From contig PWJZ01000015.1 of assembly GCA_003559855.1 (NCBI GenBank), positions 1-37,312 on the forward strand: 37,312 nt of DNA. The letters are read 5' to 3'. The stretch comes from Bacteroidales bacterium. GTDB lineage: Bacteria; Bacteroidota; Bacteroidia; Bacteroidales; UBA7960. Below, piece by piece: positions 1-37,312 of the stretch (position 1 is the stretch's first letter; each line of letters begins with the position of its first letter). Position numbers and translations under genes: made by a program. The notes under the pieces were generated by a model. The model was not told the origin of the DNA. It saw nothing but the letters and a program-made list of their open reading frames with translations, and searched no databases.

Positions 1-17
1 CAAGTAATCCTTCCTCA

Positions 18-2036
18 CTATCAATCGTACCAAAGTGGAATTGAAATAAAGAATTGTTGACACGACTTATTTCTATTTATTCTATCAATCGTACCAAAGT
101 GGAATTGAAATATCAGGCAAATCTCCAACAATAAATACCCTATTATCTATCAATCGTACCAAAGTGGAATTGAAATCACATCGCCTCTTTCTCTTCTTGG
201 TTTTTCTATTCTCTATCAATCGTACCAAAGTGGAATTGAAATAAATGTGATGTGTTTTACCGCACATCGGACGGGCCTATCAATCGTACCAAAGTGGAAT
301 TGAAATGTAGAAAGGACATTCTGCCCGGGGTCAACATAAGCTATCAATCGTACCAAAGTGGAATTGAAATCCAGGAATATCTAAAAAAGTTATTGGCAAA
401 TATGACTATCAATCGTACCAAAGTGGAATTGAAATCAATAATATCTTTTGCTTTTTTGAACAATCCGTCCTGACTATCAATCGTACCAAAGTGGAATTGA
501 AATACGGGCCTCAGCGGTCAATCCTTTTACCGGGAACGGTAACTATCAATCGTACCAAAGTGGAATTGAAATTTATGATAGTGCGTGCCGTCATCGGTGC
601 GTTCTATTCTATCAATCGTACCAAAGTGGAATTGAAATACGTTAATTGCTTTTTGACCGATTGTAAGTTCCAGGCTATCAATCGTACCAAAGTGGAATTG
701 AAATTCAAATCGATAATTGTTTCTTTTGCAATACTTAAACTATCAATCGTACCAAAGTGGAATTGAAATCTGCATATGCTTCTGCTTGTTCTTCAATCTC
801 AAATACTCTATCAATCGTACCAAAGTGGAATTGAAATTAGCTAAGGCAGCACCGGCATAATTCTGAGCCGATAAGCTATCAATCGTACCAAAGTGGAATT
901 GAAATTTGAAGAACCTGTTAATGAAATATAATCTGTTGCTTTTTCCTATCAATCGTACCAAAGTGGAATTGAAATTCGAAACCTCTTGCAACAGTATAGG
1001 CGGTATGTTCTATCAATCGTACCAAAGTGGAATTGAAATTTTCGATTAATTTACATAAAAAACTTTTTTATGAATCTATCAATCGTACCAAAGTGGAATT
1101 GAAATAAGTTGATAACATAAGGTAATATTATAGGACACACGTAACTATCAATCGTACCAAAGTGGAATTGAAATCTGCTCAGCGTACAGCTGGTTATGAT
1201 GGAGCAGGTCTATCAATCGTACCAAAGTGGAATTGAAATATGCTAATGAAGTAATATCAGAGATATGGTATTGTCTATCAATCGTACCAAAGTGGAATTG
1301 AAATTAATATATTAAAATTTTAGTTTTTAAGGCTATTTTCTATCAATCGTACCAAAGTGGAATTGAAATGGTGGAATGAGTATGGGATTCTATGCCAGCC
1401 TGCGTTCTATCAATCGTACCAAAGTGGAATTGAAATCCTCTCCCGTTGCCCTACTATACCTTTCACTAAAAACTATCAATCGTACCAAAGTGGAATTGAA
1501 ATGGATGTAACCCCCTAATTGTAGTATCAAAAGAACGTAATCTATCAATCGTACCAAAGTGGAATTGAAATTAATTTTACATTTTATAACACAGCATAGC
1601 AACCATTCTATCAATCGTACCAAAGTGGAATTGAAATTGAGTGCCAGTCGTCATTTGTAATCCAACGTGTAAGCTATCAATCGTACCAAAGTGGAATTGA
1701 AATACATGTATAGTTTTGAAGTTTACCCATATTCTGAAAACCCTATCAATCGTACCAAAGTGGAATTGAAATTTCCATATCGGCTGCTGCTGCTATCGGG
1801 TCAGACACTATCAATCGTACCAAAGTGGAATTGAAATCAGCTAAGATGGCGTTCAATGCCGCTTTTCTGGCTTCCTATCAATCGTACCAAAGTGGAATTG
1901 AAATGCTATTCAATCTTACAGGCTTTATACCCGGGCCGCTCTATCAATCGTACCAAAGTGGAATTGAAATGAAGGTGCCTGAAAAAAACAGGGTATTGGT
2001 TCTGTGCTATCAATCGTACCAAAGTGGAATTGAAAT
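18..2036 (+). CRISPR. CRISPR array, 31 repeats and 30 spacers, no cas genes in window
   Basis: A 30-base repeat starting CTATCAATCG and ending GAATTGAAAT occurs 31 times, the first at 18-47 and the last at 2007-2036. I saw no base differences between copies. The spacers are 34 to 40 bases long and all different. The repeat ends in ATTGAAAT, which resembles the 8-base 5-prime crRNA handle (ATTGAAA plus one base) of type I-A/I-B and III systems. This suggests transcription on the plus strand with leader and cas genes to the left of base 1. Bases 1-17 are probably the tail of another spacer, so the array is cut by the window edge. The right-hand end should be the oldest, yet its last repeat is still perfect. 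Subtype cannot be decided without cas genes. Open frames that run through the array are artefacts of the repeat. Confidence 0.98.
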
Positions 2037-2040
2037 TTAA

Positions 2041-3326
2041 TTATATTAATAATTGCGGCATTTTTCGATGCCGGGCAGCCATTTCGTATGCATATGCTAT
2101 TTCTAACAGTACCGGTTCGCTCCATGCTTTTCCAAAGAATGATATTCCTACAGGCAGGTTGTCTACGTATCCCATGGGCAGGGTAATGTTGGGGTAGCCT
2201 GCATATGCTGCCGGCGATGAGCTGCCAAGCTGGAAGCTGTCGCCATTTACCAGGTCGGTTTTCCATGCGGGGCTACCTGTTGGTGCAACGATAGCATCGA
2301 GGTTGTGCTTATCCATAATGCGGTCGACACCTTTTTCCCTGCTGCCTTTGTGCATCATGGCAAGGGCTTTCCTGTATTCCGGCGAACTCAGGTCGCCTTT
2401 CTCCTGAGCCATTTCAAGGTAACGCTGGTTGTGATATCGCAGGCTGATGGAGTCGGAACGGTTGAATTCAATAAGCTCTTCAAGGCTTTTGACAGGAGCA
2501 TCTTCACCCAGCGAAGCAAAGTATCTGTTCAGTCCGTCCTTGTATTCATACAACATTACCCGGAAGGCATGCTGCCCGGTACCGGGCTTAAGGATATCAT
2601 TGACCTTCACAATTTCGGCACCCTTGCTTTTAAGAATATCGATTGCCCGGTACATAAGCGTATCTACCTTAAAGTTCCTTCCAACCGGTGCTGTGAAGAA
2701 GCCTATTTTTTTTCCCTGCAGTCCGTTTTTATTTAAAAACCGGGTATAATCCGTATGGTATTTTCCTTTGCTTTTCAAAGTTTTTTCATCATCGGGGTCA
2801 ACACCTGTCAATGCACCCAGGGCAACAGCTGCATCTCTGACGCTTCGTGCCATAGGCCCGGCGATATCCATAGAATAAGCTATCGGTATCACTCCTGACC
2901 GGCCGACCAATCCGACTGTAGGTTTAATACCTACGATGCCGGTTGCATGTGAAGGGCACACTATTGAGCCGTTGGTTTCGGTTCCTATGGCAGTCATTGT
3001 GAGGTTGGCGGATACCACTTTGCCGCAATATCTAATGCATCAGGATTAACTGTGATGATTGAGCTAAGAGAAGGCCCGTTCCTGTCAATGGCTTCAATCC
3101 TGCCAAGATATGCGCTGACCACTTCGGTAATGGTAAAATCACCATCCAGGTATCCCTGCTGAAGAGTGGCAATATCTATTTCCATGTAAGGAAAAATAAG
3201 AGGATCAGAATATTTGTCTTCTTTAATCAGGGTTTCACAGGACAACTGCAAAACAAGGGCGCCAATGATAAAGATATGAGCAAATCTATCTGAAATAAAA
3301 TTTTTGATAATTATTTTCATCATCAT
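2041..3326 (-). pseudogene. Amidase-signature family protein, broken by internal deletion and frameshift
   Basis: Two reading frames on the minus strand make up one amidase. The N-terminal frame (3326 down to 2994) begins with a hydrophobic export signal ending in a weak lipobox-like LQLSC, then the family's N-terminal helices up to NPDALDIAA. The C-terminal frame (to 2041) starts inside the core at VSANLTMTAIGTETNGSIVCPS and continues to a normal C-terminus. The frames are out of register where they meet, near 3010-3020. Family members have roughly 110 residues between these points, including the catalytic lysine (KDNI-type motif) and the cis-serine (GSSxGS-type motif) of the Ser-cisSer-Lys triad. 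Both are missing; only the nucleophile-region GSI motif remains. I infer an inactive gene. Its stop codon lies 5 bases from the last CRISPR repeat. An assembly error could look the same. Confidence 0.88.
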
Positions 3327-3507
3327 GGTTTTTAAAATTGTTTAAAAATGTTAATTGTCAAATCAGAAACAGGTGATCATTTGTCACGTAACAAGCCGGT
3401 AACGATTGCCGGGTAACTGTTGATGAATTACGAGTTATGAATTTCAAGTGTTATACAAACCAAACCTATGAACTTCTCAACAGGTAAACCATTAATACTT
3501 GTAAAAA

Positions 3508-4512
3508 TTACTTGTTTTCTTTGAAAAGCTTATCATAATAGGCATATATCAGCGGAGACCCGCCTGTATGGACAAAAACAACCGTTTTATCTTTTGGTAT
3601 TTTTCCCGATTTAACATAAGAGATAAGCCCTGTCATTGCTTTCGATGTATATACGGGGCATAAGAACAAACCTTCCAGTCTTGCAAATAGCCTGATTGTC
3701 TCCAGGCATTCTTTTGTCGGAATTCCATAACCCTGCCCGATAAATCTGTCATCAATAATAATTTCATCGTTCGGAACATGTTCTGAATTAAGATGTTTCA
3801 AAGTTTTGTCTGCCAGGCCGGTTACTATTTCCATGGCTTGTTGTGATTTATGCAGCACGCTAAAGCCAATGATTTTCGTATTCAGATTATTTTTCAAAAT
3901 ACCTGCAACAAGCCCTGCTTGCGTTCCGCCACTACCTGTAGCAGTAATGATATAGTCTGGGTTACTTTCACCAGCTTGCTTCATTTGGGTAATGATCTCA
4001 TCGGCACAATCAACGTAGCCTAATGATCCAAGCAAATTTGAGCCGCCGAAAGGTATCACATAAGGTTTTCCTCCCTGCTTTTTTACTTTTTCGGCAATTT
4101 TGTTCATTGCTTGTAAATAATCATCACCCGGTTTGGCAGGAACTATTTCGGCACCCATGATATTCATAAGGAGGGCGTTTCCGTTGTTATTGAAAGCATC
4201 GTTCTGCTTTGGTATCAATTCTTTACAAACGACAATCGATTTAAGTCCCAACCGGCAGGCAGAGCTGACAAGCAGTCTTGCTGCATTAGATTGATAATGC
4301 CCGGCAATTATCAAAGTATCGCAATTTGAAGCTATTGCATCACCGATTATCCTTTCATATTTCCTTAATTTGTTGCCTCCCTCGCCTCTGCCGCCCTCAT
4401 CGTCTCTCTTCATATATATTTTTGTTCCCCCAAGGTATTCCGATAACCGTGGTAAAAATTCAAGCGGGGTTGCTTTATTGATCAAGCCGGTCAATTTTTC
4501 GCCAGATGCCAT
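3508..4512 (-). CDS. PLP-dependent D-cysteine desulfhydrase / ACC deaminase-family enzyme
   Basis: A 334-residue fold-type II PLP enzyme. The segment GGNKLRK places the probable cofactor-binding lysine at K48. A QSN motif at 74-76 is where the family has its substrate-carboxylate contact (usually QSNHxR, here QSNAAR). A glycine-rich phosphate-binding loop (TGSGGTQAG) and a C-terminal HTGGSP also fit. Family members convert D-cysteine to pyruvate, H2S and ammonia, or deaminate ACC, D-serine-type substrates or L-cysteate; sequence alone does not choose between these. The replacement of the usual His after QSN may change specificity. Length is normal for the family (about 330). It starts at an ATG and stands alone, with about 200 non-coding bases separating it from the carbamoyltransferase upstream. 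Confidence 0.85.
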   Translation of the reverse strand: MASGEKLTGLINKATPLEFLPRLSEYLGGTKIYMKRDDEGGRGEGGNKLRKYERIIGDAIASNCDTLIIAGHYQSNAARLLVSSACRLGLKSIVVCKELIPKQNDAFNNNGNALLMNIMGAEIVPAKPGDDYLQAMNKIAEKVKKQGGKPYVIPFGGSNLLGSLGYVDCADEIITQMKQAGESNPDYIITATGSGGTQAGLVAGILKNNLNTKIIGFSVLHKSQQAMEIVTGLADKTLKHLNSEHVPNDEIIIDDRFIGQGYGIPTKECLETIRLFARLEGLFLCPVYTSKAMTGLISYVKSGKIPKDKTVVFVHTGGSPLIYAYYDKLFKENK

Positions 4513-4719
4513 ATCTGTATGATTTCTGAAATAAGAATTATTACTATGATAAGTTTTTTATGAACCTGTTAAAAAAAGATTATAGCTGTTGGTTATATTT
4601 GACAATTATTAGCTTTTTTATTATAACAACAGTACCATTTTAAAAACAATGGTCGGTTTGGCTTTACATATAGCTAAAACAATATCAAAAACTTTTCATG
4701 TATCGGCATAAAATGTCAA

Positions 4720-5721
4720 TTATGCACCAAGAGTAGCTATCATAACAGCTTTAATTGTATGTAGCCTGTTTTCAGCCTGGTCGAATACTATTGAATGCTC
4801 TGATTCGAATACGTCGTCGGTTACTTCCATACCATTTAGTCCGAATTTTTGGTATATCTCTTCACCTATGGTGGTTTCGCGGTTATGGAAAGCGGGCAGG
4901 CAATGCAGAAACTTTACTTTCGGATTACCGGTTTTTTTTATAACATCCATGTTGACCTGGTATGGTTTCAGCAGGGCAATGCGTTCCTTCCATACTTCGT
5001 CAAGTTCACCCATCGACACCCATACATCGGTATATAGGAAATCGGTGTTTTTCACTGCTTTGTCAACATTGTCGGTAACGGTGATCTTTGCCCCGGTTTC
5101 CCCGGCTATTTCACGGCATTTAGCAACAAGTTTTTCGTCTGGTTGTATTGTTTCCGGGGCCGCAGCCCTGAAGTCCATGCCCATTTTTGCAGCACCTGCC
5201 ATCAGTGAATTTCCTACATTGTTGCGTGCATCACCCAAATAACAGAAAGAGATGTTATTCAGTGGCTTATCGCAATGCTCTATCATGGTCATAAAATCAG
5301 CAAGGATTTGTGTAGGATGAAATTCGTCTGTAAGTCCGTTCCAAACCGGAACATTAGAATATTCTGCGAGTTCTTCAACGGTTTTTTGTGCAAACCCCCG
5401 GTACTCAATACCATCATACATGCGTCCCAGGACACGGGCGGTATCTTTCATGGATTCCTTATGTCCGATCTGGCTGCCGGAAGGCCCTAAATATGTCACC
5501 AATGCACCCTGGTCAAAAGCAGCTACTTCAAAAGCACAGCGCGTGCGTGTGGAGGATTTCTCAAAAATCAAAGCAATGTTCTTCCCTTTAAGCCTTTGCT
5601 GCTCGGTACCGGCATATTTTGCCTTTTTCAAATCTGCCGAAAGCTCAAGTAAAAACATGATCTCACGTGGAGTGAAATCCAATAGCTTCAAAAAACTCCT
5701 GTTTCTCAAATTAAATCCCAT
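4720..5721 (-). CDS. argF: Ornithine carbamoyltransferase
   Basis: A 333-residue enzyme that exchanges carbamoyl phosphate and ornithine for citrulline and phosphate. Visible motifs are STRT at 57-60 (carbamoyl-phosphate loop), HPTQ at 135-138, the ornithine-loop SMG at 236-238 and HCLP at 273-276 with the catalytic cysteine. The sequence is close to the E. coli ArgF/ArgI and Enterococcus ArcB type throughout. The start at 5721 is preceded by a good Shine-Dalgarno AAGGAG (plus-strand 5731-5738), unusual in this window. Many Bacteroidetes make arginine through N-succinylornithine with a different transcarbamylase, so this true OTC could be catabolic (arginine deiminase-type); no arcA or arcC gene is nearby to settle it. 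Only the direction of flux is uncertain. Confidence 0.95.
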
Positions 5722-5730
5722 ATTTTTATT

Positions 5731-5738
5731 CTCCTTTT
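5731..5738 (-). promoter_or_regulatory. Shine-Dalgarno site of argF
   Basis: On the minus strand the sequence AAAAGGAG lies about 9 bases before the ATG at 5721. Most genes here have no such match, as expected for Bacteroidetes, so this site stands out and supports the chosen start. Confidence 0.6.
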
Positions 5739-5796
5739 ATTTATGAATACCTTAAATTCTAAAATGAATTATAAATGAATTAATAAATGATTTAAT

Positions 5797-6013
5797 AAAA
5801 TCCCAAATCCCAAGCTCCAAATTCCAAATAAATTCCAAACTTCAAATCCCAAATTCAAAACAATAAGTGTGCTTTTCGATTTTTTAGTTAAAGTATTTTA
5901 GTTTACATGTTTGGTTATTGAATTATTGAATATTGGAATTTATTTGTTATTTGATAATTGTTATTTGTTATTTAACTATAGTTATTTGCTATTTTCTATT
6001 TGCTATTATAACT
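5797..6013. repeat. Intergenic imperfect palindrome of Bacteroidetes type
   Basis: The gene-free stretch 5722-6083 holds runs such as AAATCCCAAATCCC and CCAAATTCCAAATAAATTCC on its left side. On its right side are roughly complementary runs (ATTGGAATTTATTTGTTATT, TTTGATAATTGTTATTTG). The halves can fold into a long imperfect hairpin. A related element lies at 13079-13183. No gene was found in the stretch. Confidence 0.5.
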
Positions 6014-6083
6014 AATTACCGATTGAATCCCGATCCTTCGGGATTACCGACCACCTCTCACTCTCCACTCACAATCACTCTCA

Positions 6084-6722
6084 TCACGGTGGCAAATAAA
6101 ACCTTGTAATTCCCACGGGATAATCTTGGTTGACTGCTTCTGCAATATATTTGTAATCATCAGGGTTTTCAACAAAATCAAGTTCGTTGATGTCCAATAT
6201 CAAAATTCGTAATTTTGGTTGCTGGTTCAGATATTGGAAATAACTATCCTGTATCTTTTGCAGGTATTCGTCCTGAATATTTTGCTCGAAGTTCCGCCCC
6301 CGTTTTTTTATGTTTGCCTGGAGTTTTTCAACTTTTACGTAAAGGTGTACCAGCAGGTCGGGTTTCGGCACATTTGCTTCCATAATATTGAACAATGTTC
6401 TGAAGAGTTGATATTCGTCATCGCCCAATGTTTTTCTTGCAAATATCAGTGATTTATTCAGGAAATAGTCGGAGATAGTAAGTGATTGGAATAGGTCTAA
6501 GCCCGGCAGTTCTTTTATCAGCTGCTGGTATCTTTCAGCCAGGAATGACAATTCGAGCGGGAATGCGTATTTGGCGGTGTCCTGGTAAAATTTTTCAAGA
6601 AACGGGTTACCCTTGAATTGTTCAAGTATAAGCTTTCCGTTGAATTGTTCTGCCAGCATTTTAGCCAGTGTTGTTTTGCCGGCTGCGATGTTTCCTTCGA
6701 TAGAGATGTAGTTGTAGTCCAT
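6084..6722 (-). CDS. Deoxynucleoside kinase (dGK/dCK family)
   Basis: A 212-residue P-loop kinase that phosphorylates deoxynucleosides for salvage. The N-terminus reads ISIEGNIAAGKTT with the Walker A loop at about residues 10-18. The lid region is rich in arginines (KKRGRNFEQ), and the length is normal for bacterial dNKs. I chose the ATG at 6722 because it places the P-loop at the usual distance from the start. A longer frame to 6782 overlaps folK and adds residues with no family counterpart. It follows folK by 7 bases, so the two are probably co-transcribed; this folK-dNK pair is common in Bacteroidetes. Substrate preference cannot be read from the sequence. Confidence 0.9.
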   Translation of the reverse strand: MDYNYISIEGNIAAGKTTLAKMLAEQFNGKLILEQFKGNPFLEKFYQDTAKYAFPLELSFLAERYQQLIKELPGLDLFQSLTISDYFLNKSLIFARKTLGDDEYQLFRTLFNIMEANVPKPDLLVHLYVKVEKLQANIKKRGRNFEQNIQDEYLQKIQDSYFQYLNQQPKLRILILDINELDFVENPDDYKYIAEAVNQDYPVGITRFYLPP

Positions 6723-6729
6723 GGGTCTG

Positions 6730-7233
6730 TTAGCTTCGTTGATTATGAATTTGACAGGGAAATACAGCATTATCGTCGTCACAAGCTTCTAGAAGCTGGC
6801 GGATTGTTTTACCAAAAACCGGATGCTTTAATCCCGGGTTGATGTCCGACATCGGAACCAGCACGAACTTACGTAAATGCATCCGAGGGTGTGGTATGTC
6901 AAGGTCTTTTTCATTAATAATCCGATCATTGTAAAAGAGAATATCTATATCAATGATCCTGGATTCCGTTACATTTTTTTTTCTTTTTCTGCCTATTTTA
7001 GATTCTATAAAAAGCACTGCAGAGAGAAGTTCTTCAGGCATTAACCCGGTTTCAACAAGGATTGCCTGGTTATAAAACATATTTTTACTTTCAAAGCCCC
7101 AGGGTTCGCTGCAATAAACAGGTGAACTGTCCCTGATTATTCCAATGTGTTTTCCTATCAGTTCTTTAGCTTTTTCAAAATTGGCGGCAACGTTACCTAT
7201 ATTTCCACCCAGCAATAAATAGACAGAGTTCAT
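6730..7233 (-). CDS. folK: 2-amino-4-hydroxy-6-hydroxymethyldihydropteridine pyrophosphokinase
   Basis: A 167-residue enzyme that transfers pyrophosphate from ATP to 6-hydroxymethyl-dihydropterin in folate synthesis. Diagnostic segments are LLLGGNIGN at the N-terminus, the SPVYCSEPWGF pterin loop, FYNQAI, IESKIGRKRKK (ATP side), RIIDIDIL with metal-binding aspartates, and IPHPRMHLRKFVL. Length and order are typical. It is the first gene of a two-gene unit with the deoxynucleoside kinase and diverges from sppA across about 340 bases. Confidence 0.96.
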   Translation of the reverse strand: MNSVYLLLGGNIGNVAANFEKAKELIGKHIGIIRDSSPVYCSEPWGFESKNMFYNQAILVETGLMPEELLSAVLFIESKIGRKRKKNVTESRIIDIDILFYNDRIINEKDLDIPHPRMHLRKFVLVPMSDINPGLKHPVFGKTIRQLLEACDDDNAVFPCQIHNQRS

Positions 7234-7577
7234 TCCTGTAAAACGTGTTTAAAGTATTGATTTATAATAATATATATTATTTAATGTTTGCGCTGTCAGT
7301 TTTTGATCCATATAACCCTCATGCCTTATTAATCCCTTTGCTTAACATAAACAGGCTGTTAGATCGTTTCATCACATTGCTCGTGAGATGGTTTCATTAA
7401 GTTCATTAACTTTTTTCTGTTTCAGCTAATAAGGAGTTTCATCATAAAAAAAATCCCTATGGCAAAAGTCATAAAAATTTTGTTATTTTAAAAAAAAATC
7501 GATTGAGATATAGTTGTTTATATTATTTTCGTAACGGATAATTCAAAATAATTCTAAACATTTAAATTTTAAATACC
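7234..7577. other. Divergent intergenic region folK / sppA
   Basis: No reading frame of note in these 344 bases. A candidate sppA promoter on the plus strand is TTG at 7503-7505 followed after 18 bases by TATTTTCG at 7524-7531, one base off the Bacteroidetes TAnnTTTG -7 element. The region is otherwise A+T-rich with no clear structure. Confidence 0.4.
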
Positions 7578-9350
7578 ATGAAACAATTTTTTAAATTCAT
7601 GTTTGCTTCGATGTTGGGTTTTTTCCTTACGTCTGTAATAATTTTTTTCATTTTAGCCGGCATTTTTGCTTCCATGGCTAGTTTTGCAAGAAAGGATATA
7701 GTTAAAGTTGACAAGAATTCCGTATTGCATTTGAAGTTTGACAAGGATATCATTGACAGGGGTGGCCGGGGCCCTTTTGAGGATTTTGATTTTATTTCCG
7801 GACGTCTTACTGCTTCAATAGGTTTGAATGAAGTTCTTGAGAACATTCGTAAGGCCAAGGAGGATGACAATATATCGGGTATTTTTCTTGATCTGGATAT
7901 TTTACAGGCCGGGTTTGCTACAACTGAAGAAATAAGGAAAGCATTGCTGGATTTTAAGGAATCGGATAAGTTTATTATAAGCTATGGCGAGGTATTTTCA
8001 CAAAACGCTTATTATTTGGGGTCTGTAGCAGATTATTTGTATCTTAATCCTGAGGGTACCATTGATTTCAGGGGGATAAATGCCCAGCTTTTATTTTTTA
8101 AGCACATGCTCGACAGATTGGGTATTGATGCACAGATTATCAGGCATGGAGAGTACAAGAGTGCCGGCGAGCCTTTTTTCCTTGACGAAATGAGTCCTGA
8201 AAACCGCGAGCAGACGCTTGCTTTTATAAGTTCTATATGGAATAATGTGGTTAAAGGTATATCTGAGACAAGGACATTGTCGGTTAATCATCTCAACTAT
8301 GTTGCCGATAATTTTCTTACCCGCACTGCCGGTAAAGCTTTTGAAAACGGGATGATTGACGGGGTAAAGTATTATGATGAGGTTTTGGATGAAATGCGTG
8401 TCAGGCTTGGGCTTGATGAGGGCGATGATATAAATTTCATAACATATTCGCGCTATAGGAATGCACCCAGACCTGAGTCTATGCCTTCTGTTGCATCCCG
8501 CGATAAAATTGCCGTTGTTTATGGTATGGGGACGATTATTTCAGGAGATGCCGGCGAACGGTTTATAGCATCAGACCGGATTGCAGCCGCTATTCGCAAA
8601 GCACGTTTGGATGAATCGGTAAAAGCCATTGTTTTCAGGATAAACTCAGGCGGAGGCAGTGCTCTTGCTTCAGATGTCATTTTGAGGGAAGTAAGGCTTG
8701 CTGCGAAGGAAAAGCCTGTCGTAGCCACTATGGGCGACGTAGCTGCATCAGGAGGATATTATATTGCATGTGCTGCAGACCATATAATAGCTAGCCCGAA
8801 TACCATTACAGGATCGATAGGAGTCTTTGGGCTTATACCAAACATGCAGGAATTTTTTAATGAAAAGCTGGGAATTACTTTCGACAATGTCAAAACAAAT
8901 GAGTTGTCAGACTTTGGTTCCTTTAATCGCCCCCTGACCGCAACTGAAGAGCAGATTATCAGGGAATTGATCGATGAGATTTATCAAAGTTTCATCAATC
9001 ATGTTGCCGAAGGAAGGGGATTGCCCGTTGAAACTATCGATAAGATAGGACGCGGACGGGTATGGAGTGGTGTTGATGCCAAAAGGATCGGACTGATCGA
9101 TGATTTCGGAGGCTTGCAATTGGCAGTGGAAAAAGCCGCCGAACTGGCTGAGATAGAAAAATACAGAATTGTCGAATACCCTAAAAGAAAAGATTTCTTT
9201 ACCCAGTTAATGGAAGAATTCGGAGGTGTCCAGGACAGATGGATACAAAAAAGACTTGGTGATAAATACAAATACATAGAACTGATAAATGAAGCCGAAC
9301 ATATAACCGGCATTCAGGCACGGTTACCGTATGAAATAATTTTACACTAA
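7578..9350 (+). CDS. sppA: Signal peptide peptidase SppA, long (67K) type
   Basis: A 590-residue membrane-anchored serine protease that degrades leftover signal peptides at the periplasmic face of the inner membrane. One N-terminal transmembrane helix (about 10-38) is followed by two tandem ClpP-like domains. The catalytic lysine is in GEYKSAGEPF (K194) of the first domain, and the nucleophile is in DVAASGGYYIA (S391) of the second. This is the split Ser/Lys dyad of E. coli SppA (K209/S409). The TITGSIGVFG segment after the serine is also conserved. The gene has its own terminator just downstream and appears monocistronic. Confidence 0.97.
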   Translation: MKQFFKFMFASMLGFFLTSVIIFFILAGIFASMASFARKDIVKVDKNSVLHLKFDKDIIDRGGRGPFEDFDFISGRLTASIGLNEVLENIRKAKEDDNISGIFLDLDILQAGFATTEEIRKALLDFKESDKFIISYGEVFSQNAYYLGSVADYLYLNPEGTIDFRGINAQLLFFKHMLDRLGIDAQIIRHGEYKSAGEPFFLDEMSPENREQTLAFISSIWNNVVKGISETRTLSVNHLNYVADNFLTRTAGKAFENGMIDGVKYYDEVLDEMRVRLGLDEGDDINFITYSRYRNAPRPESMPSVASRDKIAVVYGMGTIISGDAGERFIASDRIAAAIRKARLDESVKAIVFRINSGGGSALASDVILREVRLAAKEKPVVATMGDVAASGGYYIACAADHIIASPNTITGSIGVFGLIPNMQEFFNEKLGITFDNVKTNELSDFGSFNRPLTATEEQIIRELIDEIYQSFINHVAEGRGLPVETIDKIGRGRVWSGVDAKRIGLIDDFGGLQLAVEKAAELAEIEKYRIVEYPKRKDFFTQLMEEFGGVQDRWIQKRLGDKYKYIELINEAEHITGIQARLPYEIILH

Positions 9351-9370
9351 AGATAGCTTTGAGATATTAT

Positions 9371-9403
9371 AGCCGGAAGGGAAATACAGCTTCCGGCTTT
9401 TTT
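9371..9403 (+). terminator. Rho-independent terminator of sppA
   Basis: A nine-base perfect stem (AGCCGGAAG at 9371-9379 with CTTCCGGCT at 9390-9398) encloses a 10-base loop and is followed by a run of T. It lies about 20 bases after the sppA stop codon. Confidence 0.9.
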
Positions 9404-9517
9404 ATATGATGAGAAGGCAATCAGAAAAAAAATTAACTTAAAGATTTCATGGATTTTTAAAAAAAAAATATTATTTTTAGGGTTAGTTTGCAAACCATAA
9501 AAATCCAAAAAGCCATG

Positions 9518-10576
9518 ATGTCGTATTCACGTCGTAATTTTTTAAAAAATGCAGCAAGTTTGTCTTTATTGCTGTCGTCTCCGTTTGTTTTTGCCAACAC
9601 TCTTTTTTCAAAGAACAAATCAAATAACATGAAAAATATTTCCAAAGAGTATTCGTATGAGCCTCCATATTTAAGTCTTCACAGAAGCGGTGAGTTGAAG
9701 AAGCGTGCTGATGTATTGTGGGACATGATGCGCAGTTGCGATATATGTCCGAGAGAATGTAATACAAACCGGTTGCGTGGCAACAGGGGTGATTGCAAAG
9801 CCAGTTCAGATCTTGAAATATCTTCGTTTCATGCTCATTTTGGTGAAGAGGAGGCGCTGGTTGGTAACAGAGGATCGGGTACAATATTTTTCACTAACTG
9901 TTCGCTGCTTTGTGTTTTTTGTATCAATTATGATGTAAGTCATCTGGGTCGTGGCAGGGTTTATACTACACAGGATCTGGCTAACATGATGCTGGTTTTG
10001 CAACGTAACGGTTGTCATAATATCAACCTTGTTACCCCGTCGCACTATGTACCTCATATATTGCGTGGCATTGACAGGGCGGCTGAGCAGGGATTGAAGC
10101 TGCCCATAGTTTATAACACATGCGGATGGGAGAAAACCGACATATTGCAATTGCTTGACGGCATAGTTGACATATACCTGGCTGATTTTAAGTATGGTGA
10201 TGATGAAGCGGCAGGCAAATATTCGTCAGGTGCTTATAGTTATCCTGAAATAACACAAAAAGCTTTCCTGGAGATGCATCGCCAGGTAGGTGTAGCAAAG
10301 CCTGATCAAAATACCGGCCTGGTGAACAGGGGGTTGATGGTAAGGCATCTCGTAATGCCAGAGAATGTTTGCCGGACCGACCTCATTATGCAATGGATAG
10401 CCGATAATCTGCCTAAAGATACTTATATAAATATTATGTCGCAGTACACGCCTATGTATAAGGCTTTTGATTATGAGGAAATATCAAGGCGAATTACCCT
10501 GAGCGAGTATCGCAGAGCTGTAAATTATGCGCGCAGTGCCGGATTGACCAATCTGCAAATCCAGGGAAGGATCTGA
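9518..10576 (+). CDS. Radical SAM protein, PflA/PflX-like, with Tat signal
   Basis: A 352-residue radical SAM enzyme of the pyruvate-formate-lyase-activase-like group (COG1313-type). The SAM/[4Fe-4S] motif is CSLLCVFC (C128, C132, C135, the CX3CX2C spacing). Upstream is a second cysteine set CDICPREC...C (C74, C77, C81, C93) typical of this subfamily. The N-terminus MSYSRRNFLKNAASLSLLLS is a near-perfect twin-arginine export signal followed by a hydrophobic stretch and an AFA-like cleavage region (SPFVFAN). Start: ATG at 9515 or 9518, so that the RR motif sits at the usual distance; an upstream TTG at 9488 is less likely. An internal ATG just after the signal would give a cytoplasmic form. 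The substrate is unknown and no partner gene is adjacent. Confidence 0.88.
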   Translation: MSYSRRNFLKNAASLSLLLSSPFVFANTLFSKNKSNNMKNISKEYSYEPPYLSLHRSGELKKRADVLWDMMRSCDICPRECNTNRLRGNRGDCKASSDLEISSFHAHFGEEEALVGNRGSGTIFFTNCSLLCVFCINYDVSHLGRGRVYTTQDLANMMLVLQRNGCHNINLVTPSHYVPHILRGIDRAAEQGLKLPIVYNTCGWEKTDILQLLDGIVDIYLADFKYGDDEAAGKYSSGAYSYPEITQKAFLEMHRQVGVAKPDQNTGLVNRGLMVRHLVMPENVCRTDLIMQWIADNLPKDTYINIMSQYTPMYKAFDYEEISRRITLSEYRRAVNYARSAGLTNLQIQGRI

Positions 10577-10809
10577 TGTTTTAATCTTTTTCTATATTCA
10601 GGCAGTTGCAATATTTTCCGCAGGATGCTTTTACCATTTTTATGCTTCAAACGGTAACTTATTTATATCTTTATACAGGCTGTAATTATTTCTGATTCTC
10701 TTAGTCCAATTCAACAAATTCAACAAAAACTCTTTTTAAAATGTCATTAATTCTTGCATTTGGGTCAGTGCGTATTTTGAATTCTTTTTCTGATGCTTCT
10801 TCATTACTC
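10577..10809. other. Gene-poor remnant region
   Basis: No intact gene. On the minus strand a short open stretch ending at 10701 encodes EEASEKEFKIRTDPNARIND and about a dozen further residues to VEFVELD. It follows the uvrB relic after a frame change and looks like the tail of some unidentified degraded protein. I cannot assign it. Confidence 0.3.
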
Positions 10810-10971
10810 CTATTCAGCAATAACATTGGCAATAGTAAAAGTTTTACCGGAGCCTGTAACTCCAATGAGTGTTTGATTTGGCATACCCGTTTCAATGCCT
10901 TTGACCTATTGATCAATAGCTTCAGGCTGATCACCTGTAGGTTTAAGATCGGATATAAGCTTAAAAGACAT
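10810..10971 (-). pseudogene. uvrB: Relic of the uvrB 5-prime end
   Basis: Translating the minus strand from the ATG at 10971 gives MSFKLISDLKPTGDQPEAID, then Q, a stop (TAG), then [20 protein letters not shown], then [11 protein letters not shown] and a second stop. This is the conserved N-terminus of the excision-repair helicase UvrB, including the Walker A GVTGSGKT and the preceding TGDQPEAI. A full UvrB has about 660-680 residues; only about 52 codons remain, with one in-frame stop inside. It is dead; an intact copy presumably lies elsewhere in the genome. The fragment probably arose by partial duplication or rearrangement. Confidence 0.9.
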
Positions 10972-11131
10972 TGCTTGGTTTTTGTAGTTACATAAGAGCT
11001 TACAGCATATACTGAACCCTCACAACCTTTTTTAGCGTCTAAACGACTATACGACTCAACAACTCAACCCTTCATCTATTTACCATCGCCACATCTTTTC
11101 CGGTTAGACAATCTATAAAAGCAACCATCAT

Positions 11132-11602
11132 TCACCATACATATCTGACCGAAAGCCCGGCACCCATAAATATACCCATATGACCAATAAAGTTTACTCT
11201 TGGCATTACATCCAGAGCAATGCTAATAGGGATGTTTTCTATTTTATAATCCAAACCAATAATTCCATCAACTCCAAGGGAGATGTTTGTTCCATTGTCG
11301 GGGAACCAGCCATGGGGATGTTTGTCGCCATAAATACCAACATGTGCACCAGCCCCATAATACCATTGAAGTCCTGGCACATCAAACGCAGTAGCATGCC
11401 ATTGATACAAAGCTGTAGTAAGCAATCCCCCGCGATGAAAAGCAACAATGCCTTCCAGCGCATTTGTCTCAGATACAAAATGCTTTATGTTTATTCCGCT
11501 TGAAAATCCTCCTCTTACACCTATACCTGTATTATATTCTTGCGAATTGATGTGTATGCAAGTAATTGAAAAAACAATGATTAAAGAAAGTAATTTTTTC
11601 AT
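11132..11602 (-). CDS. Small outer-membrane beta-barrel-like protein, unknown function
   Basis: A 156-residue protein with a clear signal peptide (MKKLLSLIIVFSITCIHINS). The mature part consists of alternating, glycine- and aromatic-rich strands (GIGVRGGFSSGIN, YYGAGAHVGIYG, ISLGVDGIIGLDYKI, GAGLSVRYVW) ending in an aromatic residue, as in small eight-strand outer-membrane barrels of Bacteroidetes. No enzyme motif is visible. It is intact although pseudogene relics flank it on both sides, so it may be under selection or a recent arrival. It is not in a visible operon. Confidence 0.75.
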   Translation of the reverse strand: MKKLLSLIIVFSITCIHINSQEYNTGIGVRGGFSSGINIKHFVSETNALEGIVAFHRGGLLTTALYQWHATAFDVPGLQWYYGAGAHVGIYGDKHPHGWFPDNGTNISLGVDGIIGLDYKIENIPISIALDVMPRVNFIGHMGIFMGAGLSVRYVW

Positions 11603-11687
11603 ATCGTTAAACCTTTTTTAATTAAACATTAAACTGAGTATACATTAATATATTATCAATAACAATTAACTTTTTGTTAATTTATTA

Positions 11688-11937
11688 TCAGCTAAATTGT
11701 TCACCCGAAGCTTCTTCAGGCCATGGAATTTTTATCATCAGGATTACCATAATATCCGTCAAGCTGATTCGTTTGCGTTACAGCATTACCGGTTCCTACT
11801 TTTAAAGCTTCCTTTAATCCCTTTTTAACTCCCTGCTATGTTAACGGAGAAAATAAACCACTGACTTCATCACAAGATTGAAAGTTTATACTTAACATTA
11901 TCAGCACTATCAAAACTAAAAGCCTGATTTTAAGTAT
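11688..11937 (-). pseudogene. Relic of a DUF4197-family lipoprotein gene
   Basis: The minus strand from about 11937 reads LKIRLLVLIVLIMLSINFQSC (a lipoprotein signal whose original ATG appears as ATA), then DEVSGLFSPLT, a stop, and QGVKKGLKEALKVGTGNAVT followed by QTNQLDGYYGNPD. After a one-base frame change it continues IKIPWPEEASGEQFS and stops. GLKEALKVGTxNAV...DGYxGNPxIKIPxPEE is the N-terminal signature of DUF4197 proteins (about 220-240 residues). The start codon is lost, one stop and one frameshift are present, and the C-terminal two thirds are gone. The rest of 11603-12108 holds nothing I recognise. Confidence 0.85.
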
Positions 11938-12108
11938 TCTGATAAATTGAATGGTTTTTTTAATATATTAGTAATTCAGGTTACGGGAAATTTATCTTAT
12001 TTTTTGCAAATTGAGTTGTTGTCTGTTAAAAAAGTACAACAATTTATTAAATTATTTTTTCATCTCATATAATCAAATGTTTTCTTAATCCAGAAAAACC
12101 GGGCGTTT

Positions 12109-12999
12109 TTACTTCTTTGTTTTAAACAGAAGTTCTTTTTCTTTTTTTGTAAGACTATCATATCCATATTTGGATATTTTATCCAGTATTTCATCAATTT
12201 TTTTCTGTTTTTCGACCTTTTGTTTGTTATATTCTTCGTCGGTAAGAGGTTTTTCGGCATGATATCTGACACGCATTCTGGGTTTGGGTTTAAAGACCGA
12301 TCTTATTTTTACCGTCAGATTATTAAAAACGATACCGGGGTCATACCTTTTTTTAAGCAGCATCACGTAAAGGAATCCGTACATGGCGCCGCCCAGGTGG
12401 GCGATATGACCACCCGAGTTGCCTTTGTCAATACTAATCAGGTCTACTATCACAAAAAATATGGCAATGTATTTCAGCCTGATCCTTCCAAGTAATATTA
12501 GTGGCAGTTGAAAGTTAGGCATATAAGTGGCGATGGCTATAAAAACAGCCATAACAGAAGCAGAGGCTCCTATAGCAACTGAAAAGGCCACATATTCGCG
12601 AAATACAGGAAATAAGTTATAGGAGAGAATGAAAAAAAGTCCTCCCGTAAGACCGCCTATCAAATATGTGCTTAGCAAACGTTTTTCACCTATGTATTGG
12701 CAAAATAACCTCCCGCCGACGTAAAAAACTATCATGTTGAACAAAATATGGAAAAAGCCCAAATGGGTGAACATGTATGTGATAACAGTCCAGGGCCGTC
12801 TTATAATTATTTCGGGATTCGATGATATGCCAAGCCAGTCGGTAATTATTGGCGAATCAGGGCTGTAAGCCATAAGAAAAAAAACAAGGTTGATAAGGTT
12901 GGCGATGATAAATATGGCTAGGTTTATCAGGATCAGTTGTACCAATATATTGCCATGTAAAAAATAGTTCCTTATTTCGTAAAGTATTGAGTGACGCAT
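12109..12999 (-). CDS. Rhomboid-family intramembrane serine protease (with C-terminal cytoplasmic tail)
   Basis: A 296-residue polytopic membrane protein. The rhomboid core carries the THLGFFHILFNM motif of TM2, the catalytic serine in GASAS (S146) and the catalytic histidine in AHLGGAMYG (H201). After the last helix, a basic charged tail of about 75 residues ends in a helical region (LTDEEYNKQKVEKQKKIDEI and on), a tail common in Bacteroidetes rhomboids. It cleaves membrane proteins within their transmembrane helices; its substrate is unknown. It is last in the minus-strand unit 91-residue protein, mutL, rhomboid, rhomboid. The gap to the other rhomboid is 274 bases and holds a palindromic repeat. 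Confidence 0.93.
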   Translation of the reverse strand: MRHSILYEIRNYFLHGNILVQLILINLAIFIIANLINLVFFLMAYSPDSPIITDWLGISSNPEIIIRRPWTVITYMFTHLGFFHILFNMIVFYVGGRLFCQYIGEKRLLSTYLIGGLTGGLFFILSYNLFPVFREYVAFSVAIGASASVMAVFIAIATYMPNFQLPLILLGRIRLKYIAIFFVIVDLISIDKGNSGGHIAHLGGAMYGFLYVMLLKKRYDPGIVFNNLTVKIRSVFKPKPRMRVRYHAEKPLTDEEYNKQKVEKQKKIDEILDKISKYGYDSLTKKEKELLFKTKK

Positions 13000-13078
13000 A
13001 AATTAAACTAATTTTAAAAATCTTTATCTTATGAAAATGCAATAAATTAAATCCAAAAGATGATGTGCCTTTAATGAC

Positions 13079-13183
13079 AAATCTCAAATAACAATTATCA
13101 GATAAATTTCAATATATCAATAATCCAGGCGGGTTTGTAAATTTTTTATTGGATAATTGAATATTATTTGATATTTGAGATTT
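13079..13183. repeat. Imperfect palindrome between the two rhomboid genes
   Basis: Left arm AAATCTCAAATAACAATTAT and on through CAATAATCCA; right arm TGGATAATTGAATATTATTT and on through GATATTTGAGATTT. The outer ends are perfectly complementary and the arms imperfectly so. It is related in composition to the element at 5797-6013 and probably belongs to a dispersed intergenic family. Confidence 0.65.
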
Positions 13184-13273
13184 CTTATTTGATTTTTTTT
13201 TGGTGTTGCCAATATTAAATAATTAATCTATTTTTAAAAGCACTAAGCATTAACCACCTTATATATTAACCCA

Positions 13274-14116
13274 TTAATATAGTTTTCCTTTACTTTTCCA
13301 GTATCTGATCATCAGGTATCCGAAGAGCATACCTCCCAGGTGTGCAAAATGAGCTATGTTGCCACGTCCTCCTGTTATCCCAAAATACAATTCCAAAGCA
13401 CCGTATGCTATTACAAAATATTTTGCTTTTATAGGTATTGCAAAGAAAAGGTAAATATAATTGTTGGGAAACATCATTCCGAAAGCCAGCAAAATGCCAA
13501 ATACGGCTCCTGAAGCTCCTACTACCACCGGAGCGTTTAGCAGGTCAACGCGGTATTCTTTCATGAAGTTCACTCCCTGTACCAAAGCTTCAGAGGGGCT
13601 AACGGCTATGAGCCTGTTATATTCGTTAACAAAAGGAATGAATGTGTTCCTGTGCCATGATTCCCCAAGAATTTTAAAATATTCGGAATTGAGAAAAGCC
13701 TTTAATTCATTATTAGAAGGGTCGGCAAGAAATACATTAATAGCCTGAAGCGTCGGAATCAATTGGATATACAATACAGCATAATGAATTATTGCAGCGC
13801 CAATTCCGGTAACAAAATAATATATTACGAACCGTTTTGCTCCCCAGACATTTTCCAGCAGATTGCCAAACATCCACAATGCAAACATGTTGAAGAGCAG
13901 GTGATGCCAACTGCCGTGCATAAACATATAAGTAACAAACTGGTAAGGCTCAAAGTTTTGGGCAATAAATAAATGCAGACCCAATATGCGGTACAAATCA
14001 GTATTGAATGTGGTGTAAAATGTGATTGTTGCAAGGAAAAACAATCCGTTTATGATCAGCAGGTTTTTTACAACCGGCGGTAATATATTATAACCCCGAG
14101 GACCATGTGTTCTCAT
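13274..14116 (-). CDS. Rhomboid-family intramembrane serine protease
   Basis: A 280-residue membrane protease. Motifs: MHGSWHHLLFNMFALWMFG in TM2 with the oxyanion-side histidine and asparagine, GASGAVFG with the catalytic serine (S202), and AHFAHLGGMLFGYL with the catalytic histidine (H259). A poorly hydrophobic insert of about 75 residues (about 120-195) separates TM3 from the serine helix and would face the periplasm or form an extra loop; the downstream paralogue lacks it. The gene begins 56 bases after mutL ends and is probably in the same transcript. Confidence 0.94.
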   Translation of the reverse strand: MRTHGPRGYNILPPVVKNLLIINGLFFLATITFYTTFNTDLYRILGLHLFIAQNFEPYQFVTYMFMHGSWHHLLFNMFALWMFGNLLENVWGAKRFVIYYFVTGIGAAIIHYAVLYIQLIPTLQAINVFLADPSNNELKAFLNSEYFKILGESWHRNTFIPFVNEYNRLIAVSPSEALVQGVNFMKEYRVDLLNAPVVVGASGAVFGILLAFGMMFPNNYIYLFFAIPIKAKYFVIAYGALELYFGITGGRGNIAHFAHLGGMLFGYLMIRYWKSKGKLY

Positions 14117-14172
14117 TCGGTTGAATTTTTGATTGTTATTAAAACTTCTAAGCTATGCAAAAATATGATTTT

Positions 14173-16029
14173 TTATTTAAACCTGTCGCTCAACTCCTGG
14201 TAGGTTAAAATAAATAAAGCAGGTTTACTGGCGGGTGAAACCCCCGGCATCGAACAGGCAAAAAGCTCACCCACAAGCGTATTCATTTCTTTTTCGGTCA
14301 GCACCCTTCCATGTTTTATTGCTTCGCTTTTTGCAAGTGACCTGGCTATGTTTTTATAAATGTCAAGTTTTGGTTCTGAAAGATTTTTCTTATAATTTTC
14401 AAGGAGCTCCTCGATTATTTGGACAATATTTTCCGATTCCTTTATTTCGGCAGGTATTGAGTTAATGACAAATGTGTTGCCGCCAAATTCGCTTATGTCG
14501 AAACCAAGTGCATTGATATGGGGGATGATCTCCCTCATTATATTTGCATCAGATTCAATAAATTCGGCTTTTAGAGGATATAGCAATTGCTGGACTGTGG
14601 TTTTTTTGTTTTCATATTTTTTCAGAAATTTTTCATAAAGTATACGTTCGTGCGCTCTTTGCTGGTCAATGAACATCAAACCCGATTTTACCGGTGTAAT
14701 GATGTAGCGGTCATTGAGCTGCCAGAATCTCTTTTCTTTTTGAGCCAGTGACGTATTAATATCACGGCTGCATTCATCGTAAAAATTTTTATTAAATATA
14801 TTGTGATCTTTCCCCTGACCTTCATCATCTGTTTTTTCGGCTTCTTTCATATCGTTGCAGAGCTTTTCCCATTGTTGCGGATTTTTCCTTTCCGACATGA
14901 GCCTGCTTGCTGATTTATCGGTCTTAAAGGGGTTGTAATCAGGGTCAACCTTAATTGTCGGCATGGAAACCGGGCGGTCTTTGTCAAAGATAACATCATC
15001 GAAAGCGGTTTCTCTTTCAAAATCGAGTGAAGGCGAAATGTTAAATCTTCCCAAAGCTCTTTTTACTGAAGAAAGTAATATTTTATAGATAAATGCTTCA
15101 TTTTGAAATTTTATCTCTGTTTTTGTAGGATGTACATTTATATCGATGTTTGAAGGGTCGGTTTCAAGGAAAAGAAAAAAGGACGGATGCATTCCATCAG
15201 GTATCAGTTCGCTGAATGCATTTTCGACAGAATGATTCAGGTATGGTGCTTTAACATACCTTTTATTAACGAAAAAAAATTGTTCGCTGCGACGTTTCCG
15301 TGCAAATTCCGGTTTTAACACAAAGCCTGAAACAGATATTATATCGGTATTTTCCTCAACCGGTATCAAACGTTGATTGTATGTGGTTCCAAACAGCCCT
15401 GAAATTCGCTGTTTGAGGTTTGACGGGTCAACTTGAAGGGTGAGTTTATTATTATAATAATATTTAAAGCCGGTTTTGGGGGTGGCCATGGCAACCCTTG
15501 CAAACTCATTAAATATGTGTGATTTTTCAATATTTTCTGATTTCAGGAAGTTGCGCCTGGCAGGCGTGTTGTAAAAAAGGTTTTTTACGGCAACAGTTGT
15601 TCCTGCCGGGCATTGACAAGGATGTTGACTTTCAGCGACCGAACCTTCAACTATAACTTCGGTACCTAATTCAGCGTTTTTTAGGCGGGATTTTAGTTCA
15701 ACACGTGATATCGAAGCTATAGATGCAAGTGCTTCACCCCTGAAACCCATCGTTTTTATTCTGAACAGATCCGAAGCATTATCTATTTTTGATGTTGAGT
15801 GGCGTTCAAAACACATCCTTGCATCAGTTTCCGACATGCCATAGCCATTGTCGGTAATCTGTATCAGGGTTTTTCCCCCGTCTTTTATGATTAAAGTGAT
15901 TTGAGTTGCTCCGGCATCTATTGAGTTTTCCAACAACTCTTTAACAACAGAAGCAGGACGCTGTATTACCTCCCCAGCAGCTATCTGGTTGGCAACAGAA
16001 TCAGGCAAAAGCTTTATTATATTTGACAT
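14173..16029 (-). CDS. mutL: DNA mismatch repair protein MutL
   Basis: A 618-residue mismatch-repair mediator. The N-terminal GHKL ATPase has IAAGEVIQRPASVVKELLEN with the metal-binding N35, DNGYGM at 60-65, and GFRGEAL at 95-101. The C-terminal dimerisation region has DQQRAHERILYE where endonuclease-type MutLs have DQHAX2EX4E: the Asp and both Glu are kept but His and Ala are changed to Gln and Arg. The ATG at 16029 is chosen because MSNIIKLLPDSVANQIAAGE matches family N-termini; a frame extending to 16089 adds an unrelated leader. It sits between a small membrane protein and two rhomboid genes, an order often seen in Bacteroidetes. Confidence 0.97.
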   Translation of the reverse strand: MSNIIKLLPDSVANQIAAGEVIQRPASVVKELLENSIDAGATQITLIIKDGGKTLIQITDNGYGMSETDARMCFERHSTSKIDNASDLFRIKTMGFRGEALASIASISRVELKSRLKNAELGTEVIVEGSVAESQHPCQCPAGTTVAVKNLFYNTPARRNFLKSENIEKSHIFNEFARVAMATPKTGFKYYYNNKLTLQVDPSNLKQRISGLFGTTYNQRLIPVEENTDIISVSGFVLKPEFARKRRSEQFFFVNKRYVKAPYLNHSVENAFSELIPDGMHPSFFLFLETDPSNIDINVHPTKTEIKFQNEAFIYKILLSSVKRALGRFNISPSLDFERETAFDDVIFDKDRPVSMPTIKVDPDYNPFKTDKSASRLMSERKNPQQWEKLCNDMKEAEKTDDEGQGKDHNIFNKNFYDECSRDINTSLAQKEKRFWQLNDRYIITPVKSGLMFIDQQRAHERILYEKFLKKYENKKTTVQQLLYPLKAEFIESDANIMREIIPHINALGFDISEFGGNTFVINSIPAEIKESENIVQIIEELLENYKKNLSEPKLDIYKNIARSLAKSEAIKHGRVLTEKEMNTLVGELFACSMPGVSPASKPALFILTYQELSDRFK

Positions 16030-16123
16030 TGAACAGTTGTTGCGTAAATTTTTTTGAAAAGAAACAAGATTACTGAAAAACAATTGCAAGACCGGCAGGT
16101 CTTGGGTTGCCTGTTTTGATACA

Positions 16124-16399
16124 TTAAATGAAAAATATTAAATAGATAAGCAAAAACAAAACTACCAGTATTATAGCAAGCCTGCCACGGGCTGCTTTGC
16201 GTGCCCTAACATGCGACGACCGTTTCCAGCGTAATTGCATACGATCGCGTAAAGCTTTTTCATAGTCCTGCTTGCCCTCTTTGGCTTCAGAATATGCCGT
16301 TTTTGAAAGCTTCTCCAAAGCCTCCTTGCGGGCATCATAATAAACAGGCTTGTAATTGTATTGCTTGTTTTTCGGTGTCTTGAAAAATGTTAAAGCCAT
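16124..16399 (-). CDS. Small tail-anchored membrane protein upstream of mutL
   Basis: A 91-residue basic protein. The first 70 residues are charged and helical (ALEKLSKTAYSEAKEGKQ, KRSSHVRARKAARGR). The last 20 residues form one hydrophobic helix ending LIYLIFFI, so it should be tail-anchored with its N-terminus in the cytoplasm. I do not recognise a domain. It lies 94 bases before mutL and just after a strong promoter, so it leads the mutL operon. Similar small proteins precede mutL in related genomes as far as I recall. Confidence 0.75.
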   Translation of the reverse strand: MALTFFKTPKNKQYNYKPVYYDARKEALEKLSKTAYSEAKEGKQDYEKALRDRMQLRWKRSSHVRARKAARGRLAIILVVLFLLIYLIFFI

Positions 16400-16437
16400 T
16401 GTTGCTTCTTTTACCGTTCCGGTTCTTTACTTTTTTA

Positions 16438-16469
16438 CAAAGTTATCTTATTATTATGAGAATTTCAAA
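16438..16469 (-). promoter_or_regulatory. Bacteroidetes-type promoter of the mutL operon
   Basis: On the minus strand TTTG (16469-16466) and TAACTTTG (16445-16438) are separated by 20 bases. This is an exact match to the Bacteroidetes sigma-ABfr consensus TTTG-N19-21-TAnnTTTG. The predicted start is about 30 bases before the ATG at 16399. Confidence 0.75.
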
Positions 16470-16760
16470 ATTTTTTCTTTCCATATAACATATTTTACCA
16501 AAAAACATTGTTTTGTCAGGCTGTATGCATGCCTGAACCTTGCAAAACAACCGTATGTATTGTTAATAACCGGCAGGTGATATTTTTATAATGATATTTG
16601 CCCTGAATACAGGTAATAACAATAATAATGAGCTTTGTTTTAATCTGACCCAGGGAAAATTAAAAATATGTAAAATAAGTTTTTGCAGATTTGGCTGTTT
16701 GAAGGCAGGTAGATGACTTAATTTTGCTGGCAACCATATATCGGACAGGCCTGTTTTACT
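16470..16760. other. Gene-free intergenic region
   Basis: No convincing reading frame or strong hairpin between the mutL operon promoter and the end of the lipoprotein gene. Confidence 0.5.
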
Positions 16761-17231
16761 TCATTCAAAGGAGTATTTCAGGTTATTTGCTTCAATAATC
16801 TGTACAGCGTAATCAAAAACCTTTTTTGGTCTTTTCAGGCCACTTTCATATTCAACTTTATACCAGGTATGCACATCGATATCTTTGGCAGCCTCACTTC
16901 CTGCCCATATAACCATTTGGCTTTTTGCTTTTTGTGTTATGCTCCAGTATGCTGCAACTTGTACCTGTTCATTGTAACGGTGTGCTTTATACATTGCACG
17001 TGTGCCTTCACCAACCAGTATTTCTTTTGTTTTAAAACCATAGTCGGTCCGTTTTACTTCAAACCCCTCATTGATAAAAGCTTGTTCTGCTGTATCAATA
17101 TCAGCCTTTATCAATATGTGTTGTATACCATCGGGTATGTCCCTTCTGTACTGAACAGTAACATACTCTTCATAAGTAGTGCATGAAATCAACATAAGAA
17201 AAGCAGTAATAAATAATAGCCATAGTTTCAT
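16761..17231 (-). CDS. Putative lipoprotein, unknown function
   Basis: A 156-residue protein starting at the ATG at 17231; a TTG two codons further up is less likely. The signal MKLWLLFITAFLMLISC ends in a good lipobox LISC with the lipidated cysteine at 17, followed by TTYEEY. The mature part is a small mixed alpha/beta domain (residues about 35-150) with no motif I recognise. It is likely anchored in the outer or inner membrane. On the minus strand a TAAATTTG -7-like box lies at 17279-17272, 41 bases before the ATG, without a clear -33 element. It stands alone. Confidence 0.75.
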   Translation of the reverse strand: MKLWLLFITAFLMLISCTTYEEYVTVQYRRDIPDGIQHILIKADIDTAEQAFINEGFEVKRTDYGFKTKEILVGEGTRAMYKAHRYNEQVQVAAYWSITQKAKSQMVIWAGSEAAKDIDVHTWYKVEYESGLKRPKKVFDYAVQIIEANNLKYSFE

Positions 17232-17394
17232 TGTCAAAAAGTTTTAAAGTAATGATCTTAATTTTAAAACACAAATTTATAAAACAAATGTATGAAATCT
17301 TGCTTTTAAAAATAAAAAAATGTTGCTGTTTTTCTGTAAAAAAAAAATGTTTGTGTTTTAAGATGTTTTAAAAATATTATTAAATTTGCCTTAG

Positions 17395-17479
17395 CTAATT
17401 TATTTATTTTATTAGCTTTGGTTTTTTGGTTAATTGGGATTTAATTAAGCCGTCAGCCTGAAAGGGCTGGCGGCTTTTT
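17395..17479 (+). ncRNA. Candidate intergenic small RNA
   Basis: There is no plus-strand gene upstream; the neighbours on both sides are on the minus strand. Yet a plus-strand TAAATTTG -7-like element (17381-17388) is followed within about 90 bases by a strong terminator (17448-17479). Between them are two further inverted repeats: AGCTAAT (17393-17399) with ATTAGCT (17411-17417), and TAATT (17431-17435) with AATTA (17443-17447). A short three-hairpin transcript of about 85 bases fits. The -33 element is poor (TTTG at 17350-17353, 27 bases away). Alternatively the hairpin ends mnmE on the minus strand, but its T-run is on the plus side. I do not recognise a known RNA family. Confidence 0.45.
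17448..17479 (+). terminator. Rho-independent terminator without an upstream plus-strand gene
   Basis: GCCGTCAGCC (17449-17458) pairs with GGCTGGCGGC (17465-17474) over 10 bases with one G-T wobble, loop TGAAAG, followed by TTTTT at 17475-17479. It could also weakly end mnmE on the opposite strand, about 95 bases past its stop. Confidence 0.8.
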
Positions 17480-17572
17480 ATTACTATCCTGCAGTCACGA
17501 AAACAACCAATAAAATATTAAATATATCCTTTACGATAGCTGATAACCGGTTGTTACTGTTGCAGTATCAGG

Positions 17573-18979
17573 TCACTTTCCGATACAAAACTTACTGAAG
17601 ATATTATTGAGTATATCTTCGGTTGTAACTTCGCCGGTGATTGTTCCGAGGTGGTAGAGTGCGGTTCGCAGGTCTGTGGATATGAGGTCGCTGCTTAGCT
17701 TATTATCAATGCCTTTCCTGACTGTGTTAATATGGTTGAGTGTTTCTTGCAGGGCTTGGTGGTGCCTTGTACTGCTGACGATAATATCTTCGTGTGCCGG
17801 TAATTCTTTCCTGAAAGTTTCCAGCAGCCTGTCGGTAATAAGATTTATATTTTCCTTTCTTTTGGCTGATACGAATATGGTTTCCATGTCAACAAGGTTG
17901 CGGAAACTCTTCGGTATCTCCAACAGCAAGTCAATTTTGTTGGCTATCAGTATCATTTTTTTGGTTTTATCTTCGATGACATCCCTGAACTCTTCAATGG
18001 TTTCATTGATCTCATCAATTGTGGTTTCGCTGATATCGAACAAATATAAGACTATTGAAGCCTGTTCTATTTTCTGATACGTTTTTTCCACACCAATGCT
18101 TTCCACTTTTTCGCCGGGTTCTCTCAGCCCTGCAGTATCTATGAACCTGAATGCTATACCGTCGATAATGATTGTGTCTTCTATTGCGTCGCGTGTTGTT
18201 CCGGGGGTTTCGCTGACTATGGCTTTTTCTTCATTAAATATGGCGTTAAGCAGTGTTGATTTTCCTACATTGGGTTTTCCGATAATAGCTACGGGTATCC
18301 CTTTTTTCATGACGTTGCCGACAGCAAAAGATTCGATAAGTTCCTTCAGTTCTTTTTTTATTTTGTCGAGCAATTTCAGAAGCTTTGGTCGGCTTGCAAA
18401 TTCAACATCTTCTTCGCTGAAATCCAGTTCAAGTTCTATCAGTGATGCAAAATCCACCAGTTTGCGTCTCAGCTCTTCAATTCGCCATGAAAAGTGTCCG
18501 CGCATCTGTTTATAGGCTAGCCGGTGTGAATTTTCGGAAACTGATGCTACCAGGTCGGCAACTGCTTCGGCTTGAGAAAGGTCCATTTTTCCGTTGAGAA
18601 AAGCACGCAGAGTAAACTCGCCGGGTTGTGCTACACGTGCACCTTTTTCAGTCAATAGCTGCATTATCCGCTGCTGGATATATTGAGAGCCATGGCAGGA
18701 TATCTCCACCACATCTTCGCCTGTATAGGAATTAGGAGTTTTGAAAACAGTCAGCAAAACTTCATCTATGGGCTTTTTGTCGTAAAAGATCTGACCGCGG
18801 TGCACCATTCTTGCAGGCATAGAGCTTAACGACATTCCTTTTTTTAACGGACGAAAGATCCTGTTAGTAATGGCTATTGCATCAACCCCGGAAACTCTTA
18901 TCAATGCAACAGCACCTGTGCCGGGCGGAGTAGCAGGAGCACATATAGTATCATAACTGGTGTAATCATCTGAAACCAT
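17573..18979 (-). CDS. mnmE: tRNA modification GTPase MnmE
   Basis: A 468-residue GTPase that, with MnmG, installs the 5-carboxymethylaminomethyl group on wobble uridine of tRNA. The N-terminal tetrahydrofolate-binding domain begins with TICAPATPPGTGAVALIRVS. The helical domain contains the G domain with GKPNVGKS at 234-241 (G1), PGTTRD at 259-264 (G2), DTAG at 281-284 (G3) and NKID (G4). The C-terminus ends in CIGK, the family's essential C(I/L/M/V)GK motif. Length is normal. No mnmG is adjacent. It appears monocistronic. Confidence 0.98.
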   Translation of the reverse strand: MVSDDYTSYDTICAPATPPGTGAVALIRVSGVDAIAITNRIFRPLKKGMSLSSMPARMVHRGQIFYDKKPIDEVLLTVFKTPNSYTGEDVVEISCHGSQYIQQRIMQLLTEKGARVAQPGEFTLRAFLNGKMDLSQAEAVADLVASVSENSHRLAYKQMRGHFSWRIEELRRKLVDFASLIELELDFSEEDVEFASRPKLLKLLDKIKKELKELIESFAVGNVMKKGIPVAIIGKPNVGKSTLLNAIFNEEKAIVSETPGTTRDAIEDTIIIDGIAFRFIDTAGLREPGEKVESIGVEKTYQKIEQASIVLYLFDISETTIDEINETIEEFRDVIEDKTKKMILIANKIDLLLEIPKSFRNLVDMETIFVSAKRKENINLITDRLLETFRKELPAHEDIIVSSTRHHQALQETLNHINTVRKGIDNKLSSDLISTDLRTALYHLGTITGEVTTEDILNNIFSKFCIGK

Positions 18980-19084
18980 ATAGATCCCTTTTTAATATTG
19001 GTAATGTTATTGCATAATGAAAAATATGGCAGATTGCAATAACTCAATTTTTGTACAATATTAACGCAAAATTAAATAATTAAC

Positions 19085-19114
19085 TTGTCAGTATGCCGAA
19101 AAGCTGTATTTTTG
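19085..19114 (+). promoter_or_regulatory. Bacteroidetes-type promoter of sucD
   Basis: TTG at 19085-19087, a 19-base gap, then TATTTTTG at 19107-19114, an excellent match to the TTTG-N19-TAnnTTTG pattern. It implies a 5-prime untranslated region of roughly 110 bases before the sucD ATG. Confidence 0.7.
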
Positions 19115-19228
19115 ACCATATTTTTTTTGATTATGTTTCAGGTTGTTATTAAACAAAGGTTTTAGCAGGCGAGGCCGAATAATTTCAGGGTTATTTTTAT
19201 TTGATTAACACTAATTCATTACACGACA

Positions 19229-20113
19229 ATGAGTATATTGGTTGACAAGAATTCGAGGGTTTTGGTACAAGGTTTTACAGGTTCAGAAGGCACTTTTCAT
19301 GCCGGTCAGATGATAGAATATGGTACCCGGGTTGTAGCGGGAGTTACGCCCGGCAATGGTGGCATAAAACATCTTGACCGGCCGGTTTTCAATACGGTTG
19401 AGCAAGCTGTAAGAAACACCGGTGCAAACGTATCACTGATATTTGTACCTCCGCAATTTGCTTCTGATGCAATAATGGAAGCTGCTGATGCAGGTACTGA
19501 AGTTATTGTTTGCATTACTGAGGGTATTCCTGTAAGGGATATGGTAATGGTGAAAGAGTATTTGAAAGACAAGCCGGGCAGGTTGATAGGTCCTAACTGC
19601 CCGGGTATAATTACACCGGGTGAATGTAAAGTAGGTATTATGCCAGGTTTTATACACACTCCGGGTAGTGTTGGCGTGGTTTCACGTTCAGGAACCCTAA
19701 CCTATGAAGCTGTTGACCAGGTTACCAAAGAAGGTTTGGGCCAGTCAACCTGTATAGGTATCGGAGGTGATCCCGTATTGGGCACAACCATATGTGAAGC
19801 TGTGAAAATGTTTATGGACGATCCTGATACAGAGGGTATCATAATGATTGGCGAGATAGGAGGCAACATGGAAGCCGAAGCGGCTGAATGGATCAGGGAA
19901 AACGGCACAAAGCCGGTAATCAGCTTCATTGCAGGCGCTACCGCACCAAAGGGTCGTACTATGGGTCATGCAGGAGCAATAATTGGAGGTAAGGGTGATA
20001 CAGCTGAAGCAAAAAAGAAAATCCTTGACGAGTCTGGCGTTACCATCGTGGAATCACCCGCCGATATAGGAAAAACTATAAAGAAGGTACTTAAACCAAT
20101 TATTTCCAAATAG
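19229..20113 (+). CDS. sucD: Succinyl-CoA synthetase alpha subunit
   Basis: A 294-residue alpha subunit of the ligase that interconverts succinyl-CoA and succinate with formation of ATP or GTP. The CoA-binding N-terminus reads [18 protein letters not shown], followed by VTPGNGG and [12 protein letters not shown]. The phosphohistidine is H247 in [13 protein letters not shown], matching H246 of E. coli. The length is typical. The beta-subunit gene sucC, usually adjacent, is absent: the flanks are mnmE (divergent) and rsmG (convergent), so sucC must lie elsewhere. Confidence 0.98.
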
Positions 20114-20135
20114 TCAAATGTTGGTTTGATCACCA

Positions 20136-20174
20136 CGGATAACCTGTTGTAACTTGCCTGTTGTCCGTTATCCG
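20136..20174. other. Hairpin between convergent sucD and rsmG
   Basis: CGGATAAC (20136-20143) pairs with GTTATCCG (20167-20174), and the right arm is repeated as TCCGTTATCCGTTATCCG. There is no strong T-run, so it is more likely a short repeat or a weak bidirectional terminator than a standard one. Confidence 0.4.
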
Positions 20175-20195
20175 TTATCCGTTATTTCTTGACAG

Positions 20196-20816
20196 TCAAG
20201 GATAAATATGCACGATCTTTTTGTTTTCAAAATAGGGGTCATCAACAAAATCGGAAATGCTGTATATGTTATAATTATAGTTTAGCTTTGAAAGCTCTTC
20301 CGAAAATTCGCCGCCCTTCAGATATATTATGCCGTTGGGAATTGAATTGAATCCTTCCGGCTTGATTTTACCTCCGACCCAGCTCATGAAAACGGGAAGT
20401 TTTGTAACCGCCCTTGATATTATAAAATCAAAATCATCGTCTATTTTTTCCGCTCTTTTATTATCTATCTGTACATTTCTCAGGTTTAACGATTTTGCTA
20501 TATCTTCAACTACCCTTGTTTTTTTTCTGACCGAATCAACAAGCAGAAAGTTGCTGCCCGGAAAACATATTGCAAGCGGAATGCCGGGAAATCCGCCCCC
20601 GGTACCTACATCAAGAATCGTTGTGTTGTTTCTGAATTTGATTATAAAAGTGGTTGTGAGGGAGTGTAATACGTGGTGGTCATAAAAATTTTTAAAATCT
20701 TTTTTGGAAATTACGTTAATCTTTTTGTTCCAATTTGCGTATAAGGAATATAGTTTAGACAGATTATCAAATTGTTCGTTGCTGAGCCATGGAAAATATT
20801 TTTTTATTGAATCCAT
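20196..20816 (-). CDS. rsmG: 16S rRNA (guanine-527-N7)-methyltransferase
   Basis: A 206-residue SAM-dependent enzyme that methylates G527 of 16S rRNA. The N-terminal YANWNKKINVISKKD and HHVLHSL segments are typical. The SAM loop is LDVGTGGGFPGIPLA (D69 onward), followed by LLVDSVRKKTR and ISRAVTKLP (the catalytic-region SRA). The length is normal. It converges with sucD and diverges from the LysM glucosaminidase gene. Confidence 0.97.
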   Translation of the reverse strand: MDSIKKYFPWLSNEQFDNLSKLYSLYANWNKKINVISKKDFKNFYDHHVLHSLTTTFIIKFRNNTTILDVGTGGGFPGIPLAICFPGSNFLLVDSVRKKTRVVEDIAKSLNLRNVQIDNKRAEKIDDDFDFIISRAVTKLPVFMSWVGGKIKPEGFNSIPNGIIYLKGGEFSEELSKLNYNYNIYSISDFVDDPYFENKKIVHIYP

Positions 20817-20923
20817 AGTGTTGTTTTTCGATGTATATGAAGATTTGATAACAGGTTATTTTTTTTTGCACGAAACAATAATACGAAAGTATTAATTTTC
20901 ATTATAAATAAAAATGTTTTTAT

Positions 20924-21862
20924 ATGGTTTTCAGAAGGCATATATGTTTTTTATTCTTTTTGATCATTACAGGTCATCCTTTATTTTGCCAGCCCTACGA
21001 ATCGGTATCGTCATACATTGAAAGTTATGGTGATATTGCCAGGCGTCATATGGAGGAATATGGTATACCGGCTTCCATAAAGCTTGCTCAGGCGATACTT
21101 GAGTCGGGTTTTGGCAACAGCGAATTAGCCGTTAATGCCAATAATCATTTCGGGATAAAATGTCATGGCTGGGGTTATGCAACATATTACAAAGACGATG
21201 ATAAAAGAAATGAATGTTTCAGGAGCTATTTGAGCCCGGTTCATTCTTTTGAGGATCATAGCGAATTTTTAAGCACCCGGCCGCGGTATTCTTTTTTGTT
21301 TGATCTTGACCCGCTTAATTACAAGGGTTGGGCGAGAGGGCTGAGGGAAGCAGGTTATGCCACAAATCCTGACTATTCGCAACTTCTGATACGGATCATT
21401 GAAGAACATAAATTATATTATTTTGATCAGAAGGTTATCAATGGTGATTTGGTTGCGGCCGGGTTGCCACGGTCAAAAAAAGATCACAGACATGAAGCGG
21501 TGGACCTTTATAGAGAAAGGGAAATAAGGATCAATAACCGTATCAAGTATGTATATGCCCATAAAGGTGATACACCCGAGTCTGTTGCCGAAGAAATGCA
21601 AATGTGGGCATGGCAGTTATACAGGTACAACGAACTGGATGAAAACAGTAGTTTTGAAAAGGGAGATATTGTATATCTGCAACCCAAAAGAAGACGCGGG
21701 GAGGGGAATTATCATATTGTTAAACAAGGTGAAACAATGTACGATATTTCACAGCTTCATGGTATCAGGTTGGAGCATTTGTACAGGAGAAATAATATGG
21801 AACCCGGTACTAATATTGTGCCGGGGCAGAAAATTGTTTTGCGCGGCCGTGTCAGTGATTGA
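20924..21862 (+). CDS. Exported glucosaminidase with two LysM domains
   Basis: A 312-residue secreted peptidoglycan hydrolase. The signal peptide (about 1-22, ending ITGHPLFCQ) is followed by a mannosyl-glycoprotein endo-beta-N-acetylglucosaminidase (FlgJ/GH73-type) domain. The catalytic glutamate is E60 in KLAQAILESGFGNSELA, with NNHFGIKC and YLSPVHSFEDHSEFL downstream. Two C-terminal LysM repeats follow: YVYAHKGDTPESVAEEM at about 208-253, which is somewhat divergent, and YHIVKQGETMYDISQLHG at about 264-308. LysM binds glycan strands. It probably cleaves the bond after N-acetylglucosamine during wall turnover. It appears monocistronic. Confidence 0.94.
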   Translation: MVFRRHICFLFFLIITGHPLFCQPYESVSSYIESYGDIARRHMEEYGIPASIKLAQAILESGFGNSELAVNANNHFGIKCHGWGYATYYKDDDKRNECFRSYLSPVHSFEDHSEFLSTRPRYSFLFDLDPLNYKGWARGLREAGYATNPDYSQLLIRIIEEHKLYYFDQKVINGDLVAAGLPRSKKDHRHEAVDLYREREIRINNRIKYVYAHKGDTPESVAEEMQMWAWQLYRYNELDENSSFEKGDIVYLQPKRRRGEGNYHIVKQGETMYDISQLHGIRLEHLYRRNNMEPGTNIVPGQKIVLRGRVSD

Positions 21863-22123
21863 ATTATTTCAGTTTTCATAACATAAAAAGAGCATAGCGT
21901 CAGATATTTGAACAATGGTATGGTTTGTGTTGTTTTATAATTAAACAATATTGCCATTTTAGCTTTAATAAAAAGAATCTGAAAAGGAAGATCAAATAAA
22001 TTCAGGATATTGTGAAAAGTTGACAGTATAATTCAATTCGGGTTTATGAGCCTGTTAACTAATTTGACAATTTTGGCAATAAATTAAAATGAGATAAGTT
22101 TTTTAATCAGGAAGAACAAGTTA

Positions 22124-22699
22124 ATGCAAAATATGAGAAAACAAAATTTAAAGCCTTTGCCTGGGCGGATATTGATAAGCGAACCTGCTTTACGTGATTT
22201 TTATTTCAGCCGCAGTGTAGTTTTACTTGCTGAACACAGCAATGAAGAAGGTTCGATGGGGATCATTCTGAATAAACCTATAAATCTGAAGCTCAATGAT
22301 GTGGGTAAGGAGTTTCCTAATGTTGATTATCCGTTGTATCTTGGTGGTCCGGTACATCCCGACAGGTTGTTTTATCTTCATACATTGGGAGAAAAAATAC
22401 CGGGTGCCATGAAGATAATGGACGGTTTATATTGGGGTGGTGAAATACAAAAGCTTATTGAGCTTGTTGAGCTTAACATCGTTTCACAGGAGCAGGTTCG
22501 GTTCTTTATAGGCTATTCAGGTTGGCAGCCCGGTCAGTTGAAGGATGAGATGAAAGAAAAGTCCTGGGTAGTTGAAAAAAGCTCACTTGATATAATAATG
22601 GCTCCAAAACCTGAAAAACTTTGGAGTAATATGCTTAAGAAGCTTGGCAACGATTATGCCATATGGGCTAATTTTCCTACAGACCCCATCTTAAATTAA
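22124..22699 (+). CDS. YqgE/AlgH-family protein
   Basis: A 191-residue protein of the UPF0301/DUF179 family. The family signature GRILISEPALRDFYFSRSVV is followed by EGSMGIILNKPI, YLGGPVHPDRLFYLH, and GYSGWQPGQLKDEM. Its molecular role is not established; homologues have been called transcriptional regulators (AlgH) without clear DNA-binding evidence. The ATG at 22124 or one at 22133 could be used. It ends 4 bases from the convergent gene at 22704. Confidence 0.93.
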   Translation: MQNMRKQNLKPLPGRILISEPALRDFYFSRSVVLLAEHSNEEGSMGIILNKPINLKLNDVGKEFPNVDYPLYLGGPVHPDRLFYLHTLGEKIPGAMKIMDGLYWGGEIQKLIELVELNIVSQEQVRFFIGYSGWQPGQLKDEMKEKSWVVEKSSLDIIMAPKPEKLWSNMLKKLGNDYAIWANFPTDPILN

Positions 22700-22703
22700 C
22701 GGG

Positions 22704-23531
22704 TTATCTTGCCATTCTTTCCAGGTCTTCGATAAGTAATGCATCATACGTTGTAGCATCAACATCATGATCATTTGAATATAGCACCTTACCATCGGTT
22801 GTAACGATGAATTTCCAGCATTTACCGACTCTCAGGGTGCCTTTTGGTCCTATTTTATGCAGGAAAGCCACATCTTTTCTTTTCTCGGTGATTGCTTGCC
22901 GGATATCTTCCTTTGTAACTATTTTAACGGGGTAAGGATAATATTCCTGAATTTTTTCGACAGTATTGATCTGGGGTGCGAGTTCTTTTTCCAGCAGCCA
23001 TAATTCCATTTCCTGAACGCGGCTGTCCCTGACATTAAGAAACCTGGTCAGCCGCATATGTTGCTGCCTGCCTGCTTCCTCGGCATAATTCTGCATAAAC
23101 TGTACAAAGGTGCCCATCTTATACAGATAGGTTTCTTCATCGGCATCCTTGAAAGCCAAAGGTGCCGAACCAAGATCGGGCATACGGTTAAAATCGCGGT
23201 CAGGGTCGCCAAGAACAAAATTTATGAACTTGTAAACATGAGGAACATTGCGTTGCTTGATCTCTGCCAGCACCATAAAGGAATATTTGTCGCTGGTACG
23301 TTTCCTTTGAAATTCATCGAAAGTGATAAATTCATAGGGCGTAATAGTCCAGAACCTGTCCAGCTCTTCCTTTAAACGGTCATTGAAATCCGTAAAGGGA
23401 TTGGCGTCTATAACAATCAAAGTAGTGCTTTCCTCAAAGGCACGGTAATGCCGGCGCCTGGCAGGCCTTACCTGCGATATGGCTTCAATTAATATGAACG
23501 CAAGTATGATCGTAATAATTATTCTTTTCAT
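22704..23531 (-). CDS. Hypothetical exported protein
   Basis: A 275-residue protein with a signal peptide (MKRIIITIILAFILIEAISQ) followed by a basic RPARRRHYR stretch. The mature part has an alternating helix/strand pattern (TTLIVIDANPFTDFNDRLKE, FWTITPYEFITFDEFQ), a long helical centre and a C-terminal strand pair VGKCWKFIVTTDGKVLY-SNDHDVDATTYDALLIEDLE. I recognise no catalytic motif; related exported proteins seem common in Bacteroidales. It overlaps nothing and converges tightly with the YqgE-family gene, so the two may interfere at their 3-prime ends. Confidence 0.8.
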   Translation of the reverse strand: MKRIIITIILAFILIEAISQVRPARRRHYRAFEESTTLIVIDANPFTDFNDRLKEELDRFWTITPYEFITFDEFQRKRTSDKYSFMVLAEIKQRNVPHVYKFINFVLGDPDRDFNRMPDLGSAPLAFKDADEETYLYKMGTFVQFMQNYAEEAGRQQHMRLTRFLNVRDSRVQEMELWLLEKELAPQINTVEKIQEYYPYPVKIVTKEDIRQAITEKRKDVAFLHKIGPKGTLRVGKCWKFIVTTDGKVLYSNDHDVDATTYDALLIEDLERMAR

Positions 23532-24156
23532 CTCTTTATGATTTTTTTATAGTTAGTATTCAGTATTTTAAAATTGTTGGTATGTTACGTTCTTTTTATC
23601 GGGTAACGGATAAAGGGTTTTATTGGTGCGAATATAATTAAAATCTTTACAAAAAATCTACGTAAAAAAGCGGGATTTGAATAAAAAAAACAGATCAGAA
23701 CAATTACTTGATTTTAGTCAATTTTTCAAACCGTTAGAGACCCAAAGCATGAATTTACCATAAAAAGCCCAAAAATATTGCTTCCCGCAGATTTTGATGA
23801 TATACCCTGTTTGATATAGCTGTCAAGCTAAAGAATAATGTATATTTAACTACGATAAAAACAACTAACTTCAGCGGCTCAAAAAGTAATGTTTTTCTCT
23901 AACCATACAGACGCATAGGGCGCATAGTTTTCAGATAGAAATATGAATACATAAACCTTGTGTATTATCCTATGTGCCCACGTAACTATGTGGTTCAATT
24001 ACCAGAATATTTTATATATAATTCATTTTCTTAGCCCGACGACTATGCCTCGTTGTATAATACTTAATTATAATAATTAATGCAGATGTATCAAAAATAA
24101 TTAATCTAATGGGTGAATCGGCGAGAAAAATACTTTTTAGAGCGGGTTAAAAATTA
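23532..24156. other. Gene-free intergenic region with one palindromic repeat
   Basis: No reading frame of interest in these 625 bases. At 23901-23995 an imperfect inverted repeat is visible: left arm AACCATACAGACGCATAGGG, right arm CCTATGTGCCCACGTAACTA ending TGTGGTT. It resembles the intergenic palindromes common in this group. The piece around 23790 (TTCCCGCAGATTTT) also looks like part of a dispersed intergenic repeat. Confidence 0.5.
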
Positions 24157-24657
24157 TTATGCGAAAAGCAGTGATGCAATATTTTCAACATTGGCATTTT
24201 CACCACCGACAACATAATCGGCTTTCATATAACAGGGCTCTCTTTTTTTGAGGGTTTTGGCAATAAACTGGTAAAGCTCGTTTTTGTTTTTCGATGCAAT
24301 TAAAGGTCTTGTTTGCTTTATATGTTCAAGTCTTTCTGCCAATTTACCGGTACTAAGTTTTAAATAAACCGAAACACCTGTTTTTTTTATTATTTCCATA
24401 TTATCGGCAAAACAAGGAGTTCCGCCGCCTGTTGCAATAACTGCATTATCCTTTTCTGACAATTTTAATAACATCTCTCTTTCATATGTGCGAAAGCATG
24501 ATTCGCCGTCTTCCTTAAATATAGCAGCAATACTTTTACCGGCAACTTTCTCAATCTCGGCATCCATGTCAAAAAAATCAAACCCGAGATTGCCGGCAAG
24601 CTGTTGACCGACAAATGTTTTGCCACTTCCCATAAAGCCTGTTAAAAAGATTCTCAT
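24157..24657 (-). CDS. aroK: Shikimate kinase
   Basis: A 166-residue kinase that phosphorylates shikimate at the 3-hydroxyl in aromatic amino acid synthesis. Walker A is GFMGSGKT (7-14), the substrate-binding DxD-like DMDAEIE follows, then FRTYEREML with the conserved arginine, ATGGGTPC (Walker B/GGG), and TRPLIAS of the lid with its arginine. The length is typical. It stands alone with its own promoter just upstream. Confidence 0.96.
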   Translation of the reverse strand: MRIFLTGFMGSGKTFVGQQLAGNLGFDFFDMDAEIEKVAGKSIAAIFKEDGESCFRTYEREMLLKLSEKDNAVIATGGGTPCFADNMEIIKKTGVSVYLKLSTGKLAERLEHIKQTRPLIASKNKNELYQFIAKTLKKREPCYMKADYVVGGENANVENIASLLFA

Positions 24658-24696
24658 TTTGAATAATTTTATAATTTTTCGTTAACTCCGGTAAGT

Positions 24697-24729
24697 CAAA
24701 AATAAATAATAATTGGATGTTCGCTCAAA
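24697..24729 (-). promoter_or_regulatory. Bacteroidetes-type promoter of aroK
   Basis: On the minus strand TTTG (24729-24726) is separated by 21 bases from TATTTTTG (24704-24697), matching the TTTG-N19-21-TAnnTTTG consensus. It lies about 40 bases before the aroK ATG. A weaker plus-strand candidate for the downstream redox operon is TTTG at 24764-24767 with TATTCTTTG at 24789-24797 (one base too long). Confidence 0.65.
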
Positions 24730-24859
24730 GATTATAAGAACAAAAGGTTTTAGCTTATAGTAATTTGCATTTTTTTTAATACCTTTACTATTCTTTGCGA
24801 CAGATCAAAGCGACTTCATAGATTGGGTTAAATTTTGCACTGAATTTTAAAAGAAATTT

Positions 24860-25696
24860 ATGGTATCAGAAGAAGTTTCAAAATTAGTAGATAGTTTAAT
24901 ACAAAAATATGACGGACATCTTATTTCTGTTCTGGAAAACATACAGTTGTTTTGTAATTATTTACCTTCGGATTATTTGCGTGAAGTTAGCAAGCAATTA
25001 GAATTACCTTTGAGAGATGTGTATGGGGCGGCAACTTTTTATAAAACATTTTATTTAAATCCAAGGGGAAAGCATATCTGTACCGTATGTCTTGGAACTG
25101 CTTGTCATGTAAGAGGCGGTAACTTTATTATTGAGGAGTTTGAGCGGCAACTTCATATAAAACGCGGTAAAACAACGGAAGACAATAATTTCACACTTGA
25201 AACAGTGAATTGTATGGGTGCTTGTGCAGTCGGGCCGATTGTAATTGTTGACGGCACCTATTATTCTTATTTTAAGACATTAGAGGCAAGAAAAATTATA
25301 AGAACGATCTTAAAAGAAAGCGAAAAAGTTGATATTACTAAAGATAAACGCATTTTTCCCGTAAAGGTGAATTGTCCGAAGTGTTATCATTCACTTATGG
25401 ATAATGAATATTTGATAGACGGGCATCCTTCCGTAAAGGTTACAATTTCATTTTTGGATAAACACGGATGGTATAGGCTATCATGCCTTTATGGCGTTTA
25501 TAATGTTGAATCGGAATATGAGAGGCCACATGGTGTTGTGGCAAATTATTTCTGTCCTCATTGTCATGCGGAAATGCTTGGAACGTTTTTATGTCCTTTA
25601 TGCACCACTCAAATGGTTTCTTTGGTTCTGACAGGAGGCGGAAGCGTTCATGTGTGTCCGATGCGAGGTTGCAAGGGTCATTTGCTTGATGTTTGA
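24860..25696 (+). CDS. NuoE/HydC-like [2Fe-2S] subunit with C-terminal zinc-ribbon tail
   Basis: A 278-residue protein. Residues 1-155 are a NuoE/HndA-type thioredoxin-like ferredoxin: helical N-terminus, DVYGAATFYKTF, then [2Fe-2S] ligands C77 and C82 (CLGTAC) and C118 and C122 (CMGAC). Normal NuoE-like subunits end at about 155-170 residues. Here about 120 more residues follow, with four cysteine pairs: CPKC (172/175), CPHC (232/235), CPLC (245/248) and CPMRGC (266/271). These look like two zinc ribbons or rubredoxin-like knuckles. First gene of the redox operon; it should deliver electrons with the NuoF-like subunit. The next operon gene begins 949 bases later because a repeat-flanked GxxExxY gene lies between. 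Confidence 0.9.
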   Translation: MVSEEVSKLVDSLIQKYDGHLISVLENIQLFCNYLPSDYLREVSKQLELPLRDVYGAATFYKTFYLNPRGKHICTVCLGTACHVRGGNFIIEEFERQLHIKRGKTTEDNNFTLETVNCMGACAVGPIVIVDGTYYSYFKTLEARKIIRTILKESEKVDITKDKRIFPVKVNCPKCYHSLMDNEYLIDGHPSVKVTISFLDKHGWYRLSCLYGVYNVESEYERPHGVVANYFCPHCHAEMLGTFLCPLCTTQMVSLVLTGGGSVHVCPMRGCKGHLLDV

Positions 25697-25715
25697 ATTA
25701 TGGAAATATAAATAA

Positions 25716-25884
25716 GCCATGAATGGATGAATAAATAAGCCACGAATGGATGAATAAATAAGCCACGAATGGATGAATAAATAAGCCACGAATGCACGAA
25801 TAAAATAATGAATAATAATTGTACTCAATTCGTGCATTCGTGGCTAATAAAAAACAATTCATGCATTCGTGGCTAAAAAATATC
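25716..25884. repeat. Palindromic tandem-repeat cassette, upstream copy
   Basis: Four left units of period 23 (GCCACGAATGGATGAATAAA-type, beginning 25716, 25739, 25762 and 25785) are followed by a 26-base spacer and two right units of period 29 in inverse orientation (ATTCGTGCATTCGTGGC-type, beginning 25827 and 25856). GCCACGAATGCACGAAT at 25785-25801 pairs perfectly over 17 bases with ATTCGTGCATTCGTGGC at 25828-25844. Bases 25752-25844 are repeated exactly at 26318-26410 on the other side of the GxxExxY gene. Confidence 0.97.
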
Positions 25885-25901
25885 AATAAATAACTAAAAA
25901 A

Positions 25902-26276
25902 ATGGAAAAAATAATATTCAAAGAAGAGAGTTATCAAATTATTGGTAAATGTATGGAGGTTCATAATAATTTAGGTCCGGGTTTTCTTGAGATAGTTTAT
26001 AAAGATGCTTTAGAGTATGAATTTAGTAGAGCAGAAATTCCATACGAAAGAGAAAAAAAATATGAAGTGAATTACAAAGGAATTATTCTCCCTCATCATT
26101 TCTTTGCAGATTTTGTTGTTTTTGATAAAATTATACTTGAAGTAAAAGGTTTAACTGCTTTAAGTAAAGAATTTACAGCACTTTGTATAAATTATTTGAA
26201 AGTTTCGAATAATAAATTAGCATTATTAGTAAATTTTGGAGAGTTAAAATTAAATTATAAAAGAATTTTGTTTTAA
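25902..26276 (+). CDS. GxxExxY-family protein (PD-(D/E)XK nuclease-like)
   Basis: A 124-residue protein. The family-naming motif is in NNLGPGFLEIVYKDAL (G-F-L-E-I-V-Y, about residues 27-33). A PD-(D/E)XK-like core follows: HFFADFVVFDKIILEVKG, with an aspartate, then E-V-K as the metal site and catalytic lysine. The C-terminal YLKVSNNKLALLVNFGE is also typical. Length is normal for the family (about 120-130). Its biochemical function is not known to me. It interrupts a redox operon in the same direction and is bracketed by two copies of one palindromic repeat cassette, so it probably arrived as a unit. It is strikingly A+T-rich compared with the genes around it. Confidence 0.92.
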   Translation: MEKIIFKEESYQIIGKCMEVHNNLGPGFLEIVYKDALEYEFSRAEIPYEREKKYEVNYKGIILPHHFFADFVVFDKIILEVKGLTALSKEFTALCINYLKVSNNKLALLVNFGELKLNYKRILF

Positions 26277-26281
26277 AATAA

Positions 26282-26624
26282 GCCACGAATGGATGAATAA
26301 ATAAGCCACGAATGCACGAATAAATAAGCCACGAATGGATGAATAAATAAGCCACGAATGCACGAATAAAATAATGAATAATAATTGTACTCAATTCGTG
26401 CATTCGTGGCAAACAAAAAACAATTCGTGCATTCGTGGCAAACAAAAAACAATTCGTGCATTCGTGGCAAACAAAAAACAATTCGTGCATTCGTGGCAAA
26501 CAAAATACAATTCGTGCATTCGTGGCAAACAAAATACAATTCGTGCATTCGTGGCAAACAAAAAACAATTCGTGCATTCGTGGCTAACAAAAAACAATTC
26601 ATGCATTCGTGGCTAATAAAAATA
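26282..26624. repeat. Palindromic tandem-repeat cassette, downstream copy, expanded
   Basis: Same design as the upstream cassette: four left units of period 23 (26282, 26305, 26328, 26351), the identical spacer, then eight right units of period 29 from 26393 to 26624 (AATTCGTGCATTCGTGGC plus an A-rich linker). Units 4 and 5 share a variant linker (AAACAAAATAC), and the last unit carries the same C-to-T-type variant (AATTCATGCATTCGTGG) as the last unit upstream. The repeat creates long false reading frames in several registers on both strands. Confidence 0.97.
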
Positions 26625-26645
26625 TATAATGTGAAGTAAAAAGAA

Positions 26646-29600
26646 ATGAAAAAATATAATTCGGTTAGGGAGTTTTACAATTTCATGTTAAGTGTTTCAC
26701 AAGAGCAGAAACCCGATATTCCCTGTATAGTAATTAGTGCAGGGACCTGCGGACAGGCAAACGGTGCTAGTGATATTGCCAGAATAATAAAAAGGCATGT
26801 ATTAGAACATAATTTGCATGGGCGTTTGTCTTTAAGAATTACAGGTTGTTTGGGAAATTGCCAAATGGAGCCGTTCATTCTTATAGAACCCGAAGATATT
26901 ATTTACCCCAATCTTAAAGCAGATGATGTTCCACAATTGGTTGATGCTGTCATCAACGGCAGAGTTGCAGAAGATAAGCTCTATTATGATCCTTATTCCA
27001 TGAAAAGATGTCATGCGATTAAAGATATACCTTTTTTCAGATATCAGCAGAGTGTTATTTTAGAAAAAAATCAAAAAGTTGACCCTGTAAGAATCACAGA
27101 TTACTTTAAAACTGGCGGATATTCGGCATTTGTTAAAGCGCTATTCGATTCGGATGCTGATCGAATAATAGTTGATGAGGTAACAAAATCAGAGCTTCGG
27201 GGTCGTGGGGGCGCAGGTTTCCCGACAGGACTTAAATGGAAATTAACAAAAGAACAGGGAGGGGGGTCAGCGGAAAAATTTCTGATATGCAATGCCGATG
27301 AAGGTGACCCCGGTGCATATATGGACCGCAGCATTCTCGAAGGAAATCCGCACAGTATTCTTGAAGGTATGCTTTTGGGTGCAATGGCCATGAAAGCAAC
27401 GAGGGGAATCGTCTATGCCAGGTCGGAATACCCTCTTGCCATAAAGCATTTAACTATTGCTCTTCGCCAGGCAAAAGAATACGGCTTGCTTGGGAAAAAT
27501 ATTTTAGGTACAGGACTTGATTTTGATATTTCAATTATAAAAGGAGCGGGTTCCTTTGTCTGCGGTGAAGAAACTGCACTTATCCGTTCTGTTGAAGGTA
27601 AAATGGGCCAACCACGTCAACGGCCGCCTTTCCCCGTAAAAAAAGGAGTCTGGGGGTATCCAACCTGTATAAATAATGTGGAAACTTTTGCAAATATTCC
27701 TGTCATTATCAATGAAACCGCAGAAAATTATATAAAAACCGGGATTGAAAAAAACAGAGGTACGAAAATATTTTCTTTGGTAGGTAAAATAAGAAACACC
27801 GGTTTGGTTGAGGTTCCTTTAGGCACAAAAATCAGAAAAGTTGTTTATGATATTGGCGGCGGTCATCCTGAGAACAAAAAAATAAAAGCAATTCAGACCG
27901 GAGGACCATCGGGAGGTTGTATTCCTGAAAAGTTATTTGATCTATCCATTGATTATGAAAGTCTGTCGCAAGCCGGTTCTATTATGGGAAGCGGAGGAAT
28001 GATCGTGATGGATGAAGAAACATGCATGGTTGATGTGGCAAAATATTTTGCTGATTTTTTGCGTGATGAATCCTGCGGGAAATGTTCTGTTTGCAGGGAA
28101 GGAACTCAAAGAATGCATGAGATACTGACAAACATCACTGAAGGTAAAGGAAAAATTGAGGATCTGCAATTGCTTGAAGAATTAGGAAATGCTGTAAAAG
28201 ATGCTTCTATGTGCGGACTAGGACAAACCGCCGCAAATCCGTTACTTTCTACATTGAGGTATTTTAAAGATGAATTCATTGACCATATAATTAAGAAAAA
28301 ATGCACAGCAGGTACATGCCAGGAAATAATCTCATCTTCGTGTCAATACAATTGTCCCATAGATACCGAAGCACCTGTGTATATTTCTTATATTGCAAAA
28401 AAGAAATATAAAGAAGCACTTGAAATAATTAAAAAAGACAATCCTTTTGCATCAGTAGTTGCCCGTGTTTGTCATCATCCCTGTGAAAGAAGATGTAAAG
28501 CAAATGAATCAGGTGATGCAATTTCCATAAGAAACCTGAAAAGATTTGTTACTGATTTTGGGTTAAAAAACAAACTTTTGCTACATGTGTTGCCTCCGAA
28601 ACAAAAGATTGATATTAAAGTAGCAATCATAGGTTCCGGTCCGGCAGGTCTTAGTTGTGGTTTCACATTGGCAGAAAAGGGATATAATGTTACAATTTTT
28701 GAAAAACATTCTGTGATTGGCGGCATGCTTTCACTTGCTATTCCTGAATACAGATTACCTCAAAAAATTTTAAAAGCCGATCTTGACTATATTAAAAGCA
28801 TAGGACTTGATATTCAGACAAATAAATCACTTGGCAAAGATTTTAATTTGGATCTGCTTTTCAAAAAAAACTATAAAGCTGTATTTATCGCAACAGGTGC
28901 TTATAAATCAATGAATTTGGGTATACAGGGAGAAAATAGTAATGGTGTTATACACGGCATAAAATTATTAACAGACATAAAACTTGGAAAAGAAGTGAAT
29001 ATCGGTAAAAGAGTTGCTGTTGTTGGTGGGGGAAATTCTGCAGTTGATGCAGCGAGAAGCATATTAAGATTAGGAAAATCAGATTCCGTAACAATCTTTT
29101 ACAGACGAACAATCGCAGAAATGCCTGCATTTAAAGAAGAAATTGAAGCCGCATCAGACGAGGGAATTAAAATAGAATTTTTAACATCGCCCTGTAAAAT
29201 TATTTCTGATAAGGGAAAAATTAAAGCATGCGAGTTTATCAGGATGGAACTTGGCGAACCGGATGAAAGCGGAAGAAGAAGACCTGTGCCTGTTAAACAT
29301 TCGGAATTTATCGTAAATGTGGATACTTTAGTTGTCTCTGTTGGCGAACAACCTGATACTTCTTTTTTGCAAGAAGAGAAAATAGAGTTTACAAAATGGG
29401 GCACTATAAAAATAAATGATGAAACCTTTACTACAAACAGACATGGTGTTTTTGCCGGCGGTGATTTGGTTACCGGCCCAAATACGGTTATAGATGCTAT
29501 ATCTGCCGGTAAAATTGCAGCGGAATCCATCCAGCAATTTCTGACAGGGAAAGAAGTAAAACGCAAATATAAATTGACCAGACCTTCAGTTTATGTTAAA

Positions 29601-29816
29601 CCAATTGAGTTGTCAGAAAAAGAACAAGAACAATTGTTTGAAGCAAAACGACCTAAAATTATACAACATTGCGCTAAAGACAGAAAGTATGATTTTTTTG
29701 TAATAGAAAAAACGTTGACAGAAAAACAAGCGGAAAAAGAAGCAAAAAGATGTTTGCGGTGTGATATAATGACTAAAGAAGGACGAGAGTTTGTTGAAAA
29801 GGATAAAATTGTATGA
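26646..29816 (+). CDS. NuoF/HydB-like flavoprotein fused to a GltD/NfnB-like NADPH oxidoreductase
   Basis: A 1056-residue fusion. Residues 1-110: thioredoxin-like ferredoxin (C35, C68, C72). About 150-545: NuoF/HydB core with the FMN/NADH loop RGRGGAGFPTGLKW (185-198), ADEGDPGAYMDR, SFVCGEETALIRSVEG, and the [4Fe-4S] ligands CGKCSVC (477, 480, 483) plus C523. HydB proteins then carry a 2x[4Fe-4S] ferredoxin; here the linker KKCTAGTCQ runs instead into a GltD/NfnB module. That module has iron-sulfur cysteines C566/C570 and C609/C613/C617, FAD loop GSGPAG (663-668), NADPH loop GGGNSAVDAA (794-803) and FAD motif GVFAGGDLVTGPNTVIDA (934-951). One chain thus carries an NADH/FMN site and an NADPH/FAD site, as expected for a bifurcating transhydrogenase. 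The fusion reads through without stops. Confidence 0.93.
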   Translation: MKKYNSVREFYNFMLSVSQEQKPDIPCIVISAGTCGQANGASDIARIIKRHVLEHNLHGRLSLRITGCLGNCQMEPFILIEPEDIIYPNLKADDVPQLVDAVINGRVAEDKLYYDPYSMKRCHAIKDIPFFRYQQSVILEKNQKVDPVRITDYFKTGGYSAFVKALFDSDADRIIVDEVTKSELRGRGGAGFPTGLKWKLTKEQGGGSAEKFLICNADEGDPGAYMDRSILEGNPHSILEGMLLGAMAMKATRGIVYARSEYPLAIKHLTIALRQAKEYGLLGKNILGTGLDFDISIIKGAGSFVCGEETALIRSVEGKMGQPRQRPPFPVKKGVWGYPTCINNVETFANIPVIINETAENYIKTGIEKNRGTKIFSLVGKIRNTGLVEVPLGTKIRKVVYDIGGGHPENKKIKAIQTGGPSGGCIPEKLFDLSIDYESLSQAGSIMGSGGMIVMDEETCMVDVAKYFADFLRDESCGKCSVCREGTQRMHEILTNITEGKGKIEDLQLLEELGNAVKDASMCGLGQTAANPLLSTLRYFKDEFIDHIIKKKCTAGTCQEIISSSCQYNCPIDTEAPVYISYIAKKKYKEALEIIKKDNPFASVVARVCHHPCERRCKANESGDAISIRNLKRFVTDFGLKNKLLLHVLPPKQKIDIKVAIIGSGPAGLSCGFTLAEKGYNVTIFEKHSVIGGMLSLAIPEYRLPQKILKADLDYIKSIGLDIQTNKSLGKDFNLDLLFKKNYKAVFIATGAYKSMNLGIQGENSNGVIHGIKLLTDIKLGKEVNIGKRVAVVGGGNSAVDAARSILRLGKSDSVTIFYRRTIAEMPAFKEEIEAASDEGIKIEFLTSPCKIISDKGKIKACEFIRMELGEPDESGRRRPVPVKHSEFIVNVDTLVVSVGEQPDTSFLQEEKIEFTKWGTIKINDETFTTNRHGVFAGGDLVTGPNTVIDAISAGKIAAESIQQFLTGKEVKRKYKLTRPSVYVKPIELSEKEQEQLFEAKRPKIIQHCAKDRKYDFFVIEKTLTEKQAEKEAKRCLRCDIMTKEGREFVEKDKIV

Positions 29817-29899
29817 CTATTTTTGATCTCGCAGTTGTGTGATTGATTATGATTGTCGAAAAATAGATAATTTTGTAATCAAGTAAATTGTAAAAGAGA

Positions 29900-30622
29900 A
29901 TGCCAAATATCAAAATTGACGGGATAAATATTGAAGCACCAAAAAACTGGACAGTACTTGATGCTGCGAAGTTCTTAGGTCTTGAAATACCTTCGCTATG
30001 CTATGATCCGGGCCTTACAGCAGGCGGAAATTGTCGGCTTTGTATAGTTGAAATTAGAGAGTCAGGAAGGTCAAAAATTGTCAGTTCCTGCACATATCCT
30101 GTTCAGGAAGGACTTGAGGTATTTACTGCGTCCAAAAGAGTGGTGAATGCACGGAAAATAATCATAGAATTGTTGGTAGCGCAATGCCCCACATCAAAGA
30201 CATTGCAGGATTTGGCTGCCAAAATGGGTGTGAAAAAAGTCAGGTTTATGCCAAAGTGGGATAAATGTATTTACTGCGGGTTATGCGTCAGAATGTGTGA
30301 AGAACAAATGACGGGAAAGGCAATTGGTTTTACAAACAGAGGCTATAACTTAAAAATTACTACACCATTTGATGTAACATCAGAAGATTGTCGTCGTTGT
30401 GGTGGTTGTATTTATATTTGTCCTGTTTGTATGGCAAGGTGTGAAGGAACGCAACCATCGGAAGTTCTTTGCGGACGCTGCGAAAATTCACTGCAGCCAA
30501 CTTGCCTCGATATTTTTGATAATTATACCTGCTGGATGGGATTGAAGGGTGATTGCGGGACTTGTATTACTGAAAAGGATGGTAATAACAATGATTTGCG
30601 CGAAGTGAAGAAAAATAATTAA
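29900..30622 (+). CDS. NuoG N-terminus-like ferredoxin subunit
   Basis: A 240-residue iron-sulfur protein. An N-terminal plant-type [2Fe-2S] domain has ligands C34, C45, C48 and C64. The usual His-Cys [4Fe-4S] motif (HxxxCxxC) that follows in NuoG and HydA is not seen; only C96 lies in that region. A bacterial 2x[4Fe-4S] ferredoxin follows: C123/C126/C129/C133 and C164/C167/C170/C174. After that is a cysteine-rich tail (C177, C181, C191, C194, C202, C211, C219, C222) that could bind another cluster or zinc. There is no H-cluster domain, so it is not a hydrogenase. It lies 83 bases after the fusion gene and probably wires the complex to ferredoxin. Confidence 0.9.
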   Translation: MPNIKIDGINIEAPKNWTVLDAAKFLGLEIPSLCYDPGLTAGGNCRLCIVEIRESGRSKIVSSCTYPVQEGLEVFTASKRVVNARKIIIELLVAQCPTSKTLQDLAAKMGVKKVRFMPKWDKCIYCGLCVRMCEEQMTGKAIGFTNRGYNLKITTPFDVTSEDCRRCGGCIYICPVCMARCEGTQPSEVLCGRCENSLQPTCLDIFDNYTCWMGLKGDCGTCITEKDGNNNDLREVKKNN

Positions 30623-30656
30623 ATAAACATTAACTTATAAATTGCAGGATAAAAGA

Positions 30657-32243
30657 ATGAGTTTAACAAGAATTAATGCTACTGCGGCTACATTAACAAA
30701 AAATCGTACTGAAGATTCAATTGTTTCACTAAGCGGGATGTGCACAACTTGTGTTGATGGTTGTATCGGGATGTGTGAAATCGGTAAATCAGCATACAGA
30801 GGTAGCGAAACATTGTATCCGCAACCTTTCGGGATCATTACTACGGCATGTCAGAAAAATTTTCCTGTCGACTACTCTCATTTTACTGTCATGAGCGGTG
30901 TTGTTGGAGCAAAAGGTATTGAAGCAGACAGCGATAAAGCCATCTTTGCTAATGTTAACCTTGAAGTGAAAATAGGTCATGATAAAGGAATCAAATTTTG
31001 TTATCCGTGGATTATTCCGGGCATCGGCTCCACCAACATAGCCAAAAATAATTGGGAAGGAATTGCAGTAGGTTCCGCATTGTCAGGGACAGGTTTGACA
31101 ATTGGGGAAAATGTAGTTGGAATGGACACGGATGCAATTATAAAAAACGGCAGGGTTATTGACACGGTGGATCTTAAAAACAGGATAAAACTATATAAAG
31201 ACTACCAGACGGACGGTTATGGAACTGTTATAGTTCAGGCTAATGTTGAAGATACGCGTCTTGGCGTGCATGAATATGCAATTGAAAAACTTGGCGTTGA
31301 GATGGTTGAGATGAAATGGGGGCAGGGTGCAAAAAATATCGGAGGAGAGGTAAAAATAAAAGATTTGAAAAGAGCACAAGAACAATATAAACGAGGTTAT
31401 ATTGTTATACCCAATCCTACAAATCCGGAAGTAATAAGATCTTACGAAAAAGGTGTGTTTACTGAATTTGAAAGACATTCGCGTATGGGAATGGTAACCG
31501 AAGAAGGTTTTGCCCGCAGAGTAGAACAATTACGCAAGGCAGGAGCAAAGTACATTGCATTGAAAACCGGTGCATATTCTCCGGCAACACTTGCGCTTTC
31601 CCTTAAATTATGCTCCAGGTACAAGGTTGATTATTTAACAGTTGATGGTGCAGGTGGCGGAACGGGTATGAGCCCGTGGAGAATGATGAACGAGTGGGGG
31701 ATCCCCCCCGTTGAATTGCATTCACTAACTTATCAGTATGCAAAAAGACTTGCCGGTAAAGGACATTATGTGCCCGCAATTGCTTTTGCAGGCGGGTTTA
31801 TTCTTGAAGACCAGATTTTTAAAGGATTAGCACTTGGAGCCCCTTTTGTAAAACTTATAGGAATGGCACGCGGGCCAATAGCTGCCGCTATGGTCGGCAA
31901 AACAATCGGCAACTCGGTCAAAGCACATCAAATACCTGTTTACGTTGAACGTTTTGGAAGTACTATAGATGAGATATTTATTACTTCTGATTCTTTAAGA
32001 GAAAAATTAGGGAATGACGAATTCGATAAATTACCTGCCGGTGCTATCGGGCTTTATACATACTATGAACGTTTAGCAAAGGGCTTGCGACAACTTATGT
32101 GTGGCGCAAGAATATTTGGAACCGAACATTTCTCACGTCGATGTATTTCGTCATTAACTAAAGAATGTGCTGAAATAAGCAGGATACCTTATATCATGGA
32201 ATATGAAAAAGAAGAAGCGGAAAAAATCCTGAACAGTGAGTAA
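30657..32243 (+). CDS. FMN-binding glutamate-synthase-domain protein
   Basis: A 528-residue protein matching the central FMN domain of the glutamate synthase large subunit, with the barrel segment DYLTVDGAGGGTGMSPWRMM, AGGFILEDQIFKGLALGAPF, and GTEHFSRRCISSLTKEC near the C-terminus. It has neither the N-terminal glutaminase domain nor the C-terminal GXGXG helix domain of bacterial GltB. At its N-terminus is a four-cysteine motif CTTCVDGCIGMC (C29, C32, C36, C40) that may hold a [4Fe-4S] cluster. Start: ATG at 30657; a TTG five codons upstream is less likely. It follows the ferredoxin gene by 34 bases. Without a glutaminase domain it must use another amino donor or act on another substrate. 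Confidence 0.9.
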   Translation: MSLTRINATAATLTKNRTEDSIVSLSGMCTTCVDGCIGMCEIGKSAYRGSETLYPQPFGIITTACQKNFPVDYSHFTVMSGVVGAKGIEADSDKAIFANVNLEVKIGHDKGIKFCYPWIIPGIGSTNIAKNNWEGIAVGSALSGTGLTIGENVVGMDTDAIIKNGRVIDTVDLKNRIKLYKDYQTDGYGTVIVQANVEDTRLGVHEYAIEKLGVEMVEMKWGQGAKNIGGEVKIKDLKRAQEQYKRGYIVIPNPTNPEVIRSYEKGVFTEFERHSRMGMVTEEGFARRVEQLRKAGAKYIALKTGAYSPATLALSLKLCSRYKVDYLTVDGAGGGTGMSPWRMMNEWGIPPVELHSLTYQYAKRLAGKGHYVPAIAFAGGFILEDQIFKGLALGAPFVKLIGMARGPIAAAMVGKTIGNSVKAHQIPVYVERFGSTIDEIFITSDSLREKLGNDEFDKLPAGAIGLYTYYERLAKGLRQLMCGARIFGTEHFSRRCISSLTKECAEISRIPYIMEYEKEEAEKILNSE

Positions 32244-32359
32244 GTGCTTAACTCATAACACTGACCAACATGTTGTTAGCAATATTTTAAGTCAATTCTA
32301 AATTACGAATATTTTTTAGTGATTAGGAAAATTTGCGTATTTTTGCAAAAAGTATTGTT

Positions 32360-32746
32360 ATGTTAACAACAGAAAAAAGAATAAGAGAAATAATCAGAAT
32401 GCGCCCACATCCCAAAAAAGATAAAGAAACAGAGGAGTGGCTAATTGAAATTCTAATACCTTTATTTAAAGAAAAAATAGAAGAAGAAAAGCAAAAAGAA
32501 GAAAAAAGGTTTTCTGCACTGGCAACAAAAGATGATTTGGCCCGCGTAATTGAAATAATGACTACACGCTTTGAAGTCTTTGATCAACGCTTTGAAGCAA
32601 TTAATCAACGCTTTGAGATTCTGCAGAGGGAAATGGATAAACGCTTTGAAACAGTTGATAAAAGATTTGCTATGATTCAATGGGCCATTGGTGTTGGTTT
32701 TATAGGACTCACCATATTAATGTCTATTTATAAATTTATCAATTAA
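32360..32746 (+). CDS. Coiled-coil, C-terminally membrane-anchored small protein
   Basis: A 128-residue protein starting at the ATG at 32360; the frame can extend to a TTG at 32333. An acidic/basic helical N-terminus (FKEKIEEEKQKEEKRF) leads into a coiled coil of heptads with an RFE core (TRFEVFDQRFEAINQRFEIL, then MDKRFETVDKRF). One transmembrane helix ends the protein (AIGVGFIGLTILMSIYKFI). The heptads also show as near-repeats in the DNA (CGCTTTGAAG.. about every 21 bases). It resembles Bdr/DUF1640-like heptad proteins in appearance only; function unknown. Its N-terminal motif IREIIRMRPHPKKDKETEEW is more specific and could anchor a family search. Confidence 0.7.
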   Translation: MLTTEKRIREIIRMRPHPKKDKETEEWLIEILIPLFKEKIEEEKQKEEKRFSALATKDDLARVIEIMTTRFEVFDQRFEAINQRFEILQREMDKRFETVDKRFAMIQWAIGVGFIGLTILMSIYKFIN

Positions 32747-32799
32747 ATTTTTATCACTTACGACAACCCTTGCCGATCTATTTCCTTCAAAATGATTAA

Positions 32800-32823
32800 T
32801 ATATGTTTTATAAACACATATAA
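32800..32823. promoter_or_regulatory. Inverted repeat just before the receiver-PEP synthase gene
   Basis: TATATGTTT and AAACACATATA form an imperfect palindrome ending 3-5 bases before the ATG at 32827. It could be an operator or a start-site hairpin, but in A+T-rich DNA it could also be chance. Confidence 0.25.
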
Positions 32824-32826
32824 CAA

Positions 32827-35820
32827 ATGAACAATACTTATATTAAAACCGATAGCAAGCCCAAATATAATATTGAGCATTCAACAGAAAGGTATGAGTT
32901 CAAGGAAATTGATCATGAACTGCTGATGCAGGAACGTATCATAAATGTTTTGCTTATTTGCAGCAACTATGATGCATTTATGCTTGAGGAAGACGGACGC
33001 ATAAACGAAAAAATATTTCTTGAATACACTTCGAAAAACCTGAGGTATCCTCCGAAAATCACACAGGTAAGCTCTTCGGAAATGGCTTTTGAGCTGTTGA
33101 AAGAGAAAAAGTTTGATCTTGTAATAACTATGATTAATGTCGGGAAAATAGATGCTTTTGAAATGGCCAGGAAAATTAAAGAAAGATATCCTAAAACCCC
33201 GATTGTTGTACTCACGCATTTTTCAAGAGAAGTAACCCAGAAGCTGTCAAGGGAAGATCTGAGCTCTATTGATCATGTATTTTCATGGCTTGGAAACACA
33301 GGTTTATTATTGGCGATAATCAAGATCATTGAAGACAGGATGAATGCCGACTTTGACATACTTGAAATGGGTGTACAGGCGGTTCTGCTGGTGGAAGATT
33401 CGGTCAGGTATTATTCATCATATTTACCGACCATTTACCAGGTTATTTTTGATCAGACCAACGAATTAATGACAGAAGGTCTTAACGAGCACCGCAGGAC
33501 ACTCAGGATGCGTGCCAGGCCCAAAATATTACTAGCAAAAAATTATGAAGATGCTATTTATTATTATAACCGGTACAAACATAATCTGTTGGGTATCATA
33601 TCTGACATCAGCTATTTGCGCGAGGGCAAAAAAGACAGTAAAGCCGGTATAAAACTTACCGGAAAAATACGGAAAGAGAATCTGCAACTTCCTGTTCTTC
33701 TTCAATCCTCACATGATTTGGATGAAAAATTCATCAGGGAAATGGAAGTGGATTTTCTGAATAAGTATTCCAAGAATCTTTTAATGGAACTCAAAAATTA
33801 TATAAAGAATAATTATGGTTTTGGCGATTTTGTTTTTAAGGATCCGGTAAATAAGAGCGAAATATATCGTGCCGGCAGTTTGAATTCGTTGCAGGCTAAA
33901 CTTGCTGACATACCCCTGGATTCCCTTGAATATCATATTTCAAACAACCATTTTTCCAGGTGGCTCAAAGCCCGGGCACTTTTTGCCCTGGCTGACATCT
34001 TTGCCAAAAAAAGCAAGGATGAATTCAGCAACATGGAAGAAATCAGAAGCTACCTTATAGATACAATTGTAAATTACAGGGAAAAAAAAGGCCATGGTAT
34101 CATAGCAAGCCGCCTGGATGAATACGCCATATTTACCAGGCTTGGTGACGGGCAATTAGGAGGTAAAGCCCGCGGACTTGCCTTTATTGATTCAATGATC
34201 AACAAAAACAAAATACTATATAAATGGAAAAATGTATTAATAACTATTCCAAAAACAGTTGTACTTACTACCGATATTTTTGATGAGTTTATGGAAGATA
34301 ATCAACTTTACGAGTTTGCAATTTCCGATATTTCTGACCAGAAAATACTTGAGAAGTTTGTCAAATCAAAGACACCTCGCAGGATGAAAAAATACATTGC
34401 CCAGATAATTGATTTTTTTGATAAACCTCTGGCAGTAAGATCTTCCAGCCTTCTTGAAGACAGCCATTATCAGCCTTTTGCAGGAGTATATGCTACTTAT
34501 ATGATCTCCAATAACCATAAGAGTAAGAATGTCAGAATCAAACAACTGGAACAAGCCGTTAAATGTGTGTATGCATCGGTGTTTTATAAGGAATCAAAAG
34601 CTTATATTGCTGCTACTTCAAATGTTATTGACGAAGAAAAGATGGCGGTGATAGTGCAGGAAGTTTCAGGAAATCAATACAACGATAAATTTTATCCGCC
34701 TTTATCAGGCGTTGCAAGATCTGTAAACTGCTATAATATAGAACCCGAAAAATATGAAGATGGCATTGCAAATATTGCTTTCGGCCTGGGTAAAACAATA
34801 ATAGAGGGGGGTGTGTCATTACGATTTTGCCCTAAATACCCTCAGAAAACCCTTCAGCTGTCAAGCCTGGAACTTGCTTTAACAAACAGCCAAAAAGAGT
34901 TTTATGCTCTTTACCTTGATCCTGACAAGTTCCATCCCTCTGTGGATGAATCTGTCAACCTGTTTAAAGGACGAATCAAGGAAGCTGAAAAAGATAAAGC
35001 ACTCAGGCATGCTGCATCAACTTACGACTACCAGGATAAAATAATACGTGAAGGTATTTACGATAACGGAAAAATAATTATCACTTTTGACAACATATTA
35101 AAGCATGACACTTTCCCTCTTTCTGAGATTCTTAGTTTTATTCTGGAAATGGGAAAAAATGAAATGAATAGCCAGGTAGAAATAGAGTTTGCAGTAAATC
35201 TTGACACACGGCATGAGAAACCACCGGTATTTTATTTTTTACAGATAAGACCTGTTGTTGAAACACAGGAAAAAACCCTGATCGATATCGATACTACCAA
35301 TACCGAAGATGCTATAATTATCAGCCATCAGGCACTTGGTAATGGGATTATAAACGATATTTTTGATTTCATTTATGTAAAACCCGAATCATTCAAGCCG
35401 GCTGATACTAAAAATATAACCGGGGTAATGGATAAGTTAAACAGCCGGTTTTTAGAAGATGGTTTAAACTACGTTTTGGTTGGTCCCGGCAGATGGGGAA
35501 CCAATGATCCATGGCTTGGGATCCCCGTAAAATGGTCGAACATTTCCGCTGCAAGGCTTATAGTTGAGGCAGGGTTGAAACACTTCAATATAGATCCGAG
35601 CCAGGGAACCCATTTCTTCCAAAACCTGACTTCTTTCAATGTGGGTTATTTTACTATAAACCCTTTCCTGAATGAAGGTTATTATGATTTGGAATACCTG
35701 GAAAGCCAAAAAGCCGAATACGAAGACAAATATGTTAAACATATTAAATTCAGCCGGCCAATTGTTATTAAGATAAATGGCAGCAAAAAAACCGGTATGG
35801 TTCTAAAGCCCGGAAGATAA
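32827..35820 (+). CDS. Receiver-like domains fused to a PEP synthase/PPDK nucleotide-binding module
   Basis: A 997-residue protein. About residues 37-165 fold like a response-regulator receiver (NVLLICSNYDAF...FDLVITMINVGKIDAFEMARKI...TPIVVLTHF), but the phosphoacceptor position reads TM instead of LD. A second receiver-like domain begins AVLLVEDSVRYYSSYLP (about 184) and keeps an aspartate at D260 (GIISDISYLREG). From about 430 a PEP-synthase/PPDK N-terminal ATP-grasp domain follows: GDGQLGGKARGL (GGKA 445-448), LAVRSSSLLEDS (R538) with QPFAGVYAT, and FLQIRPV (806-810). The phosphohistidine and PEP-barrel domains of true PEP synthase are absent, so a normal PEP synthase reaction is unlikely. 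It might be a regulatory kinase or phosphotransferase controlled by a signal; its partner is unknown. Confidence 0.88.
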   Translation: MNNTYIKTDSKPKYNIEHSTERYEFKEIDHELLMQERIINVLLICSNYDAFMLEEDGRINEKIFLEYTSKNLRYPPKITQVSSSEMAFELLKEKKFDLVITMINVGKIDAFEMARKIKERYPKTPIVVLTHFSREVTQKLSREDLSSIDHVFSWLGNTGLLLAIIKIIEDRMNADFDILEMGVQAVLLVEDSVRYYSSYLPTIYQVIFDQTNELMTEGLNEHRRTLRMRARPKILLAKNYEDAIYYYNRYKHNLLGIISDISYLREGKKDSKAGIKLTGKIRKENLQLPVLLQSSHDLDEKFIREMEVDFLNKYSKNLLMELKNYIKNNYGFGDFVFKDPVNKSEIYRAGSLNSLQAKLADIPLDSLEYHISNNHFSRWLKARALFALADIFAKKSKDEFSNMEEIRSYLIDTIVNYREKKGHGIIASRLDEYAIFTRLGDGQLGGKARGLAFIDSMINKNKILYKWKNVLITIPKTVVLTTDIFDEFMEDNQLYEFAISDISDQKILEKFVKSKTPRRMKKYIAQIIDFFDKPLAVRSSSLLEDSHYQPFAGVYATYMISNNHKSKNVRIKQLEQAVKCVYASVFYKESKAYIAATSNVIDEEKMAVIVQEVSGNQYNDKFYPPLSGVARSVNCYNIEPEKYEDGIANIAFGLGKTIIEGGVSLRFCPKYPQKTLQLSSLELALTNSQKEFYALYLDPDKFHPSVDESVNLFKGRIKEAEKDKALRHAASTYDYQDKIIREGIYDNGKIIITFDNILKHDTFPLSEILSFILEMGKNEMNSQVEIEFAVNLDTRHEKPPVFYFLQIRPVVETQEKTLIDIDTTNTEDAIIISHQALGNGIINDIFDFIYVKPESFKPADTKNITGVMDKLNSRFLEDGLNYVLVGPGRWGTNDPWLGIPVKWSNISAARLIVEAGLKHFNIDPSQGTHFFQNLTSFNVGYFTINPFLNEGYYDLEYLESQKAEYEDKYVKHIKFSRPIVIKINGSKKTGMVLKPGR

Positions 35821-35999
35821 TTTGTCGTAAAGTTTTTTTATCAGAAAAATAAGCATATATTCGCCCTATAAATTGTTTTTGACAAATTATTTATTTTTTG
35901 CAACTATTCAGTTTACCCGTTACCCATATTAAAATTGTTAATAAATTTGAAAAGCTGAATAATTACTATTTTTTTACAAACTTTTAAACATTAAACATT

Positions 36000-37312
36000 A
36001 TGAATATACAAAAAATATTATCAGATCTGGAAAAGAGAAATCCGGGGCAAGATGAGTTTTTACAGGCAGTAAAAGAGGTTTTGGAAACCATTGAAGATGT
36101 AGTTAAAGATAATCCAAAATATGAGGCTGCCAATATCATAGAACGGATCATTGAACCTGACAGAATAATAAAATTCAAGGTTCAGTGGGTAGACGACAAA
36201 GGCAAGGTTCATGTAAACAGAGCCTGCCGTGTTCAATTCAATAACGCAATTGGCCCTTATAAAGGAGGTTGCCGTTTTCACCCCAGCGTAACCGAAGGCG
36301 GTCTTAAGTTTTTGGGTTTTGAACAAATATTCAAAAACAGCCTTACAACACTGCCGATGGGTGGGGCAAAAGGTGGCAGCGATTTTGATCCAAAAGGAAA
36401 GTCGCAGGCTGAAATTATGAGATTTTGCCAGGCATTTATGGCAGAGCTTTATAAATATATCGGGCCGGATACTGACATACCTGCCGGTGATATCGGTGTG
36501 GGTGGTCGCGAGGTAGGATATATGTACGGGATGTACAAAAAGCTGATTGGCGAACATACCGGTGTGTTTACGGGAAAGGGAAGAAACTGGGGAGGCAGTT
36601 TGATACGTCCCGAAGCAACAGGTTTCGGAAATGTATTTTTTGCCGAGGAGATGCTTAAAACCCGTGGTGAAACCATTAAAGGGAAAATTGTAACCGTTTC
36701 AGGTTTTGGGAACGTTTCATGGGGTGCTATTACCAAAGCCACACAAATGGGCGCAAAAGTCGTTACAATCAGCGGGCCTGACGGGTATATTTATGATCCT
36801 GACGGTATTTCAGGTGAAAAAATAGATTACCTGCTTGAGCTTAGAGCTTCAAATCAGGATATTGCCAAACCCTATGCAGATGAGTTTCCCGGTGCCAAAT
36901 TTTTTGAAGGCAAACGCCCCTGGGAAGTTAAATGCGATGTCGCCATGCCATGCGCTATCCAGAATGAACTTAATCTCGAAGATGCTAAAAATCTTGTAAA
37001 TAACGGCGTCATGTGTGTTTCGGAAGGCGCTAACATGCCCTGTACTCCCGAAGCAATGGATTTGTTTATTAAAAGCAAAATATTGTATGGACCCGGAAAA
37101 GCCTCAAATGCAGGTGGCGTAGCTACCTCAGGTCTTGAACAAACCCAGAATGCAATGAAGCTAAACTGGCCCTCTGAAGAAGTCGAAGAAAAACTTCATA
37201 ATATCATGAAAAATATTCATGAAGCCTGCCTGAAGTATGGTAAAGAAGAAGATGGCTTTGTGAATTATGTTAAAGGTGCCAATATAGCAGGATTTATTAA
37301 AGTAGCAGACGC
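36000..37312 (+). CDS. gdhA: Glutamate dehydrogenase, hexameric type (3-prime end cut by window)
   Basis: 437 residues are visible and the frame is open at the window end; the family has about 445, so only a few codons are missing. It interconverts 2-oxoglutarate plus ammonia and glutamate with NAD(P)H. Motifs: RVQFNNAIGPYKGGCRFHPSV, the catalytic lysine K124 in PMGGAKGGSDFDP, D164 in PAGDIGVGGREVGYM, the dinucleotide loop SGFGNVSWGA, and SNAGGVATSGLEQTQNA. It is the small hexameric (E. coli GdhA-like) type. A TAAATTTG -7-like box lies at 35942-35949 without a clear -33 element. Cofactor choice was not determined. Confidence 0.96.
   Translation, partial: MNIQKILSDLEKRNPGQDEFLQAVKEVLETIEDVVKDNPKYEAANIIERIIEPDRIIKFKVQWVDDKGKVHVNRACRVQFNNAIGPYKGGCRFHPSVTEGGLKFLGFEQIFKNSLTTLPMGGAKGGSDFDPKGKSQAEIMRFCQAFMAELYKYIGPDTDIPAGDIGVGGREVGYMYGMYKKLIGEHTGVFTGKGRNWGGSLIRPEATGFGNVFFAEEMLKTRGETIKGKIVTVSGFGNVSWGAITKATQMGAKVVTISGPDGYIYDPDGISGEKIDYLLELRASNQDIAKPYADEFPGAKFFEGKRPWEVKCDVAMPCAIQNELNLEDAKNLVNNGVMCVSEGANMPCTPEAMDLFIKSKILYGPGKASNAGGVATSGLEQTQNAMKLNWPSEEVEEKLHNIMKNIHEACLKYGKEEDGFVNYVKGANIAGFIKVAD

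Follow-up and report, generated by a model that had tools for sequence, protein, structure and literature searches.

GxxExxY genes usually lie between palindromic heptad arrays whose type follows the protein subfamily: a probable two-component, REP/RAYT-like repeat system with an unrelated enzyme

Genes of the GxxExxY family are associated with palindromes built of short repeats, and insertion of these palindromes is seen among related genomes. The two arms of one element match each other, and the type of the repeat follows the protein subfamily. We consider that GxxExxY genes and palindromic heptads probably make up a two-component chromosomal repeat system, which resembles REP/RAYT but relies on an unrelated enzyme. 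The element described here lies in a stretch of 37,312 nucleotides from a Bacteroidales bacterium (contig PWJZ01000015.1), called the window below, and its genes and repeats are located as follows.

24860..25696, + strand: HoxE/NuoE-like 2Fe-2S protein gene, the upstream operon neighbour (PF01257, 137 bits)
25716..25801, + strand: left cassette, 5' array of 23-nt units with GCCACGAATG(G/C)A(T/C)GAAT, the first unit degenerate
25752..25844, no strand: exact 93-nt direct repeat, copy 1
25802..25827, no strand: left-cassette spacer (hairpin loop), 26 nt
25828..25874, + strand: left cassette, 3' inverted array, two units ATTC(G/A)TGCATTCGTGGC
25902..26276, + strand: GxxExxY gene, PD-(D/E)XK fold, 124 aa (TIGR04256, PF13366, alignments, model)
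26277..26367, + strand: right cassette, 5' array, four 23-nt units
26318..26410, no strand: exact 93-nt direct repeat, copy 2
26368..26393, no strand: right-cassette spacer (hairpin loop), 26 nt
26394..26613, + strand: right cassette, 3' inverted array, eight 29-nt units
26646..29816, + strand: NuoF/HoxF-like and GltD-like fusion gene, the downstream operon neighbour (profile matches)

Both cassettes share one build, in which 23-nt units with GCCACGAATGCACGAAT are followed by a 26-nt spacer and then by 29-nt units with the reverse complement. The 23-nt units start at 25734, 25757 and 25780 in the left cassette (a degenerate one lies near 25716) and at 26277, 26300, 26323 and 26346 in the right one, and the inverted 29-nt units start at 25826 and 25855 on the left and at 26392, 26421, 26450, 26479, 26508, 26537, 26566 and 26595 on the right. 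The cassettes match each other by 94% over 178 nt, and the direct repeat of 93 nt is a perfect match which cannot be extended. Two statements of the preliminary description, that same-build cassettes flank a gene of 375 nt (stop included) and that they carry a perfect 93-base direct repeat, thus hold down to the coordinates of the units and the 26-nt spacers. Folded as single-stranded DNA, the two hairpins reach -21.2 and -20.3 kcal/mol (z -10.0 and -8.5). No Rfam family matched the window at gathering scores, and a known RNA family was rejected for the related loci too, where two Rfam matches in four loci fell far below the gathering scores and were taken as chance.

The hoxE-like, GxxExxY and hoxF-like genes are all on the + strand and form one operon-like run. 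Between the stop of the hoxE-like gene and the start of the hoxF-like gene there are 949 nt in the window, compared with -14 to 299 nt in the 10 of 30 nuoE-type loci that could be read, which are mostly paralogues. It is therefore plausible that the element splits two genes which are normally adjacent, as had been proposed from the window; an empty orthologous operon was not found, and the sole close orthologue among 59 relatives (G343) stops at a contig end. At positions 1-2036 the window also carries a CRISPR-like array, with about 30 copies of CTATCAATCGTACCAAAGTGGAATTGAAAT and spacers of about 34-40 nt.

The protein matches the profiles TIGR04256 (131 bits; cut-off 35) and PF13366 (PDDEXK_3; 119.2 bits, cut-off 22), and the G-x-x-E-x-x-Y motif is formed by G27, E30 and Y33. 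In the alignments, all 26 of the varied members compared have E30, D70, E80 and K82; among 77 close relatives E80 and K82 never vary, and D70 is kept in 90% or more. The predicted structure (pLDDT 96.9) finds its best solved chain in 4ic1 SSO0001 (Foldseek E 2e-4; VIA Z 10.0, rmsd 3.4 over 98 residues), which we take to be a Cas4, and the next-best VIA Z is 7.9. Lambda exonuclease comes next in Foldseek (E 2e-3), and the eight best Foldseek rows consist of SSO0001, lambda exonuclease and an alkaline exonuclease, all of them presumably PD-(D/E)XK proteins. The Hjc and restriction-enzyme folds stayed under VIA Z 8 and were not taken as kinship, and the sequence search gave no solved relative at E 1. 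With profile scores above cut-off, the motif and a modelled PD-(D/E)XK fold with D...E-x-K, the assignment to GxxExxY / PDDEXK_3 made from the open reading frame is borne out, and the protein is a predicted PD-(D/E)XK nuclease, with Cas4, lambda exonuclease and RecB-type nucleases as the closest solved fold. It is smaller (124 aa) than the 4ic1 chain (202 aa), and it differs from Cas4-type nucleases in that its gene adjoins redox genes, the CRISPR-like array being about 24 kb away. At one locus of a window-like gene, described below, the GxxExxY gene is under purifying selection (dN/dS 0.02-0.10 in 10 pairs from 5 orthologous sequences). Such genes are present in 152 of 296 genomes of the phylum, and no publication assigning a role to GxxExxY was found in the open-licence literature.

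Inverted arms turned out to be a trait of the family. We used a motif-free score, in which the left flank is compared with the reverse-complemented right flank independently of any repeat pattern, on 90 GxxExxY loci of the phylum (one per genome, chosen as top-scoring matches, 30 as supplied by the search and 60 picked from its list, and not as a random draw). The median score is 15, and 72 of the 90 loci beat all 20 shuffles, while 18 fail to beat their own shuffles. For ParE genes, which served as control (24 of 30 loci used; six under 3.2 kb were dropped), the median is 9 and 1 of 24 loci beats all 20 shuffles (p 5e-10 vs GxxExxY), and for the PF05635 four-helix-bundle genes the median is 13, with 16 of 30 above all shuffles. 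The repeat patterns of T1 and T2 type defined below, unlike this score, were written after a first look at the loci. Flanks are placed roughly at two or three loci (L059, L109, L126), which are cut by a contig end or hold two genes.

The arms in the 90-locus set are tandem heptads of CRCRRAG, CRCRGAT or CRCKAAT, mostly 9-11 nt apart, and the purine-rich strand usually points towards the gene (per 200 nt, 2.34 and 2.44 inward vs 0.80 and 0.64 outward for the two flanks). Inspected by eye, Gemmatirosa, Bacteroides and Bernardetia show clear arms and Treponema short ones (11 nt); in Sphingomonas and a fusobacterium they are one-sided or irregular, and the Persicobacter and Prevotella loci have none. 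The boxed layout is thus not confined to Bacteroidota. As a separate observation, PF05635 (23S IVP) genes from other genomes (L168-L197) are boxed by inverted short tandem repeats too, which have a different grammar.

To relate repeat type to protein subfamily, two patterns were searched within 300 nt, namely T1, the CACGAAT type found in the window (C[AG]C[GT]AAT twice, one base apart), and T2 (CRCRRAG twice). Window-like loci were taken as the best 80 of at least 553 relatives of four window-like proteins, and 74 of them had enough flank on both sides. T1 occurs in 64 of these 74 loci (47 on both sides) and in 0 of 87 other GxxExxY loci, and T2, of the CACAGAG/CGCAAAG type, occurs in 0 of 74 and in 58 of 87, respectively; the other 10 window-like loci lack T1 under the pattern used. 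Neither T1 nor T2 was found at ParE (0 of 24) or PF05635 loci (0 of 30), and away from the gene T1 was present in 5 of 137 control stretches lying 0.9-1.5 kb from window-like genes. One of the 87 others, L108, has CACGAAT heptads with another spacing on its left side, and its protein falls in the CACGAAT clade. That clade was obtained in a tree of 113 proteins, where the CACGAAT label (type A) is found only in one supported clade of 36 rows, a clustering matched by 0 of 500 shuffles. These 36 rows comprise 17 of type A, 5 of type C, 4 of type B and 10 with none, and the remaining 77 rows comprise 64 B, 7 C, 5 none, 1 tie and 0 A; type C heptads are thus found in both main clades and type B reaches 4 rows of the CACGAAT clade. 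Moreover, the left and right arm of one element are 0.62 letters apart on average, vs 1.46 when arms are swapped between the 47 loci (0 of 2000 permutations). The link between GxxExxY genes and the repeat, which had been raised from this one locus, is general across genomes and not a local oddity of the window, whose repeat is one of several types.

By their MAG labels, the 77 window-like proteins come from Bacteroidota (59), Ignavibacteriota (9), Chlorobiota (3), Calditrichota (1), Planctomycetota (1) and Acidobacteriota (1), with 3 unlabelled. Transfer of the subfamily between phyla is not claimed, the 77-protein tree being too poorly resolved. At one further locus, L413 (G415), a decayed GxxExxY remnant with an internal deletion was noticed, both arms of which have shifted alike to a CGCAAAT-like type (by eye).

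The repeat is dispersed well beyond the gene. A search for the 17-base stem in the genome and its relatives had been suggested in the preliminary description, and in the window's own genome (G000, 131 contigs) the exact 17-mer GCCACGAATNCACGAAT has 37 copies, the letter-reversed control 0, while ATTCGTGNATTCGTGG with at most 2 mismatches gives 59 matches vs 5 for the control. Several copies stand at contig ends, so the assembly may miss some. The same genome has two more PF13366 matches: the gene on contig C48 is framed by GCCACAAAGACTCAAAGACTCAAAG arms (by eye; the pattern search labelled them "none"), and contig C86 holds a truncated GxxExxY gene between CGCAAAG-type arms (L047, 2949-3079; by eye). 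A second repeat, CAACGGGAGATC(A/G)CGA(C/T)CGAAGGGAGTAACAT, was also observed in this genome within the loops of three T1-type palindromes (L036 2150-2235, L042 3060-3145 and L043 1955-2045).

In the phylum, exact T1 is found in 15 of 296 genomes (control 0), the richest with 97, 47, 42, 37, 36 and 30 half-sites. All 15 have some GxxExxY gene (152 of 296 overall; p 3e-5), and 11 of the 15 have a window-like gene of at least 50% identity (28 of 296 overall; Fisher 7e-10), counts which are not independent as 8 of the 15 genomes belong to one genus. That genus covers 17 of the 296 genomes, of which 8 have T1, 10 a window-like gene and 6 both, and within it the window-like gene is present in 6 of 8 T1 genomes vs 4 of 9 others, which is not significant (p 0.22). 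The genome lists for these co-occurrence tests were counted by hand. A strict triple-heptad pattern of the other type was found in 21 of 296 genomes, of which 20 also have a GxxExxY gene; its fixed spacing is too strict and catches 1 of the 90 loci.

The T1 copies inspected are mostly palindromes whose loops range from about 10 nt to more than 130 nt, and some have a single exact arm; gene-less T1 palindromes are dispersed in intergenic DNA. Empty sites in relatives, which the preliminary description had proposed to look for, were found for the bare palindrome: at an orthologous site compared in 28 other loci of the genus, 4 loci carry the full T1 palindrome and 6 are empty (13-23 nt without repeat), the remaining 18 having other sequence or other palindromes. 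The 7-bp direct repeat ATATTTT frames a solo palindrome at a single AT-rich site, and target duplication as a rule is not claimed. It was also observed that one intergenic site of one genus (L359-L382) holds different, sometimes nested palindrome types according to species, as if it were an insertion hot spot. For the gene, states with and without it between the arms were found as well, whereas the operon of the window itself gave no empty site. At a window-like gene locus in the same genus, 24 of 30 loci are readable on both flanks (query included), of which 4 contain the gene. Among the 20 gene-less loci, 18 retain the right arm directly ahead of the following gene, and one has a decayed remnant. 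With the right arm kept, a gene insertion has no clean boundaries here, and the gene may as well have been lost as gained. Among the species read at this locus (24 loci) no repeat-free site was found, and no movement of an element within a species was seen.

The nearest known arrangement is that of REP sequences, which are thought to be spread by RAYT/TnpAREP enzymes, as set out in PMC2817692 and PMC6006769. With REPtrons and REPINs, the likeness lies in a small gene flanked by inverted palindromes, in one repeat family for each gene type, and in many gene-less intergenic copies with few genes per genome. However, the enzyme differs, since a Pfam scan of the window protein gives PF13366 (PD-(D/E)XK) only and not the HuH-Y1 domain (PF01797), and the arms are tandem heptads of variable number with no GTAG foot by eye. 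Y1_Tnp genes are present in 35 of 40 chosen genomes (13 of 15 with T1, 22 of 25 others). At the best Y1_Tnp locus of each of 30 genomes (12 with T1; stretches up to 3.4 kb), T1 or T2 was found in 0 of 30, within 300 nt or in the whole stretch, so the Y1 genes examined do not explain the heptad palindromes; several of these loci hold other, GC-rich palindromes (by eye). RAYT as the mobiliser of the heptad palindromes is not supported by these 30 loci, one per genome. Lacking a HuH domain, the GxxExxY pair is not a member of REP/RAYT; it probably works like that system, and would deserve a class of its own if cleavage were shown. A second comparison is with the CGTC repeats (PMC3733652), REP families with no known transposase, which are dispersed palindromes reported from Bacteroidetes, Chlorobi and Spirochaetes as well. 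The GxxExxY palindromes share with them the dispersal not linked to a transposase gene; they differ in having no CGTC tag by eye and in the candidate partner gene named here.

It is rather probable that the GxxExxY protein acts on its own palindromes, as the cognate link, the matched arms, the gene-less copies and the constraint on the gene suggest. Repeat types that track the branches of the family suggest a self-spreading pair of protein and repeats. In the proposed mechanism, a minimal PD-(D/E)XK nuclease like Cas4, RecB or lambda exonuclease would bind its cognate heptads in hairpin or cruciform form and would cut there, and host repair would then copy the palindrome, at times together with the gene, to new places between genes. 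In the window, one GxxExxY gene has an amplified hairpin cassette on either side, within a redox operon. Cleavage and mobilisation by the protein are steps that we infer. That the protein may process or spread the palindromes in a RAYT-like way was already the guess made from the window, and the subfamily-specific cognate link speaks for it; the strongest counter-argument is that gene and repeat are not significantly linked within the best-sampled genus.

Alternatively, the palindromes could be spread by other means (RAYT, slippage or recombination) and the GxxExxY gene could be cargo which survives well between them and acts elsewhere. The palindromes indeed far outnumber the genes (97 T1 half-sites vs 3 GxxExxY genes in G206), G222 has 36 exact T1 half-sites with no window-like gene, and at the locus read in the genus the arms stay where the gene is absent. 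Nevertheless, the repeat type tracks the protein subfamily across phyla, the best Y1_Tnp loci of 30 genomes carry neither pattern, and ParE genes are not boxed; we regard this explanation as unlikely.

An element acting as RNA was considered as well. Relatives of the four-helix-bundle genes (PF05635, S23) sit in 23S rRNA intervening sequences, where a small gene lies in the loop of inverted repeats, and in a similar element the arms would pair in the transcript, RNase III would cut it and insertion into an operon would be tolerated. In agreement with this, 68 of 89 phylum-set genes point the same way as their two neighbours, compared with 10 of 24 for ParE and 15 of 28 for Y1 genes (counts resting on a simple ORF caller, as do 21 of 25 for PF05635), and the four-helix-bundle genes share the inverted repeats. 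However, only 36 of 68 window-like genes share their direction with both neighbours, the same palindromes also occur alone, and each protein subfamily has its own arm sequence, a specificity that base pairing by itself does not require. Mismatches between the arms have no wobble signature, with 63 of G-U type vs 68 of A-C type in the phylum set (61 arm pairs) and 34 vs 47 in the window-like loci (61 arm pairs), so a constraint on an RNA stem was rejected and DNA is likelier than RNA as the level of action. The element also differs from the 23S intervening sequences in sitting between two protein genes, in having no PF05635 ORF but an unrelated protein, and in its repeat grammar. On these grounds an RNA element is quite improbable.

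Type III toxin-antitoxin systems use repeats as a control element, with RNA repeats only upstream of a ToxN-type endoribonuclease. A toxin-antitoxin or defence module controlled by repeat RNA or DNA would fit tandem repeats beside a small nuclease gene and a weak PADLOC match to a methyltransferase model (E 0.0027), but is very improbable here, as repeats stand on both sides with dozens of copies elsewhere, PF13366 and TIGR04256 are the only profile matches (none to a ToxN-type Pfam/NCBIfam model), and the type-B protein is found in 0 of 50,697 phage and 8 of 72,556 plasmid records. A phage origin was rejected too, as the phage records lack the type-B protein and no relative of the window-like proteins was confirmed in viral contigs, where none of 43 pattern stretches is a relative.

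Returning to the two-component system, the cognate repeat offers a direct substrate for testing the role of GxxExxY proteins. Such a system would also mean that a REP/RAYT-like strategy evolved with a second, unrelated nuclease, and would account for the dispersed palindromes found here without a RAYT. It is conceivable, and we advance it tentatively, that a widespread and unrecognised class of self-propagating repeats exists, in which a Cas4-like nuclease gene within heptad arrays spreads itself and, more often, bare palindromes, with heptads specific to each subfamily, and in which PF05635 genes share the architecture with another grammar. If so, two very common small-gene families of Bacteroidota would form the coding part at the core of repeat elements. 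In the open-licence literature, no publication linking GxxExxY or PF13366 to repeats was found, which does not imply absence from print. Besides, on a Sphingomonas plasmid (L451) a GxxExxY gene was observed between fabD and fabG; all three genes run in one direction, and a heptad-like left arm directly precedes the start of the GxxExxY gene.
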